DNA of 64,000 nt from positions 1,116,001-1,180,000 of the forward strand of contig NZ_CP076019.1 in NCBI RefSeq assembly GCF_018623055.1, given 5' to 3'. Shown in pieces: positions 1 to 64,000 of the stretch. The DNA is from Halorubrum sp. 2020YC2. Its GTDB lineage: Archaea; Halobacteriota; Halobacteria; Halobacteriales; Haloferacaceae. Every line of letters starts with the position of its first letter. The stretch's first letter is position 1. The notes below the pieces were generated by a model, which made no database searches, was not told the origin of the DNA, and saw only the letters and a program-made list of their open reading frames with translations. Position numbers and translations under genes: made by a program.

Positions 1-1
1 G

Positions 2-736
2 TCGACGCCGGAGTGGGCCTACCGCACGTTCACCGGCGACCACGACATCGCCTACTTCTCCGGGAACCCGTTCATCAACGACCTCGGGATCCCGCTGAAC
101 GAGCTGAAGTGGGGCGCCAGCTGTGACTACGAGTGGACGGCCTCCGAGCACATCAGCGACATCCACGACGTCTGGAAGACCGACTGGGACGACGACCTCG
201 GGACCGTCCCGCCGGAGGGGCTCGCGGACGCGTTCCACCGCAATCGGGACGCCGTCGAGCGCGCCGACCGCACCGTCCTCCACTACATGCAGCCGCACGC
301 GCCGTACCTCTCGCGCGGGAAGGGCCAGAAGCTCAAACAGATCCAGAAGGGGATCAGAGAGCAGGGAGAGGAGGAAGCGGGCGACGGCGCGAGCGACGAC
401 GACGGCGGGCTGCTCTCCTCGCTCAGCGACACGGTCCGCCCGAAGATCGAGAGCCGGCTGGACGACAGCGAGTTCGCCCAGAAGGCCGGCCTGTGGCTCG
501 AACTCGACCCGAAGGACCTCGTGACGGACGGCACCCGGGTCACCGCGCTGTCGATGTACGAGGAGAACCTCCGGATCGCCTTAGAGAGCGTCTCGGAGCT
601 GGTCGAGGAGCTCGACGGCGACGTGGTCGTCACCGCCGACCACGGCGAGGCGTTCGGGGAGGAGGGCGTCTGGGAACACCACATCGAGACGTACATCCCG
701 CCGCTGATGGAGGTCCCGTGGCTGGAAGTCGAGTGA
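2..736 (+). CDS. sulfatase / alkaline-phosphatase-fold protein, C-terminal part
   Basis: The frame is open from the first bases, so the N-terminus lies outside the window. The end carries VVVTADHGEAFGE, the metal-binding DHGE signature of the sulfatase/alkaline phosphatase superfamily, and LHYMQPHAPY upstream fits the same fold. A charged low-complexity insert lies around the EQGEEEAGDGASDDDGG stretch. Family members hydrolyse or transfer sulfate or phosphate esters. A glycosyltransferase follows 34 nt after the stop, so a role in surface polysaccharide or glycan modification is plausible, but the substrate cannot be read from the sequence. The superfamily is sure; the specificity is not. Confidence 0.8.
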   Translation, partial: STPEWAYRTFTGDHDIAYFSGNPFINDLGIPLNELKWGASCDYEWTASEHISDIHDVWKTDWDDDLGTVPPEGLADAFHRNRDAVERADRTVLHYMQPHAPYLSRGKGQKLKQIQKGIREQGEEEAGDGASDDDGGLLSSLSDTVRPKIESRLDDSEFAQKAGLWLELDPKDLVTDGTRVTALSMYEENLRIALESVSELVEELDGDVVVTADHGEAFGEEGVWEHHIETYIPPLMEVPWLEVE

Positions 737-770
737 CCGGTCGACTTCGCGGACAGCGCCGGTGGTCCGG

Positions 771-1802
771 ATGAAGGTCAGCCACTACTTCGAGTTCGAG
801 GAGCACGTCACCGGCGGCATCGCCGCCTCCGTCGGCCACCAGCGAAAGATGTTCGACCGGGCCGGGATCGAGTACACGACGGAGCCGACGCTCGACGCCG
901 ACGTGCTCCATTGTAACCTGATGGGACCGCGCTCGGTCTGGCACGCCCGCCGCGCCCGGAAGGCGGGGGTTCCGGTCGTCGCGCACACCCACGTCACCGC
1001 CGAGGACTTCGGGGACAGCTTCCGGTTCACGAACGCCCTCGCGCGACCGCTCAAGCCGTACCTCCGGCGCGCCTACGGGCTGGCGGACCGACTCATCTGT
1101 CCCTCCGAGTACAACCGCGACCTGATTCGGGGATACGCGGACGTCCCGACGACGGTCGTCTCGAACGGCGTCGACCGCGAGAAGCTGGCCGGGTTCGAGC
1201 CGCTGGAAGACGAGTACCGCGAGCGCTACGACCTCGACCCGCCGACGGTGTTCCTCGTCGGTCACGTGATCAAGCGGAAGGGGTTAGAGACGTTCGTCGA
1301 GACGGCCCACCGCATGCCCGATATCGACTTCGTCTGGTTCGGCCCCATCGACCGGTCGCTGAAGGGCCGCGAGACGACGCGGCTGATCGATGAGGCGCCT
1401 GCGAACTGTACGTTCACCGGGTTCGTCGACGACATCCGCGGCGCGTACGCCGCCGGCGACATATTCTGTTTCCCGACCCACGAGGAGAACGAGGGGATCG
1501 CGCTCTTGGAGGCGATGGCGGCCGGGAAACCGGTGGTGGTCCGCGACATCGAGACGTTCTCGTGGCTGGAGGACGGCGAGGACTGCCTGAAAGTGAGCGA
1601 CGAGCGAGGGTCGGGCGGCTCGGAGAGGGGCGACGACCGCGCCCGCGGCGACAACGTGCCGGAGTTCGTCGAGGCCATCGACGGGCTCCGCGACGCCGAG
1701 CGGCGGGCGGAACTCGGCGCGAACGCCGCCGAACGCAGCGAGGCGTTCTCGCTCGACGCGATCGCCGATCGGTACCGGTCGCTGTACGCGGATCTCGTTT
1801 AG
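771..1802 (+). CDS. GT4-family glycosyltransferase
   Basis: A GT-B glycosyltransferase of about 343 residues. The C-terminal half has the group-1 pattern: TVFLVGHVIKRKGLE opens the donor-binding domain, and CFPTHEENEGIALLEAMAAGKPVV contains the EX7E-type motif that contacts the sugar nucleotide. ATG at 771 is preferred to an in-frame GTG at 762 because MKVSHYF is the usual beta-strand opening. A short acidic, glycine-rich insert (GSGGSERGDDRARGD) interrupts the C-terminal domain. It follows the sulfatase-fold gene closely and is probably cotranscribed. It likely adds a sugar to a surface glycan or lipid; donor and acceptor are unknown. Confidence 0.85.
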   Translation: MKVSHYFEFEEHVTGGIAASVGHQRKMFDRAGIEYTTEPTLDADVLHCNLMGPRSVWHARRARKAGVPVVAHTHVTAEDFGDSFRFTNALARPLKPYLRRAYGLADRLICPSEYNRDLIRGYADVPTTVVSNGVDREKLAGFEPLEDEYRERYDLDPPTVFLVGHVIKRKGLETFVETAHRMPDIDFVWFGPIDRSLKGRETTRLIDEAPANCTFTGFVDDIRGAYAAGDIFCFPTHEENEGIALLEAMAAGKPVVVRDIETFSWLEDGEDCLKVSDERGSGGSERGDDRARGDNVPEFVEAIDGLRDAERRAELGANAAERSEAFSLDAIADRYRSLYADLV

Positions 1803-1890
1803 GAGCGGCCGAGGTGCCGCCTCTCGGTGTCTCCCGGAAACTTGCGAAAACCGCAGTTGGTATGTCCTCCCGACGACTCCGTAGAGCCAA

Positions 1891-2667
1891 ATGACTCGAG
1901 TGAGCGTTATCGGCTGCGGGAACATGGGGGGCGCCCTGCTCAGGGGGCTCGCCGGCGCGGGGGGGTATCACCTCACGGCGATCGACCTCGACCCCGAGGC
2001 GCTCGCCGCGATCGAAGACGCCGTCGACGAGGCGACGGACGACGTGGCGGCGGCGCGCGACGCGGACATCGTCGTTCTCGCGGTGAAGCCGGACGTGGCG
2101 CCGGCGGTGCTCGACGACCTCGACCTGCGCGCCGACCAGCAACTCGTGACGCTGGCGGCCGGGCTTCCCCGCGAGTTCGTCGCGGAGCGAACCGACGCGC
2201 CGGTCGTCCGGATCATGCCCAACCTCGCGGCGGAGACCGGGAACATGGCCGCGGCGGCGACGAACGCGGGCCTCACCGACGAGGTGCGGGAGATGCTCGA
2301 CGCGGTCGGGGAGTTCGTCGAGGTCGACGAGTCGCTGATGCACGTCTCGACCGCCGTCAACGGCAGCGGCCCGGCGTTCGCCTTCTACCTCATCGACGCG
2401 ATGAAGCAGGGCGGGATCGAGAGCGGACTCGACCCCGAGCAGGCGGAGACGCTGGCCGCGCAGACGTTCAAGGGGGCCGCCGAGACGGTGCTGCGCGACG
2501 AGCGGAGCGTCGACGAGCTGATCGACGCGGTCTGCTCGCCTAACGGGACGACCATCGAGGGGATGGAGGTGCTGTGGGACAGCGACGCGGACGCGGCCGT
2601 CGAGGACGCCGTCGCGGCCGCCGAGCGCCGCTCCCGCGAACTGGCCGCGGAGTTCGACGATGCCTGA
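1891..2667 (+). CDS. proC: pyrroline-5-carboxylate reductase
   Basis: Catalyses the NAD(P)H-dependent last step of proline synthesis. The N-terminus [17 protein letters not shown] is a Rossmann GxGxMG loop. VVRIMPNLA and [16 protein letters not shown] are the classic ProC signatures, and the C-terminal [13 protein letters not shown] matches the family's substrate and dimer region. The length of 258 residues is normal. Its end overlaps proB by 8 nt, so the two are translationally coupled. It is first in a proC-proB-proA operon holding the complete route from glutamate. Confidence 0.96.
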
Positions 2668-3535
2668 GGACGCCGGCGTCGAGCGGGTCGGCCGCGCCGA
2701 CTCCGAGCGCGTCGCGGCCGCGCGGCGGCAGGCGGCCGCGGCCGACCGCGTGATCGTCAAGGCCGGGACGAACTCCCTCACCGACGACGACTCGCGGCTC
2801 GACCGCGTGAAGCTCGACAAGCTCGTCGCAGACGTGATGGACCTCCGCGAGCGCGGCACCGAGGTCGTGTTAGTCTCTTCGGGAGCGGTCGGCGCCGGGA
2901 CGGGGCGGCTCGACGAGGGGCCGGCGTCGCGCGAGGGCGTCGACTCCATCGCGGAGAGTCAGGCGCTCTCGACGGTGGGACAGGGCCTGTTGATGCGCCA
3001 CTACACGCAGAGCTTCGAGCGGTTCGACCAGGACGTCGCACAGATCCTCGTGACCGGGACCGACCTCGACGCGCCCGAGCGGTTCGACAACTTCACCAAT
3101 ACCGTCGAGACGCTGCTGTCGTGGGGGGTCGTCCCGGTCGTCAACGAGAACGACGCGGTGGCGACAGACGAGCTACGGATCGGCGACAACGACATGCTGT
3201 CTGCGTCGGTCGCGCTCGGGCTCGACGCCGACCTTCTCGTGACGCTCACCGACGTCGACGGCGTCTACACCGGGAACCCGAAGCGAGACGACGACGCCGA
3301 GCTGATCGAGGCGGTCGACGACGGGTACGACCGGCTCCGCGAGATCGTCGGCGGCGGCACCGAGACCGACTTCGGCGGGATCCGCACGAAGGTGGAGGGC
3401 GCTCACGACGTGAGCCGCCACGGGATCCCGGCGATCATCGCCGGCTCCGCCGAGCGCGACGTGTTAGACCGGATCGCAGCGGGTAAGCCGACGGGCACGC
3501 TATTCGTGCCGAAGACGGGTGACGACGATGAGTGA
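2660..3535 (+). CDS. proB: glutamate 5-kinase
   Basis: Phosphorylates glutamate to gamma-glutamyl phosphate, the first committed step of proline synthesis. The amino-acid kinase fold is clear: [11 protein letters not shown] at the N-terminus, [12 protein letters not shown] for the phosphate loop, [20 protein letters not shown] for glutamate binding, and [11 protein letters not shown]. At 291 residues it lacks the C-terminal PUA domain of many bacterial ProB proteins. The N-terminus has about 25 extra alanine/arginine-rich residues before the kinase core. It overlaps proC by 8 nt and proA by 8 nt. Confidence 0.95.
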
Positions 3536-4880
3536 GAGCCACACCGACGTGGAGACCGACACCGACGAACTGGCCCGCCGGGCCGAACGCGCCGCCCTGC
3601 GGCTCGCGAACGCCGACGAGGCGACGCGGAACGAGGCGCTCAGGTCGATCGCGGACGCGATCCGCGAGCGAGAGGCCGAGATACTCGACGCCAACGCCGT
3701 CGACGTCGAAGAGGCGGAGGCGATGCTCGCGGACGGCGAGTACACGCAGGCTCTCGTGGACCGGCTGAAGCTCGACGAGACGAAGATCGAGGAGATCGCG
3801 TCGATGGTCGAGTCGGTCGCCGCGCAGGACGACCCGCTCGGAGAGACCCTCGCGGCGCGCGAACTCGACGAGGACCTGGAGCTGTACCGGGTCACGGTGC
3901 CGATCGGCGTCGTCGCGACCGTGTTCGAGTCGCGGCCCGACGCCTTAGTCCAGATCGCGGCGCTCGCATTGAAGTCCGGCAACGCCGTCGTCCTCAAGGG
4001 CGGCAGCGAGGCCAGCGAGTCGAACCGCGTGCTCCACGAGGCGATAGTCGAGGCGACCGCGGACCTCCCCGACGGGTGGGCCGCGCTCATCGAGGCCCAC
4101 GAGGAGGTCGACCGCCTGCTCGAACTCGACGACCGCGTCGACCTCGTGATGCCCCGCGGCTCCTCCGAGTTCGTCTCCTACATTCAGGAGAACACCCAGA
4201 TCCCCGTGTTGGGCCACACCGAGGGGATCTGCCACGTCTACGTCGACGCGGACGCCGACCTAGAGATGGCCGAGGAGGTCGCCTTCGACGCGAAGGTCCA
4301 GTACCCGGCCGTGTGCAACGCCGTCGAGACGCTGCTCGTCCACGAGTCCGTCGCGGACGCGTTCCTCCCGGACCTCGTCGCGGGCTACGAGACCGCCGGC
4401 GTCGAACTGCGCGGCGACGAGCGCACCCGGGAAGTCGTCGACGTCGCGCCCGCGACCGACGACGACTGGGACACGGAGTACGGCGACCTCGAACTGTCGA
4501 TCGGGGTCGTCGACGACGCGTACGCCGCGATCGAACACGTCAACGACCACGGCTCGAAACACACCGAGTCGGTCCTCACCGAGGACCCGGAGACGGCCGA
4601 GACGTTCATGACCGGCGTCGACGCCGCGAGCGTCTTCCACAACGCCTCGACGCGGTTCGCGGACGGCTACCGCTACGGGCTCGGCGCCGAGGTCGGCATT
4701 TCGACCGGGAAGATCCACGCCCGCGGCCCGGTCGGACTGGAGGGCCTCACGACGTACAAGTACTACCTCGAAGGCGACGGCCACCTCGTCGCGAGCTACA
4801 GCGGCGAGGACGCCGTCCCGTTCACCCACCGCGAACTCGACGACGCCGAGTGGACGCCCGGTCGGCTGTCGACGGAGTAG
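3528..4880 (+). CDS. proA: gamma-glutamyl phosphate reductase
   Basis: Reduces gamma-glutamyl phosphate to glutamate semialdehyde, which cyclises to the ProC substrate. It is an aldehyde-dehydrogenase fold of about 450 residues with [27 protein letters not shown], and the catalytic-cysteine region [18 protein letters not shown] at 3528 overlaps the proB stop by 8 nt, and an in-frame GTG at 3519 is less likely. It is the last gene of the operon. A T-rich stretch shortly after the stop (near 4900) may terminate transcription. Confidence 0.95.
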
Positions 4881-5036
4881 GGTTGCGCGCGGTCCGAGGT
4901 TTTCTTCAGGGATCATCCGCGGAGACCTCGTCTCACGCCGATTCTCGGTTAGATCACGGACTGAATCGAGCGAGACGAATTGCGGTGATTTTGTATAGCG
5001 AAATAAGATTTACTCGTCGCGGTCGCGACAGATATT

Positions 5037-5092
5037 CGTCGGATTAAACCCGACGTAATTCTGCGCGATCCGCCGAACTCCGGAATAATTAC
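5037..5092 (+). promoter_or_regulatory. promoter region with inverted repeat upstream of the metallohydrolase gene
   Basis: Positions 4881-5117 hold no gene and are much richer in A+T than their surroundings. AATAATTAC at 5084-5092 lies about 28 nt before the ATG at 5118, the spacing of a leaderless haloarchaeal promoter. Further upstream, CGTCGG (5037-5042) and CCGACG (5050-5055) form an inverted repeat around ATTAAAC. The same arms occur around the gyrB TATA box at 57702-57722. A bound regulator is inferred only. Confidence 0.4.
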
Positions 5093-5117
5093 CCCGGCCG
5101 CTCACGCAGCGAGGCCC

Positions 5118-5951
5118 ATGGTCGACTCCGACTGGGGCGACTGGCTGCCGCGCGCGGTCGCGGCCGCCGACCCCGACACGGTGGCGCTGTGGTACTTGGG
5201 CTGTAACGGCTTCGCGGTCAAGGGGAGCGAGGGGACCATCCTCTGGATCGACCCGTACGTCGGGACGGGCGACCCGCCGCGGACGATCCGCATGATCCCG
5301 ATCCCGTTCGATCCCGAGGACGTCGAGGCCGCCGACGCCGTGTTGGCCACCCACGAGCACACGGACCACGTCCACGGGCCCTCGCAGGCGCCGATCCTCG
5401 CGAACACCGACGCCGACCTCGTCGCGCCGGACGACTCGCTCGCGGTCGCGCGCGAAGAGGAGGCGTGGACCGACGAGTACGCGGTGAGCGAGGCCGCCTT
5501 CACCGAGGTTCGGGAGGGCGACGAGCTGAAGATCGGCGAGTTCACCGTTCACGTCGTCGAAACGCACGACGCGGATGCGACCCACCCCGTCGGCTACGTG
5601 ATCGAACACGAGGCGGGCACGGTGTTCCACGCCGGCGACAGCAAGCCCTCGCCGTCCTTTACCGGGCTCGCGGAGCGGTTCGACATCGACCTCGGCATCC
5701 TCGCGTTCGGCTCCGAGGGCACGGTTCCCGACAAGGAGACGGGCGAACCGGTCCCGACGAAGTGGTACAGCGACGAAAACGAGATCGCGGCGGCCGCGAA
5801 CGACCTCGGACTCGACCGGCTGGTCCCCACCCACTGGGACATGTGGAAGGGGCTAACGGCCGATCCGACCGCGCTCCACGACCACGTCCGGAGCTACGAG
5901 TCGCCCGAGCGGTTAGAGATAGTCGAGATCGGCGATCGGATCGACCTGTAA
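5118..5951 (+). CDS. UlaG-like MBL-fold metal-dependent hydrolase
   Basis: A metallo-beta-lactamase-fold enzyme of 277 residues. The zinc motif THEHTDH is at about residues 78-84, HAGDSKPSPSF is a later ligand strand, and VPTHWDMWKG resembles the end of UlaG (L-ascorbate 6-phosphate lactonase) proteins. The opening WYLGCNGFAVKG and the motif spacing also fit that branch. UlaG-like proteins hydrolyse lactones or phosphoesters, but no sugar-use genes adjoin it and the substrate is unknown. It appears to be a single-gene leaderless unit. Confidence 0.8.
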   Translation: MVDSDWGDWLPRAVAAADPDTVALWYLGCNGFAVKGSEGTILWIDPYVGTGDPPRTIRMIPIPFDPEDVEAADAVLATHEHTDHVHGPSQAPILANTDADLVAPDDSLAVAREEEAWTDEYAVSEAAFTEVREGDELKIGEFTVHVVETHDADATHPVGYVIEHEAGTVFHAGDSKPSPSFTGLAERFDIDLGILAFGSEGTVPDKETGEPVPTKWYSDENEIAAAANDLGLDRLVPTHWDMWKGLTADPTALHDHVRSYESPERLEIVEIGDRIDL

Positions 5952-6045
5952 ACGGGAGCCGAGCGGCCGTTTTCGCGGCGTCTTCGGTTATCACCCACGA
6001 AACGCGGCCCGTGGAATTTAAGCCCCTGCTCCGGGACGTGCGGAT

Positions 6046-7878
6046 ATGAGCGAACGGACGGCGGAGGCGGCCACGACCGTCGACGAGGACGGCATCCGCG
6101 TCGAGAAATCCTTCACGGACGACGCGTTCCCCGTGCCTGCGGTGATGTACACCCTCTCTTCACACCGCGAGGACCCCGTACGGGTGCGTATCGTCGACCG
6201 GGTCCCGGAGTCGTTCCCGATGGACCAGGTCGGGTTCCACCCGGAGTACGAGAGCGAGAACTGGACGGCGTACAAGGACCACCGCGTGGAGTTCGAGCGC
6301 GTCATCGATCCTGACGAGAGCGTCGAGACGGTGTTCGGAATCCGCGACGAGGACCCTGACCTCGACGGGTTCCTCGGCACGCCCGTGATCGAACACGTGC
6401 CCGTCGGCGAGGAGATCGAGGACGTCCTCGGCGCCGGCGACACGGACGCCGTCAGGGAGGTGCTCTCGGGAGACCGCGCGACGCTGCCCGGAATGGCGGA
6501 CGACGACGAGCCGATCCCCGAAGACCCGGGCGAGGCGTCCGCGGCCGAGGAGGCCGACGCGGAACCCGCCGAACCGGCGGCGACAGACGCGGAACCGGAG
6601 GCCGCCGACCCTGAAGCCGACGACGGTCCGGAGGCCGAACGAGAGCCCGACGCCCCCGTGCCGCGTGCGGTCGACGAGGGCACGCCCGCCGTGACCGCAC
6701 ACGAGGGGGAACCGCTCGGCGTCGCGGCCGAGGCGGGGACCGAAGCCGAACCGGAGGGCGAGTCCGAACCGGCCGACGCTGCCGACGAACCCGACGAGAC
6801 GGCCGAAGTCGACGACACGGAGGCGGAAGCGCCCGCCGAAGGCGAATCGGAGGCCGCCGGCGAGCGGTCCAGAGACGACGACCTGTCCGACGAGGAACCG
6901 GGCGACGCAGAGGCGAGCCTGCCCGGCGAGGGCGGCCTCGCGGCCGCGCTGGCGGCCGAAATCCGGAGCGGAGCGGCCGACGAGGAGGACATCGAGACCA
7001 TCGAGTCGGCCTTCGACGCGGGCGTGCCGCGCAGCGTCGACGTGCGGATCGCCCGCCTCCAGTCGAGCGTGGCCGACATCGAGGCGTACGCCGACGCGCT
7101 CGCGGAGTTCATCGACGGCGAGGGGACGGCCCGAGAGATCCTCGACGGGATAGACGACCGGGTCGACACCGTCGAGTCCGAGGTCTCGGCGCTCGACGAC
7201 CGCCTCGACGAGGCGGACGAGGAGCGCGAAACGATCGAGTCGGACGTCGCCCGCGTCGACTCCGCGGTCGACTCCGCGTCGAACGCGGTCGACGCCGTCG
7301 AGGAGCGCGTCGGCGCCGTCGAGGGCGACGTCGACGCGGTCGAAGGAGACGTCCGCAACGTCGAGGACGACGTCCGCAACGTGGAGGGCGACGTACGGGC
7401 GGTCGAAGACGAGGTCGCGTCCGTCGACGAGACGGTGGCGTCGGTCCGAGACGCCGTCTCGGCCGTCGAGACCGACGTGGACGACCTCACCGCCGACGTC
7501 GACCGGGTGGAGGGAGAGGCCGAGGCGGTCGCGGAGAGCGTCGACGACCTGGGCGACGACGTCGAGGCGCTGTACGAGGAGGTCGATAGGGCCGCCGAGC
7601 GCGCCGAGAACGCCGAGGGGCTGGCCGAGGACGCCGCCGCGGACGCCGACGACGTCGCGGCTCGCGTGGACGACGTCGAGTCCGACCTCGGCCGCTTCGA
7701 CGAGGAGTTCGACGACCTGTGGGACGACCTCGCGGAGGTCGACACCCGTCTCACCGACATCGAGGACCAGCTCGGCGAGGACCTCGACGACGTGGCCGCC
7801 GAGATAGACGAGATCAACGACCACCTCGACGAGCTGGACGAGTTCCGCACCCGGCTCAACGAGGCGTTCGGTCCCTGA
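6046..7878 (+). CDS. haloarchaeal coiled-coil protein with acidic linker
   Basis: Three parts are visible in 610 residues. Residues 1-145 form a beta-rich globular domain (EDPVRVRIVDRVPESFP, VERVIDPDESVETVFGI-like strands). Residues 160-300 are a Glu/Asp/Ala/Pro-rich disordered linker. From about 310 there is a long coiled coil with near-perfect 7-residue periodicity (VDAVEGD, VRNVEDD, VRNVEGD, VRAVEDE) and valine at both core positions. No transmembrane segment is seen. ATTTAAG near 6014-6020 gives a leaderless promoter. I do not recognise the family; a cytoplasmic scaffold or filament-forming protein fits the architecture. Confidence 0.75.
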   Translation: MSERTAEAATTVDEDGIRVEKSFTDDAFPVPAVMYTLSSHREDPVRVRIVDRVPESFPMDQVGFHPEYESENWTAYKDHRVEFERVIDPDESVETVFGIRDEDPDLDGFLGTPVIEHVPVGEEIEDVLGAGDTDAVREVLSGDRATLPGMADDDEPIPEDPGEASAAEEADAEPAEPAATDAEPEAADPEADDGPEAEREPDAPVPRAVDEGTPAVTAHEGEPLGVAAEAGTEAEPEGESEPADAADEPDETAEVDDTEAEAPAEGESEAAGERSRDDDLSDEEPGDAEASLPGEGGLAAALAAEIRSGAADEEDIETIESAFDAGVPRSVDVRIARLQSSVADIEAYADALAEFIDGEGTAREILDGIDDRVDTVESEVSALDDRLDEADEERETIESDVARVDSAVDSASNAVDAVEERVGAVEGDVDAVEGDVRNVEDDVRNVEGDVRAVEDEVASVDETVASVRDAVSAVETDVDDLTADVDRVEGEAEAVAESVDDLGDDVEALYEEVDRAAERAENAEGLAEDAAADADDVAARVDDVESDLGRFDEEFDDLWDDLAEVDTRLTDIEDQLGEDLDDVAAEIDEINDHLDELDEFRTRLNEAFGP

Positions 7879-7968
7879 GTCGGGACGGAACGACTTCTCG
7901 AGAAAACGCCGGGACTCGACTCCCTCGAAAACGCAACCCGTTTTACCTGTGCGACCGCAGATCGGTCA

Positions 7969-8874
7969 ATGACTGATCCCGTTCCGGTCGCCGTCCCCCG
8001 CAAGGGACGCCCGCTCGAAGCGGTGTTAGAGCGGGTCGCGGCCGTCTCGGACGACGACCGCCTCGACCGGCTCGCGGACAGCGTCAGCAACACGCTGCGG
8101 TACGAGAAGGCCGTCACGAAGGGCTCGGTCGATGCCGACGGCGGCCCGTACGAGCGGCTGGCCGAGTACTCCGACCCGTCGACGCCGGCGGAACCGGAGT
8201 TCACGTTGCTGCGCGACGACCGAGGAGGGAAGCCGCGTCGGATCGTCTTCGACGCCGCGACGGTCGATCTGGGCGACGTGACGGTCAAGCTCGTCGGCCG
8301 CGAGGAGCCGTTCCGCGCGCTTCGGACACACGAGTTCGCGCTCGGCTTCGACTCCGCGGACCTCGTCTTAGAGGAGGTGGTCGGAATCCGGGCGAGCGGT
8401 CTCGGGAACATCTCCGACATCAACGACCGGATCGACCCGGTCGACACCGACGTCCGCGTCGTGACCGGACTCGGAGACACGGTGTATCACACGCTGATGG
8501 GACGAGCGGACCGGCGCGGCTCCGGCGAGACGTTCGACCGCTCGTATCTCACCGAGTATCAGGGGCCGCTGTGCATCTCGCCGCGCTACGAGCGGCTCGT
8601 CACCGCGGTGCTGGGAACCGACGCGCTCGACGGCGTCGAGTTCGTCTATCCCGACGCGGACGAGGAGGAGGAGGCCGCTATCGCCCGAGTCGGCCTCGGC
8701 GTGTACCTCACCGTCACCGGTTCGACCGCGCGCGAACACGGGCTCTCCGTCGGTGAGCACCTCTTCCCCAGCGAGACTGTCCTCATGCGCAACGCGGCCG
8801 AGACGGACGGAGCCGTGTCCCGCGTGCTCCGAGCGCTCGAACGCGAGGCCGCCGACTCGGAGATCCGCGTCTGA
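7969..8874 (+). CDS. HisG-like (ATP phosphoribosyltransferase-related) protein
   Basis: Starts VPVAVPRKGRPLEAVLERV, like the phosphate-binding opening of HisG. THEFALGFDSADLVLEEV corresponds to the HisG stretch with the pattern DLGITGxDLV. LGVYLTVTGSTAREHGLSVG resembles the PRPP-binding motif VSTGTTLRENGL, where TGST replaces TGTT. This is motif comparison by eye, not a search. It has 301 residues with several insertions and no his genes nearby. It may be a HisG paralogue with a different job, such as small-molecule binding. GTTTTACC around 7940 sits at leaderless-promoter distance. Confidence 0.6.
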   Translation: MTDPVPVAVPRKGRPLEAVLERVAAVSDDDRLDRLADSVSNTLRYEKAVTKGSVDADGGPYERLAEYSDPSTPAEPEFTLLRDDRGGKPRRIVFDAATVDLGDVTVKLVGREEPFRALRTHEFALGFDSADLVLEEVVGIRASGLGNISDINDRIDPVDTDVRVVTGLGDTVYHTLMGRADRRGSGETFDRSYLTEYQGPLCISPRYERLVTAVLGTDALDGVEFVYPDADEEEEAAIARVGLGVYLTVTGSTAREHGLSVGEHLFPSETVLMRNAAETDGAVSRVLRALEREAADSEIRV

Positions 8875-9099
8875 CTCCCCGCGGACGATATCGCGATATG
8901 TGATATACGCGATCGCAACGCGCCGCGATCGATCCCGAGTGGTCAGCGAGTCGCGAGGATACGGCCGGCGACCGGCGACGCGAACTCGTCACGCGACCCC
9001 CGCGGGACCGTACTCGCGGACGACCCCGGAGGCGGAAACCCGATCGAACGAACCGACCCCCCGAGGCAGTCGGGGTCCGTAGGCGCCTCACGGAGAAAT

Positions 9100-9155
9100 A
9101 ATTTATATCCAGAAATGTAGGACATAATAGTCGAAATTGTAGTACTACATTTCGA
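9100..9155 (+). promoter_or_regulatory. AT-rich island with near-perfect palindrome (candidate operator or recombination site)
   Basis: Positions 8875-9268 contain no gene, and 9095-9240 is strikingly AT-rich. AATTTATAT at 9100-9108 is TATA-like. Positions 9131-9155 form a palindrome with one unpaired T: the core TGTAGTACTACA (9138-9149) is perfect and is flanked by TCGAAAT and TTTCGA. A third half-site, GAAATGTAG at 9112-9120, is the exact reverse complement of CTACATTTC at 9146-9154. The island lies before a ribbon-helix-helix-like protein and a tyrosine recombinase, so an autoregulatory operator or a dif-like site are both possible. Confidence 0.45.
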
Positions 9156-9268
9156 TATTACTTTTTTGAGGGCGGCGTTATAGGGTACTACTCACCGAGA
9201 TAAGGTCACTTATCCGGAATTCTGGGATAGATTGAAGTCGCGGCCGCGAAAACGCTCGTCCGAGAACG

Positions 9269-9649
9269 ATGGGAAGCGATCGACAGTCGGTGAAGACGTA
9301 CGTGCCGACGGAGCAGAAAGACGTGTGGCGCGAGCACGCCGACGAACTCGACATGTCGCTGAGCGAGTTCGTTCGGACGATGGTCCAGGCGGGGCGGCGG
9401 GGGTTCGCGCCGGCGGCGGAGACCGGATCCGAGGAACCCGCTTCCGAACCCTCGGACCCCGGGGGTCGCGACCTCGAAACGCGTGTCCGCGCGGTTCTCG
9501 AATCCGGCCCCTGCTCGTGGGACGAACTCGTTCAGGCGGTCGTCAGCGACGTCGAGGACGAACTGGAGGCGACGCTCGACGACCTTCAGGACCGCAACCG
9601 GGTTCGGTACAGCGGCCGAGACGGAGGGTACGTGTTGACCGATGAGTAG
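9269..9649 (+). CDS. DUF5805-like DNA-binding protein paired with integrase
   Basis: 126 residues in two parts. The N-terminus (SVKTYVPTEQKDVWREHADELDMSLSEFVRTMVQAG) has the strand-helix-helix pattern of ribbon-helix-helix proteins. The C-terminus (CSWDELVQAVVSDVEDELEATLDDLQDRNRVRY) looks like a winged helix. From memory this matches the haloarchaeal DUF5805 family, which is found beside tyrosine recombinases; that recognition is not verified. Its last 8 nt overlap the recombinase gene, so the two are translated together. A role as accessory or autoregulator of the recombinase is inferred. Confidence 0.7.
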   Translation: MGSDRQSVKTYVPTEQKDVWREHADELDMSLSEFVRTMVQAGRRGFAPAAETGSEEPASEPSDPGGRDLETRVRAVLESGPCSWDELVQAVVSDVEDELEATLDDLQDRNRVRYSGRDGGYVLTDE

Positions 9650-10673
9650 CACGCGCACGGCCCCCGACCCCGACGACCCGGTCGGCTACTTCCTCGAAGA
9701 CCTCACGTACCACGGGAAGACGGACCGGACCCGAGAGTCCTACGAGCGCGTCCTCCGGCGGTTCGAGTCGTTCCTCGACGACGGGGAACCCGGTTCCGCG
9801 ACCCACCGCGACTGTATGTCGTTCGTCCACTCGCTGCGGGGCGACGTCGCGGACAGCACCGTCGCGACGTACGCGGCCTACCTCCACCGGTTTTACGGGT
9901 ACATGACGGAGGTTGGGGCCTTCGACGGGAACCCGATGACGCTGGTGATGGAGGAGATGGACGAGACCGTCGACAAGGACCCCGCCCGCCGAGACGTGTC
10001 GATCCCGGCGATGCGGTCGTTCGTCGCCGGGATCCGCCACCCGCTCCACCGCGCGCTCGTGGTGACGCTGTTGAAGACCGGGATGCGGGTGGGCGAGCTG
10101 TGTAACCTCGACCTACGGGACCTGTCGGTCACCGACTCGGACCTCGACGCGGCGTACTCGCTCGGGGGACGCCCCGCGCTGTCCGGCCGGCCGGACTCGG
10201 TCTTCGTGACCGCCGAGGCGACCGTCGGGGAAGAGCTGAACGGCGAGGTGCGGGCGGCAGCGAACAAACGCAAGCGCGGGACGGTGATCCCGGTCGACGA
10301 CGAGCTTCGTCGGACGCTGAAACGCTGGCTCGCGGTCCGTCCGGACTCGCCGTCGCCCGCGGAGCCACTGTTCGTCGGTACCGCGGAGGGGTGGGGCGAG
10401 CGGCTAGAGCCGCAGGCGGTCAGACACGTCGTCGAGCGGTACGCCCGCGAGGAGGGGTGGTACCGGACCGGCGGCGGCGCCGACGAGAACGTCACGCCCC
10501 ACTACTTCCGGCACTTCTTCACGACGCACCTCCGGGACCGGACCGGCGACCGCGGCGTGGTGAAGTACCTCCGCGGCGACGTGGCCGACGATGTGATAGA
10601 CACGTACACCCATAACTGGGGCGACCAGGTGCGCGAGGTGTACGAGGCGAGCGTGTACCGCCTGCTGCCGTAG
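9642..10673 (+). CDS. tyrosine recombinase (XerC/D-like integrase)
   Basis: A phage-integrase-family enzyme of 343 residues. The N-terminal SAM-like DNA-binding domain is about residues 10-110. The catalytic residues are visible: Arg149 in TGMRVGELCNL, the strand KRKRGTVIPV with a lysine, HYFRH with His287 and Arg290, and nucleophile Tyr322 in IDTYTHNW. There are no phage or plasmid genes around it, and base composition is like the chromosome, so a resident chromosomal recombinase is as likely as an element integrase. A T-rich run follows near 10692. Confidence 0.88.
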   Translation: MSSTRTAPDPDDPVGYFLEDLTYHGKTDRTRESYERVLRRFESFLDDGEPGSATHRDCMSFVHSLRGDVADSTVATYAAYLHRFYGYMTEVGAFDGNPMTLVMEEMDETVDKDPARRDVSIPAMRSFVAGIRHPLHRALVVTLLKTGMRVGELCNLDLRDLSVTDSDLDAAYSLGGRPALSGRPDSVFVTAEATVGEELNGEVRAAANKRKRGTVIPVDDELRRTLKRWLAVRPDSPSPAEPLFVGTAEGWGERLEPQAVRHVVERYAREEGWYRTGGGADENVTPHYFRHFFTTHLRDRTGDRGVVKYLRGDVADDVIDTYTHNWGDQVREVYEASVYRLLP

Positions 10674-10976
10674 CGTGACGGAACGTCTCGGATTTTGTTG
10701 TGTTTCCGGTAACTGAATCGGTCTGAGAGCGAACAAATAAATGGCATATCGCTATATCGAAGGTGCTGCGGTGGAGTCGCGAACGCTTCTGAAAACGGTC
10801 ACGGGATAGACGCCGTTCGGGCCGGTACCCGAGCCGCGATTACACCGCTCTCATCGAATTCGAAATGGAGCGTCTGGCCGCGACAGGTGGATACCACACC
10901 GACAGTTTTTGCCGACACCGGGCGGGCGTCACACACCGTGTCACTCATATGTCGCGACGATAGTGTGGAGACGACG
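10674..10976. other. intergenic region, no convincing gene
   Basis: This stretch lies between the recombinase and the PAP2 gene. It is AT-rich at 10690-10765, with TTTTGTTGTGTTT near 10692 (possible terminator) and a TATA-like AAATAAATGG before a 22-codon open frame from 10741 that has no recognisable content. TCGAATTCGA near 10853-10863 is a short perfect palindrome. CAGTTTTTGCC near 10902 could be part of the PAP2 promoter. Nothing else is supportable. Confidence 0.4.
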
Positions 10977-11840
10977 ATGGCGCTCCTCGAGGTGACCGCC
11001 GCGACCGGCCTCTCCGTCGCCGCCGGGACGGCGGTCACAGCCCTCCTCTGTGTCGGGCCCCGACAGGTGTCCCGCGCGGTAACCGACGTCGACGACCGCC
11101 TCCGCGAGGTCGCTCCCTACCTCGGGGCGGCGCTCGCGCTGCTCGCGGCCAAGCAGATCACGCAGGGATACCGGCTGCGGCTCTCGCGCGCGCTTGACTG
11201 GAACATCACCGACGAGCTGTACGCGCTGGAGGGCGGGTTCGTGGCGAGCCTCCAGCGCCTGACGCCGGACGCGGCGCTGGAGCTTTTCACCGTGAGCTAC
11301 ATGGTCGGGTTCGCCTTCCTCCTCGTCGCGGCGCCGGTGACGTACTCCCTCTCGGCGGGGCACGGCCAGCGGTACCTGAAGGAGCTGCTCGTCGCGTACA
11401 TGCTCAACTACGCGGTCGGCACCCTCTGTTACACGCTGTTCATCTCGTACGGGCCGCGGAACTACCTAGAGTCTGTTTCCGGGCTGATGTATCAGATCTA
11501 CCCGCAGACGCAGGACCTCACCGCGGCCGTCGCGTCGAACACGAACGTGTTCCCGTCGCTTCACACCTCGCTGTCGGTGGCCGTCCTCGCCGTCGCGTGG
11601 CGCTCCCGGCGGACCCACCCGCGCTGGACGCCCGCCGCGGCCGCGGTCGCGGCCGCCGTGGTGTTCTCCACGATGTACCTCGGGATCCACTGGCTCACCG
11701 ACGTCGCGGTCGGCGTCGTGCTCGGCGTCGGGTCGGTGTACGCCGCGACGCGGATCGTCGACCGGGTCGAGTCGCGGCCGGGGGCGCCCCGGACCGGTGG
11801 CGAACGCGGGGGGCCGACCGGGCGGCCCGGCGACGACTGA
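10977..11840 (+). CDS. PAP2-superfamily membrane phosphatase
   Basis: A polytopic membrane protein with about six hydrophobic segments. The phosphatase motifs are FPSLHTSL (the PSxH motif) and STMYLGIHWLTD (the SRxxxxxHxxxD motif with Thr in place of Arg). It resembles the inositolphosphotransferase-like PAP2 branch, which acts on lipid phosphates or transfers lipid head groups. ATG at 10977 directly precedes the first hydrophobic segment; in-frame GTG codons at 10887 and 10965 are alternatives. The tail is glycine/arginine-rich and probably unstructured. The substrate is unknown. Confidence 0.8.
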   Translation: MALLEVTAATGLSVAAGTAVTALLCVGPRQVSRAVTDVDDRLREVAPYLGAALALLAAKQITQGYRLRLSRALDWNITDELYALEGGFVASLQRLTPDAALELFTVSYMVGFAFLLVAAPVTYSLSAGHGQRYLKELLVAYMLNYAVGTLCYTLFISYGPRNYLESVSGLMYQIYPQTQDLTAAVASNTNVFPSLHTSLSVAVLAVAWRSRRTHPRWTPAAAAVAAAVVFSTMYLGIHWLTDVAVGVVLGVGSVYAATRIVDRVESRPGAPRTGGERGGPTGRPGDD

Positions 11841-11912
11841 CGGGGCACGCACCCGGGAACCCAGCCTCAGTCAGCGGACACACTCAAGTGGCGACGTTCG
11901 GGATCGGCCCGT

Positions 11913-12782
11913 ATGGCTCGAACCGAACGCGTCGTCGACGCGCGGGCGCACACCGGTGAGGGGCCGCTGTGGCACCCCACGGAGCGCCGGCTCTACTGGG
12001 CCGACGTCCCGGCGGGCGTGTTGTACCGGTACGACCCCGAGACGGGCGAGAACGCGGTCGCGTACGAGACGGACGGCGTCCCTCTCGGCGGGTACACGGT
12101 CGAGGCCGACGGGGCGCTGCTGCTTTTCACCCGCGGGTCGGTCGAGCGCTTCGTCCCGGAAGCGTCCGACACGGAGACCGTCCTCACGGTCGACGCGGAC
12201 ACCCGGTTCAACGACGTCGTCGCGGACCCGGAGGGACGGGTGTTCGCCGGAACGATGCCGGGCGAGGACGCGCTCGGCGACCTCTACCGGATCGACACGG
12301 ACGGCTCGGCGCGCGTCGTCGTCGAGGGGGTAGACGTCCCGAATGGAATGGGGTTTTCGGGGGACGGGACGACGTTCTACCTCACCGAGTCCGAGGAGCG
12401 CCGGATCGACGCGTTCGACTACGACTACGTCACCGGCGAGATAGCGAACCGCCGACCCTTCGTTGAGACGCCGCCCGGAGACGGCGTCCCCGACGGGCTG
12501 ACCGTCGACGCCGAGGACCACCTCTGGTCGGCCCGCTGGGACGGGGGACGAGCCGTCCGGTACGACCCGAGCGGGAGGGCGGTCGCGGCGGTCGAACTCC
12601 CCGCGCGGAAGGTGGCCTCCGTCGCGTTCGCCGGCGCCTCCTGCGAGGCGCTGTACCTGACGACCGCGCTCGGCGGCGGCGACAGGGACGGCGAGGGCGA
12701 CGGCGCGGGCGCGCTGTTCCGAGCGACCGGGCTCCCGGCGAGCGGCCGCCCGGAGTTCCGGTCTCGGATCGCGGTGGCGTAG
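11913..12782 (+). CDS. SMP-30/gluconolactonase/LRE-family protein
   Basis: A six-bladed beta-propeller lactonase of 289 residues. Metal-site signatures are visible: HTGEGPLWHPTERRLYWAD (Glu ligand), RFNDVVADPEGRVFAGTM (Asn), DVPNGMGFSGDG (Asn) and PDGLTVDAEDHLWSARWDG (Asp). Family members hydrolyse sugar lactones such as gluconolactone or xylono/arabinonolactone. An AGE-family epimerase gene follows 38 nt after the stop, suggesting a small carbohydrate-conversion unit. A near C-terminal insert is glycine/aspartate-rich. A T5 run just after the stop could be a terminator or part of the next promoter. Confidence 0.87.
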   Translation: MARTERVVDARAHTGEGPLWHPTERRLYWADVPAGVLYRYDPETGENAVAYETDGVPLGGYTVEADGALLLFTRGSVERFVPEASDTETVLTVDADTRFNDVVADPEGRVFAGTMPGEDALGDLYRIDTDGSARVVVEGVDVPNGMGFSGDGTTFYLTESEERRIDAFDYDYVTGEIANRRPFVETPPGDGVPDGLTVDAEDHLWSARWDGGRAVRYDPSGRAVAAVELPARKVASVAFAGASCEALYLTTALGGGDRDGEGDGAGALFRATGLPASGRPEFRSRIAVA

Positions 12783-12820
12783 CGTCGGGGTTTTTCTCGC
12801 GGGACGCGCCACGGGGACGC

Positions 12821-14053
12821 ATGACGCGCCACGACCCGGACTCCTTCCGCGGCCGCCTCCTCGCGACGCTGCGGCTCCAGTTCCCGGACGCGCTCGACCC
12901 GGCCGGCGGCTTCCGCCTGCTCGACCCGGAGTCCGGGGAGCCGTACGCCGGACCCCGCCGGCACCTCGTCGCGACCTGTCGGTCGATAGCGAACTTCGCG
13001 GCCGGTGTGGTGGCCGACGGCCCCGACTGGTGCGCCGAGGCGGCCGAACACGGGATCGAGTTTCTGGAGTCCGCACACCGCGCGGACACGACCGACCGGA
13101 GCGAGGGGTACCACCTCGTCGTCGAGGCCGACGGCTCGCCCGTCGACCGCACGCGCTCGGCGTACGGCCACGCGTTCGTCCTGCTCGGGTACGCGCGAGC
13201 GGCGGACGTGGGCGTCGACGGCGCGGCCGCGGGGCTGGACGCGACCGTCGACCTCCTCGACGCGCGGTTCCGCGACGGGACCGGCTGTCTCCGGAGCGAC
13301 TGCGGTCCCGACTGGGCCGAGCGCGAGGCGTACCGCGGCCAGAACGCCAACATGCACGCCTGCGAGGCGTTCCTCGCCGCCTACGAGGCGACCGACGACG
13401 GCGCTCACCTCGACCGCGCGCGGCGGATCGCGGAGCGGCTGACCGTCGAACTCGCGGCCGAGACCGACGGCCTGCTGTGGGAGCACTACGACGCGGACTG
13501 GGCTCACGACTTCGGGTACAACGCCGACGAGCCGCGCCACCGGTTCCGCCCGCCGGGGTACCAGCCGGGCCACCACGTCGAGTGGGCGAAGCTCTGTGCG
13601 CTGTTGGACCGGTACGACGCGACGGCGACGGCGGCGTCCGAGTCGGTTCCCGGCTCGGGCGACTGGTACGACCGCGCGGTCGCGCTGTTCGACGCGGCCG
13701 TCGATCTGGGCTGGACGGACGGCGGATTCGCCTACACCGTCGAGCGCGACGGGACAGTTATCGTCGCCGATCGCTACGGCTGGGCGCTCGCGGAGGGGAT
13801 CGGCGCGGCCGCGGCGCTCGCGGGGCGGGCGACCCGGCGAGGCGACGGAGAGGCGGCCGGCCGCTTCCGCGAGTGGCGCGATCGCTTCGTCGACCGCGCC
13901 GACGCGTACCGTGGCCCGGCCGGACTCTGGTACGAGAAGCTCCCGCCGGCCGGAAGCGACGGCGACCCCGATTCGCCGGAGCCGCCGGGCGTCGAACCCG
14001 ACTACCACCCCGCGAGCGCGTACTTCGAGAGCTGGCGCTCCGGAGTGCGGTGA
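12821..14053 (+). CDS. AGE-family sugar epimerase/isomerase
   Basis: 410 residues of the N-acylglucosamine 2-epimerase (AGE) alpha/alpha-barrel family. Helix-pair features are seen across the length: RHLVATCRSIANFA, YGHAFVLLGYARA, ENANMHACEAFLAAYEAT-like (RGQNANMHACEAF), LLWEHYDADW, and PGHHVEWAKLCALL, with the conserved histidines of the barrel centre. The family includes N-acetylglucosamine 2-epimerase, cellobiose 2-epimerase and mannose isomerases; the substrate cannot be told apart here. It pairs with the upstream lactonase gene. Its end faces ftsY convergently. Confidence 0.85.
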   Translation: MTRHDPDSFRGRLLATLRLQFPDALDPAGGFRLLDPESGEPYAGPRRHLVATCRSIANFAAGVVADGPDWCAEAAEHGIEFLESAHRADTTDRSEGYHLVVEADGSPVDRTRSAYGHAFVLLGYARAADVGVDGAAAGLDATVDLLDARFRDGTGCLRSDCGPDWAEREAYRGQNANMHACEAFLAAYEATDDGAHLDRARRIAERLTVELAAETDGLLWEHYDADWAHDFGYNADEPRHRFRPPGYQPGHHVEWAKLCALLDRYDATATAASESVPGSGDWYDRAVALFDAAVDLGWTDGGFAYTVERDGTVIVADRYGWALAEGIGAAAALAGRATRRGDGEAAGRFREWRDRFVDRADAYRGPAGLWYEKLPPAGSDGDPDSPEPPGVEPDYHPASAYFESWRSGVR

Positions 14054-14081
14054 GCGCGGAACGCGAAACCCGGGGCCGCGG

Positions 14082-15191
14082 TCACTCCTCGTCGAGCAGG
14101 CTCTCGACGAGGTCCTCGGGGTCGAACAGGGTGATGTCGTCGTACCCCTGACCGGTGCCGAGGAAGAGGATCGGCTTGCCGGTGACGTACGCGACCGAGA
14201 TGGCGGCGCCGCCCGAGGAGTCGGCGTCGGCCTTGGTGAGGATGGCGCCGTCGATCGCGGCCGCGTCGTCGAACTCCTTCGCGCGGTTGACCGCGTCTTG
14301 GCCCGCGACCGCCTCGTCGACGAAGAGGGTCATGTCGGGGTCGACGACGCGGTCTATCTTCTCCAGTTGCGCCATCAGGTCGTCGCTCGTGTGGAGCCGC
14401 CCTGCGGTGTCACCGAGGACGACGTCGACGTCGTTCGCCTCGGCGTACTCGACGCCGTCGTAGATGACGGCCGCCGGGTCGCCGCCCTGGTCGTGGCTTA
14501 TCAGATCGCGGCCGAGCCGGTCCGCGTGCTCGCGGATCTGCTCGTTCGCGCCCGCGCGGTACGTGTCGCCGTTCGCGAGGACCGAAGAGTAGCCGCGGTC
14601 CGCGAGCCACTCCGACAGCTTCGCGATGCTGGTCGTCTTCCCGACGCCGTTGACGCCGGTGAAGACGATGGTGACCGGCTTCTCCGCCGCCGCGATCCGC
14701 TCTTCGAAGTCGAACTGCCCGACCGCGATGACATCGACGAGCGCGTCGTGAAGCGCCGACTCGACGAGTTCGCCGGTCGTCTCCACCTGCTTTCGCGACT
14801 CGCCAAGCATGCTCTCGCGGACGCTGTCGAGGATCTGCTCCGCGACGCTCATCTCCACGTCGCTTTCGAGCAGCGCCATCTCGAGGTTCCACAGCGGCTC
14901 CTCTAGGTCCTCCTCCTCGATGATGATCCGGCCGGTCGCGAACGCCTTCGCGCGCTGGAAGGTGCTCGGCTCGTCGTCCGACGTCGTCTCGTCCGCGTCG
15001 TCGGCCTCGGCGGTTTCGGCGGTTTCGGCGGTCTCAGCAGAGGGGGCGTCGGCCGTCGCGGCGTCGCCCTCGGCGGACGCGTCGCTCTCGGCGGCCGACT
15101 CCTCCTCGGGAGGGGCTTCTTCCTCGACCTCCGTCGACTCCTCGACGTCCTCTCGGAAGCCGGAGAGCTTGTCTTTCAGTCCGTCGAACAC
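14082..15191 (-). CDS. ftsY: signal recognition particle receptor FtsY
   Basis: The SRP-receptor GTPase that docks ribosome-nascent chain-SRP complexes at the membrane. An acidic, alanine-rich A domain covers about residues 15-85. The NG domain follows, with G1 FTGVNGVGKTTSIAKL, the DTYRAGANEQ insertion-box region, G3 DTAGR, G4 TKADAD, and the end GTGQGYDDITLFDPE. The length of 369 fits haloarchaeal FtsY. It lies 15 nt after pfdA and is the last gene of rpl18a-pfdA-ftsY. Confidence 0.97.
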   Translation of the reverse strand: MFDGLKDKLSGFREDVEESTEVEEEAPPEEESAAESDASAEGDAATADAPSAETAETAETAEADDADETTSDDEPSTFQRAKAFATGRIIIEEEDLEEPLWNLEMALLESDVEMSVAEQILDSVRESMLGESRKQVETTGELVESALHDALVDVIAVGQFDFEERIAAAEKPVTIVFTGVNGVGKTTSIAKLSEWLADRGYSSVLANGDTYRAGANEQIREHADRLGRDLISHDQGGDPAAVIYDGVEYAEANDVDVVLGDTAGRLHTSDDLMAQLEKIDRVVDPDMTLFVDEAVAGQDAVNRAKEFDDAAAIDGAILTKADADSSGGAAISVAYVTGKPILFLGTGQGYDDITLFDPEDLVESLLDEE

Positions 15192-15206
15192 GGTCGAGTC
15201 CTCGTC

Positions 15207-15665
15207 TTACTCCTCGTCGTCTTGGGCCTGTCCCATCTGCTGCATCTGCTGTTGCTGCATCTGCTGTTGCATCTGCTGGGCCTGCTGTTCCAGCTCGTCG
15301 CTCTCGGTCTCCAGTTCGTCGACCTCGGCTTCGGTCTCCTCGATCCGCTCGTCGAGCGCCTCCTGCTTGCGCCGGAGCACGTCGATGGCGTCGTCCTGCG
15401 GCTGCTCAGCCGAGTAGTTGCCGCCGAGCGAGACGATGACCTCGTCGATGTCTTGGACCTCCGCGCGGAGGTACGCGCCGCCGCCGAGCGGGACCTGAAC
15501 GGTCGCGCCCGTGTCGAGGGTCTCGATGGCCTCAACCGCGTCGTCGATGTCGGCCTTCTCCTCGCGGTAGTCTGCGATCTCCGCTTCGAGTTCCTCGATC
15601 TCCTCGTCGAGCGCCTGCAGCTCCTGAGAGAGCTGCTGGAGCTGCTGTTGCCCGCCGCCCATCAT
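15207..15665 (-). CDS. pfdA: prefoldin alpha subunit
   Basis: Hexameric prefoldin captures unfolded proteins and passes them to the thermosome. The 152 residues form two coiled-coil arms (LQQLSQELQALDEEIEELEAE and the RRKQEALDERIEETEAEV end) joined by the beta-hairpin GATVQVPLGGGAYLRAEV, the alpha-type pattern. The C-terminus is a Gln/Met-rich tail. The start at 15665 overlaps the rpl18a stop as ATGA, so the two are translationally coupled. A longer open frame upstream reads through rpl18a in another frame and is not real. Confidence 0.95.
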   Translation of the reverse strand: MMGGGQQQLQQLSQELQALDEEIEELEAEIADYREEKADIDDAVEAIETLDTGATVQVPLGGGAYLRAEVQDIDEVIVSLGGNYSAEQPQDDAIDVLRRKQEALDERIEETEAEVDELETESDELEQQAQQMQQQMQQQQMQQMGQAQDDEE

Positions 15666-15838
15666 GCCGCGGACACCTCCTCGATCTCGATCTGGGTGCG
15701 CTTGCGGTTGTGCTGGCTCCCAACGTTGGTGTAGATCCGCTCGCGGGCGAGATCCTCGTTTTCCGCCTCGACGTCCTTCGTGAACGGCTGGAAGCCGTCT
15801 CGGCTCTGGAACCGTCCACTCACCGTGTAGGTACTCAT
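15662..15838 (-). CDS. rpl18a: 50S ribosomal protein L18Ae/LX (eL20)
   Basis: 58 residues starting MSTYTVSGRFQSRDGFQPF, with ARERIYTNVGSQHNRKRTQI, which is the archaeal LX (eL20) large-subunit protein. The frame is too short to stand out within a larger spurious one. The start at 15838 is 35-40 nt downstream of a TATA-like element on the minus strand (plus-strand CCTAAAAAG, 15873-15881). It therefore probably has its own promoter, separate from the rpl39e-aIF6 unit. It overlaps pfdA by 4 nt. Confidence 0.93.
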   Translation of the reverse strand: MSTYTVSGRFQSRDGFQPFTKDVEAENEDLARERIYTNVGSQHNRKRTQIEIEEVSAA

Positions 15839-15959
15839 GTTCCTCGATCCGGCAGGCACAGGGAAGTATCTTCCTAAAAAGGGACAGGCGTCGACCGCGC
15901 CGCAAACGGGGCGGAGGCGCCGTGGGAGCGGACGAGGGGCCGTGAGAGCGCACGGGAAC

Positions 15960-16022
15960 GTGAGAGACGACGGCGGAGACGTGAGAGACGACGGCGGAGA
16001 CGTGAGAGACGACGGCGGGGGC
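15960..16022 (+). repeat. three tandem copies of a 21-bp unit
   Basis: Three adjacent 21-bp units start at 15960, 15981 and 16002. The first two are identical; the third differs only near its end (GGGGGC in place of GGAGAC). They lie between the ABC permease stop (minus) and the rpl18a promoter. Related shorter pieces (GTGAGAGCG, GTGAGAGACG) precede the array. No coding role is supported; it may be simple expansion of GC-rich spacer. Confidence 0.8.
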
Positions 16023-16023
16023 G

Positions 16024-16839
16024 TCACCCAGAGAGGTCCGCGCGCCGGAACCGGACGACCGCGAGCGCGACGAGGACGGCCGTCGCCGCGAGCAGCACCG
16101 CGGCGCCCGTCAGGTCGTACTCGCCCAACACGAGGACCGCGGAGGGGTCGTAGTGCGCCGTCGGGCTGAGGTCCCCGAACGCGGCGTAGTCGGTGCTGGC
16201 GACGACCGACTCGAACATGAACAGGGCGAACAGCGCGCCGAGCGCGATCCGTTGGGCGATCCCCGGCCGCGAGGCGAGCGCCGACGTGGCGATCCCGACC
16301 GCGACGCACGTCAGGTGGTACGGGACCGCGAGCGCGTGGACCGCGACGAGCCGTTCGGCCGCGATCGTCTCGCCCACCGCGAGGACGCCGACGTACGCGA
16401 CGACCGGCAGGACGAGGTTCAGCAGGGCGACGAGCGGGACGATCCCTAGGAACCGCCCGATCACCGCGTCGCGGCGCGCGACCGGCGCCGACAGGGTGAG
16501 GTCCATCCGGCCGGAGGCGACGTCGCCGGCGATCGTTCCCCCGGCGAGGTACGCGAGGTAGAGACCGACCAGGAGCAGCCACGCGAACTGGTAGAACTCC
16601 ACGGCGAGGAACCCCTTGATAGAGGAGATGGCGATGATCCCGAACGCCTCCCGAAACGCCGGCGGGAACGCCTCGACGTACGCGTCGAGGTCGATCCCGG
16701 CCGTCGACAGCGACGGGAAGAAGGCCAGAAAGAGCAGGAGGAACGCGGAGAGCAGCCCCGTCACAACGAGCGACCCGCGGGTCCGACCGGCGGCGTCGTA
16801 CCGGGCGATCGCGAGCCACGGCGCCGGGCGGTCGCTCAT
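16024..16839 (-). CDS. ABC-2-type transporter permease
   Basis: 271 residues with about six membrane segments (for example GLLSAFLLLFLAFF, FAWLLLVGLYLAYLAGG, IVPLVALLNLVLPVVAYVG and a C-terminal alanine/valine-rich helix). GGTIAGDVASGRMDLTLSAPVARRD matches the cytoplasmic loop of ABC-2 permeases. It overlaps the ATPase gene by 4 nt and is its partner. ABC-2 exporters move lipids, polysaccharides, drugs or peptides outward; the cargo here is unknown. Confidence 0.88.
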   Translation of the reverse strand: MSDRPAPWLAIARYDAAGRTRGSLVVTGLLSAFLLLFLAFFPSLSTAGIDLDAYVEAFPPAFREAFGIIAISSIKGFLAVEFYQFAWLLLVGLYLAYLAGGTIAGDVASGRMDLTLSAPVARRDAVIGRFLGIVPLVALLNLVLPVVAYVGVLAVGETIAAERLVAVHALAVPYHLTCVAVGIATSALASRPGIAQRIALGALFALFMFESVVASTDYAAFGDLSPTAHYDPSAVLVLGEYDLTGAAVLLAATAVLVALAVVRFRRADLSG

Positions 16840-17813
16840 CGGGCCTCACCCCCCGACTCCGCGGTCGCGCCGCTCCCCGCGTCGCCGGCGGGTTCCACGC
16901 CGCCTCCGCCGACTCCCCCGCTCCCTGTCGGTCCCGGCACGTCGCCGTCGTAGAAGGTCATGAACGCCGCTTCGAGCGGCGCGTCGACGACGTCGAGGTC
17001 CAGCACGGTGTATCCCGAGAGCAGGTCGATCAGCGCGTCGTACTCGCCGGTCCAGGTGAACGAGACGGTCTCGCCGACCCGGAGGTTCATGATCCCGCGG
17101 CGCTCGAAGTCGGCGCGGTCGACCGCCTCCGCGACGCGGACGCGGACCTGCTTTCCGCCGCGCGACCGGAGGGCCGCGACGGACTCGACGGCGACGAGGT
17201 GCCCCTCCCGGAGGACGCCCACGCGGTCGCAGAGCGCGGCCACCTCCCCGAGGACGTGCGAGGAGAGGAGCACGCTCGCGCCGTCGTCGACGCGCTCGCG
17301 CACCAGACCGGCGAACTCTTCTTGGAGCAGCGGGTCGAGCCCGGAGGTCGGCTCGTCGAGCAACAGGAGGTCCGGGTCGTGCATGAACGCGGCCACGAGG
17401 GCCACCTTCTGCCGGTTGCCGCGGGAGAGGTCGGCTATCCGGCGCGACTCGTCGAGGCCGAACCGGTCGACGAGTTCCTCGCGGCTCGACGCGCCGCGGA
17501 GCGCCGCCTGATGGTCGAGGAACGCCGCCGCGGTCCGGTCGCGGTCGAGTCCCGGGTCCCCGGGGAGGAAGCCGATCCGTTCGCGAGCGCGACGCGACTC
17601 GGTCGGGTCGGTCGCGTCGTGACCGAGGAGGGTCGCGCCGCCGCTCGTGGGCGACAGGAAGCCGAGGAGCGTGCGGATCGCGGTCGTCTTTCCCGCGCCG
17701 TTCGGACCGAGGAACCCGAACACCTCGCCCTCCTCGACGGTGAACGAAACGTCTTCGATCCCTCTCACGTCGCCGTAGTACTTGGTGAGGTTCCGGCACT
17801 CGATGGCGGGCAT
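16836..17813 (-). CDS. ABC transporter ATP-binding protein
   Basis: 325 residues. Walker A is GPNGAGKTT, the signature is LSRGNRQKVAL (LSxGx variant), Walker B is LLLLDEPTSGLD, and the switch histidine is in LLSSHVLGE. An extra C-terminal domain of about 90 residues after VGVLREG is typical of ABC-2 exporters of the NatA/CcmA type. It ends in a Gly/Glu/Ala-rich tail. Plus-strand CTCTTAAATG near 17836-17845 gives a TATA box at leaderless distance on the minus strand. Confidence 0.93.
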   Translation of the reverse strand: MPAIECRNLTKYYGDVRGIEDVSFTVEEGEVFGFLGPNGAGKTTAIRTLLGFLSPTSGGATLLGHDATDPTESRRARERIGFLPGDPGLDRDRTAAAFLDHQAALRGASSREELVDRFGLDESRRIADLSRGNRQKVALVAAFMHDPDLLLLDEPTSGLDPLLQEEFAGLVRERVDDGASVLLSSHVLGEVAALCDRVGVLREGHLVAVESVAALRSRGGKQVRVRVAEAVDRADFERRGIMNLRVGETVSFTWTGEYDALIDLLSGYTVLDLDVVDAPLEAAFMTFYDGDVPGPTGSGGVGGGGVEPAGDAGSGATAESGGEAR

Positions 17814-17906
17814 ACCGCACGCAACTCCGCTGTAGCTCTTAAATGTGGGAGTGCGTCGGAGGACGGCGGCGGCTCGACGAACGGATTGGTCGACGAGGTC
17901 GGAGGC

Positions 17907-18572
17907 TTAGTCGATGAAGCCGAGCGTCTCCTCGATCCGGCCTAGCTCCGGCCCGGTCGTGTCCTCGCCGACGACGTACCCCTCGTCGGTTGCGACGAGC
18001 CCGGAGCCGACGAGCGGCGCACCGTAGTTGACGGTGCCGAGGTCGGCGCGGACGTCGAGCGCCTCTTCGACCGCCTGAAGCTCCGACTCGGTCGACTGCG
18101 GGTGACAGAGCACGCCCGTGTTGTTGGCGACCGCCGCGGTGCCGACGGTCCGGACGCCGCCGAGGTCGCCCCGGGTGACCGGGACGTCGAGGGCGTCTTT
18201 GATCGCCTGGACCGACTCACGCGAGAGGTCCGGGTGGACGTACGCGCCGTAGTCGTTCGCGAGGACGACGTTGCCGGCGGCGTTGATCTCGCCCGGGAGT
18301 TCGCGCACCGGGACGCCGGCGGCGTCCTCGATCCGGTCCTTCTCGCGTTCGGTCGCGCGGGCGGAGACGATGACGCCGCTCTCGTTGCCCGTCGCGAGCG
18401 CCCCGACCGTGTTGGACCGTCCGACCGTCGTCAGCAGGGGCTCGGCGCCGAGTTCCGCGCCGAGGTCCTCTGCGAGGGTCTCGTCGACGTCCGGCCGGAC
18501 CATGAGGAGGTCGTCGACGGCGCGGGCGAACACGCCCACGTACGACGAGCCGGTGAAGGTCGCCCGTAACAC
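17907..18572 (-). CDS. eif6: translation initiation factor aIF6
   Basis: 221 residues of the pentein-fold anti-association factor that binds the large ribosomal subunit. Internal repeats of the fold are visible: [32 protein letters not shown] and [12 protein letters not shown]. It starts 1 nt after the rpl31e stop, within rpl39e-rpl31e-aIF6, the usual archaeal order. Ends at 17907; an ABC transporter follows where rpl18a would be expected in many archaea. Confidence 0.96.
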
Positions 18573-18573
18573 G

Positions 18574-18852
18574 TTACTCTGCGTGCTCGGCCTCGACGAC
18601 CGGTTCGCCGTCCTCGACGAACCGAGCCGCGCGGACCCGCACCGTGCTGGGCGGGTTCTGCCGCCCGTTCTCCCAGACGGCCTCGTTGACGGAGCCGTCG
18701 ATGATAACGTCCTCCTCGTCGACCGAGAAGTGCTTCGCGAGGTGCTGGCGCGTGATCTTCATGGCGTAGTCGGCGCGCTGCTGGACGGGCTTGTCCTTCG
18801 CGTCGCGGAGCGGGACGGTGACGACGCGCTCCTCGAAGTCGTTCGTCGACAT
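18574..18852 (-). CDS. rpl31e: 50S ribosomal protein L31e
   Basis: 92 residues. [34 protein letters not shown] and [13 protein letters not shown] are characteristic of archaeal eL31, which sits at the polypeptide exit tunnel. The C-terminus is acidic ([10 protein letters not shown]), as usual in halophiles. It starts immediately after the rpl39e stop with no gap and is followed by aIF6. Confidence 0.96.
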
Positions 18853-19005
18853 TTACTCGTCCAGGTCGTTCCGGCGCCAGTTGCGCCGCTTGGGGTTTCG
18901 CGTCACGTTCATGTCGGTCTTCATCATGACCCACGCGGGGACGCGGGTGTTCTGGCGCTCCGCCTTCGCCAGACGCTTCTTTTGAGCCTTCGACTTGTCT
19001 CCCAT
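18853..19005 (-). CDS. rpl39e: 50S ribosomal protein L39e
   Basis: 50 residues, [19 protein letters not shown] then [30 protein letters not shown]-like end, the small basic eL39 of the exit tunnel. ATG at 19005 is chosen because a TATA box lies about 28 nt upstream and because the longer in-frame extension (to 19047) does not look like L39e. It is the first gene of the rpl39e-rpl31e-aIF6 operon. Confidence 0.95.
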
Positions 19006-19029
19006 AGTGGCGCACACTTTCCGCGGGGC

Positions 19030-19038
19030 GCATAAAAC
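19030..19038 (-). promoter_or_regulatory. TATA box of the rpl39e operon
   Basis: On the minus strand the sequence reads GTTTTATGC, centred about 28 nt before the rpl39e ATG. This is the expected spacing for a leaderless archaeal transcript. A purine-rich BRE-like stretch (GAAGGG) precedes it. Confidence 0.55.
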
Positions 19039-19098
19039 CCCTTCCATACGGGTCGCGCCCGAGCCGTCCGAATCTGACCGGAACGCCCCCCGAGACCG

Positions 19099-20217
19099 CT
19101 ACAGTTCCCGCTCCGCGATCCCCGCGTAGATCCGGTAGCAGCGGTCGAGCACGTCCAGCCCGACGCTCTCCGTGTCGGTGTGCGCCTCGCCCGGCTCGGA
19201 GGCGCCACAGACCAGACACTCCGTGCCGGCCCCCGCGAGCCACCCCGCGTCGGTCGCGTGCGGCTTGGTGACGTGTTCGGGCGCGTCGAGGCCGCGCTCC
19301 GCGTGGACCGCGCGGGCGACGTCAAGCGCGGCGTCCGCGAACGCCGCGTCCCCGCAGGCCATGGGCGGGAGGTCCTGATCGACGGCGAGTTCGACGCCCG
19401 GCCTCGCGTCCGCGACGCCCGCTAGGTCGGCGCGGCCGCCGGGGACCGTCCGCTCGTCGACCGTCGCCTCGCAGCGCTCGGGGATCACGTTCCACGTGTC
19501 GCCGCCGTCGACTATCGTGACCGCGAGCGACCCGGACACGTCGTTTCCGAGGACCGTCGCCCGCGGCGCGTCGAGGTCGCGGACCGCGTCGATGGCGTCG
19601 ACGGCGCGGTAGATCGCATTCTCCCCGGCCTCCGGCTCCGAGGCGTGCGCGGCCTCGCCGCGCGCGACGAGCCGCGATCCCCGGCGCCCGCGGTGTGCGA
19701 CAACCACGTCCGTGACGGCCGGCTTCGAGTAGTTCGTCGACCCCTCCGCGACGACCGCCCGGTCCGGCGCGAACCCGGCGTCGATGGCGTGGCGCGCCCC
19801 CTCGCCGCCGACCTCCTCTCCGACGAACGAGGCGAAGACCAGTTCCCGGCCGTCCGGCGGCGTCGCGTCCCGGAACGCGCACATCGCGGCCGCGACCGAC
19901 CCCTTCATGTCGGCGGTCCCGCGGCCGTAGAGCCGGCCGTCGCGGCGCTCGACGACGTACTCGCCGTCGAGCCCCTCGCCCGTCGTCTGTTCCGGCGCCG
20001 GCGGGACCACGTCGTGGTGACCGACGAGCGCGAGCGAGTCGGCGTCCGGGTCATCGGTCGCGCCCGCGAACGCGAGGACGTTTCCGGCACCGTCGCGCTC
20101 GACGGTCGCGTCCGTCTCCCCGCGCAGCCACTCCTCGATCGCGTCGCCCGCTGCCGTCTCGTCCTCGTGCGATGGGATCGAGACGAGCCGCTCGGTGAGG
20201 TCCGCGAGTTCGTCCAT
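19099..20217 (-). CDS. M20-family metallopeptidase (ArgE/DapE/LysK type)
   Basis: 372 residues of the dinuclear zinc M20 family. LVGHHDVVPP is the first metal strand, LYGRGTADMKGSVAAAMCAF the GxxDMKG metal motif, and ASFVGEEVGGEGARH the catalytic EE. The dimerisation lid spans about residues 175-285. Family members deacylate amino acids (N-acetylornithine, succinyl-DAP, LysW-linked lysine); no neighbouring biosynthetic genes tell which. It is probably a single gene. Its 3' end faces away from the ribosomal-protein promoter. Confidence 0.9.
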   Translation of the reverse strand: MDELADLTERLVSIPSHEDETAAGDAIEEWLRGETDATVERDGAGNVLAFAGATDDPDADSLALVGHHDVVPPAPEQTTGEGLDGEYVVERRDGRLYGRGTADMKGSVAAAMCAFRDATPPDGRELVFASFVGEEVGGEGARHAIDAGFAPDRAVVAEGSTNYSKPAVTDVVVAHRGRRGSRLVARGEAAHASEPEAGENAIYRAVDAIDAVRDLDAPRATVLGNDVSGSLAVTIVDGGDTWNVIPERCEATVDERTVPGGRADLAGVADARPGVELAVDQDLPPMACGDAAFADAALDVARAVHAERGLDAPEHVTKPHATDAGWLAGAGTECLVCGASEPGEAHTDTESVGLDVLDRCYRIYAGIAEREL

Positions 20218-20295
20218 GCCGCCTAGTGGCGGCCGTCACCGCTTAAGCGCGTCCCTCGCGGACACTCGGGGCGACCGGACGCCGGCGCCCGGGCC

Positions 20296-20580
20296 TCACG
20301 TGGTGAACAGCTCCGTGTCGTCGGGCACCGCGAACAGCCCGAGTCGGACGCCGGCGTCGAGCCAGCCGTAGCCGTACGAGTACGAGGCGAGCGCGTTCAC
20401 CGGGTCGCCGTCGTCGCGGAAGTGCCGGCCGTCGTCGAGGTACGACTCCGCCATCTCGGTCACGTCCGCCGCGGCCTCGCCCAGCGGCGTGTCCGCCGGC
20501 GGGCGCGGCTCCGCGGCCGCCAGCGCGTCAGCGAGCATCCGCTCGTAGCGGTCCGTCTTCTCCTCCAGAGCAGCGGGCAT
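20296..20580 (-). CDS. DUF357 domain protein
   Basis: 94 residues. EEKTDRYERMLADALAAAE, MAESYLDDGRHFRDDGDPVNALASYSYGYGWLDAGVRLGLF is an all-helical pattern (written here in parts across residues 7-85) that matches the archaeal DUF357 family. The function is unknown; the fold resembles HEPN/TPR-like helical hairpins. It is divergent from the DUF6498 gene, with a 71-nt spacer that contains promoter-like T-rich DNA. Confidence 0.8.
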   Translation of the reverse strand: MPAALEEKTDRYERMLADALAAAEPRPPADTPLGEAAADVTEMAESYLDDGRHFRDDGDPVNALASYSYGYGWLDAGVRLGLFAVPDDTELFTT

Positions 20581-20651
20581 GTCAGAGCGTTCCGTCGGGC
20601 GGACAAAAGCGGTCGGGTATTTTTGCCCTCGCGACCCGTTACACTAGACTG

Positions 20652-21467
20652 ATGAAGCCCCGCCCTCCCGCAGGGGGCCGATCGGCCCTCGCCCTCGTGG
20701 TCGCGACGAACCTCCTCCCGCTCGCCGGCGTCGTCGGGTTCGGCTGGCGCGTCGGTGAACTGCTCGCGGTGTATTGGATAGAGGTCGCCGTCCTCGTGAT
20801 CGCCCACGCCGCCGCCGCGATGTTCGCCGAGCGACCGATCCGGCTCGAAGACCGCTCGTTCTACATCACCGGCTACGACGAGGACGCCGAGCGAGACGAG
20901 GTGTGGGAGACCGACGCGGAGCCGGTTCACCTCGTCTCGTGGCTCCCGCCGATCTACCGGCGGAACCTCCGCGTCGTCCGCCGGTCGCTCGGGATCTTCG
21001 CGTTCATGATGTTCCCGCTCTTGGCGGTCGGCTGGGAGGCGCTCTCGTACCTCACGCCCACGGTCGGAGTGGCGACGCTCGGCGTCTGCGGCGCACAGGT
21101 CGGGGAGGTGCGTCGGGAGTTCTTCGCCGAGCGCGCCTACGAGGACCAGTCGCCGTACATGGTGGTCGAGGCCGCCCAGCGCGTCGTCTTCTTCTACTTC
21201 GTCGTCGCGATACTGACGGCCGTTTCGGTGACGTTCGGAATCGCCGTGATCGATGTGGTACTGGCTCCCGGACTGCTCGACGGCGTCGCCGACGCGGTCC
21301 TCCTCGTTCCGTACCTCCTCCCGATCGCGCTCGGGAAGGCGACCGTCGAATGGAGCCGGCGGCGCGCCTTCCGGGAGGACGACCCGGACGGGATCGCGAC
21401 GTGGTTCACGGGCGAGGACGCCAGGCGCGACTGGAAGAAGGAGGAAGAGTCCGTCGGAGACGGCTGA
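20652..21467 (+). CDS. DUF6498-like integral membrane protein
   Basis: 271 residues with about six hydrophobic segments. The first half has ATNLLPLAGVVGFGWRVGEL followed by YWIEVAVLVIAHAAAAMF, the opening I associate with DUF6498. A charged cytoplasmic loop (GYDEDAERDEVWETD) and FAFMMFPLLAVGWEAL follow, and the tail is charged (KKEEESVGDG). GTATTTTTGCC around 20617 lies at promoter distance. The biochemical role is unknown. Confidence 0.7.
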   Translation: MKPRPPAGGRSALALVVATNLLPLAGVVGFGWRVGELLAVYWIEVAVLVIAHAAAAMFAERPIRLEDRSFYITGYDEDAERDEVWETDAEPVHLVSWLPPIYRRNLRVVRRSLGIFAFMMFPLLAVGWEALSYLTPTVGVATLGVCGAQVGEVRREFFAERAYEDQSPYMVVEAAQRVVFFYFVVAILTAVSVTFGIAVIDVVLAPGLLDGVADAVLLVPYLLPIALGKATVEWSRRRAFREDDPDGIATWFTGEDARRDWKKEEESVGDG

Positions 21468-21589
21468 CGACGCGGGGCGCGGTCGCGTCGGCGATGGGGG
21501 GAAGCGAACGCGGCGAGGGGACAGGACGCGGCCGGCGTCGCGGTGCCGAAAGCGCAACGCCGATACGCTCGGCCGCGAAACGGCGGGTC

Positions 21590-22345
21590 ATGTACGAGGC
21601 CGTTCACGCCCACCCCGACGGGGAGGCGACCGTCGCACGCCACGCCGCGACCGCCGCCCGGCACGGCTACGACGGGATCGTGGTGCGGACGCGCGACGCG
21701 CTGGCGGCGGCCGGCAACGGTGGCGGGTCGACCGCGGCGGACGGCGACGGGAGCCCCGTCCGTGACCCCGATGCCCTCCGGGAGGAGTACGGGATCGACG
21801 TCGTGGACGCGGTCGAGATCGACGCCGACGATCCGACGAGCGCCTCCGGCGCGGTCGGGAACTACCGGTCCGACCGAACCGTGGTCTGCGTGGTCGGCGG
21901 CGACGACGCGCTGAACCGGTTCGCGGTCGAGCAGTCCCGCGTCGACGTCCTCGTCCGCCCGATGGCGGGCGGCGGCGACTTCAACCACGTCCTCGCGAAG
22001 GCGGCGCGCGACAACGGCGTCCGCGTCGAGTTCGACTTCGGCCCGGCGCTGCGCGAGACCGGCGGGAAGCGAGTCCGGGCGCTCGCGGACCTCCGGAAGC
22101 TCCGCGAGATCGTCGACCACTACGACGTGCCGTACGTCGTGAGCGCGAACGCGCGTTCGCACCTCCAGCTGCGAGCGCCCCGGGAGCTGGTCGCCGTCGG
22201 GGAGGCGATCGGGTTCGACGCCGAGGCCGTCCGCGAGGGGCTCCGGGGGTGGGGCGACCTCGTCGAGCGCAACCGGGAGCGCCGCTCCGAGGGCTTCATA
22301 GAGCCGGGGGTCCGACGTGGCAGGTATGAAGAAGACGGTTGCTGA
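21590..22345 (+). CDS. rnp3: RNase P protein component 3 (Rpp30)
   Basis: 251 residues of the TIM-barrel Rpp30 subunit that helps RNase P RNA trim tRNA 5' ends. YEAVHAHPDGEATVARHAATAARHGYDGIVVR is the usual opening (residues 2-33). NRFAVEQSRVDVLVRP, FNHVLAKAARDNGVRVEFDF and PYVVSANARSHLQLRAPREL are family-typical. A Gly/Ser/Asp insert lies at about residues 40-60. A much longer spurious frame runs through from upstream; ATG 21590 gives the correct N-terminus. The 3' end overlaps the methyltransferase gene by about 20 nt. Confidence 0.93.
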   Translation: MYEAVHAHPDGEATVARHAATAARHGYDGIVVRTRDALAAAGNGGGSTAADGDGSPVRDPDALREEYGIDVVDAVEIDADDPTSASGAVGNYRSDRTVVCVVGGDDALNRFAVEQSRVDVLVRPMAGGGDFNHVLAKAARDNGVRVEFDFGPALRETGGKRVRALADLRKLREIVDHYDVPYVVSANARSHLQLRAPRELVAVGEAIGFDAEAVREGLRGWGDLVERNRERRSEGFIEPGVRRGRYEEDGC

Positions 22346-22949
22346 ACACGCCGAGCGGTTCTCCGAGAAGGCGGCGGCGTACGACGACTCGAAGAGCGAC
22401 GAGTACCACGCCTGCGCGAGCCTCGTTATCGACCACGCCGCGCCGGAGGCGGACGACGTGGTCCTCGATCTGGGTGCCGGGACCGGCGCCATCGCGCTCG
22501 GGGTCGCCGGGGACGCCGAGCGCGTCCTCGCGCGGGACATCAGCGAGGGGATGATGGAAGAGGGCCGCCGGAAGGCCGCCGACCGCGGCCTCGACAACGT
22601 CGAGTTCGCGTACGGGGAGTTCCGCGACCCCGGATTAGAGCCGGACCAGCGTGTGGATATCGTCACCTCGAACTTCGCCCTTCACCACCTCGCGGACGAC
22701 GAGAAGCGCGAGGCGATCCGGGTGATGAGCGAGACGGGGGCGCGGCAGATCGTCCTCGGAGACGTCGCGTTCTTCGAGGAGCCGGACCCGGACGCGCCGT
22801 TCTACAGCCCCGAGGTGGACGACCCCGCGACGGTCGGCACGCTGGTCGAGGCGTTCACCGAGGAGGGGTTCGCGGTGACCGCCGTCGAGCGCGTCCACGA
22901 CCAGGTGGCGGTGATCGTCGCGGAGCAGAGCCGGGAGCTCCCGGCGTGA
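22326..22949 (+). CDS. class I SAM-dependent methyltransferase
   Basis: About 207 residues. Motif I is VVLDLGAGTGAIALGVAG, followed by VLARDISEGMMEEGRRKA (acidic strand 2) and DIVTSNFALHHLADDEK (motif IV region with LHH). KTVAEHAERFSEKAAAYDDSK is the usual opening. It sits between the two RNase P subunit genes, overlapping rnp3 and preceding rnp2 by 7 nt. A role in RNA or ribosome modification is suggested by context only. GTG at 22317 is an alternative start. Confidence 0.87.
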   Translation: MKKTVAEHAERFSEKAAAYDDSKSDEYHACASLVIDHAAPEADDVVLDLGAGTGAIALGVAGDAERVLARDISEGMMEEGRRKAADRGLDNVEFAYGEFRDPGLEPDQRVDIVTSNFALHHLADDEKREAIRVMSETGARQIVLGDVAFFEEPDPDAPFYSPEVDDPATVGTLVEAFTEEGFAVTAVERVHDQVAVIVAEQSRELPA

Positions 22950-22956
22950 TCGCTCC

Positions 22957-23436
22957 GTGAAACACCTGCCGAAACACCTCCGGCCGCGGTGGCGGTACCT
23001 CGCGGTCGGGATCGAGTCGTGGGCGGGCGCCGATATCGGTCGGCGGGCGTTCCAGCGCGCGCTGTGGTACGGCGCCGGCAACCTCCTCGGGGACGGCGGC
23101 AGCGCCGACGCCGACCTCACGCTGCTGTCGTTCTCGCACGCGGACGGGACCGGGGAGGCCGTCGTCCGCGTCAGACACGGCCACGTCGACGACGCCCGCG
23201 CCGCGATCGCGTGCGTGAGCGAGGTCGACGGCGAGCCGGTCGGAATCCTCGTCAGGGGGATTTCGGGGACGGTGCGTGCCTGTGAGGAAAGATATATGGG
23301 TCGCGCGACCGCCAGTTTGACACAGCGAGACGTCGCGTTCGAGGGCGCCGAGCGGCCCGCGGTCGTGCGCGGAGACGCGTGCGACGTGCGGGCCGAGTCG
23401 GGTTGCGTCGGCGCGACGACGTTCGACACCGAGTGA
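22957..23436 (+). CDS. rnp2: RNase P protein component 2 (Pop5)
   Basis: 159 residues. [20 protein letters not shown] is the standard Pop5 opening, and [11 protein letters not shown] and [17 protein letters not shown] continue the ferredoxin-like fold. [15 protein letters not shown] is the conserved C-terminal part. Pop5 pairs with Rpp30 (rnp3, encoded two genes upstream) in RNase P. It begins with GTG, 7 nt after the methyltransferase stop, and ends 4 nt before psmA, so the four genes form one unit. Confidence 0.92.
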
Positions 23437-23440
23437 TATC

Positions 23441-24222
23441 ATGCAGGGCCAATCCCAACAGCAGGCGTACGACCGCGGCATCACAATCTTCTCTCCGGAC
23501 GGCCGACTCTACCAGGTCGAGTACGCCCGGGAGGCGGTGAAACGAGGGACGGCGAGCGTCGGGGTCCGCGCCGAGGACGGCGTCGTCCTCGCCGCCGACA
23601 AGCGCGCCCGCTCCCCCTCATGGAGCCGGAGAGCATCGAGAAGCTCCACAAGGCCGACGACCACGTCGGCGTCGCGAGCGCGGGCCACGTCGCGGACGCC
23701 CGCCAGCTCATCGACTTCGCGCGCCGGCAGGCGCAGGTGAACCGGCTCCGCTACGGCGAGCCGGTCGGCATCGAGACGCTGACGAAGAACATCACCGATC
23801 ACATCCAGCAGTACACGCAGGTCGGCGGCGCGCGCCCGTTCGGCGTCGCGCTCATCGTCGGCGGGGTCGAGAACGGCGAGCCGCGCCTGTTCGAGACCGA
23901 CCCCTCGGGGACCCCCTACGAGTGGCAGGCGCTCGCCATCGGCTCGGACCGCAGCGACCTCCGCGACTACCTCGAAGCGGAGTACGAGGAGGGCATCTCG
24001 ACGGACGAGGCTGTCGGGCTCGCGCTCGACACCCTCGCGCAGTCGAACGACGGCGAACTGACCGCCGACGGCGTCGGCGTCGCGACGATCACCGTCGACG
24101 ACCCCGAGTACGCCGAGCGGTCGACCGACGAGATAGAGGCGACCCTCGAGGAGCGCGACCTGCTCCCGGCCGACGACGACGAGGCGGCCGACGACGAGGC
24201 GGCGAACGGCGACGAAGAGTAA
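23441..24222 (+). pseudogene. psmA: proteasome alpha subunit, broken by a one-base frameshift
   Basis: The first part, from [17 protein letters not shown] through [12 protein letters not shown], is archaeal PsmA. The frame then goes wrong at a run of five C (23613-23617), and the rest of PsmA ([20 protein letters not shown] onward) continues in the -1 frame to 24222. One extra C, or a -1 slip on the CCC codon, restores about 260 residues with no loss or gain against the family. The C-terminus is the acidic tail typical of haloarchaea. The ring subunit would form the 20S gate. Sequencing error in the C run is most likely; a true mutation or programmed slip is not excluded. Reading the downstream part alone from ATG 23620 would remove the N-terminal gate. 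Confidence 0.9.
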
Positions 24223-24285
24223 CGCGTCGGCGTCGCGGACGCGACGGGCGGCGCGGCGTTTTCTCCGCGTCCGGTCGGGAGAGTT

Positions 24286-25152
24286 ATGCCGTCGGAGACA
24301 GACCAGAGAGGCGTGCAGAAGACGGTACTCATCACCGGCTGTTCCTCGGGTATCGGCCGCGCCGCGGCGCACGCCTTCTTAGACGAGGGATGGACCGTGT
24401 ACGCCACCGCGCGGAACCCCGCGGACATCGAAGCGCTCGGCGAGGCGGGCTGTGAGCTCGCCACGCTCGACGTCACCGACCAGGACGACGTCGACCGCGT
24501 CGTGGACCGAATCTTAGACGAGGAGGGCGCGGTCGACGCCCTGATCAACAACGCCGGCTACGGGCAGTTCGGGCCGGTCGAGGACGTCACCACCGAGCGG
24601 GTCCACGACCAGTTCGACGTGAACGTGTACGGGCCACACCGGCTGACCCGGGCGGTGCTGCCCGCGATGCGCCGCGAGCGCGACGGGACCATCGTCAACG
24701 TCTCCTCGGTCGCGGGCCGGGTGTCGATACCCGGCGGCGGCGTGTACAGCGGGTCGAAGTTCGCCCTCGAAGCGATGTCGGACGCGCTGCGGAACGAGGT
24801 CGCGGACCTCGGGATCGACGTGGTCGTCGTCGAGCCGGGACCGGTGAAGACGAACTTCTCGAAGCGCGCGGAAGCGGAGGCCGACCCCGAGGAGCGCGAG
24901 GGGATCGAGCGGACGGCGGCGTACGAGGAGCTGTACGCGATGTTCGAGGACGCGCAGCTGATCGGCGGCGACGGTCCCGGCTCGGTGGAGCCGGAGCTGG
25001 TCGCGAACGCCATCTACGACGCCGCGAGCGCGACGCAGCCCCCCGCGCGGGTCCAGCCCGGGACCGTCGCGCGCGTCGGCGTCCTCGCGCGGTTCCTCCC
25101 GGACGCCCTGCTCGACAAGGCGTACGGGCTCGTCAGGAGCGTCACCTCGTAG
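24286..25152 (+). CDS. SDR-family oxidoreductase
   Basis: 288 residues of a classical short-chain dehydrogenase. The cofactor motif is VLITGCSSGIGRAAAHAF (TGxxxGIG), then NNAGYG, the catalytic Ser region VNVSSVAGRVSIPGGG, and YSGSKFALEAMS (YxxxK). VEPGPVKTNF follows. The sequence resembles 3-oxoacyl-reductase/retinol-dehydrogenase-like SDRs; the substrate is unknown. It is separate from the psmA operon, with its own upstream gap of 63 nt. Confidence 0.88.
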   Translation: MPSETDQRGVQKTVLITGCSSGIGRAAAHAFLDEGWTVYATARNPADIEALGEAGCELATLDVTDQDDVDRVVDRILDEEGAVDALINNAGYGQFGPVEDVTTERVHDQFDVNVYGPHRLTRAVLPAMRRERDGTIVNVSSVAGRVSIPGGGVYSGSKFALEAMSDALRNEVADLGIDVVVVEPGPVKTNFSKRAEAEADPEEREGIERTAAYEELYAMFEDAQLIGGDGPGSVEPELVANAIYDAASATQPPARVQPGTVARVGVLARFLPDALLDKAYGLVRSVTS

Positions 25153-25161
25153 TCGGGCCGT

Positions 25162-25695
25162 TCACTCCGAATCGCCCGCTTCACCGTCCGCGGCGACCGC
25201 GAACGGACTCTCTCCCTCCCGCCAGTCCCAACCCGGGAGCCGCGTCTGGAACCCCGCGGCGAGCGCAGCGTCGAGGTCGTCGGCGCCCGCGGTCCCCGCG
25301 CCGACCCGGTCCGTCTCGGCCGTCGCGTCCCGGTCCACGTAGAGGTCCGCGACGTGGAACGTCGCCTGCGCGAGCAGCGAGAGGGGGCGCCCGCCGGCGA
25401 CCGTCGCGGCCAGTTCCCGGCCGAGGACCTCGTCGACGACGAAGCCCGGGTAGTCGCCCTCGACGTCGAGGTGGCGGAGGAGCGCGACGCAGGCGGCGAC
25501 GTTGACGGCGACCTCGCCGTCCGCGAAGACGGCGTCGACCTCGCGGCGGTACGCGTCCGGCGTCACCGCGTCGACCTCCGTCTCGAAGAGCCGCCCGAGC
25601 CGGTCGCGGGCGTCGTTGAGTATCGGGACGACGACGTCGGCGCGGCCGCGGACCCAGTCGCGTTCGTCGCGGACCGTCTCCGGCGTGACTCGCAT
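25162..25695 (-). CDS. conserved haloarchaeal protein of unknown function
   Basis: 177 residues, mostly helical and acidic, with no transmembrane segment or recognisable motif. The opening MRVTPETVRDERDWVRGRAD and the hydrophobic stretch VAVNVAACVALLRHLDVEGDY suggest a soluble helical bundle. The C-terminus is acidic and disordered. Minus-strand ATTATAAAAGC near 25737-25747 is a TATA-like element about 45 nt upstream. I do not recognise the family. Confidence 0.7.
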   Translation of the reverse strand: MRVTPETVRDERDWVRGRADVVVPILNDARDRLGRLFETEVDAVTPDAYRREVDAVFADGEVAVNVAACVALLRHLDVEGDYPGFVVDEVLGRELAATVAGGRPLSLLAQATFHVADLYVDRDATAETDRVGAGTAGADDLDAALAAGFQTRLPGWDWREGESPFAVAADGEAGDSE

Positions 25696-25821
25696 GGCCC
25701 CGATTCGACCGCCTGCGGCTTGCCCTTTGCGAAGGCTTTTATAATGGCGGGGCGGTAGCGTGATCCAAGCGGGTTTTCGCCGGCTGTTCCCGCACGGAAC
25801 ACTACGGACAGTACTTCCACT

Positions 25822-25908
25822 ATGCCTACTCCGTCACGGTCGACCGATCGCGGCGAGTCACCGCGCGGCGCGCGACTCGACGACGGCGGCCCCGACGACC
25901 CGCAGTGA
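25822..25908 (+). CDS. possible 28-codon leader peptide before aCPSF1
   Basis: ATG 25822 opens 28 codons (MPTPSRSTDRGESPRGARLDD then a short end) that stop at TGA 25906-25908, only 3 nt before the aCPSF1 ATG and in the same frame. CAGTACTT near 25807 could be a weak promoter element. The peptide looks like no known protein. It may be a coupled leader or simply open sequence. Confidence 0.3.
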   Translation: MPTPSRSTDRGESPRGARLDDGGPDDPQ

Positions 25909-25911
25909 GAT

Positions 25912-27837
25912 ATGAGTCAAGTCGACAAGCAACTCGATACGTTGAAATCGGAGATCGAGCAGGAGATTCCGAATGACATCACGGTCACCGATGTCAAATA
26001 CGAGGGCCCGGAGCTGGTCGTGTACACGCGCGACCCCAAGGAGTTCGCCGGCGACGGCGACCTGATCCGGCGGCTCGCCTCGAAGCTTCGCAAGCGGATC
26101 ACAGTCCGACCGGACCCGAGCGCGCTCTCGCCGCCGGCGCGCGCCGAAGACGAGGTCCGCGACGTGATCCCGGAGGAGGCCGGGGTGACCGACCTCGACT
26201 TCCACGAGGACACCGGCGAGGTCGTCATCGAGGCCGAGAAGCCCGGGATGGTGATCGGCCGCCGCGGCTCGACGCTGCGGGAGATCACTCAGGAGGTCGG
26301 CTGGACCCCCGAGGTCGTCCGCACGCCGCCGATAGAGTCCTCCACGGTCTCGAACGTCCGCGGGTTCCTGAAGAACGAGCGCGAGGAGCGCCGCGACATC
26401 CTCGAACGCGTCGGCCGACAGATCCACCGCGAGGAGATGTCCGACGACGAGTGGGTCCGGATCACGACGCTCGGCTGCTGCCGCGAGGTCGGCCGCGCGG
26501 CCTTCATCCTCTCGACGCCCGAGACCCGGATCCTCATCGACTGCGGCGACAAGCCCGGCGCGGAGGGCGAGGTGCCGTACCTCCAGGTGCCCGAGGCGCT
26601 CGGCGCGGGCGCGGCGACGCTCGACGCGGTCGTGTTGACCCACGCCCACCTCGACCACTCGGCGCTGGTCCCGCTCCTCTTCAAGTACGGCTACGACGGT
26701 CCCATCTACACGACGGAGCCGACCCGCGACCTGATGGGCCTGCTCACCCTCGACTACCTCGACGTCGCGGCGAAGGACGGGCGGACGCCCCCGTACGAGT
26801 CCGCGCAGGTCCGCGACGCGATCAAACACACCATCCCGCTGGAGTACGGCGACGTGACCGACGTGGCACCGGACGTGAAGCTCACGTTCCACAACGCGGG
26901 TCACATCCTCGGCAGCGCGGTCACCCACTTCCACATCGGTGACGGCCTCTACAACGTCGCGTTCTCGGGCGACATCCACTACGAGGACACCCGGCTGTTC
27001 AACGGCGCCGTCAACGACTTCCCGCGCGTCGAGACGCTCGTGTTGGAGTCCACCTACGGCGGCCGCAACGACTACCAGACCGACCAGGAGGACTCCGAGG
27101 AGGCGCTCGTGGAGGTCATCAACGAGACGTACGAGCAGGGCGGGAAGGTCGTCATCCCCGCGTTCGCCGTGGGGCGCTCCCAGGAGATCATGCTCGTCTT
27201 GGAGGAGGCGATGCGGAAGGGCGAAATCCCCGAGATGCCCGTCCACCTCGACGGGATGATATGGGAGGCGACCGCGATCCACACCACCTACCCCGAGTAC
27301 CTCCGCGACGACCTCCGCGACCGCATCTTCCACGAGGACGAGAACCCGTTCCTCGCGGACCAGTTCAACCACATCGACGCCGGAGAGGACGAGCGGCAGG
27401 AGGTCGCCGACGGCGACGAGTGCATCGTCATCTCCACCTCGGGGATGATCGAGGGCGGGCCGATCATGTCGTGGCTCCGCCACATCGGTCCCGACCCGGA
27501 CTCGAACCTCGTCTTCGTCGGGTACCAGGCGCAGGGGACGCTCGGCCGCCGGATCCAGAACGGCTGGGACGAGATCCCGGTCGACGGCTGGGGCGGCGGG
27601 AGCCGCGGCGACACGCTCACGCTGGAGATGGGCACCGAAGTCGTCGACGGCTTCTCCGGTCACGCCGACCGGCAGGGGTTAGAGAACTTCGTGAAGACGA
27701 TGAACCCGCGTCCGGAGAAGGTGCTCTGCGTCCACGGCGATGAGAGCTCCGTTCAGGACCTCTCGTCGTCGCTGTACCACGACTACAACATGCGGACGTT
27801 CGCGCCGAAGAACCTGGAGACGTTCCGGTTTAAATAA
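25912..27837 (+). CDS. beta-CASP ribonuclease aCPSF1
   Basis: 641 residues, the archaeal CPSF73-like enzyme that cleaves RNA 3' ends and acts in transcription termination. Residues 1-140 are KH-like RNA-binding domains (GMVIGRRGSTLREI carries GxxG). The metallo-beta-lactamase core begins near 180 with THAHLDHSALVP (HxHxDH) near 240, NAGHILGSAVTHFHIGD and VAFSGDIHYED. The beta-CASP insert includes IPAFAVGRSQEIMLVLEEA. The last motifs are ISTSGMIEGGP, GFSGHADRQGL and VLCVHGDESSV. It is normal in length. Confidence 0.96.
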   Translation: MSQVDKQLDTLKSEIEQEIPNDITVTDVKYEGPELVVYTRDPKEFAGDGDLIRRLASKLRKRITVRPDPSALSPPARAEDEVRDVIPEEAGVTDLDFHEDTGEVVIEAEKPGMVIGRRGSTLREITQEVGWTPEVVRTPPIESSTVSNVRGFLKNEREERRDILERVGRQIHREEMSDDEWVRITTLGCCREVGRAAFILSTPETRILIDCGDKPGAEGEVPYLQVPEALGAGAATLDAVVLTHAHLDHSALVPLLFKYGYDGPIYTTEPTRDLMGLLTLDYLDVAAKDGRTPPYESAQVRDAIKHTIPLEYGDVTDVAPDVKLTFHNAGHILGSAVTHFHIGDGLYNVAFSGDIHYEDTRLFNGAVNDFPRVETLVLESTYGGRNDYQTDQEDSEEALVEVINETYEQGGKVVIPAFAVGRSQEIMLVLEEAMRKGEIPEMPVHLDGMIWEATAIHTTYPEYLRDDLRDRIFHEDENPFLADQFNHIDAGEDERQEVADGDECIVISTSGMIEGGPIMSWLRHIGPDPDSNLVFVGYQAQGTLGRRIQNGWDEIPVDGWGGGSRGDTLTLEMGTEVVDGFSGHADRQGLENFVKTMNPRPEKVLCVHGDESSVQDLSSSLYHDYNMRTFAPKNLETFRFK

Positions 27838-27963
27838 GCGACCGATTCGGTGAGGCCGTTCGGGTATCTGTCGTTGTCGGCGCGGTGACTGACGCTTGGG
27901 GGTCAACTGTTCGCCCATCAATCGTTGGTGGTAGGGAGACGATCGCTCAAGCCCCGGCCGCTC

Positions 27964-28134
27964 GCTTATAAGTAGTTGTCACCGAACCACCAGCGAACGC
28001 TTCCGACGTCACAGTCGCTTGTTTATAAATAATCGATACGGGAGTGACGGAATCCCCTTCCAACTCTCCGATTGATCGCTTATAAATAGTTGACAGCGGA
28101 TCGACGGCGAACACCGCCAAAGCCCCACCCGGGA
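27964..28134. repeat. three 57-bp units, each headed by a TTATAA box
   Basis: TTATAA boxes start at 27966, 28023 and 28080, exactly 57 bp apart. Units 1 and 3 share GCTTATAAGTAGTTG versus GCTTATAAATAGTTG and a later CGAACxC segment; unit 2 shares the box but little else. They form the distal end of repeat element A. On the minus strand the sequence before each box is TGTCAACTA-like, as at the distal end of element B. Confidence 0.65.
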
Positions 28135-28622
28135 GGCGGACGCACGCTCGCTGTCGCCCGAAAATCGGAGAGTTTCGGGATGACGAGAGAGCTTCGCTCT
28201 CTCGAACCACGCTCCTCAGTCGCCCACTTCGTTTGCTCCCTCCGGTGCTTGCGTCGTCATCAGAACGCGAAGCGTTCTGATTGGCTCACGAGAGCTCCGC
28301 TCTCGTGAACGCCTGCGTCCGCCTCCCGGCTGCCCCTTCGAGTCCCGCACCTCCGGAAGACGGTCCTGCTCGCTCACTACGTTCGCTGCGCGGGCTGCGA
28401 CTTCCGTGCTCCCGCTCGCTTCGTCGCCGGCGCGCAGCGCCGGCTGCTAGAGGGACCGAAGGTCCCTCCCCGCTCGCGGGAACGCACAGCAACCGCGCCT
28501 CACGCCTCCCCAACCTCGCGGTTCGCGCTCTTCGAGCGCTCACCGCGTCCCTCGCACGCGCTCCTCGCGGCCGCCTTCGGCGGCCACTCGGAGGCGCGCG
28601 TCACCGCCGCGTCTATTTATAA
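28099..28622 (-). mobile_element. hairpin-rich dispersed repeat, copy A (candidate structured RNA or non-autonomous element)
   Basis: The whole convergent gap 27838-28643 lacks a supportable gene. Read on the minus strand: TTATAAAT box (28615-28622), 20 nt, then a 97-nt core (28594 down to 28498), an extra 128 nt or so absent from copy B, module 2 (28330-28346), several hairpins, and module 3 (28099-28126). Modules 1-3 recur in the same order in copy B at 62401-62736. Many perfect stems of 6-9 bp close 3-nt loops (for example GAGGGACC/GGTCCCTC, CAGAACGC/GCGTTCTG, CACGAGAGC/GCTCTCGTG). Open frames here are arginine-rich, with no protein family, and are rejected. Confidence 0.6.
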
Positions 28623-28643
28623 GAGATCGGCGTTCGCTCCCCT

Positions 28644-30242
28644 TCAGTCGTCGACTTTCCCGTCCCGTTGATCCCGCTCCCGAGCCTCCGGGTTTCGCTC
28701 GGCGGGGTCGCCGTGCCCGCCGCCGCCCGGCGTCCGAATCGAGACCGTCGTGCCGGCCGCGACGTCGACGGACGCCTTCGCCGGGACCGCCTCGCCGTCG
28801 ATCAGGTTCTCCCCGAGCGCGCCGTCCTCGCCGCCGTCGAGCCCGCGCGGCGCGGTCCGGCGGCGCTCGGTCAGCAGCGAGACGGTCGCGTCCGTCTCGA
28901 CCGTGACGGCCCGTTCGATCCCCAGTCCGCCGCGGTGGCGACCGTCGCCGCCGCTCCCGGGACGCAGCGCGTAGCGCTCGACGCGGAGCGGGTACGCGGT
29001 CTCTAACGCCTCGACCGGCGTGTTGAGCGTGTTCGTCATCCCGACCTGAACGCCGTCCATCCCGTCTTTGGTCGGCCGACCGCCGAACCCGCCGGCGATC
29101 GTCTCGTAGTAGGTGAACTCGCCGCCGCGGTCACCGATTATGAGGTTGTTCATCGTCCCCTGACCGCCGGCGGGAACGGCCTCCGGCACCGCCTCCGCGA
29201 GCGCTTCCAGCGTCACGTCGGTGACGCGCTGGCTCGTCTCGACGTTCCCGCCGACGACCGCGGCTGGGGGGCGGGGGTCGAGCAGCGACCCCTCCGGCGC
29301 GGAGACGGAGACCGGCTCGTAGCAGCCGTGGTTCGGGGGTATCTCCGGGTCGGTGACCGCGCGGACGACGAAGTACACCGCGCTCTTCGCGACCGAGAAC
29401 GGGGCGTTCAGGTTGCCGTCCACCTGATCGGCCGTGCCGGCGAAGTCGACGTCGATCGCGGCGCCGTCGACGGTGACGGTCACCTCGACCGGGACGTCCG
29501 CATCCGTCACGCCGTCGCCTTCGAGCACGTCTCGCGCGCGGTAGGTGCCGTCCGGGAGCTCCCGGATCTCGCGTTCGACGCGCTCGCGCGAGTAGTCGAC
29601 GACGGCGTCGAACGCGTCGAGGAGCGTCTCGCCGTGCTCGTCGAGCAGCTCTCCGACCCGTTCCTCGGCGCGCGCGTTTGCGGCGCGCTGCGCGCGGAGG
29701 TCCGCCTCGCGCTCCTCGGGCGTCCGGACGTTGGCGAGGATGAGGTCGCGGACCGCCTCGTTCGGCTCGCCGCCGTCGACGAGCCGGACCGCCGGGAGCC
29801 GCAGGCCCTCCTCGTATATCTCGCGCGCGCCGGGCGGCATGCTCCCCGGCGCGCTGCCGCCCACGTCGGCGTGGTGCGCGCGCGACACCGCGTACCCGAC
29901 GACCTCGCCGTCGGGCGCGACCGGCGAGACCAGCGTGACGTCCGGGAGGTGCGTCCCCCCGGCGAACGGGTCGTTGACGACGAACACGTCGCCCGGCTTC
30001 GGGTCCTTCTCGAGGACGACCTCGACCGCGTCGGGCATCGCGCCGAGGTGGACCGGGATGTGTTCGGCCTGCGCGATCAGCCGCCCCTCGGCGTCGAAAA
30101 GCGCCGTCGAGCAGTCCTGCCGCTCCTTGATGTTCGGCGAGTACGCGCCGCGGATCAACACGTGACCCATCTCGGCGGCCACGCTCTCGAGCTGGTTCCG
30201 GAGGATCTCCAGCGAGACCGGGTCGAGGTCCGGGTCGCTCAC
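28644..30242 (-). CDS. hyuB: hydantoinase B/oxoprolinase family protein
   Basis: 532 residues. DPVSLEILRNQLESVAAEMG, RQDCSTALFDAEGRLIAQAEHIPVHLGAM and FVVNDPFAGGTHLPD are hallmark HyuB blocks, and the C-terminal GGGGHGDPAERNPEA is also typical. With HyuA it makes an ATP-dependent amidohydrolase or carboxylase (N-methylhydantoinase, 5-oxoprolinase or acetone carboxylase types). GTG 30242 overlaps the hyuA stop as GTGA, so the pair is coupled. The substrate is unknown. Its 3' end borders repeat element A. Confidence 0.92.
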   Translation of the reverse strand: MSDPDLDPVSLEILRNQLESVAAEMGHVLIRGAYSPNIKERQDCSTALFDAEGRLIAQAEHIPVHLGAMPDAVEVVLEKDPKPGDVFVVNDPFAGGTHLPDVTLVSPVAPDGEVVGYAVSRAHHADVGGSAPGSMPPGAREIYEEGLRLPAVRLVDGGEPNEAVRDLILANVRTPEEREADLRAQRAANARAEERVGELLDEHGETLLDAFDAVVDYSRERVEREIRELPDGTYRARDVLEGDGVTDADVPVEVTVTVDGAAIDVDFAGTADQVDGNLNAPFSVAKSAVYFVVRAVTDPEIPPNHGCYEPVSVSAPEGSLLDPRPPAAVVGGNVETSQRVTDVTLEALAEAVPEAVPAGGQGTMNNLIIGDRGGEFTYYETIAGGFGGRPTKDGMDGVQVGMTNTLNTPVEALETAYPLRVERYALRPGSGGDGRHRGGLGIERAVTVETDATVSLLTERRRTAPRGLDGGEDGALGENLIDGEAVPAKASVDVAAGTTVSIRTPGGGGHGDPAERNPEARERDQRDGKVDD

Positions 30243-32269
30243 GCGTCGCTCACCTCCGCGACCAGCGCGCCGTCGCCGCGCAGCCGCACGCCCCACGACG
30301 GCGGGACGACGACGGTGCTCTCCGCGCCCTCGATCACGACCGGACCTTCGACGGCCTCGCCGGCGGGGAACCGCTCCCGGTCGTAGACGGGGGTCTCGCG
30401 GGTTCCCTCCGGGAAGGCCGCTTCGCGGGTGGTTCGCGGCTCGGCGCCGCTCCCCCCGACGGACTCGATCGCCGGCGCGCTCCGGGGAACCGTCGCCGTC
30501 GCGCGGCAGTTCACCAGTTCGACCGGCTCGTCCGCCCGGTAGCCGTACGCCGACTCGTGGGCCGCCGCGAACCGCTCGCCGGCCGCCGCCGGGTCGAACG
30601 GGCGCTCGACGTCGACGGTTAGCTCGAAGCTCTGGCCGGCGTACCGCAGGTCCGCGGCGTACTCCAGCCGCGCCGCGTCCGGGTCGCTGACCTCTGCCAG
30701 CAGCCGGTCAGTCAGGTCGCCGTAGACGGCGTCGACCGCGTCGGGATCGGCCTCCGCGAGCCGTCCCTGTCGCGTCCGTACCGCGTCCCGCGTCTCGTCG
30801 GCCGCGAGCAGGCCGTACGCCGAGAGGACGCCGGAGGCGTGCGGGACGACGACGCGCCCGACGTCCAGCCCGTCCGCGATCTGGACCGCGTGCATCGGCC
30901 CCGCGCCGCCGAACGCGACGAGACCGAACTCCCGCGGGTCGTGGCCGCGCTCGACGGTGACCGAGCGGATCGCGCGCGTCATGTCGGCGTTCGCGACGCG
31001 GTGGACGCCGAGCGCGGCCGCGACGGGACCGTCCATCCCCGCCTCGTCCGCGAGGGCCGCGAGCGCGTCGCGCGCGGCCGCCGCGTCGAGCGACAGGCCG
31101 CCGCCGAGGCTGGTGTCCGCCCCGACGTACCCCAACACGAGGTTCGCGTCCGTGACGGTCGGCTCCGTGCCGCCCTTGCCGTAACAGGCGGGACCGGGGT
31201 CGGCGCCGGCGGAGCGCGGCCCGATCCGGAGCGCGCCGCCGGCGTCGACCCACGCGATCGACCCCCCGCCGGCGCCCACGGTCTCGACGTCGACCATCGG
31301 CGTCCCGATCGGTCGGCCGGCGATCACCGACTCCGTCGTCCGCTCGACCGCACCGTCGCGGACGAGGCTCACGTCGCTGGAGGTGCCGCCCATGTCGAAG
31401 GTGATCAGCCCCTCGCGGTCGGCGTCGGTCGCCGCCGCGCTCGCGCCCACGACCCCAGCCGCGGGGCCCGAGAGGACGGTCGTCACCGCGTTCCGTCTGA
31501 CCGTGTCGGCGTCGGTGACGCCGCCGTTGGCCTGCATAATCTGCGGCCGCGGGAGACCGCGGTCCCGCGCGCGCTCGGTGAGGCGACCGACGTAGCCGTC
31601 GATCGCCGGGCGCACGTACGCGTCGACGGCCGTCGTCGAGGTGCGCTCGTACTCGCGGAACTCCGGGAGCACCTCGTGGGAGGCCGACACCGGGACGTCG
31701 AGGCCGTCTCGCAGGGCGTCCGCGACGCGGCGCTCGTTCTCGGGGTGCGCGTAGGCGTGGAGGAGGGAGACCGCGACGGACTCGACGTCCGCGTCGCGGA
31801 GGGCGGCGACGAGCGCTTCGAGGTCCCCGTCGTCGACCGGCCGCTCGACCCCGTCGACGGTCGCGCGCTCGGCCACCTCGAACCGGCGGCGCCTCGGAAC
31901 GAGCGGCGACGGTTTCTTCGCGTCGAGGTCGTACAGCGACGGGCGGGTCTGGCGGCCGATCTCTAACACGTCGCGGAACCCCGCCGTCGTCACGAGGGCG
32001 GTCCGCGCGCCGTCGTTCTCCAGTAGCGCGTTGACCGAGACGGTCATGGCGTGCGAGAAGTCGGTCACGCTCTCGGGGTCGATCCCGGCCGCCTCGCAGG
32101 CCTTCTCGACGCCGGCAACGACCCCGTCGCTCTGGTCGGCGGTGCTGGGGACCTTCGCGGTGACGAGGTCGCCGCCTACGGAGAGCGCCACGTCGGTGAA
32201 CGTCCCCCCGACGTCGACGCCGATCGCTCGCTCCTCCGGCGTTCGCTCCCCCGGCGTTCGACCGCTCAT
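30239..32269 (-). CDS. hyuA: hydantoinase A/oxoprolinase family protein
   Basis: 676 residues. IGVDVGGTFTDVAL is the phosphate-1 loop of the ASKHA fold, followed by FSHAMTVSVNALLE, LITFDMGGTSSDVSLV (second ATP motif) and GGAGPMHAVQIAD. It is the ATP-binding partner of HyuB. The three family activities cannot be separated by motif here; the lack of a third small subunit argues against acetone carboxylase. Its upstream region contains a perfect 19-bp inverted repeat shared with a divergent gene. Confidence 0.93.
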   Translation of the reverse strand: MSGRTPGERTPEERAIGVDVGGTFTDVALSVGGDLVTAKVPSTADQSDGVVAGVEKACEAAGIDPESVTDFSHAMTVSVNALLENDGARTALVTTAGFRDVLEIGRQTRPSLYDLDAKKPSPLVPRRRRFEVAERATVDGVERPVDDGDLEALVAALRDADVESVAVSLLHAYAHPENERRVADALRDGLDVPVSASHEVLPEFREYERTSTTAVDAYVRPAIDGYVGRLTERARDRGLPRPQIMQANGGVTDADTVRRNAVTTVLSGPAAGVVGASAAATDADREGLITFDMGGTSSDVSLVRDGAVERTTESVIAGRPIGTPMVDVETVGAGGGSIAWVDAGGALRIGPRSAGADPGPACYGKGGTEPTVTDANLVLGYVGADTSLGGGLSLDAAAARDALAALADEAGMDGPVAAALGVHRVANADMTRAIRSVTVERGHDPREFGLVAFGGAGPMHAVQIADGLDVGRVVVPHASGVLSAYGLLAADETRDAVRTRQGRLAEADPDAVDAVYGDLTDRLLAEVSDPDAARLEYAADLRYAGQSFELTVDVERPFDPAAAGERFAAAHESAYGYRADEPVELVNCRATATVPRSAPAIESVGGSGAEPRTTREAAFPEGTRETPVYDRERFPAGEAVEGPVVIEGAESTVVVPPSWGVRLRGDGALVAEVSDA

Positions 32270-32341
32270 CTACGACACCCCCGCGGCGTCGCGGGGGCTC
32301 CGGACGCCGAGGGAGGCGGTGTCTCGGTCGCGTGACATGGA

Positions 32342-32392
32342 GGCCCTCGTTACCGGACGGACTTAAGACCGACCCGTCCGGTAACGAGGGCC
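32342..32392. promoter_or_regulatory. perfect 19-bp inverted repeat between hyuA and a divergent gene
   Basis: Arms GGCCCTCGTTACCGGACGG (32342-32360) and its exact complement (32374-32392) flank a 13-nt spacer containing CTTAAG, a TATA-like core. The site lies 73 nt before hyuA and about 150 nt before the divergent membrane protein. A shorter hairpin (CCCCCGCG/CGCGGGGG, near 32279-32298) is in the hyuA leader. A dimeric repressor or bidirectional promoter site is inferred. Confidence 0.55.
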
Positions 32393-32543
32393 CCCACCGG
32401 CCGCCAGCCGACGGCCGAGCCCCTCGTTCCTGCGGCGCGAGGAGACCGCGAACATCTTCGGGGACAGCGGGAGGGTCCGGGCGACCGGTACTCCGGATAT
32501 GGGAGCAGTTCCGGGCGGTATCGACGCGGCTCGGGGACCGCCG

Positions 32544-34004
32544 ATGACGGTCCCGCTTCGGCACTTCCTCGTCGGACTGGGCCTCCTCGGCGCCGCCCTG
32601 CTCGTCGGGGTCGGCCTGACCGTCGACGCGGTGCCGGGGCTCGGCGGACTCGTCCACGTCCACCTGTTGTTAGTCGGCTGGGTGTGCGTGACGATAATGG
32701 GCGCGATGACGCAGTTCGTCCCGGTGTGGTCGGGGACGACGCTTCACTCCCGGCGGCTCGCGAGCGCCCAGTTCGCCTTCGTCGTCGCCGGGCTGATCGG
32801 GTTCGCGGTCGCGCTCGCGCTGGGGCGGCTCGCTTGGCTCGCCGGGTTCGGCGCCCTGATGCTCGCCGGCTTCTGGACGTTCGTCTACAACGTCGGGCGG
32901 ACGCTCGCGACGGTCGAGGGGTTCGACGTGACCGAGCGCCACTTCGCCGTCGCGCTCGCGTTCTTCGTCGTCCTGACCGGTCTCGGCGTCCTGCTCGCGG
33001 CGGACCTCGGCTCCGGGTTCCTCGCGGGGCTCGGGGTCTCGCACGCGGGCGTCCGCGGCGCTCACGTCACCCTCGCCGTCTTCGGCGCGGTGCTCACGAC
33101 GATATACGGGGCGCTGTACCAGCTCGGAACGATGTTCACGCAGACGGAGCTTCACGGGATCGACCACCGGCTCCGCGCGGTCGAGGAGGTCGGCCACCCC
33201 GTCGGCGTCGTCGCGCTCGCGGCCGGGCGACTGGTCGGGTCCGCGGCGCTCGCGCGCGGCGGCGCAGTCTTGGTCCTGCTCGCCGCGCTGGCGTTCGCCG
33301 CCGTCCTCGCCCGCCGACTCTTCGAGATGCGCGTCGAGCGCACGCCGATGCACACCCGGTACGCCGTCGTCGCGCTCGCGCTCGTCGCGTGGGTCGCGAC
33401 CGCGGCGCCAGCGTGGCTGCGGTCGCCCGCGGCGCCCGAACGCGTCCTCGGCGGACCCGGGAGCGCGCCGCTGCTGCTGCTCGGCGTGATCGGGTTCGTC
33501 GTCCTCGGGACGCTGTACCACGTCGTCCCCTTCGTCGTCTGGGTCGAGCGGTACAGCGACCGGATCGGCTTCGAGGCGGTGCCGATGGTCGACGACCTCT
33601 ACGACGACCGGCTCGCGGCCGCCGACGGGGGCCTGCTGTTCCTCGGAACGGCGCTGCTGGTCGGTTCCGACCTCGCCGCCGGCGCGACGGGAGCGACGCT
33701 CACGGGCGGATTACCGGGAACGACGCTCGCCGGGGCGTCGCTGGTGACGCTCGGCGTCGCCGTCTTCGCGACCAACGCGGTCTCGGTGATCCGCCGGCAC
33801 AGCCCGGGCACGCTGACCCGGGTCGCACTCGGGCGGTTCGCCCCGCGGCTGGCGGTCGGCGGCGCGGACGCGGACGACGCGGGCGACGACAGCGCGGACG
33901 CGGGCGACGGCGGCGATGTGGGGGCGGGCAACGGCCGCGACGTGGGCGGCGGGGGCGACGCGGGCGGCGACGGCCCGGCCGACGAACCGGCACCGACGGA
34001 GTGA
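32544..34004 (+). CDS. polytopic membrane protein resembling heme-copper oxidase subunit I/NnrS-type proteins
   Basis: About 486 residues with roughly 12 hydrophobic segments and an acidic Gly/Asp tail. LVHVHLLLVGWVCVTIMGAM, GAHVTLAVFGAVLTTIYGALYQ and LGTLYHVVPFVVWVERY hold histidines at positions reminiscent of heme-binding membrane proteins. No full oxidase signature (copper ligands, proton channels) is seen, so enzymatic oxidase activity is not claimed. ATG 32544 sits just before the first helix; ATG 32499 is an in-frame alternative. It may bind heme or serve nitrogen-oxide metabolism, but this is unsure. Confidence 0.55.
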   Translation: MTVPLRHFLVGLGLLGAALLVGVGLTVDAVPGLGGLVHVHLLLVGWVCVTIMGAMTQFVPVWSGTTLHSRRLASAQFAFVVAGLIGFAVALALGRLAWLAGFGALMLAGFWTFVYNVGRTLATVEGFDVTERHFAVALAFFVVLTGLGVLLAADLGSGFLAGLGVSHAGVRGAHVTLAVFGAVLTTIYGALYQLGTMFTQTELHGIDHRLRAVEEVGHPVGVVALAAGRLVGSAALARGGAVLVLLAALAFAAVLARRLFEMRVERTPMHTRYAVVALALVAWVATAAPAWLRSPAAPERVLGGPGSAPLLLLGVIGFVVLGTLYHVVPFVVWVERYSDRIGFEAVPMVDDLYDDRLAAADGGLLFLGTALLVGSDLAAGATGATLTGGLPGTTLAGASLVTLGVAVFATNAVSVIRRHSPGTLTRVALGRFAPRLAVGGADADDAGDDSADAGDGGDVGAGNGRDVGGGGDAGGDGPADEPAPTE

Positions 34005-34055
34005 ACGACGAAGCGGGTTCAAACCAGCACCGAAGACGATCCGGGACGCGCGATC

Positions 34056-34489
34056 ATGAACTCAGTCTCCCTCTCACGAGCGATCGATACACCGCCGGAG
34101 GTCGTTCGCGACGCGATGGACGACCTCGGTGCGTTCGTCCGCTCCTCGGGGTTCGACGAGGTCGCGGTCGACGGGGAGACGGTCCGCGTCGCGGACGAGG
34201 TCGGCGTCGCGTCCGTCGAACTGACGCTGGACCTCGTCGACGACCCGGACGCCGACCTCGCCTGCGAGCAGCGCGAGGGGATATTCGAGTCGATGCGGAC
34301 GGAGTACGTCGTGGCGCCGACCGACTGGGGGGCGAGGTGACCGCGACGACGGCGTTCGCGCTCGACGTGGCCGTGATCGGCGACTTCCTCGACGCCACCG
34401 TGATCGAGCGACAGCGCCGGGCGGAGCTGTCCGCGCAGTTCGACTGGCTCGAAGCTCATTGTGCGGGACCGCCGGCCGACGGCGGGTGA
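34056..34489 (+). pseudogene. SRPBCC-family protein, broken by a one-base frameshift
   Basis: The first part reads MNSVSLSRAIDTPPEVVRDA up to YVVAPTDWGAR and stops at 34338. The next frame then reads EVTATTAFALDVAVIGDFLD and continues to 34489. In the START/SRPBCC fold these two are one protein of about 144 residues. The break lies at a run of six G (34327-34332); one added G gives TDWGGEVTATT and joins them. The C-terminal helix, RRAELSAQFDWLEAHC, is intact. SRPBCC proteins bind lipids or hydrophobic ligands. A homopolymer error is the simplest explanation. Confidence 0.8.
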
Positions 34490-34561
34490 TCACGGCGGCC
34501 GACGACGGGTGATCACGGCGGCCGACGGCGAGCGAGCGTGGCGAGGACCGCGGCGAGGGCA

Positions 34562-34570
34562 GTACTTAAG
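34562..34570 (+). promoter_or_regulatory. TATA box of mgsA
   Basis: TACTTAAGC lies about 28 nt before the mgsA ATG at 34594, the expected distance for a leaderless transcript. Two near-identical GTGATCACGGCGGCCGACG segments precede it (near 34487-34522), a local duplication. Confidence 0.5.
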
Positions 34571-34593
34571 CGACGCCGCGGCGACCGCCACGT

Positions 34594-34974
34594 ATGCGCA
34601 TCGCGCTCATCGCACACGACGAACTGAAAGACGAGATGGTCGCGTTCGTCACGAAACACGCCGCGACCCTCGACGACTGCGAGCTAGTGACTACCGGGAC
34701 GACGGGCAAACGCATCTCGGAGGAGACCGGACTGGCGGTGAACAGGCAGTCGTCCGGGCCGCTCGGGGGCGACCTCCAGATCGGGGCGATGATCGCGGAC
34801 GACCGGATCGACGGGGTCGTGTTCCTCCGCGACCCGCTGACCGCGCAGGCGCACGAGCCGGACATCTCGGCGCTGCTGCGCGTCTGCGACGTGAAGGACG
34901 TGCCGCTGGCGACCAACGTCGCGTCCGCGGAGCTGCTCGTCGAGGGGCTGCTCGGCGGCGATTCTCTCGACTGA
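34594..34974 (+). CDS. mgsA: methylglyoxal synthase
   Basis: 126 residues of the MGS-like fold, converting dihydroxyacetone phosphate to methylglyoxal and phosphate, which bypasses lower glycolysis. [17 protein letters not shown] opens the protein, [17 protein letters not shown] is the phosphate-binding loop, [29 protein letters not shown] carries the catalytic Asp region (residues 50-78), and the C-terminus binds the substrate. The length is normal. Confidence 0.93.
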
Positions 34975-35021
34975 TAGCGTCGACCGCGGTGATTTAACCG
35001 AGCCGGCCGAACGGCCGACAG

Positions 35022-35612
35022 ATGACTCGCCCGCAACGGACCCGCGTCCGAGCCCTCGCGCTCGCGCTGTTGCTCGTCGCCGCGAGCGTCGGCGTGGCCG
35101 CAGGGCAGGCCGGAGCGGCGGGACAGGCCGGAGCGGCGGGAGCGGTCTCGCACGTCTCGGCCGTCGGTTCTGCCGGGAGTCCCGCGGTCGACGGCTCCGC
35201 GAGCGGTCCGGCGACGGCCGGGCCGGGCGTCGACGCGGACGGCGCCGAGGTCGGGCCGATCACGAAGTGTTTCACCGGGGACGGGTACCCGATATCGATC
35301 GGCGGCGACGCGGGCGGCGCGGCGATGGAGACGGTGATCCACCTCTCCGTGCTGACCGACCCGGCCGCGGGCAACGAGTTCGGGCTCGAAACCGCGGGCC
35401 GCCTCGACGGCGAACCGATCGTGACGCTCGCAGCGGGCGTCAGACTGACCGCCAGAGAGGCGATAGCGGACGGCGTGGACCCGTTCGCGGCGTTCGACGT
35501 GCTGTACACATACGAGCTACGGCTCCCGATGTTCGACGGCGCGGTCGGAGACGCCGGCTACGAGGACGACGGGTCGCCAATCGACTCGACCGCCGGCGCG
35601 GTCGACTGTTGA
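35022..35612 (+). CDS. secreted haloarchaeal protein of unknown function
   Basis: 196 residues. The N-terminus RVRALALALLLVAASVGVAAGQ is a signal peptide with a cleavage-like AGQA site. Near-identical GQAGAAGQAGAAG repeats and a Ser/Ala/Gly-rich linker follow. The folded part starts near residue 80, with two cysteines (KCFTGDGYP and the final DC) that could pair. I do not recognise the family with certainty. Its end abuts the convergent gene at 35613 with only a TTGATCAA palindrome at the junction. Confidence 0.7.
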   Translation: MTRPQRTRVRALALALLLVAASVGVAAGQAGAAGQAGAAGAVSHVSAVGSAGSPAVDGSASGPATAGPGVDADGAEVGPITKCFTGDGYPISIGGDAGGAAMETVIHLSVLTDPAAGNEFGLETAGRLDGEPIVTLAAGVRLTAREAIADGVDPFAAFDVLYTYELRLPMFDGAVGDAGYEDDGSPIDSTAGAVDC

Positions 35613-36137
35613 TCAACCCTCCGCCGCGCCCGGCGGACGGACCCCGCGCACCAGCGCCAGCACCGCCTGTCGGGTCGTCTCGAACCCCTCGCCGGTCGGG
35701 TAGGCGCCGCCCGCGAGCAGGTACTCGCCGGACTCCCACGCCGCGAGCAGCGCCTCCACCGGGACCCGGTCGCCGTCGACCGCGCAGCGCCCGTGAAACA
35801 CCGACAGGGTCGCGCGCGACGCGTCGGGGTCGTCGACGTCGAGGGAGCGGTCGTCGCGGCGTTCGAGGCGCGTGATGTCTCGGTCCGCCAGGCGGTCGCG
35901 GAACCCCTCTCGGGCGCGCGACTCGACGAGTCGGGTCAGCGCCGGGTTCGGTCCGGCGTCCGGCGAGATGCGGAGCCGACTCGCGAAGAAGAACGGCCGC
36001 GGGGGCGGGGTCTCCCGCTCGTAGCGCGCCGTTCCCGCCGTAACCGAGACCGGTCCCGCCTCGAAGGGTCGCTCCGTCGACTCCGCGACGAGCGTCCAGC
36101 CGTCGAGGCGGTCGGCGGGGACGACCGGCGGTTCCAT
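35613..36137 (-). CDS. conserved haloarchaeal protein of unknown function
   Basis: 174 residues without a signal peptide or transmembrane segment. It has alternating strands (WTLVAESTERPFEAGPVSV, FFFASRLRISPD) and a helical end (RQAVLALVRGV). Phe-Phe-Phe within RPFFFASRLR is an unusual hydrophobic patch. It converges with the secreted-protein gene upstream in coordinate order. I do not recognise the family. Confidence 0.7.
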   Translation of the reverse strand: MEPPVVPADRLDGWTLVAESTERPFEAGPVSVTAGTARYERETPPPRPFFFASRLRISPDAGPNPALTRLVESRAREGFRDRLADRDITRLERRDDRSLDVDDPDASRATLSVFHGRCAVDGDRVPVEALLAAWESGEYLLAGGAYPTGEGFETTRQAVLALVRGVRPPGAAEG

Positions 36138-36207
36138 GGACCCGCATCTCTCCGAGCGGAAATAAAACGGACGGCGCGCGAGAAGGGGTCGGCGGGAGAA
36201 AACTCGG

Positions 36208-36528
36208 TCAGTGGTCGTCTTCGCGCCACTTGTGCTCGCACTCGGTACAGACGAAGAAGCGGGTCTCGGACTCGTCGGCCGCGCGGATCTGTTGCATGTA
36301 CCAGTACGCCTGGTCGTTGTCGCACTCGGGGCACTGCGCGGTCGTCGTCGGGAGCCCCTTGTCCTCGGCGTCGCTCACGTCGACAATCTCCGACTCGACC
36401 TGCGACTGGGTCGTCCACTCGTCGTCGCCGTCCTCGCGCCCGATCTCGTAGCCGCAGGAGCCGCACACCCAGTGGTCTTCGCCCTCGCCGGATTTCATCA
36501 TGGATCCGCACTCGTCGCAGAACTTCAT
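36208..36528 (-). CDS. tfs: transcription factor S
   Basis: 106 residues. The N-terminal zinc ribbon is MKFCDECGSMM with CxxC pairs in HWVCGSCGYE. The C-terminal ribbon is CPECDNDQAYWYMQQIRAADE with FFVCTECEHKW. The RAADESETRF turn holds the acidic DE pair that reaches the RNA polymerase active site and stimulates transcript cleavage. ATG 36528 is preferred because minus-strand CTTATATGC lies 25-30 nt upstream; an in-frame extension to 36552 would cross it. Confidence 0.95.
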   Translation of the reverse strand: MKFCDECGSMMKSGEGEDHWVCGSCGYEIGREDGDDEWTTQSQVESEIVDVSDAEDKGLPTTTAQCPECDNDQAYWYMQQIRAADESETRFFVCTECEHKWREDDH

Positions 36529-36610
36529 GCCCGAACCTACCGCGGATCGCATATAAGCGGCGGGATCGCGGACGAGGGCCGGACGCGCCCTCGGGGCGCC
36601 GACGCCGCCG

Positions 36611-37447
36611 TCAGTCCCCGTCGACGTGGTCGGCCAGCGCGAACCGGACCCGCTCCTCGTCGGGCCCCTTCGTCTCCCGGCCCGTGACGACCACCTCGCC
36701 GACGTCTTCGGTGTTCGCGACGTGCGTTCCCGCGCAGGCGGTGCGGTCGTACGGCTCGTCGCCCTCGGCCGCGCCCGCTATCTCGACGATCCGAAGCTCC
36801 TCGATCGAGTCGGGAAGCAGATCGATCCGTGTCCGGTCGGTATCGAGCGTCGCCTCCGCGGTCTCGCGGTCCATCGTGTAGCTCGACACCGGTCGCGCGT
36901 CCGCGACGAGTTCGTTGAGCCGCGACTCGATCCGGTCGAGGTCGTCGTCGGTGAACCGGTCGTAGGCGGCGTCGAGGCGCGCGCGGTCGCGGTACAGCTG
37001 ATTCCCTGTCGTCCGGGCGTCGAACTCGTCGAGCAACAGCGCCGAAAGCAGGTGCTGTGCGGTGTGGTACCGCGAGTGCGCCGCGCGGCGGTCGGCGTCG
37101 ACCTGGCAGACCACGTCGGTCCCCGGCTCCGGGAGCGCGGGCGCGTCGTCGGGCCCGTCGGTCGAGTCGGCCGTCCCGTCGACCCCGTCAACCGGTTCGA
37201 CCTCGTGGTACACCGTGTCCGCCATCTCGACGTCGACGACGCGGAACCGGGCGTCGTCGTCGCCCCCGTCTCCCGCGTCGTCGCCGTCGACCGCGCGGAT
37301 CGTTCCGGTGTCGTGCGGCTGACCCCCGCCCGTCGGGTAGAAGTGGGTCCGGTCGAGGACGATCCGGTCCGGGTCCGAGAGGACGCGCTCGACGGTCGCC
37401 TCGAACGCCGTCACCGCGTCGTCCGCGAGGTAGAGTCGCTCGGTCAC
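36611..37447 (-). CDS. alaX: alanyl-tRNA editing protein AlaX
   Basis: About 278 residues. It is a free-standing editing domain that deacylates mis-charged Ser- or Gly-tRNA-Ala. DRTHFYPTGGGQPHDTG is the AlaRS-like OB part, RYHTAQHLLSALL carries the HxxxH zinc pair, and CAGTHVANTEDVGEV carries CxxxH. A poly-Asp insert (DDAGDGGDDDAR) lies near residue 80. GTG 37447 is chosen because minus-strand GATATATC sits about 30 nt upstream; earlier in-frame codons are unlikely. Confidence 0.9.
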   Translation of the reverse strand: MTERLYLADDAVTAFEATVERVLSDPDRIVLDRTHFYPTGGGQPHDTGTIRAVDGDDAGDGGDDDARFRVVDVEMADTVYHEVEPVDGVDGTADSTDGPDDAPALPEPGTDVVCQVDADRRAAHSRYHTAQHLLSALLLDEFDARTTGNQLYRDRARLDAAYDRFTDDDLDRIESRLNELVADARPVSSYTMDRETAEATLDTDRTRIDLLPDSIEELRIVEIAGAAEGDEPYDRTACAGTHVANTEDVGEVVVTGRETKGPDEERVRFALADHVDGD

Positions 37448-37609
37448 GACTTCGAGGAGGGCCGCCGCCGAGATATATCCTCGGCTCTCGGAGACGGACC
37501 GCCGGACGGGCGGACCGGTCGCCGCCACCGCCGAAGCGGGCCCTCTCGGGGTATCGCGACTGATAGACGGGTGTCCACGTTTATCCGCGCCCCCGGCCTA
37601 CGCGACCGT

Positions 37610-39415
37610 ATGAACGGAGGTGAACGCGGAGCCGCGGCCGAGCGCGCCCAGAGCGAGGTGCTCGGAACGGTCCTCCTGTTGGGGCTGACGGTCGCGGTCG
37701 TCGGCACCACCGTCGCGCTCGGCGGCGCCGCGCTCGACGACTCCCAGCGGACCGCGGACCTCCAGCGCGCCGAGGGGGCGATGACGCAGATGGACTCCAA
37801 GGCGAGCCTCGTCGCGCACGGCGGGTCGCCGTCGCAGCGCGTCTCGTTCGGCAGCAGCCGCGGCGACCTGCGCGTCGATGAAGGGGCGGGGAAGATGCGG
37901 ATCGAGGTCGAGACCGAGGACGGGACGTACACGAACGAGACCACGCTCGGCGCGATCGTCTACGAGCGCGGCGACGAGGTCGTCGCCTATCAGGGCGGCG
38001 GGGTCTGGCGCGCGAACGCAGACAGCGCGTGGATGGTCTCGCCGCCGGAGTTCCACTACCGAGGTGACACGCTCACGCTCCCGCTGGTGACCGTCGCTGG
38101 CGAGAAGCGCCTCACCGACTCGGCAACCATCAGAGAGGGTACCGAACGGTCCGCCGGGCTGTTCGCCTCCGAGAACCTCTCGAACCCGCTTCTGGGCGGG
38201 AACGTCACAATCACCGTCGAGAGCGAATACGCCGAGGCGTGGGGGCGCTTCTTCGAGTCCAGAACCGGCGCGAACGTCACGCAGCTGTCGCCGGACAGGG
38301 TCGAGGCCAAACTCCGGACCGAGACCGTTCACCCGACGCTCAGCACGAGCGCTTCCGCCGTCGGGGGCGCGGACATCGCCGCGGGCGGAATCAGGCGGAT
38401 CGACGCCGACAGCTACAACTCCAGTATCGACGTGTACGGTTCGGATAACGTCGACGACAACGCGATAGTGCGGACCAACGGCGGCTTCGGTCAGGGACAG
38501 GGCGGGATCGGCAAGCTAGAGGAGATCCGGATTCGCGGCGACCTGCTCATGGGGGCGGATGATTTTCCCTCTGGACAGTTCAGAAAGAAGGTGAACGTCA
38601 GCGGAGAGAACCGGACCGGCGTCGACTTCGCCAGCGTGGACCCCGTGTCCGGGGCCATCGGACAGCGGATGGCTGGGGTACGGGACCTCGACACGGAGAG
38701 AGAGACGAGCGAGTTCGACTTCGATGGTGGGACGGAAAGCGTGACTCAAAACACGTACTTTTCCGACGCTCTCGAAGTGTCGGGCGGAAACACGCTTACC
38801 GTCGAAAACGGAACGACGCTCAACGTTTCCGGGAATCTCGACGTCGAGGACGGAGGATCCCTCGTGCTCGATACCGACGGCGGAGCGGTCAACGTACTCG
38901 TCGACGGCGATCTGGACGTCACCGGAACGAGCACGCTTCGCGCGATCGGTGGCGGTCGCGCGAATCTCTACGTTGATGGAGAAGTCACAATCCAGACCGA
39001 TGACGACGACGCGGGTAGCGAGACGGCGTCGATAACGACCGCGCAGGACACGCGGCTCGACATCTACAACACCGGTGACGTTACTCTCGATGACGGAGCG
39101 AATATCACGGCGGATCGGGACCGGACCAAGAACCTCTGGCTGTATTCGAGCGGAGACGCGATCGATATCGACGGCGACGACGGTCGCGTCCACTTCACCG
39201 GCGTGCTGTACGCACCGGAGAGCGACCTGATCCTCGAGGATTCGATGACGTTCAAAGGATCGTTCACGGCCGACAAGTTCGAGTTCGACGAGGGCAGACT
39301 GAGGCTACACTACGACGAGGTCCTCCGAGACAGCCAGCCCTTCGGCGGCGAGTCGGTCCCCGTGGTGAGCCACCTCCACGTCTCCACGCACCGCGTGGTC
39401 ATGGACTCGGACTGA
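37610..39415 (+). CDS. large pilin-like protein with beta-helix domain
   Basis: 601 residues. The N-terminus AERAQSEVLGTVLLLGLTVAV is an archaeal type IV pilin-like signal and helix. The next 200 residues resemble DUF7289 proteins. From about residue 350 there is a right-handed beta-helix-like region of short repeats (LTVENGTTLNVSGNLDVEDG, LDIYNTGDVTLDDGANI) ending in VLYAPESDLILEDS and LHYDEVLRD. This matches the PilX/DUF7305-type ending I know from bacterial pilus-tip proteins. TTTATCC near 37580 gives a leaderless promoter. It may be a minor or tip pilin for the system encoded opposite. Confidence 0.75.
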   Translation: MNGGERGAAAERAQSEVLGTVLLLGLTVAVVGTTVALGGAALDDSQRTADLQRAEGAMTQMDSKASLVAHGGSPSQRVSFGSSRGDLRVDEGAGKMRIEVETEDGTYTNETTLGAIVYERGDEVVAYQGGGVWRANADSAWMVSPPEFHYRGDTLTLPLVTVAGEKRLTDSATIREGTERSAGLFASENLSNPLLGGNVTITVESEYAEAWGRFFESRTGANVTQLSPDRVEAKLRTETVHPTLSTSASAVGGADIAAGGIRRIDADSYNSSIDVYGSDNVDDNAIVRTNGGFGQGQGGIGKLEEIRIRGDLLMGADDFPSGQFRKKVNVSGENRTGVDFASVDPVSGAIGQRMAGVRDLDTERETSEFDFDGGTESVTQNTYFSDALEVSGGNTLTVENGTTLNVSGNLDVEDGGSLVLDTDGGAVNVLVDGDLDVTGTSTLRAIGGGRANLYVDGEVTIQTDDDDAGSETASITTAQDTRLDIYNTGDVTLDDGANITADRDRTKNLWLYSSGDAIDIDGDDGRVHFTGVLYAPESDLILEDSMTFKGSFTADKFEFDEGRLRLHYDEVLRDSQPFGGESVPVVSHLHVSTHRVVMDSD

Positions 39416-39448
39416 TCCCGGCCGGTCGACCGACCCCGTTCAGCCGAC

Positions 39449-40216
39449 TCAGTCCGTGAACTCGACGCGGGTGCCGGTCCGGTGGACGACGAGCCGGTTC
39501 TCACCGGAAACGCTCATGTTGACCGTCAGTTCGTCGCCCGTGAGATTGACCGAGTCGATCCGATCGGAACCGTCGCGTCGGGACTCGAAGTACCGTTCCC
39601 AGGCGTCGGCCGTCGGACCTCGGATCCGAATCGTCACGTTGTCCGTCACCTCCGTAGCGGTGCGGTCACCGGTCAAGCTGGCCCGGACGAGAACCGTCCC
39701 GTCGCCCGCGACGCCGTCGCTTCCGTGCGATGTCACGTCGACGAGCCTGATCAGCGTCGTCTCGCCGAGCATGAGGTCCGGTTCGTGAAGCATGATGCTG
39801 CCCCCGCCGTCGCTCCGGATCACCGCTCCGTGTTCGTACCGAATCCGGGTGTCGCCAGCGCCGAAGTACGTGATCCCGGTCGTCGAGCTCTCGATCGTTC
39901 CCCCCGTCGCGTTGCGTATCTCATACGAGGAGTCGCTCGTGAACGCTACTCTACCGCCACCGAGTCGGATCTCGGTGGCCCGGCTCGGGACCCCGTCTCG
40001 ACCGAGGTCGTTGAAGCTGTCGTGGAGGACGTCGAACGCGCGCTCGACGTTGTTGTCGCGCTCCGCGAGCCGGGCGTCCTCCAGCCCGCCGAAGCCGACG
40101 GTGAACGTGACCGCGATCGTCGTCGCGATCAGCGCGAACACTAACACGAACCCGACGGTCTCGCTGACGCCGCGGTCGTCGCCTCGGAAGCCGGCGTCGC
40201 GGTCGGTCCCCCTCAT
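39449..40216 (-). CDS. DUF7289-like pilin-type protein
   Basis: 255 residues. RGVSETVGFVLVFALIATTIAVTFT (residues 16-40) is a pilin-type signal and N-terminal helix. The rest is beta-rich and secreted, with RIRYEHGAVIRSDGGG and WERYFESRRDG similar to the large protein at 37610. It is the last gene of the minus-strand pilus operon and converges with 37610-39415. Confidence 0.78.
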   Translation of the reverse strand: MRGTDRDAGFRGDDRGVSETVGFVLVFALIATTIAVTFTVGFGGLEDARLAERDNNVERAFDVLHDSFNDLGRDGVPSRATEIRLGGGRVAFTSDSSYEIRNATGGTIESSTTGITYFGAGDTRIRYEHGAVIRSDGGGSIMLHEPDLMLGETTLIRLVDVTSHGSDGVAGDGTVLVRASLTGDRTATEVTDNVTIRIRGPTADAWERYFESRRDGSDRIDSVNLTGDELTVNMSVSGENRLVVHRTGTRVEFTD

Positions 40217-40223
40217 CGCTCGC

Positions 40224-40706
40224 TCACCACCACCGAGCCGTTCGCCCCGCCCCCTCGTCTGGCGGCACCCACCGGATCCGCAGGTCCCCGCCGTCGACGG
40301 TCGCGTTCTCGACCGCGACGTCCGCGCTCGTGCGGAACGGGACCTCGACTGTCGCGTCGGTCCGGTCGCTCTCCAGCGCGATCGTCCCCCGGGTGTCGCC
40401 CGCGCTCACGCGGATCCGATACCCCGTCCCGGACACCGTGCCGGGGAGGGTTACGGGTCGGTCGACGGTGAGATCGCCGCGGGACGACGCGGTCGCGACG
40501 ACCCTGTCGACGGTGTCTACGTCCGCCGCGAGCCGCTCGCCCACGACGGTGAGCTCCCCCTGCGCGGCGCGCTCACGCTGTGTCTCGACAAACGAGCCGC
40601 CGGCGACGAACAGCCCCGACAGCAGCAGCGTCGAAATCGCGAGCGTCATGACGTAGCCGACGGTGACGGAGACGGCGCGGTCGGACCCGCCAGAGACCTC
40701 ACGCAT
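40224..40706 (-). CDS. DUF7266-like pilin-type protein
   Basis: About 160 residues, beginning REVSGGSDRAVSVTVGYVMT, a pilin-type signal (RAVSVTVGYVMTLAISTLLL). The mature part is small and beta-rich. ATG 40706 overlaps the stop of the preceding gene by 8 nt; GTG 40715 is an in-frame alternative. It is one of a run of single-helix secreted proteins in the pilus operon. Confidence 0.75.
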   Translation of the reverse strand: MREVSGGSDRAVSVTVGYVMTLAISTLLLSGLFVAGGSFVETQRERAAQGELTVVGERLAADVDTVDRVVATASSRGDLTVDRPVTLPGTVSGTGYRIRVSAGDTRGTIALESDRTDATVEVPFRTSADVAVENATVDGGDLRIRWVPPDEGAGRTARWW

Positions 40707-41793
40707 CGCGCTCACCCGGCGCGAGCCGAACCACGTCGGCGTACGTCAGCTCCGGCGTCCGGTGGCTGATCTCGACGTCGACGGCGTAGATCCCTTCGAC
40801 GACGTACGGCCGCGAGGAGGTGTCGAGGTGGGGAGTCTCGTCGTGGTCGTCGACCACGAAGCTGTACGTTCCGGTCGCCGCGTCGCCGTTCTCGTGGCTG
40901 ATGTTGTACGCGTCGTACGGTTCGTCGTCGCTCTGGACGCCCCCGGCCCAGACGGAGACGGGGTCGGGGAACGGCCGGCCGTCGACCGTGCCTGCGGTCA
41001 GGTCGATCGTGACGTTCTCGACGCCCTCGTGTGAGTAGGTCTTCGAAGCGTCGACCGTCGCGTTCTTCACCCGCACGTCGATCGCGCCGGCCGAGCCGTT
41101 CGACAGCGTCACCGACCAGTTCTCGCTCGCGCCGTCGGCCACGACCCTGAACGCGTCGTCCGGGTCGTCGGAGAGGGTCGTTGAGTCCACCGTCAGCCGG
41201 TAGTTTCGCGCGCGGTTGACGCCGCTCACGACGGTCCAGTCGGCGGGCGAGCCGCCGGGGGCCGTCATGTTCCGGAAGCCGCCGTCGGTCTCGTTCTGTG
41301 CGACGAAGTGCCCCTCCTCGACGGTCGAGCGGTTCACGCGCACGTCGACGATCGCCCCGTCCCGCGCGCGGAGGCCGGCGACCGTCCGGGCGTACGTCGT
41401 CGCGCTCTCGTCGAAGTCGCTCTCCATCCCGGCGGCGCTGCTCCGGTTCCGGTGTTCGCGGTCGAGGATCCCGGCGAGGTCCTCGGCTGCCCCGTCGCGG
41501 AACTCGATCGCCTCCGCTCCGCCCGCGTCGGCGCCGCGGGTCGCGAGGTTCTCGGTGTAGATGACGGTGTTCAACAGGAGGACGACCGCGACGAAGAGGA
41601 CCGCGAGCGTCAGCCCGGTGATGAGGATGATCTGCGCTCGGTCCTCGTCGCGGTCGCCGTCACCGCGGTTGCGCTCGCGGCAGTTGCGCTCACGGCGGTC
41701 GCGCTCCCCGCTACGACGGCCGCGACCGTCGTCGGGACAGTCGCCTTCGCTGTCGCGGACGGAGGTGCGGAAGGGGAGACTCACATCTGCCAT
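40699..41793 (-). CDS. DUF7261-like secreted pilin-type protein
   Basis: 364 residues. An unusually long cytoplasmic N-terminus rich in Arg, Asp and Glu (GERDRRERNCRERNRGDGD) precedes DRAQIILITGLTLAVLFVAVVLLLN, the pilin-like helix near residue 55. The mature part is beta-rich with many Asn-x-Ser/Thr sites, possible N-glycosylation sites. It overlaps its neighbours on both sides. The Arg/Glu repeat may be an extension caused by an upstream start; a later start just before the helix is possible. Confidence 0.72.
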   Translation of the reverse strand: MADVSLPFRTSVRDSEGDCPDDGRGRRSGERDRRERNCRERNRGDGDRDEDRAQIILITGLTLAVLFVAVVLLLNTVIYTENLATRGADAGGAEAIEFRDGAAEDLAGILDREHRNRSSAAGMESDFDESATTYARTVAGLRARDGAIVDVRVNRSTVEEGHFVAQNETDGGFRNMTAPGGSPADWTVVSGVNRARNYRLTVDSTTLSDDPDDAFRVVADGASENWSVTLSNGSAGAIDVRVKNATVDASKTYSHEGVENVTIDLTAGTVDGRPFPDPVSVWAGGVQSDDEPYDAYNISHENGDAATGTYSFVVDDHDETPHLDTSSRPYVVEGIYAVDVEISHRTPELTYADVVRLAPGERDA

Positions 41794-42395
41794 GCGGTGA
41801 TCCTCACCTCCACGACCGTGTACAGGACCGCCGGGCGGTCCGCGTCGACCGGGGGCGCCAAGTACGACGCGGAGCCGTTCTCCGCGAGGGCGCGCTCGTC
41901 GCCGTCCGCCCCGAACCGGTCGTCGCCGTACAGCGCGACGCGAACGCTCGCCGTCGCCGCGTTGTCGCTCGGCGTCCCCATGTCGACCATCGTGGTGTCT
42001 CCCGTCCGGTTGCCGCCGTCCTCGGGGTAGGACACCTCGATGTCAAAGGCGATCTGGCGGTCGCCGAACGCCTCTTCCAGCGGGTCGTGGAGCGGGTGCG
42101 ACTCCGGCGGCACGCCGGCGTAGGAGCCGTCGTCGCTCGCGTTGACGAACCCGTCCCCGTCGTAGTACAGCAGCGCGGCCGTCAGGTTCCCGCTCTCTCC
42201 CGTCGTCGTCAACAGGTCCTGCGCGGCGATCGACACCTGGTTCTCGACGTGTTGGTTCGACGTGCTTGCGGACAGCGGCGTGACCGCGGTCGCCTGCGTG
42301 GCGAAGATGAGCCCGGCGACCAGCAGCAGCGCCGCCGTAAACGCCTCTAAGGTGTGCGCCTGCCCGCGGTCGTCGGGGAGGTGTTCGACGAACAT
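41781..42395 (-). CDS. DUF7288-like secreted pilin-type protein
   Basis: 204 residues. DRGQAHTLEAFTAALLLVAGLIFA is the signal and N-terminal helix. The mature region has several Asn-x-Thr sites and ends RITAWQM. It overlaps the next gene by 13 nt and follows the DUF7287-like gene by 1 nt. Its family role is unknown beyond belonging to this gene set. Confidence 0.75.
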   Translation of the reverse strand: MFVEHLPDDRGQAHTLEAFTAALLLVAGLIFATQATAVTPLSASTSNQHVENQVSIAAQDLLTTTGESGNLTAALLYYDGDGFVNASDDGSYAGVPPESHPLHDPLEEAFGDRQIAFDIEVSYPEDGGNRTGDTTMVDMGTPSDNAATASVRVALYGDDRFGADGDERALAENGSASYLAPPVDADRPAVLYTVVEVRITAWQM

Positions 42396-42396
42396 C

Positions 42397-42924
42397 TCAC
42401 CACACCCGGAGCGTGAGCCGGTAGGTCTCGGGACCCCGCCGGTCTTCGGGGTCGTCCACGGTGACGACGCGACTGGCGGCCGAGACGCTCTCCGTTCGCG
42501 GCGGCGCAGGGCCGGCGCGCATCGCGACGGCCGTCCCGTTCGAGTCGAGCGACGCGACGCTCCCGTGCTGCGTGACGGTCAGGTTGAGCCCCCGGATGTC
42601 GTCGACGCCGAGTTCCGCGTGGAGGTCGTCGGCGCTCGCCGTCCAGTCGCAGTCCGACTCGTCGCTCGCCGCTCCCGGGTCCGAACCGTTGAAGAACGCG
42701 AACGCACAGGCGTGCGACAGCGTCGCCGTCGAGCCGGCGCCGGCGAGCGACGACTCCGCGAGCCGGGCGGCGCCGCGCTCGGCGACGATGACGGTCGCAC
42801 CCTCACCGACGGCGTACGGCTCCAAAAGCGACGGGACGAACGCGAACGTGAAGCCGACCGCGACGAGGAACACCGACATGCCGACGACGAAGTCGAGGAC
42901 CGTCTGCGCGCGGTCACCCGACAT
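42397..42924 (-). CDS. DUF7287-like secreted pilin-type protein
   Basis: 175 residues. DRAQTVLDFVVGMSVFLVAVGFTFAF is the signal-like helix (residues 4-29). The mature part holds two cysteines (SHACAF and ESDCDW) that could form a disulfide. It overlaps the platform gene by 11 nt, so it is translated with it. It is the first of four small secreted proteins after the machinery genes. Confidence 0.75.
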   Translation of the reverse strand: MSGDRAQTVLDFVVGMSVFLVAVGFTFAFVPSLLEPYAVGEGATVIVAERGAARLAESSLAGAGSTATLSHACAFAFFNGSDPGAASDESDCDWTASADDLHAELGVDDIRGLNLTVTQHGSVASLDSNGTAVAMRAGPAPPRTESVSAASRVVTVDDPEDRRGPETYRLTLRVW

Positions 42925-44953
42925 ATATCCACACCCCCAACGCCAGCGTCATCAGGATCACCGCGTACTTGACGCCGGAGATCAGCTCCGCGTCGCGGAT
43001 GTACCCGCTGATGAATCCCGAGAGGATCGCCTGGATCGTCACCGCGTGGAAGAACAGCAGAGAGAGCAGGTCGGGGTCGACTCCGCCGCCGCCGCCGAAC
43101 CCCGCCCCGCCGGCGCTCCCGCCGCCGCCGTCGCTCTGGGAGACCAGGTCACCCATCACGTCGATGAACTGCGTCTGGAGGATGGCCATCACGCCGAGCA
43201 GCGTGATGTACGTCATCACGATAATCGCCACCTGCATCCGCGTTCGGGACTTCCGCTCGCGCTCGATGTCGTCTTGGTTCTCCGAGGCCTGCGCGGCCGT
43301 CGTCAGCACGTCCGTGATCTGCGAGGAGGCCTCCTGCGCCTCGGTGATCAGCTTCACCGTCCGCGCGAGCCGGGGCACCGCGTACGAGTTGTTGAACTCC
43401 ACGAGGGCGTCCCGCAGGCTCATCCCGTAGTTCACCTTCGCGTGGACCACCTCGAACTCCTCCGCGAGCTTCCCGCTCGACGTCTCCGAGACGGTGCGCA
43501 CGGACTCGAGCAGCGTCTGGCCGGTGTCGTTGGCGGAGGAGAGCTTCCGGAGCGTCTCCGAGAGCTTCCCGGTCACCGCGCGCCGCGAGCGCTGGTGCCA
43601 CTCGTAGAACACCCCGAGCGGGATCAACACGACGTAGACGGGGACGTACACCCACACGAACGCCGACCACACCGGGCGGTCGATCCAGCCGTCGAACGTC
43701 GTCGGCGCCGAGCCGGCCGCGGCCGCGACGGCGACGAGCGCGACCGCCGAGGGAACGGTCAACGCGAGCGTGTACAGCGGGTTCTCCCGGAGGAAAACGT
43801 GCGGCGCGGAGAGGATCCCCATCGTCTTGTGGGTCCCCTCGCGGTCGCGGATGCGGTCGAAGACGCCGAACGTCCCGACGAACGCCTCCACCAGCCCGAA
43901 GTGGAAGAGTCCCTCCTGACTGGTCTGCCGGAGCCGCTCGCTGCCGCCGTCCGGCTGGAGGTAGCCGTCGCCGGGGTCGTCCTGTTTCACCGTGGAGACC
44001 AACACGAGGAAGCCGGCGCCGACCAGCGGGATGAGCACGTACACCGTGGCGTACAGCAGCCGGTCGTCGGCCTCGCCCATCATTCCCATGATGACGAGGA
44101 TGATGATGAGAAGCAGCGGGAACAGAGACAGCGTCATATACATCTCACCGAACAGCTCCAGCGTCTCCAGCGTCATCTCGCGCTCCTGTTTCGACGTGCG
44201 GAGGTGTTTCTCCTTTTTGTCCTTCAGGAAGCCCTCCATGTCGCCGCCGGAGTTGACGATGGAGAGCATGTCCGCGAGGAACTGCGAGAGCTCGTCGGAG
44301 GGCGTCTCCATCGACTGCTGGCGGATCGCGTTCCGGTAGTCGGTGCCGAAGTACTCCGTCTCGTTGACGATGCTCTGGAACTCGCGGGACACCTCGCCGT
44401 AGGTGTCCTCCGCCGTCGCCATCGCGCGGAGGATCTCGAGCTGGTTGAGTCCGCCGACGGAGAGCGCGTACATGAACGAGACGGAGTCCGCGAGCAGGAG
44501 ATTGATCTCCCGCTCCCGCGAGGAGGCCCGCGAGTACGGGACCGCGACGACGCCGCCGAACCCGACCGCGAACCCGATCGAACCGAAGACGAGGCCGCTG
44601 AGGAGCACCGCCGTCGGCACGACGAGCGACCGGAGCAGCGCCTGAACGCCGGGAGTCGGCGCTGGGACACCGAGCGAGAGCGCCTCCGGGTCGATCAGCC
44701 CGAGCGAGAACACGCCGTAGCCGACCAGCGTGCCGAGCGCCCAGAGCGCCCCGCCGACGAGCAGCCCGACCGCCAGCGCCAGCGAGACGTACATCTCGAC
44801 TTGGTCGGACATTCGCGCTTCGACGAGCTTGCGCTCGACGTCGCCCACGAAGTCGCCGTCGGGGTCGAACAGCAGCTCGAACACCGGGTAACACAGCTCC
44901 GCGAGGACGTTCGCGTCGACGCCGCCGTCGCCCGCGTCCACGTCGAGGCTCAC
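42914..44953 (-). CDS. pilC: type IV pilus platform protein (TadC/PilC-like)
   Basis: 679 residues with two T2SF domains, each with pairs of membrane helices (SLALAVGLLVGGALWALGTLV, LFPLLLIIILVIMGMMG, VALVAVAAAAGSA, MQVAIIVMTYITLLGVMA and others). The two halves are similar in layout, typical of archaeal FlaJ/PilC duplicates. It starts with GTG, 27 nt after the ATPase gene, and anchors the pilus at the membrane. A Gly/Ser-rich insert (SDGGGGSAGGAGFGGGGG) sits near the C-terminus. Confidence 0.9.
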   Translation of the reverse strand: MSLDVDAGDGGVDANVLAELCYPVFELLFDPDGDFVGDVERKLVEARMSDQVEMYVSLALAVGLLVGGALWALGTLVGYGVFSLGLIDPEALSLGVPAPTPGVQALLRSLVVPTAVLLSGLVFGSIGFAVGFGGVVAVPYSRASSREREINLLLADSVSFMYALSVGGLNQLEILRAMATAEDTYGEVSREFQSIVNETEYFGTDYRNAIRQQSMETPSDELSQFLADMLSIVNSGGDMEGFLKDKKEKHLRTSKQEREMTLETLELFGEMYMTLSLFPLLLIIILVIMGMMGEADDRLLYATVYVLIPLVGAGFLVLVSTVKQDDPGDGYLQPDGGSERLRQTSQEGLFHFGLVEAFVGTFGVFDRIRDREGTHKTMGILSAPHVFLRENPLYTLALTVPSAVALVAVAAAAGSAPTTFDGWIDRPVWSAFVWVYVPVYVVLIPLGVFYEWHQRSRRAVTGKLSETLRKLSSANDTGQTLLESVRTVSETSSGKLAEEFEVVHAKVNYGMSLRDALVEFNNSYAVPRLARTVKLITEAQEASSQITDVLTTAAQASENQDDIERERKSRTRMQVAIIVMTYITLLGVMAILQTQFIDVMGDLVSQSDGGGGSAGGAGFGGGGGVDPDLLSLLFFHAVTIQAILSGFISGYIRDAELISGVKYAVILMTLALGVWIYVG

Positions 44954-44980
44954 GGCTCGCCCCTCACGACGGCCATCGTA

Positions 44981-47900
44981 TCACCCGTCCTCCGCGGGTT
45001 CGACCGCGCCGAACCCCCAGTCGTCGATGTCGTCTGCGTCTCCGGCATCCTCGTCGTCGCCGTGCGAGTCCCCGTCGCCGTCGGCTGTCTCGTCGCTCCC
45101 GTCGTCCGCCCCCTCGTCGCTCCCGCCTTCCTCGCTCCCCTCGCTCGCGTCATCGCCGCCGCCGAACCCCTCGCTCACGTCGGGCGCCCCGTTCCAGTCG
45201 GGCGGCTCGGCGGGCGACGAGAGCACGTCGACCCCCTCGTCGAACGGCTCTCCGAAGTCGATGTCGCTCCGGTCGCCGGATCCGTCCGCGGTCGCCTCCG
45301 CCTCGGGACCGTCGTTGCCGTCGCCGTGAGGCGGTCCGAAAGCCGGAACGCCCGACCGGGCGGGGTCGACCGCGTCCGACGCCACCGCGTCCGAGTCCGC
45401 TCCGTCTGGGCTCGTCGAGTTCGACTCCGTCGCGCCCGGTTCCGTCGCGTCCGCCTCGCGGGCCGCCTCGGAGAGCGCCCCGCGCTCGTCGGTCGGACGG
45501 GCCTCGACGTCGCCGGCGTGGTTCATCTCCAAGAGGGCGTCCGCGACCGAGTCGGGCACTTCGCCGCGGTACGTCTCGAAGATGTCCTCGGCCGAGTCGA
45601 GTATCTCGGCCACCTGCGCCTTCGCCTCGGCGTCCGGGTCGGGCCGGGGGACCAGTTCCTCCTTGTCGCGGTCGACGTTGATCAGCACCGACTCCATCTC
45701 GCGGAGGTCCTCCAGCGAGCGCTCCAGCTCGTCGTTGGCCATGAGCGCCAGCACCGTCTCCGGGTCGTTGATGAACGCCTGGAACGTCGCCGCCACCTGC
45801 GCGTAGCTGTTGAGCCCGCGGTCGATGAGGTAGGCCAACACGACGCGGCGCTTGCGCAGCTCCTCGTCGAGCGTCTCGCGGCTCCATCCGCGGTCGAACA
45901 TGATGTCTTCGAGGGTGTTCGAGTCGCCCATCTGGAGGAACTCGTCCGTCTCCGCCTGCCATTGGAACACGTCCTGAACGTTGATCTCGTCGTTCTCCGC
46001 GTCGTAGTGGTTGATCTCGGTGATCGACTTGTTCCGGCGGACCTTCTTGCCCTGAACGCGGGTGGACGTCTGGATGGAGACCAGATCCAGCGCCGTGAAC
46101 ATCGTCTTCGAGACGTTGATCGGGTCGGTGGTGAACCGCTTGAGCACCTCGCCCACGGAGTCGGCGTGGAACGTGGTGTAGGTGGTGTGCCCCGTCGACA
46201 TGACCTGAAAGGCGGTCCGGCCCTCCTCGCCGCGGATCTCGCCCATCACGATGTAGTCGGGGCGCTGGCGGAGCGCGGCCTCCAGTAGGTCGAACTCGTC
46301 GATGTCGCCCTTGTCGTCGTCGGAGAAGGAGGGGCGCGTGACGGAGGCGATCCAGTTGCGCTGGGGGAGCTCCACCTCGCGGGTGTCCTCGATGGAGACG
46401 ATCTTCGCGTTCGAGGGGATGAAGAGGGAGACCGCGTTCAGGCTCGTCGTCTTCCCGGAGGCGGTCCCACCCGCGAAGATCAGGCTCTTGTGGTTCTCGA
46501 TCGAGAGCCAGAGGAACGCCATCTCGTCGAGTGAGAACGTCTTCCAGTTGATCAGGTCGATCGGGGTGAACGGGACGTCGTTGAACTGCCGGATGGTGTA
46601 GTTGGTCCCGTGGTCCGACACCTCGCGGCCGAGGGTGAGCTGCGCTCGCGAGCCGTCCGGCAGCGTGGCGTCGACCTGCGGCCGGCGCTTCGAGATCCCC
46701 TTCCCGGAGCGCTGGGCGAGCTTCACGACGAAGTCGTCCAACTCGTCGGTGCCGTGGTGGATGTTCGAGATGATCTGCTCGTACTCCGAGTGGTAGACGA
46801 AGACGGGGGAGTTGTACCCGTCACAGGAGATGTCCTCGACGTTGATGTCGTACTTGATCGGGTCGATGCGCTCGTAGCCGATGAAGTCCCGCTTGAGGAA
46901 GTACAACAGCTTCTCGACCTGATGCGCGGAGAGCGTCTCCGCGTCCTCCGCGAGGACGGCCGGCTCGGGGCGGGCGCTAATCTCCGGCGGGTCGACCGAC
47001 GACTCGACCGGCGGTTCGTACCCAAGCGACTCCGCGATCCGCCCGGCGATCCCCTCGGTCGGGTCGATTCCGAACCGGTCGACCAGCGCGTCCGCGAGCC
47101 CGCGCTCGTCGCCGTCGTCCTCGTAGAGCCCGTAGCGGTCGAGCAGCGAACGCGTCTCCTCGACTATCACCTCCTCGCGGAACGCCTCGTCGCCGCCCGC
47201 GATCGACTCGTCGGCGTACTTGATCGACGTCCGGAGCTTGCCGGTGAGGAACTCCGTGAGGTCGGCCTCGATTTCGGTCCGGTACGGCTGGACCGCGTAG
47301 TACTTCACCTCGTTCTCCTTCGTCGACCGGAAGACGATGACGAACGCGTACGGCTTGTTCACCCAGTAGCGCTCCTCCTCGCGGAAGTGCGTCTTCTTCG
47401 GCATCGGCACCGCCTTCTCCAGATCGTACCGGTTCGTCAGCGTCGTGTGGCCCGCCGCGGTCGAGAAGAACGCGTCCTCGTCGATTTCGGGGTTGACGTC
47501 GACGGTCCGCTCGTCGACGAGGTCCGCGAGGTCGGCCGCGGCGCTCTCGCCCGCGCCGAGCAGCTCCTCGGTGCGGTCCGGGTCGAAGCCGAGCGCCTCG
47601 GTCTTGTCCTCGTGGGTGAACGAGAGCGGCACTTCCGCTCCCTCCTCGTTCTCCTCGGTCGGCGGGTTCCCGTCCTCGTCGAGGAAGAACTCGTCGCGGT
47701 AGTCGTCCCACGTGTAGTACCCCTTCAACACCGGGACCGAGTAGGGGTCGTACCGGGCGGCGCACAGGTCCCAAAGGAGGTCCCCGACCGCGGCGGCCGC
47801 GCGGACCCGGTAGTCGGTTTCGCTCGGATCGAACCCGAGGAGCGTCGCCGGATCGAAGTCGGCGCGCCCCCACTCCTCCGGGGTCGGCGCGCGCGCCGGT

Positions 47901-48724
47901 ACCGACTCGGCGCGGTCGCCGGGCGCGACGACGGTTCCCCGGACGCCGCCCCGTCCGACCGGATCGGAGAAGACGGTGTCCGGAGTGGGGTCGTCGAAGC
48001 CGTCGTCCGGACTCACCTCCCCGTCGTCGCCGTCGGGTTCCGAGAGGTCGCTCTCGCGGTCGCCTTCGGCCTCGTCGTCCGGCGCCGCGACGCGCTCGCC
48101 CGTCGGCACGACGGCCGAGCCGTCGAGGAGAACGGCGTCCGGCCCGACCACGAGCGTGCCGCGATCGGGGGTCCCGTGACCGGGAACGGCCGTCTCGCCG
48201 TCCGCCTCGAAGGGTTCGTCGACGCCGGCGGCCCGGACCACCTCGTCGGCGCCGTTCGGGAGGTGGAGCGAGACGGCGTCGGCCGGGACCGCGGGCGCGT
48301 CCGGCACGTCGGCGTACACGCGCTCCGCGGCGTCCTCGCGTCCCCGCTCCGCGAGCAGGGACCGCCAGGAGTACCGGCCGGTGACGACCGGCGGGCCGTC
48401 GGTCGCTCCGTCGCGTTCGCCGGGTTCTAACGCTCCGTCGTCCGAGCCCTCGTCGAGTTCTGACGCTCCGTCGTCCGGGCCCTCGTCGTCCGGGCTATCC
48501 TCGCCCATCGGATCCGAAGACTCCGAGATCGGATCCGTCGCGTCCGGTGTGTCTTCGTCCGTTACGTCCGCCTCTCCCGGGTTTGTCTCTTCCGCGTTCG
48601 TCCCTTCCGCGTCCGTTCTTTCCGCGTCCGACCCCGGCGCGTCGGATTCGGACGTATCGGACGCCGAGCTATCGTCCACCGGACCGGACCGCGTGGCGGA
48701 GCGCTCGGCGTCCTCGTTACTCAT
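44981..48724 (-). CDS. pilB: type II/IV secretion system ATPase, extended
   Basis: 1247 residues. The first 300 or more are Asp/Glu/Ser-rich and probably disordered, and the last 200 are similar. The core carries Walker A FAGGTASGKTTSLNAV, the Asp box SIEDTREVELPQRNW, Walker B ALRQRPDYIVMGEIRGEEG and the His box TGHTTYTTFHADS. The ATPase powers pilin assembly. The disordered tails are much longer than in most PilB proteins. It starts at ATG 48724, the beginning of the minus-strand operon. Confidence 0.93.
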   Translation of the reverse strand: MSNEDAERSATRSGPVDDSSASDTSESDAPGSDAERTDAEGTNAEETNPGEADVTDEDTPDATDPISESSDPMGEDSPDDEGPDDGASELDEGSDDGALEPGERDGATDGPPVVTGRYSWRSLLAERGREDAAERVYADVPDAPAVPADAVSLHLPNGADEVVRAAGVDEPFEADGETAVPGHGTPDRGTLVVGPDAVLLDGSAVVPTGERVAAPDDEAEGDRESDLSEPDGDDGEVSPDDGFDDPTPDTVFSDPVGRGGVRGTVVAPGDRAESVPARAPTPEEWGRADFDPATLLGFDPSETDYRVRAAAAVGDLLWDLCAARYDPYSVPVLKGYYTWDDYRDEFFLDEDGNPPTEENEEGAEVPLSFTHEDKTEALGFDPDRTEELLGAGESAAADLADLVDERTVDVNPEIDEDAFFSTAAGHTTLTNRYDLEKAVPMPKKTHFREEERYWVNKPYAFVIVFRSTKENEVKYYAVQPYRTEIEADLTEFLTGKLRTSIKYADESIAGGDEAFREEVIVEETRSLLDRYGLYEDDGDERGLADALVDRFGIDPTEGIAGRIAESLGYEPPVESSVDPPEISARPEPAVLAEDAETLSAHQVEKLLYFLKRDFIGYERIDPIKYDINVEDISCDGYNSPVFVYHSEYEQIISNIHHGTDELDDFVVKLAQRSGKGISKRRPQVDATLPDGSRAQLTLGREVSDHGTNYTIRQFNDVPFTPIDLINWKTFSLDEMAFLWLSIENHKSLIFAGGTASGKTTSLNAVSLFIPSNAKIVSIEDTREVELPQRNWIASVTRPSFSDDDKGDIDEFDLLEAALRQRPDYIVMGEIRGEEGRTAFQVMSTGHTTYTTFHADSVGEVLKRFTTDPINVSKTMFTALDLVSIQTSTRVQGKKVRRNKSITEINHYDAENDEINVQDVFQWQAETDEFLQMGDSNTLEDIMFDRGWSRETLDEELRKRRVVLAYLIDRGLNSYAQVAATFQAFINDPETVLALMANDELERSLEDLREMESVLINVDRDKEELVPRPDPDAEAKAQVAEILDSAEDIFETYRGEVPDSVADALLEMNHAGDVEARPTDERGALSEAAREADATEPGATESNSTSPDGADSDAVASDAVDPARSGVPAFGPPHGDGNDGPEAEATADGSGDRSDIDFGEPFDEGVDVLSSPAEPPDWNGAPDVSEGFGGGDDASEGSEEGGSDEGADDGSDETADGDGDSHGDDEDAGDADDIDDWGFGAVEPAEDG

Positions 48725-48832
48725 AACCGACAGAACGCCGCATCCGTTGAAAAAGGTGTCTCGCTAAACACCGAGATTGATAATCGACGGCGGACGGGCG
48801 GGTTTTAGGGCCCCGCGCACCGATCGCCGGTC

Positions 48833-49540
48833 GTGTCACGCTCCGACCGATTCCGCCGACTTCGGCGGCTCCGGCGGCTCCGACGGCCCGCGGTCAGGCG
48901 GCGGGTCCGCGCGGCGATAGCCGAGGAACTGCTCGGGACGCCGCGAAGCCTCGCCGTCGTCTGCGCGTTCACCGCGTTCATGCTCGCGGTCGGCGCTTGG
49001 TACTACGCGCCGACCGCGGGCGAGGTGCCGGTCGCGCTCTGGCCGCTGTACGCGGACTCGGCGGTCGCGGTTGCGCTCGGGGGCGCCGTCCTCGCCGCGG
49101 TCGTGCCGACCGTCCGAGGGGGCGGCGACGTCACCGCGGACGTCCCGACCTCGCGGCCGCTGGCGTACCTCCAGACGCTCGCGTTCGTCTGGCTGGTCCA
49201 GTTCGGCGTCTGGCCGCTGGTCTCGCTCAACCTCGCGTTCGGCGAGTACGTCGCCGCGCCCGACGCCTGGCTCTACTACTGGGGCGTGATCGGGACGCAC
49301 CTGCTTTTCGTCGGACTCGCCCTCCTGTTTCCCGCCTTCGGCCGGACGACGCCGGGCGCGCTCGGGGCGGCGCTGGCGCTCGGCGTCGTGAACGTCGTCG
49401 TCGACTACGGGGTCGGCTACCACCCGCCGCTTCTGTACGAGCCCGGAACCGGACTGGCGGCCGCGACGCTCGCCATCGCGGTCGGATCGGTCGGGCTCGC
49501 GTCGCACTCGTTCCCGCGGTTAGGCGGCGGGTCGAACTGA
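48833..49540 (+). CDS. DUF1405-like membrane protein
   Basis: 235 residues, starting with GTG. A run of Arg-rich repeats (RRLRRLRRLRRP) precedes LLGTPRSLAVVCAFTAFMLA. About six membrane helices follow, with WYYAPTAGEVPVALWPLYADS and FGVWPLVSLNLAFGEY as family-typical blocks. DUF1405 has no known role. The Arg-rich start comes from a tandem CGGCGGCTC-like DNA repeat and may not be translated; a later start is possible. It is divergent from pilB. Confidence 0.75.
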   Translation: MSRSDRFRRLRRLRRLRRPAVRRRVRAAIAEELLGTPRSLAVVCAFTAFMLAVGAWYYAPTAGEVPVALWPLYADSAVAVALGGAVLAAVVPTVRGGGDVTADVPTSRPLAYLQTLAFVWLVQFGVWPLVSLNLAFGEYVAAPDAWLYYWGVIGTHLLFVGLALLFPAFGRTTPGALGAALALGVVNVVVDYGVGYHPPLLYEPGTGLAAATLAIAVGSVGLASHSFPRLGGGSN

Positions 49541-49561
49541 GACGCGCTCAGAAGGGTCGAG

Positions 49562-49614
49562 TCCGTCGAACGCCATTTAAATATCCTCAACGGCTCCGTC
49601 GAACGCCATTTAAA
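49562..49614. repeat. 20-bp direct repeat, 33-bp period
   Basis: TCCGTCGAACGCCATTTAAA occurs at 49562-49581 and again at 49595-49614. Each ends in a TATA-like TTTAAA. The pair lies between the DUF1405 stop and the tRNA 3' end. An inverted copy of the tRNA acceptor end (GTCGCGCCCGT, 49667-49677) follows. No gene lies in 49541-49697. Confidence 0.75.
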
Positions 49615-49697
49615 CAATATAGAAGGGCACGGTGGGATCCACGCGAGCGAAGCGAGCGTGGAGCCAGTCGCGCCCGTGACTGAGCGAAGCGAGGGAA

Positions 49698-49770
49698 CGG
49701 GCGCGACGGGATTTGAACCCGCGATCGAGAGGTTAGGAACCTCTCGCCCTGTCCGCTAGGCCACGCGCCC
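49698..49770 (-). tRNA. tRNA-Arg (anticodon CCT)
   Basis: 73 nt. The acceptor stem GGGCGCG pairs with CGCGCCC, followed by discriminator G. The anticodon stem AGAGG/CCTCT closes the loop TTCCTAA, giving CCT, which reads AGG (Arg). The T loop is GGTTCAAATCC. The CCA end is not encoded. It is transcribed on the minus strand, with no intron visible. Confidence 0.95.
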
Positions 49771-49820
49771 AGAACGGGAAGAAAATGCGACGGCGGCTGT
49801 CCGTCGGCGTCGGGACCGTG

Positions 49821-50093
49821 TTACGCGCTCGTTTCTTTCTCGGTTTCGGTTTCGAGGTCGTCGAACTCGTCGTCCTCGTCGTCGAGCGTCGACCCCTCCT
49901 CGCCGTCGTCCATATCTTTCAGTTCCTCTTCGATCTCCTCGCGACCCTTCTTGAACTCGCCCATCGCCTGCCCGGTCGACCGGGCCAGCTTCGGAATCTT
50001 GTTTGCCCCGAACAGCAGGACCAACACGAGCAGGATTATGAGTAGCTCCGGCCCCACCGGAAGGCCGCCGAATAGTGGAATCGCACTTATCAT
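49821..50093 (-). CDS. tatA: Sec-independent translocase TatA
   Basis: 90 residues. One N-terminal membrane helix (PELLIILLVLVLLFGANKIPKL) is followed by the amphipathic RSTGQAMGEFKKG and an acidic tail. The FG pair at the helix end is conserved. TatA forms the pore for folded proteins with twin-arginine signals, the main export route in haloarchaea. A GACTATAGTC palindrome near 50118-50127 is TATA-like. No tatC lies in the window. Confidence 0.93.
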   Translation of the reverse strand: MISAIPLFGGLPVGPELLIILLVLVLLFGANKIPKLARSTGQAMGEFKKGREEIEEELKDMDDGEEGSTLDDEDDEFDDLETETEKETSA

Positions 50094-50195
50094 CTCTATC
50101 CGGCAGTAGCCCTGTGTCGACTATAGTCTTTTTGCCTCGATCGATCGGACCGCCGCCGCCGAAACGGTGATACACCCGGCCGACGACGTCCATAT

Positions 50196-50666
50196 ATGCC
50201 AGCTGTCGGCGACGACGCCCCCGACTTCACCGGATCGCTCGTAGACGGCGACATCGCGCCGTTCGAACTCTCCGAACACCTCGGTGAGGAACCGGTCGTG
50301 CTCGCCTTCTTCCCCGCCGCCTTCTCGAACACCTGTACCGACGAGATGGAGGCGCTGCGCGACGGCTTCGACCGCGACGACTGCACTCTGTTCGGCGTGA
50401 GCACCGACCTCCCGCACGCGCTGGCCGCGTATCGCGCCCAGTACGACCTCCCGTTCGCCTTGGTCGGTGACCCCGATCACCGCGCGATCGAGGCGTACGA
50501 CGTGGTCGAGGACTTCGCGCACGACGGTGTCGAGACGGTCGCGCAGCGGGCCGTCTTCGTGATCGACGCCGACGGCGTCGTTCGGTACCGGTGGCTCGCT
50601 GAGAACGCGGGACAGGAGCCGGACTACGACGCGCTCGACGAGGCGGTGGCGGACGCGAGCGCCTGA
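50196..50666 (+). CDS. peroxiredoxin/redoxin (AhpC/TSA family)
   Basis: 156 residues. VGDDAPDFTGSLVDGD opens the thioredoxin-like fold, and FFPAAFSNTCTDEMEAL holds the peroxidatic Cys47 with the conserved Thr two before it (TxxC variant TCT). LFGVSTDLPHALAAYRAQ follows. A second Cys (DDCTLFG) could serve as resolving Cys in an atypical arrangement. It is divergent from tatA. The role is peroxide detoxification in the cytoplasm. Confidence 0.88.
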   Translation: MPAVGDDAPDFTGSLVDGDIAPFELSEHLGEEPVVLAFFPAAFSNTCTDEMEALRDGFDRDDCTLFGVSTDLPHALAAYRAQYDLPFALVGDPDHRAIEAYDVVEDFAHDGVETVAQRAVFVIDADGVVRYRWLAENAGQEPDYDALDEAVADASA

Positions 50667-50699
50667 GGCGAGCGTCGGTCCGGGCGAAGCGCGGTTCGC

Positions 50700-52742
50700 T
50701 CAGGCCGGGTCGCGGAGCGCCTCCAGCGCCTCGGGGTTCTCCATCGACGAGAGGTCGCCGGGGTCCTCGTCGTTGTACACCGACTCGATCGCGCGGCGGA
50801 TGATCTTGCCCGACTGCGTCTTCGGGAAGGCGTCGACGAACAGCAGTTCACGCGGCCGGAACGGCTTGCCGTGTTCGTCTCCCACCAGCGTCCGGAGCTC
50901 CTCCCGGAGGTCGTCGCCCGGCTCGAGGCCGGGTTCGAGGACGACGTACGCGACGACCGCGGTGCCGGTGGTGTCGTCGGGGACCCCGACCGCAGCCGCC
51001 TGGTTGACGGCGTCGTGGTCGATCAGGACGCCCTCTATCTCGGCCGGGCCAACCTTCCGGCCCGCGACGTTGAGCGCGTCGTCGGCGCGACCGTGGAGGA
51101 ACCAGAAGCCGTCGCCGTCCTTCTGCGCGAAGTCGCCGTGGTCCCACAGGTCGGGCCACGTCGACCAGTACTCCTCGAGGTAGCGCTCGTCGCCAGACCA
51201 CAGCGACTTCGTCATCGACGGGCAGGAGTCGCGCGCGACGAGGTAGCCGCGCTGTCCCGACTCCTTCACCGACTCGCCCGTCTCGTCGACGACGTCGATA
51301 TCCATCCCGAGGCCCGGCCCGCCGAGGGTACAGGGCTTCAGCGGCTGGTTCGGCATCGGCATCAGGAAGCAGCCGCAGATCTCCGTGCCGCCGGAGATGT
51401 TGATTATCGGGCACTCCCCGCCGCCGACCGCGTCGTAGAACCAGCGCCACGACTCGGGGTCCCACGGCTCGCCGGTGGAGCCCAAGATGCGGAGCGAGGA
51501 GAGGTCGTGGTCCTCCACCCACTGGTCCCCGTGTTTCCGGAGCGCGCGGATCGCGGTCGGGGAGATGCCGAACTGCGTGACCCCGTGTCGGTCGATCAGC
51601 TCCCAGAAGCGGTCCGGCTCGGGGTGGTCGGGCGCGCCCTCGTACATCACCACCGTCCCGCCGAACGCGTGGTTGCCGATCAGCGTCCACGGGCCCATCA
51701 TCCAGCCGATGTCCGAGACCCAGAAGAACCGGTCCGCCGGCTTCTGGTCGAAGCCGAAGTGGATCTCCTTCGCGCACTGCGTGAGGACGCCCGCGTGGGT
51801 GTGGACGATCCCCTTCGGCTCGCCCGTGGTCCCCGACGAGTACAGCAGCATGGACTCCTGATCGCTCGGGAGGCGCTTCGTCTCGTACGTCGCGGGCCGG
51901 GAGCCGACCGCCTCGTCCCACGTCCGGTCGCGCTCGTCGTCCCACGGGACGGGGTCGACGCCGTCCGCGTCGTCGCCTCCGCCGCCCTCCGAATTCCCTG
52001 CGGGCGTCGCCCCCAGCCGGTCGTACACGACCACCTCCTCGACGTGGCCGGCGTCCGCGACCGCCTCGTCCGCGGTCCCCTTCAGCCTGACCTCGTCGCC
52101 CCGACGGTAGAACCCGTCGCCCGTGAACAGCACGGACGGCTCCGCGTCGTCGATCCGGGTCGCGGTCGCCTCGCGCCCGAAGCCGGAGAAGATCGGTACC
52201 GCGATCGCGCCCACCTTCAGGCAGCCGTAGAGGATCGCGACGACCTCGGGCACCATCGGCATGTACAGCCCGACGGTGTCCCCGGTCTCGATCCCCGCCT
52301 CGGTCAGGTAGTTCGCGACGCGGTCGCTCTGCCGGCGGAGCTCGTGGAAGGTGATCTCGCGGACGTCGCCCGGCTCCCCCTCCCAGACGAGCGCGACGCG
52401 GTTCCGGTTCGGGGAGTCGACCGCGGCGTGGCGGTCGACGACGTTGTGCGCGACGTTGACCTCCCCGCCGGGGTACCACTCGGAGAACTGCGGCCCGTCG
52501 CCGTCGTTGCGGACCGCGTCGTAGTCGGTGTAGAACTCGATGTCGAGGTACTCCGTGATCTCGTCCCAGAACCAGTCGACGCCGGACTCCGGTTCGCCCG
52601 CGACCTCGGAGGTGGTGCGGCGGAGTAGCTCCTCGTAGTCGTCGATCCCGTACTCGCGCATGAACGCGGCGACGTTCGTCGACTCCGCGAACGCCTCGCT
52701 GGGTTCGTGTACGACCTCGTCTATCCCCTCGTACTCGTCCAT
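50700..52742 (-). CDS. acs: acetyl-CoA synthetase-like AMP-forming ligase
   Basis: 680 residues of the ANL superfamily. SSGTTGEPKGIVHTH is the P-loop motif, YLPMVPEV-like and GDTVGLYMPMVPEVVAIL the A3 region, and FWFLHGRADDALNVAGRKVG the hinge and GRKVG motifs. KTQSGKIIRR carries the lysine usually acetylated for control. It converts a carboxylate, ATP and CoA to acyl-CoA, probably acetate or propionate. The middle has a Glu/Gly/Asp insert. No transport gene adjoins it. Minus-strand T/A-rich DNA near 52770-52790 may be the promoter. Confidence 0.87.
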   Translation of the reverse strand: MDEYEGIDEVVHEPSEAFAESTNVAAFMREYGIDDYEELLRRTTSEVAGEPESGVDWFWDEITEYLDIEFYTDYDAVRNDGDGPQFSEWYPGGEVNVAHNVVDRHAAVDSPNRNRVALVWEGEPGDVREITFHELRRQSDRVANYLTEAGIETGDTVGLYMPMVPEVVAILYGCLKVGAIAVPIFSGFGREATATRIDDAEPSVLFTGDGFYRRGDEVRLKGTADEAVADAGHVEEVVVYDRLGATPAGNSEGGGGDDADGVDPVPWDDERDRTWDEAVGSRPATYETKRLPSDQESMLLYSSGTTGEPKGIVHTHAGVLTQCAKEIHFGFDQKPADRFFWVSDIGWMMGPWTLIGNHAFGGTVVMYEGAPDHPEPDRFWELIDRHGVTQFGISPTAIRALRKHGDQWVEDHDLSSLRILGSTGEPWDPESWRWFYDAVGGGECPIINISGGTEICGCFLMPMPNQPLKPCTLGGPGLGMDIDVVDETGESVKESGQRGYLVARDSCPSMTKSLWSGDERYLEEYWSTWPDLWDHGDFAQKDGDGFWFLHGRADDALNVAGRKVGPAEIEGVLIDHDAVNQAAAVGVPDDTTGTAVVAYVVLEPGLEPGDDLREELRTLVGDEHGKPFRPRELLFVDAFPKTQSGKIIRRAIESVYNDEDPGDLSSMENPEALEALRDPA

Positions 52743-52790
52743 CTCGTCCGAGGGTTTTCGCGGCGACAGTAAGTAACTTTCCTGAGGAAC

Positions 52791-53174
52791 TTACCGAGGG
52801 GCGACGCACTCGCCCGCGACCTCGACGATTTCGGCGTCGACCGCGATCCGCCCGTCGTACAGGCGACAGGTGTCGGCGTTCCACGCCAGTTGACACTCCC
52901 AGTCGGCGCTCTTCACTGTGACCTCGTGGCGCCCCGTCGCGCCGACGGTCGCCTCGAACGCGCGGGCGACGCCGGCGTCGACCCGGTCGGACGCCTCGGC
53001 GTACGTCGTGCCGTCGTCTCCCTCGACGACCACGTCCACGTCGACCGGACCGTCGCCGTCGTTGCGCACCGTCACGTCGAGTCGCCCCGGCTCGGGGTCC
53101 CCCCGTCCGAGACAGCCCGCGGACGACGCGGCGAGCGCGCCGGCGCTCGCAGCGAGGAGCCTCCGCCGTTCCAT
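52791..53174 (-). CDS. Tat-type lipoprotein of unknown function
   Basis: 127 residues. The start at 53174 gives ERRRLLAASAGALAASSAGCLG: twin-arginine signal, hydrophobic part, and lipobox SAGC. The mature region is a small beta-sandwich-like fold with VTVRNDGDGPVDVDVVVEG and three further cysteines (WECQL, DTCRL and GECVA). Lipidation on the outer face is expected. An in-frame extension to 53213 is not supported. Confidence 0.78.
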   Translation of the reverse strand: MERRRLLAASAGALAASSAGCLGRGDPEPGRLDVTVRNDGDGPVDVDVVVEGDDGTTYAEASDRVDAGVARAFEATVGATGRHEVTVKSADWECQLAWNADTCRLYDGRIAVDAEIVEVAGECVAPR

Positions 53175-53257
53175 GGCAGTCGCTCGTCGCGGCGGAACTT
53201 CAACCCCGCACACGCGACGTGCGGGTGTCGACGCCGTCGAAGAGGGACCGGAAACGG

Positions 53258-57684
<4,427 letters not shown>

Positions 57685-57701
57685 TTACTCTAGCTAGTTG
57701 C

Positions 57702-57722
57702 CGTCGGGTTATAAACCCGACG
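57702..57722 (-). promoter_or_regulatory. gyrB TATA box embedded in a perfect inverted repeat
   Basis: Arms CGTCGGGTT (57702-57710) and AACCCGACG (57714-57722) flank ATA. The TATA core TTATAA (minus TTTATAA) is at the centre, 24-44 nt before the gyrB ATG. A factor binding here would compete with TBP. A related, looser version lies at 5037-5055. Confidence 0.6.
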
Positions 57723-57907
57723 CACGCCCGCGCGCGTGAGCGACCGATTCGACGCGATCCGGCGCACTCGGTCCGGCTCGGGAGCGAATTCGGCTCGCGG
57801 AGTAAGCTGATCTGACGGTGAGTAGAGCGCGGGTGGTAGGGGTGTAGAGCGGCGGTGTGCCGACGCGTCCCACAGCTACAAACCGCCGCCCCGCGTACCG
57901 CCGGCCG

Positions 57908-59119
57908 ATGCTACCGATCGCGGACTCCTTCGAACACGTTCACCGGGGCTGCGAGATCCGATACGGACGGGGCCGGATCGCGGGGCTCGGCGAGTGGCTT
58001 GGCGACCGCGGCCTCGACGCCGCGCTCGTCGTCTGCGGGTCGAACACGGGCGCGAACGACGACCTGATGGACCCGGTCCGGGAGGGACTGGGCCGGCGCT
58101 TCGCCGGCGTCTTCGACGGGACCGCCCCGGCCAAGCGGGTCGGGGCCGCCTACGACCTCCTCGACGCGCGGGCGGAGGTCGGCGCCGACGTCCTCGTCGC
58201 GGTCGGCGGCGGCGCCAGCCTCGACGTCGCCAGACAGGCGACGCTGCTCGCGGCCGACGGGCGCGACCTCGGTGAGCTCCGGGCCGACGCGGAGGCCGGC
58301 CCGGACGCGCTCGGGGAGCTCGCCCCCGGGACGGACCCCGACCTCCCGGTCGTCGTCGTCCCGACGACGTTCGCGGGCGCGGACGTCTCGGCCGGCGGCT
58401 CGCTGGAGGTCGTCCCGGCCGACGAGTCACCGACCGGCCAGCCGGTGACGGTCAGCGGGAGCGGCGCGTGGCCGGTCGCGGACGTGGCCGACCCGGCGCT
58501 GTTCGAGACGACGCCGCGGTCGGTGCTCGCCGGGTCGGGGATGAACGGGTTCAACAAGGGGATAGAGACGCCGTACGCCCGCGACGCGTCCCCGGTGAGC
58601 GACGCGGCCGCGGTCCACGGGCTCCGCCTCCTCTCGGACGCGCTCCCGCGCGTGGCCGGCGACCGGCCGGGGGGCGAGGACGCGACGGACCGCGCGGTCG
58701 TGGGGTCGCTGCTCGTCCAGCTCGACCGCAAGATCAGCGTGATCCACGCGTTCGGCCACGGGTTCGCCCGCCGCTACGACGTCCAGCAGGGCGCGATCCA
58801 CGCCGTCGTCGCGCCCCACGCGCTGGCGTACCTCTTCGACGAGGCCGACGCGAGCCGGCGGGCGCTCGCGGCCGGGCTGGGCGTCCCGACCGACGGCCGG
58901 GACGACGCCGCGATTGCGGAGGACGTCGTCGAGGCGGTGGCCGAGGTCAGGGACGCGCTCGACGTCCCGGCTCGGCTCCGGGACCTGCCCGAGACCGACG
59001 AGGACGACCTCCCGGCGATAGCCGAGTTCGTCGCCGCGGACCCGCCGATGGAGCGGGCCCCGTCCGGCCTCGACGCGACCCCGGAGGCGGTCCTCGGCGT
59101 GTTGCGCGCGGCCTGGTAA
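57908..59119 (+). CDS. iron-containing alcohol dehydrogenase family protein
   Basis: About 403 residues. The cofactor motif VAVGGGASLDVARQATLL corresponds to GGGSxxD, PVVVVPTTFAGADVS is the PTTxxxGS-type loop, and HAFGHGFARRYDVQQG plus AIHAVVAPH carry the iron-binding histidines. It resembles the maleylacetate-reductase or glycerol-dehydrogenase-like branch. The substrate is unknown. ATG 57908 is the family start; GTG 57857 is an alternative. It has its own promoter region, divergent from gyrB. Confidence 0.88.
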   Translation: MLPIADSFEHVHRGCEIRYGRGRIAGLGEWLGDRGLDAALVVCGSNTGANDDLMDPVREGLGRRFAGVFDGTAPAKRVGAAYDLLDARAEVGADVLVAVGGGASLDVARQATLLAADGRDLGELRADAEAGPDALGELAPGTDPDLPVVVVPTTFAGADVSAGGSLEVVPADESPTGQPVTVSGSGAWPVADVADPALFETTPRSVLAGSGMNGFNKGIETPYARDASPVSDAAAVHGLRLLSDALPRVAGDRPGGEDATDRAVVGSLLVQLDRKISVIHAFGHGFARRYDVQQGAIHAVVAPHALAYLFDEADASRRALAAGLGVPTDGRDDAAIAEDVVEAVAEVRDALDVPARLRDLPETDEDDLPAIAEFVAADPPMERAPSGLDATPEAVLGVLRAAW

Positions 59120-59184
59120 GCGACGGTTCGTCGACCGGGTCGTCGCCTCCGCGTCGCTGTCAGGGGCGTCGCGTGCACGACCCA

Positions 59185-59562
59185 CTACGGCTCGGCCGCG
59201 TACGTCTCCAACGCGGTCAGCCGCTCCCCGTCGGAGTCGAAGACGTCGACGAACCCGAACAGCTCCTCGCCGTCGGCGTCGAGGAGTCGGCCGCGAACTG
59301 CCACGCCCGGCCCGGAGGGGTAGACGCGCTCGACGGCGTGGGTCGTGTCGGTGTTCGGCCGCTCGTCGCGCATGAACGCGACGAAGCGGTCGCGCCCCTC
59401 GAACGTTCGGTCCGGACGCCGCTGGACGAACTCGGGGTCGAGCAGCGACGCGAGCCGGTCGTACTCGCCGGCGTCGAGCGCGTCGTAGTACGAGCGAGCG
59501 AGGGTAGCCGGGTCCGGGTTCTCGCTCGGCCCCTCCCCGTCCGCCTCACGCCGCGAGGGCAT
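59185..59562 (-). CDS. NTF2/SnoaL-like protein
   Basis: 125 residues of the alpha+beta cone fold. PATLARSYYDALDAGEYDRLASLLDPEF is the helix-strand opening (residues 18-45), then FEGRDRFVAFMRDERP, VRGRLLDADGEELFGFVDVFDSDG and the final YAAEP. Members may be enzymes (isomerase or cyclase) or binding proteins. The start overlaps the end of the upstream PhoU/TrkA-C gene by 17 nt, so they are likely coupled. Confidence 0.8.
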   Translation of the reverse strand: MPSRREADGEGPSENPDPATLARSYYDALDAGEYDRLASLLDPEFVQRRPDRTFEGRDRFVAFMRDERPNTDTTHAVERVYPSGPGVAVRGRLLDADGEELFGFVDVFDSDGERLTALETYAAEP

Positions 59563-60739
59563 CGAACTCCTCGGCCGAGCTCCGGGTTCCCTTCGCGATG
59601 ATCACGTCGCCGGCCCGCAGCGTGGTGTCGATGTCGGGACCGACCAGCCAGCCGTCGTCCGGGCGCCGGATCGCGAGGACGCTCGTCGAGATGTCGGTCG
59701 CGGGCACGCCGTCGGCGACCTCGGTCCCGTCGAGGTCGCTGCCCTTTCCGACGATGGTGCGGGTGATTATCTCGTCCGACTCCTGAACGGCCATCTCCAC
59801 GACCGGGTGGACGTCGAGGTCGCGGCGGACCCCCTCGGTGATCGCGAGCGCGGCGTCGGATATCTCCTCGGTCGCGACGCCGAGGTGGATGAGCCCGCGC
59901 AGCGACACCGGGTCGTCAGCCTCGGCCGCGGCCCGGAGCGTCCACGCCTCGAACCGCGACTGGAGCGCGTCCACCTCGATCTCCAAGTTGTTCACCTCCT
60001 CCGCCAGCTCCTCGTTGTCGAAGAGGACCGAGCCGTACGCGAGGTCGACCGCCAGCTCGGAGAGGTTCTTCATCAACACGATGGAGTCGACCGCGCGTTC
60101 GAGGTCGTCGATCGCCGGCTCGGGGGTCGGCTCCGGCTCGAACGGCTCGCCGCTCAGTTCGGGGTACACGTCCGCGACGCCCGCCTCGGGGCCGCGCAGC
60201 AGCGTCACGTCGCCCGCCTTCAACCGGGTGGTCGGCCCGGGGTTGAGGATCCAGTCCTCGTCGCGCCGGACGGCGATGACACGGACGCCCGTCTCCGACT
60301 CGAGGTCGATGCCGTCGAGCGTCCGGCCGGCGTACGCGGAGTCGGCGGCTACGGTCCCCCGGACGAGCGTCTCGACGCCCGCCGAGAGCGCGCCCCGCAT
60401 CGCGTCGGGGAGGCCGATCTCCTCGGTGACGATCTTGGCGATGTCGCCCGCGGCGTCCGCGACCTTGTCGGCGGCGGCGATGACGCCGAGGACCGGCGCG
60501 AGCGTCTCCGCCTCGTTCGGGTTCCGCGCCGCGAGCATCAGGCTCATCCGGGCGCGCATCTGGAGCACGTCCATCCGGTGTTCCAGTTCGACGACCTCGC
60601 GGGCGACCGTCGGACTCCCGTGGAGCACCGCCGAGTAGGAGAGGTCGATCAGTAGCTCCGCGGTATCTTTCATCTCGACGAGCAGGTCCTTGACGCTCGT
60701 CGGCTCGTAGCGGACCGTGCGCTCGTCGAAGCGTCCCAT
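59546..60739 (-). CDS. PhoU/TrkA-C tandem-domain protein (COG3273 type)
   Basis: 397 residues with an internal duplication. A helical PhoU-like part (KDLLVEMKDTAELLIDLSYSA; later VDSIVLMKNLSELAVDLAYGS) alternates with a TrkA-C/RCK-C part (GVRVIAVRRDEDWILNPGP; later STSVLAIRRPDDGWLVGPD). Both TrkA-C parts end in a KAGDVTLLRG / RAGDVIIAKG strand. Such proteins bind nucleotides and regulate K+ transport. No channel gene is adjacent. Minus-strand CTTTTACTC near 60767 is a TATA-like box. Confidence 0.85.
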   Translation of the reverse strand: MGRFDERTVRYEPTSVKDLLVEMKDTAELLIDLSYSAVLHGSPTVAREVVELEHRMDVLQMRARMSLMLAARNPNEAETLAPVLGVIAAADKVADAAGDIAKIVTEEIGLPDAMRGALSAGVETLVRGTVAADSAYAGRTLDGIDLESETGVRVIAVRRDEDWILNPGPTTRLKAGDVTLLRGPEAGVADVYPELSGEPFEPEPTPEPAIDDLERAVDSIVLMKNLSELAVDLAYGSVLFDNEELAEEVNNLEIEVDALQSRFEAWTLRAAAEADDPVSLRGLIHLGVATEEISDAALAITEGVRRDLDVHPVVEMAVQESDEIITRTIVGKGSDLDGTEVADGVPATDISTSVLAIRRPDDGWLVGPDIDTTLRAGDVIIAKGTRSSAEEFDALAA

Positions 60740-60822
60740 ATGCGCCCCTCTCCGGCGCCGAGTAAAAGGCTTGTTGCGGGGGTGCGGTCGGCCGCGGCGA
60801 GCGTAGCGGGGAGGTGGTGCCG

Positions 60823-61350
60823 TCAGAGCGCGTCGCCCGGGACGTAGCCGGCCTCTTCCGCGGGTCCGCCCGAGTCCGCGGCCGCGCGGACCGCGAGGTC
60901 GACGAGCGCGAGCCACTCCAGCAGCCGCCGCGTGCGGTCGCGCCACTCGCGCTCCCAGTCGGGGTTCCGCGCGCGGTCGTGGCGCGGGACCGCGTCGCGG
61001 GTGGCCGCGAAGAGGTCCTCCGGTGTCAGGGGGTCCTCCGGCGAGGCGTCCCGCAGGGCCGCGAGCGCCTCGGGGACGAACAGGACGCCGGTCCGAAGCC
61101 CCTCGCGGACGCGTTCCGGGGTCGGCTCGGCGTCGGCGCGGACGAACCCCCGCGAGGTCTCCTCGACGAGGTCGAGCGCGCGCAGGAACGCGAGCCAGTC
61201 GTTGGCGGTCTGCCGGTCGGGGAGGTCGCGGCGGCGCCGGAGGCGGGCGCAGCAGTCGTCGGTGTCGCCGGGGACGAGCGGGACCGCGCGCTGGTACTCG
61301 CGCAGCGCGTCGAGGTCGGCCGGGGGTTCTGGGACGGGTTTGAGTCGCAC
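60823..61350 (-). CDS. conserved haloarchaeal protein of unknown function
   Basis: 175 residues, mostly helical. It opens RLKPVPEPPADLDALREYQRAVPLVP, then DDCCARLRRRRDLPDRQTANDWLAFLRAL, which has the look of a winged-helix-like region with a CC pair. The helix WEREWRDRTRRLLEWLALV is strongly amphipathic. No motif identifies it. It is one of a minus-strand run with mch. Confidence 0.68.
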   Translation of the reverse strand: MRLKPVPEPPADLDALREYQRAVPLVPGDTDDCCARLRRRRDLPDRQTANDWLAFLRALDLVEETSRGFVRADAEPTPERVREGLRTGVLFVPEALAALRDASPEDPLTPEDLFAATRDAVPRHDRARNPDWEREWRDRTRRLLEWLALVDLAVRAAADSGGPAEEAGYVPGDAL

Positions 61351-61385
61351 GGGTTCGGTGGCGAGGTCGGGAGGCCTGTCGCGGC

Positions 61386-62324
61386 TCAGCGGTAGCCGAA
61401 CGACTCCGCGAGCAGTTCCTCGTCGGTCTCGCCCACGGTGTAGACGGGACCGTCGACGACGTCGACCGTGACCTGCGCCGGGGCGAACACGCTCTCCGGC
61501 ACCTCGTAGAAGTCCCAGTCGGCGTCCTCGAACACCTCGACGAAGGGAGTGCCGTACTCCTCGCTCGCGGTCGAGACGATCTCGTCGAACCGGTCGTCGT
61601 CGCGCGCGACCTGGAGGTGGACCTCGCCGCCGTACGCCAGGGCGTCGTTGGTCCGGCCCATCGCCTCGGTCTCGTCGCGGGTCGGGGGCGCGAGCGGCGC
61701 GGATCCGGAGGCGTGGAGCACGTCGGTCGGCTCGTAGCCGACCTCCAGCAGGCGGAAGACGGCGAGTTCGGCGGCGCGGGCCGCGGTGGTGACGGAGCCG
61801 GCGGTCGAGCCGGTGGCGAACGTCGGGAGGAACACGCCCTCGGCGTCGACCTCGGCCATCTCCGCGACCTGCTCCGCGACCGCCTCGTCGGGCAGCGTCG
61901 TCGACTCGATCGCCAGCGTGGCGAACTCGGCGGAGTCGTAGTAGCCGACGCGCTCGAACTCCGCTTCGCGACCGACGAGCGCCCGTGCCGGCCCGGAGCC
62001 CAGCCCCTCGAAGCCGCCCTCGGTCGTGACCTCCCAGCCCGCCTTCTGCGAGCAGAGCAGCGCGACCGCCGGGTGGTCGGTCGACAGCTCGACGTACTGG
62101 CGTGGCGCGCCCGCGAGCCGCCCCATCCGCGTCTGTAGGTTCGCCAGCCCGGCGGTCTGGATCTCCGCCAGCAGCAGTCCCGCCTCGACCCCGCCGGCCG
62201 CGTCGACCCCGAAGTCCACGACGGTGGCGCCGTTGTCCAGCTCGTAGCCGACGACGTCCAGTTCGCCGGCGAAATCGAGCGCCTCGTCGACTAACTCGAT
62301 CGCGGTCCGGTTGATGCTCTCCAT
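61386..62324 (-). CDS. mch: methenyltetrahydromethanopterin cyclohydrolase
   Basis: 312 residues. It hydrolyses the methenyl-pterin ring in one-carbon transfer; haloarchaea keep it although they do not make methane. ESINRTAIELVDEALDFA opens the protein, GRLAGAPRQYVELSTDHPAVALLCSQKAGW is a family block (residues 68-97), and DVLHASGSAPLAPPTRDETEAMGRTNDALAYGG is the substrate region. ATG 62324 is the family start; a longer frame to 62390 is rejected. Confidence 0.93.
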   Translation of the reverse strand: MESINRTAIELVDEALDFAGELDVVGYELDNGATVVDFGVDAAGGVEAGLLLAEIQTAGLANLQTRMGRLAGAPRQYVELSTDHPAVALLCSQKAGWEVTTEGGFEGLGSGPARALVGREAEFERVGYYDSAEFATLAIESTTLPDEAVAEQVAEMAEVDAEGVFLPTFATGSTAGSVTTAARAAELAVFRLLEVGYEPTDVLHASGSAPLAPPTRDETEAMGRTNDALAYGGEVHLQVARDDDRFDEIVSTASEEYGTPFVEVFEDADWDFYEVPESVFAPAQVTVDVVDGPVYTVGETDEELLAESFGYR

Positions 62325-62400
62325 ACGAGAGCCTACTGGCTCCCCGGTTAAGGGGTTTGGCTGTTCGACTCGGGAACTCTCGGGAGCCACATGGTGTTAT

Positions 62401-62813
62401 TTATAAATGAATTGTGCGGTGGCGCGTGCCTCCGAGTGGCCGCCGGAGGCGGCCGCGAGGAGCACGCGCGAGGGACGCGGTGAGCGCTCAGAGAGCGCGA
62501 ACCGCGAGGCTGGGGAGGTGTGAGGCCGCGGTGCTGTGCGGTGCGGGAGGGACTCAAAGGGGCAGTCGCCGGCGGCTTCGCCGCCGGCTGCCAGAGACGC
62601 GTAGCGTCTCGCTGCCGCGAGGGCGAAGCACGGCGCAGTAAGTACCGCAGCGAGGGAGCGACAGCGACCGAGCGAGGAACGCAGCAAGCCGCGCGAGCCG
62701 TCGCGGCTGGGGCTTTGGTAGTGTTCAGCGTCGATCGGAAAGTAGTGACGTATAGCCGAGTGCTGGGGCCTTGGAGGCGTTCACCCGCGGCCCGCCGTCT
62801 GTCACTTATAAAT
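62401..62813 (+). mobile_element. hairpin-rich dispersed repeat, copy B (candidate structured RNA or non-autonomous element)
   Basis: The gap 62325-62839 holds no supportable gene. TTATAAAT (62401-62408), 20 nt, then the 97-nt core (62429-62525) differ from copy A at about eight positions with no gap. Module 2 (62549-62565) matches 16 of 17, module 3 (62709-62736) matches 24 of 28, and a terminal CTGTCACTTATAAAT box (62800-62813) resembles copy A's distal end. Hairpins include GCCGGCGGC/GCCGCCGGC (near 62568-62588) and GAGACGC/GCGTCTC (near 62593-62610). It is inverted relative to copy A. Confidence 0.6.
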
Positions 62814-62839
62814 GCTCCGCGGAGCCGTCGGTTAAGTAG

Positions 62840-63331
62840 TCACCAGAATCCGTCGGAGTCGCTCGGGCCGCCGGCCTCCCCGGGACCGGGCGGGCCGCGG
62901 GGACCGCTCGGCCGCGGGTCGGGGTTGATCTCGACCGGCTCCGACTCCGCTTCCGGGTCGATCTCCCGGCCCTCCTCGTAGCGGACGAAAGACAGATAAA
63001 ACGCCTCGCCGCAGCCGACGCCCTCGGCGTCGGGTTCCCGATACGGCTCGTCGCCGCCGACGTCGGTCCCCCGAACCCCGTCGTGGGGGTCCCAGTCGAC
63101 GCCGTCGCTCTCGCCGCAGACGAACCGGACGCCGTCCGCCTCAACGGCGTTGTCATCCCTCTCACCGTCATTCTCACCTCCTTCCTCCGCGTCGAACGGC
63201 TCCGTGGGCGCGACGTAGGACCACCCCTCCAACGGGTACGGCGTCACCGACTTGTCCGCGAGGTACCCCTCGCGTTCGAGCGCGACGAGCGTCCCGCAGT
63301 GGGGACAGTAGTACGTGACCGGGTAGCTCAT
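62840..63331 (-). CDS. zinc-ribbon-containing haloarchaeal protein
   Basis: 163 residues from ATG 63331, starting SYPVTYYCPHCGTLVALEREG, a CxxC knuckle. A second possible pair is VCGESDG and GVGCGEAFYLSF, which together with the first could bind zinc. The middle is acidic (DAEEGGENDGERDDNAVE) and the end Pro/Gly-rich. No enzyme motif is seen. It ends close to copy B of the repeat. Confidence 0.7.
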   Translation of the reverse strand: MSYPVTYYCPHCGTLVALEREGYLADKSVTPYPLEGWSYVAPTEPFDAEEGGENDGERDDNAVEADGVRFVCGESDGVDWDPHDGVRGTDVGGDEPYREPDAEGVGCGEAFYLSFVRYEEGREIDPEAESEPVEINPDPRPSGPRGPPGPGEAGGPSDSDGFW

Positions 63332-63409
63332 ACCGGGCATACGAGACCCATTGATAAACAGCCGTCGCCGCCGCGTCAGGTATTTGATCGCCCTGGCCGA
63401 CGATCCGGT

Positions 63410-64000
63410 ATCTCATCCGATACCCCTGCCGACGGCTCGGACGCATCGGACGACCCCTCCGGACTCGTCACGCGACGGCGGCTCCTGTACGGCGTCGCGG
63501 GCGGCGTCGGCCTCCTCGGCGGCGGCGGGCTCTACGTCGCGAACGCGCTCGGCGGCGACGCCGGCGGGTACGAGGCCCCCGAGGCGCAGCCGATGGTGTC
63601 GACGCGAGGGCGCCTCGACGAGGACGACCCGACGGAGCGGTCGGGTTCGTGGGCGTTCGACGGAGCGGACTCCGTGGTCCTGTTCGTTCACGGGCTCGGC
63701 GCGGACGCCGAGTCCGCTCGTAATCAGGCGTACACCGCCCGGCTGGGGCTCGCCGCCGCGACGGAGACAGCGGGCGACAGCGACGGGACGGGCGGCGGCG
63801 ACGGCGAGAGCGCCCGTCCCGTGGTCGGCTACTCGTGGGCGTCGAACGACGACTGGGAGCCCGCCAAGGAGACCGCCGAGGCGAACGCCGTCCCGCTGGC
63901 CGACTGGCTGACGGCGTGGGCGGACGAGGACGGGCGCCCGGTCCACCTGTTTGCGCACTCGCTGGGCGCCCGGGTGACTGGCGAGACGCTCCGCGAACTC
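63410..64000 (+). CDS. alpha/beta-hydrolase with Tat-type signal, 3' end outside the window, start unclear
   Basis: The open frame reads SSDTPADGSDASDD then LVTRRRLLYGVAGGVGLLGG, a twin-arginine signal with hydrophobic stretch, then SVVLFVHGLGADAES (oxyanion region) and HLFAHSLGAR, the nucleophile elbow GxSxG-like HSLGA. No ATG, GTG or TTG exists in this frame upstream of the signal. ATC at 63410 occupies the expected leaderless start, about 27 nt after GTATTTGATC. The first ATG (63593) would discard the signal. So it is an unusual start, a mutation or an assembly error. The product runs past the window end. Confidence 0.65.
   Translation, partial: MSSDTPADGSDASDDPSGLVTRRRLLYGVAGGVGLLGGGGLYVANALGGDAGGYEAPEAQPMVSTRGRLDEDDPTERSGSWAFDGADSVVLFVHGLGADAESARNQAYTARLGLAAATETAGDSDGTGGGDGESARPVVGYSWASNDDWEPAKETAEANAVPLADWLTAWADEDGRPVHLFAHSLGARVTGETLREL

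Follow-up and report, generated by a model that had tools for sequence, protein, structure and literature searches.

The promoter of the DNA gyrase gene gyrB carries, almost throughout the Halobacteria, a conserved tract of alternating purines and pyrimidines just upstream of its TATA box. The tract holds its place relative to that box, runs in control promoters are much shorter, and the negative supercoiling calculated to flip it into Z-DNA falls in a narrow range. From these observations we infer Z-DNA formation at the tract and regulation by it; that the tract is a structural supercoiling sensor giving homeostatic control of gyrase is, in our judgement, an evenly balanced proposition. We advance somewhat more tentatively its sharper form, in which a protein-free Z-DNA switch with a narrow flipping threshold, set at the BRE and TATA box of the gyrase operon, would be the sensor of almost an entire archaeal class.

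The gyrase locus and its promoter

The window analysed here is a stretch of 64,000 nucleotides from Halorubrum sp. 2020YC2 (NZ_CP076019.1, positions 1,116,001 to 1,180,000, forward strand). Its gyrB lies on the minus strand at 55762–57678 (Pfam DNA_gyraseB, DNA_gyraseB_C, HATPase_c and Toprim), with gyrA on the same strand at 53258–55777 (Pfam DNA_topoisoIV and DNA_gyraseA_C; taken from the ORF table). Since gyrA overlaps the end of gyrB, the two genes are probably co-transcribed.

The TATA box, TTTATAA, occupies 57709–57715 on the minus strand, its first T 37 bp before the gyrB ATG (57678); a TATA-like element is present in 83 of the 84 Halobacteria gyrB promoters. Upstream of it the purine-rich link TCGGG (57716–57720, minus strand) falls at the BRE position and may serve as that element. 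This link connects the TATA box to the alternating, Z-DNA-prone tract, CACGCGCGCGGGCGTGCG in the gyrB sense (57721–57738, minus strand), which consists of two alternating blocks joined at a G. The predicted start lies some 30 bp past the TATA box; the leader would then be very short, so the tract should not be transcribed. On the other side of the TATA box, a CTA triplet (57695–57697, minus strand) recurs by eye in many haloarchaeal gyrB promoters, roughly 11–16 bp downstream of TATA, and is possibly a proximal promoter element.

In four of 20 genomes the gyrB matches are split in two segments inside one long open frame of 1106–1245 amino acids (L015/L021 in G007, L016/L022 in G011, L018/L023 in G018 and L019/L020 in G001), as expected for an intein between residues ~435 and 505.

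An alternating tract across the Halobacteria

We surveyed 84 gyrB promoters from 76 genera, mostly genus representatives among 242 genomes of the class; the genome sets behind these surveys overlap in organisms and are not independent. One promoter, L017, was left unscored because the script found no TATA-like element in it, which leaves 83 promoters and 75 genera. In 82 of the 83 promoters purines and pyrimidines alternate over 8 bp or more somewhere in the 30 bp preceding TATA, and in 78 they do so over 10 bp or more; the median longest run is 13. Counting one promoter per genus, 74 of the 75 scored genera, that is 74 of the 76 examined, have a run of at least 8; the two without a tract are L017 and L178. 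The position is also regular: the run ends 3–6 bp before TATA in 70 of the 74 tract-bearing genera and 7–8 bp before it in the other four. The window itself has a longest perfect run of 10, followed past a one-base break by a block of 8 bp.

Base composition does not account for this pattern. Over 300 rounds, shuffling brings the mean longest run down from 12.9 to 5.3 when base content is kept (mononucleotide shuffles) and to 8.5, with a maximum of 9.2, when dinucleotide content is kept, so GC content alone does not explain the alternation. Moreover, seven of the eight promoters with the lowest-GC flanks (0.47–0.55) bear the tract, L178 being the exception, which argues that high genomic GC is not its cause.

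Runs in other promoters are much shorter. TATA-bearing control promoters were picked mechanically: 22 came from the window together with 400 kb of its genome, and 22 from 20 other genomes. Their median run is 5; runs of at least 8 occur in 3/22 and 1/22, and runs of at least 10 in 0/22 and 1/22, respectively. The promoters of topA also have a median run of 5, with at least 8 bp in one of 19 (19 of 20 loci scored); here a short protein motif was used to locate the gene starts, and a TATA-like element served as reference in 7/19 and a fixed offset in 12/19. A BRE-like string, CGAAA, precedes the TATA-like element in six of those seven. Outside the Halobacteria, gyrB upstream regions (20 genomes of 88 found) have a median run of 7, against 13 in the 84 haloarchaeal ones by the same measure; a single outgroup sequence attains a run of 12, and it is AT-rich.

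One genome (G196, contig 10) has a second, divergent gyrB (L304), 68% identical over its N-terminal part, whose upstream region has no Z-prone tract.

Calculated B-Z threshold

Our scheme for the B-Z transition takes its dinucleotide energies and junction cost from PMC3024258 and uses general background values for the remaining parameters (superhelical constant, junction twist and helical repeats). For (CG)16 the scheme returns -0.032, compared with -0.031 measured and -0.032 calculated in PMC3024258.

With these energies, which are not for 3–4 M KCl, the calculated threshold (sigma_c) of the window tract is -0.0413. The values are closely grouped: -0.0425 (SD 0.0021) over 75 genera and -0.0423 (SD 0.0016) over the 74 tract-bearing ones, L178 left out, with -0.0462 as the lowest of the 74. 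The 44 control promoters average -0.0571 (SD 0.0045), and the best of them, at -0.0481, falls below all 74 tract-bearing genera. The tractless L178 has the lowest gyrB value, and 16 of the 44 controls lie above it.

The gyrB tract also has a low calculated B-Z transition energy relative to its surroundings. In 464 kb of its own genome (~15%) the window tract ranks first in Z-propensity, and none of 3600 tiles of 44 bp, taken from 20 own-genome stretches (the first 8 kb of each), reaches its value. In 79 of 80 loci of 3.9–6.6 kb no tile is more Z-prone than that of the gyrB promoter, which comes second in the remaining one. Two observations count against a Z-DNA sensor: 29 other sites in the same 464 kb have a threshold of -0.0445 or above, and the optimal Z segments include alternation-breaking steps in 54 of 75 genera.

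Alternation, base identity and rival readings

The 74 tract-bearing genera hold 43 distinct run sequences. Within families, however, tract identity is 83–84%. Selection on alternation and not on base identity would be expected to make the differences transitions; these account for 0.44–0.59 of the tract differences, with only 0.35–0.38 in the home family. For comparison, 4-fold sites give 0.29, two upstream flanks 0.33 and the interval from TATA to ATG 0.42, all from pairs that are not independent. The high within-family identity and the modest transition excess indicate that base identity matters too. Permuting alignment columns within four families did not consistently point to covariation as what maintains alternation. 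The observed sigma_c was reached in 0/200 permutations for f1, 18/200 for f4, 11/200 for f10 and 200/200 for f7, Z-propensity thus falling on permutation in f1 and mostly in f4 and f10 but rising in f7; the observed run length, exceptional in none, was reached in 119, 175, 38 and 200 of 200 in the same order. By eye, a break in alternation (CTC or GAG) is commonly retained in f7, so the threshold may be kept off its maximum, or a protein may recognise the site.

Two pattern scans looked for the tract elsewhere. In the window's own genome CGCGYGN{6,14}TTTAWA occurs at ten places, among which gyrB is the only verified promoter; an automatic check of the other nine for an ORF downstream leaves some of them, L109 and L115 included, as possible promoters. 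The narrower CGCGTRCGN5TTTA has 28 places in 19 of 30 genomes, 15 of them at gyrB, six in one coding sequence and seven single. No regulon was seen with this narrow pattern in the 30 genomes; 15 of the 30 gyrB tracts, the window's among them, escape it, so that looser sites lie beyond its reach. The six coding places (L286–L291, in six genomes) have the tract-plus-TTTA pattern inside one conserved coding sequence, which we take to resemble a TruB/Cbf5-type pseudouridine synthase. This is a coding coincidence that could pass for a regulon in a motif scan.

These data also bear on two readings that do without Z-DNA. The tract could be a protein-binding site: gyrB would then be under a dedicated regulator, activating or repressing, that recognises CG-rich DNA beside the BRE, and the sequence preference of this protein would yield alternation and self-complementarity as by-products. 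The within-family identity, the conserved breaks in alternation, the fixed spacing to TATA and the inconsistent covariation all speak for such a site; yet the many distinct run sequences over 74 genera, every one alternating, do not suit it, and the narrow scan hit mainly gyrB (15 of 28 places), albeit with a pattern blind to half of the gyrB tracts. On balance we consider it rather unlikely, though it deserves serious attention. A GC-rich part of the promoter in B-form could instead set TFB affinity, duplex stability or twist and so make initiation sensitive to supercoiling; the tract does adjoin the BRE position, and it stays rich in CG also between flanks that are not. Such a part would not call for a mean run far above both base- and dinucleotide-preserving shuffles, which makes this reading improbable.

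A possible supercoiling sensor and known systems

As a supercoiling sensor, the tract would act as follows. Negative supercoiling past the threshold would flip it to Z-DNA; the Z-DNA or a B-Z junction would then sit where TFB contacts the BRE and disturb the binding of TFB and TBP. Fewer preinitiation complexes would form, and transcription of gyrB-gyrA would fall. Upon relaxation the tract would return to B-form and transcription would rise, so that control would be homeostatic and need no dedicated protein sensor.

This model fits the published induction of gyrase genes by novobiocin in Halobacterium salinarum R1 (PMC3184054). A plasmid-borne haloarchaeal gyrB is likewise reported to have been stimulated on gyrase inhibition in older work, as summarised in PMC8643681 and PMC9348778. 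The opposite sign, in which Z-DNA would help transcription as proposed for bop, would amplify supercoiling and thus fits the novobiocin data less well. The novobiocin response of bop itself is given inconsistently: PMC8643681 and PMC9348778 cite it as induced, whereas PMC3184054 cites inhibition in strain NRC-1 and finds a five-fold rise for R1 in its own data. The disagreement leaves the gyrase results unaffected.

The bop promoter of Halobacterium offers the closer likeness in composition. Yang et al. reportedly described in it, in 1996, an alternating purine-pyrimidine 'RY' element, for which a supercoil-dependent non-B structure was proposed; it is said to be a run of ~11 bp centred ~23 bp before the start site, with supercoiling helping transcription. 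What the two share is an alternating tract in a haloarchaeal promoter and a proposed supercoil-dependent non-B structure. In length the gyrB run matches or exceeds the reported one (median 13; 10 plus the 8-bp block in the window), but its position differs: it lies 3–8 bp upstream of TATA in all 74 tract-bearing genera, as judged with a predicted start. The gyrB tract differs further in serving a gyrase gene, in its presence in 74 of 76 genera and in the inhibitory effect proposed for its Z-form.

In outcome, the likeness is to bacterial gyrase promoters stimulated by relaxation, for example that of E. coli gyrA (PMC6170449). There, as proposed here for gyrB, expression goes up on relaxation with a homeostatic result. 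The architecture is different: the haloarchaeal promoter is of the TATA/BRE type and carries the conserved alternating tract, and we know of no Z-prone element in the mechanism of the bacterial promoters. We rate the gyrB tract, like bop in composition and like the bacterial promoters in its proposed outcome, as a member of neither family.

A literature search covering few subscription papers found no earlier account of a haloarchaeal gyrB promoter with such a Z-prone element. PMC8643681 names as unknown whether supercoiling under gyrase control shapes adaptation in gyrase-bearing archaea, and how gyrase and other topoisomerases are coordinated. A nearly class-wide and precisely placed Z-prone tract makes the question of gyrase feedback testable with few reporter constructs. 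Z-promoting patterns are reported to be generally suppressed in prokaryotes (PMC4060949); if the mechanism proposed here is true, Z-DNA would have a natural, conserved role in them.

Inverted repeats

The first-pass annotation of this DNA had placed the gyrB TATA box inside a perfect 9-bp inverted repeat, and the repeat is there: the arms CGTCGGGTT (57702–57710) and AACCCGACG (57714–57722) are separated by a spacer of 3 bp, so that the 21 bp at 57702–57722 read CGTCGGGTT-ATA-AACCCGACG, with TTTATAA at the centre on the minus strand. As such it is unremarkable. Perfect repeats whose arms reach 9 or more, at spacers of 0–10, occur 24 times in the window and 24, 14, 20, 15, 22 and 28 times in six dinucleotide shuffles of it; the number of repeats is thus at chance level, and what is notable is the position on the TATA box.

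Conservation was compared over 39 promoters, the window and 38 loci (37 from Halorubrum and one from a close relative, L039). TTTATAA is kept in 36 of them, the remaining three being left unscored, while all seven arm pairs outside the TATA box form in the window only (1/36). The mean number of pairs is 4.83 of 7, compared with 4.71 after random re-pairing (maximum 4.97 in 2000 trials; n=36), and no dyad with compensating changes appears among these relatives. Variation in the arms has its limits: with positions numbered outward, pairs 3–9 form in 17, 31, 35, 31, 16, 36 and 8 of the 36, which includes the inner CGG/CCG pairs (31, 35 and 31) and one outer G-C pair in all 36. In families outside Halorubrum the dyad is absent by eye from upstream regions placed side by side. 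The TATA box is thus conserved and the arms vary for the most part freely, the outcome named beforehand as one that would refute a role of the palindrome.

It had been suggested that a dimeric factor bound to these arms would block TBP, or that a cruciform at the palindrome would let the promoter sense supercoiling. Perfect arms flanking TATA and the CGG/CCG core kept in the genus would favour either one, yet the perfect arms are confined to the window and do not covary, and repeats of this quality arise at chance frequency. A scan of the genome for further sites, a check proposed along with these ideas, does not bear out an operator: the 21-mer is unique at 0–2 mismatches and has four other places at 3. 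A cruciform would need a sigma of about -0.056 to -0.080 at an assumed cost of 14–20 kcal/mol, more supercoiling than the Z-DNA-prone tract next to it is estimated to need. An operator or cruciform role in this species is therefore very improbable, and we judge the repeat incidental, probably a one-species coincidence and not the functional element. The palindrome was set aside in both roles on conservation, the lack of arm covariation and its chance-level frequency. From the same suggestion, the idea of a gyrase feedback through a supercoiling-sensitive promoter gains indirect support from the adjacent tract, while the route through a palindrome or cruciform does not.

A looser version of the repeat had been noted before the gene at 5118, which encodes an MBL-fold protein. 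It is present (CGTCGGATTAAACCCGACG, 5037–5055), its end 63 positions ahead of the ATG. Relatives share, as judged by eye, a promoter-like block (ACTCCGGAATAATTACC) in the interval from the repeat to the ATG, and the repeat therefore does not frame the promoter of that gene. Nor is the repeat conserved: among the 17 relatives whose upstream region could be used it recurs in one (L335, the eighteenth, was left out because its register was wrong). Elsewhere in the window, the 125 bp at 28184–28308 contain three perfect inverted repeats, each with a spacer of 3 and arms of 9 or longer.
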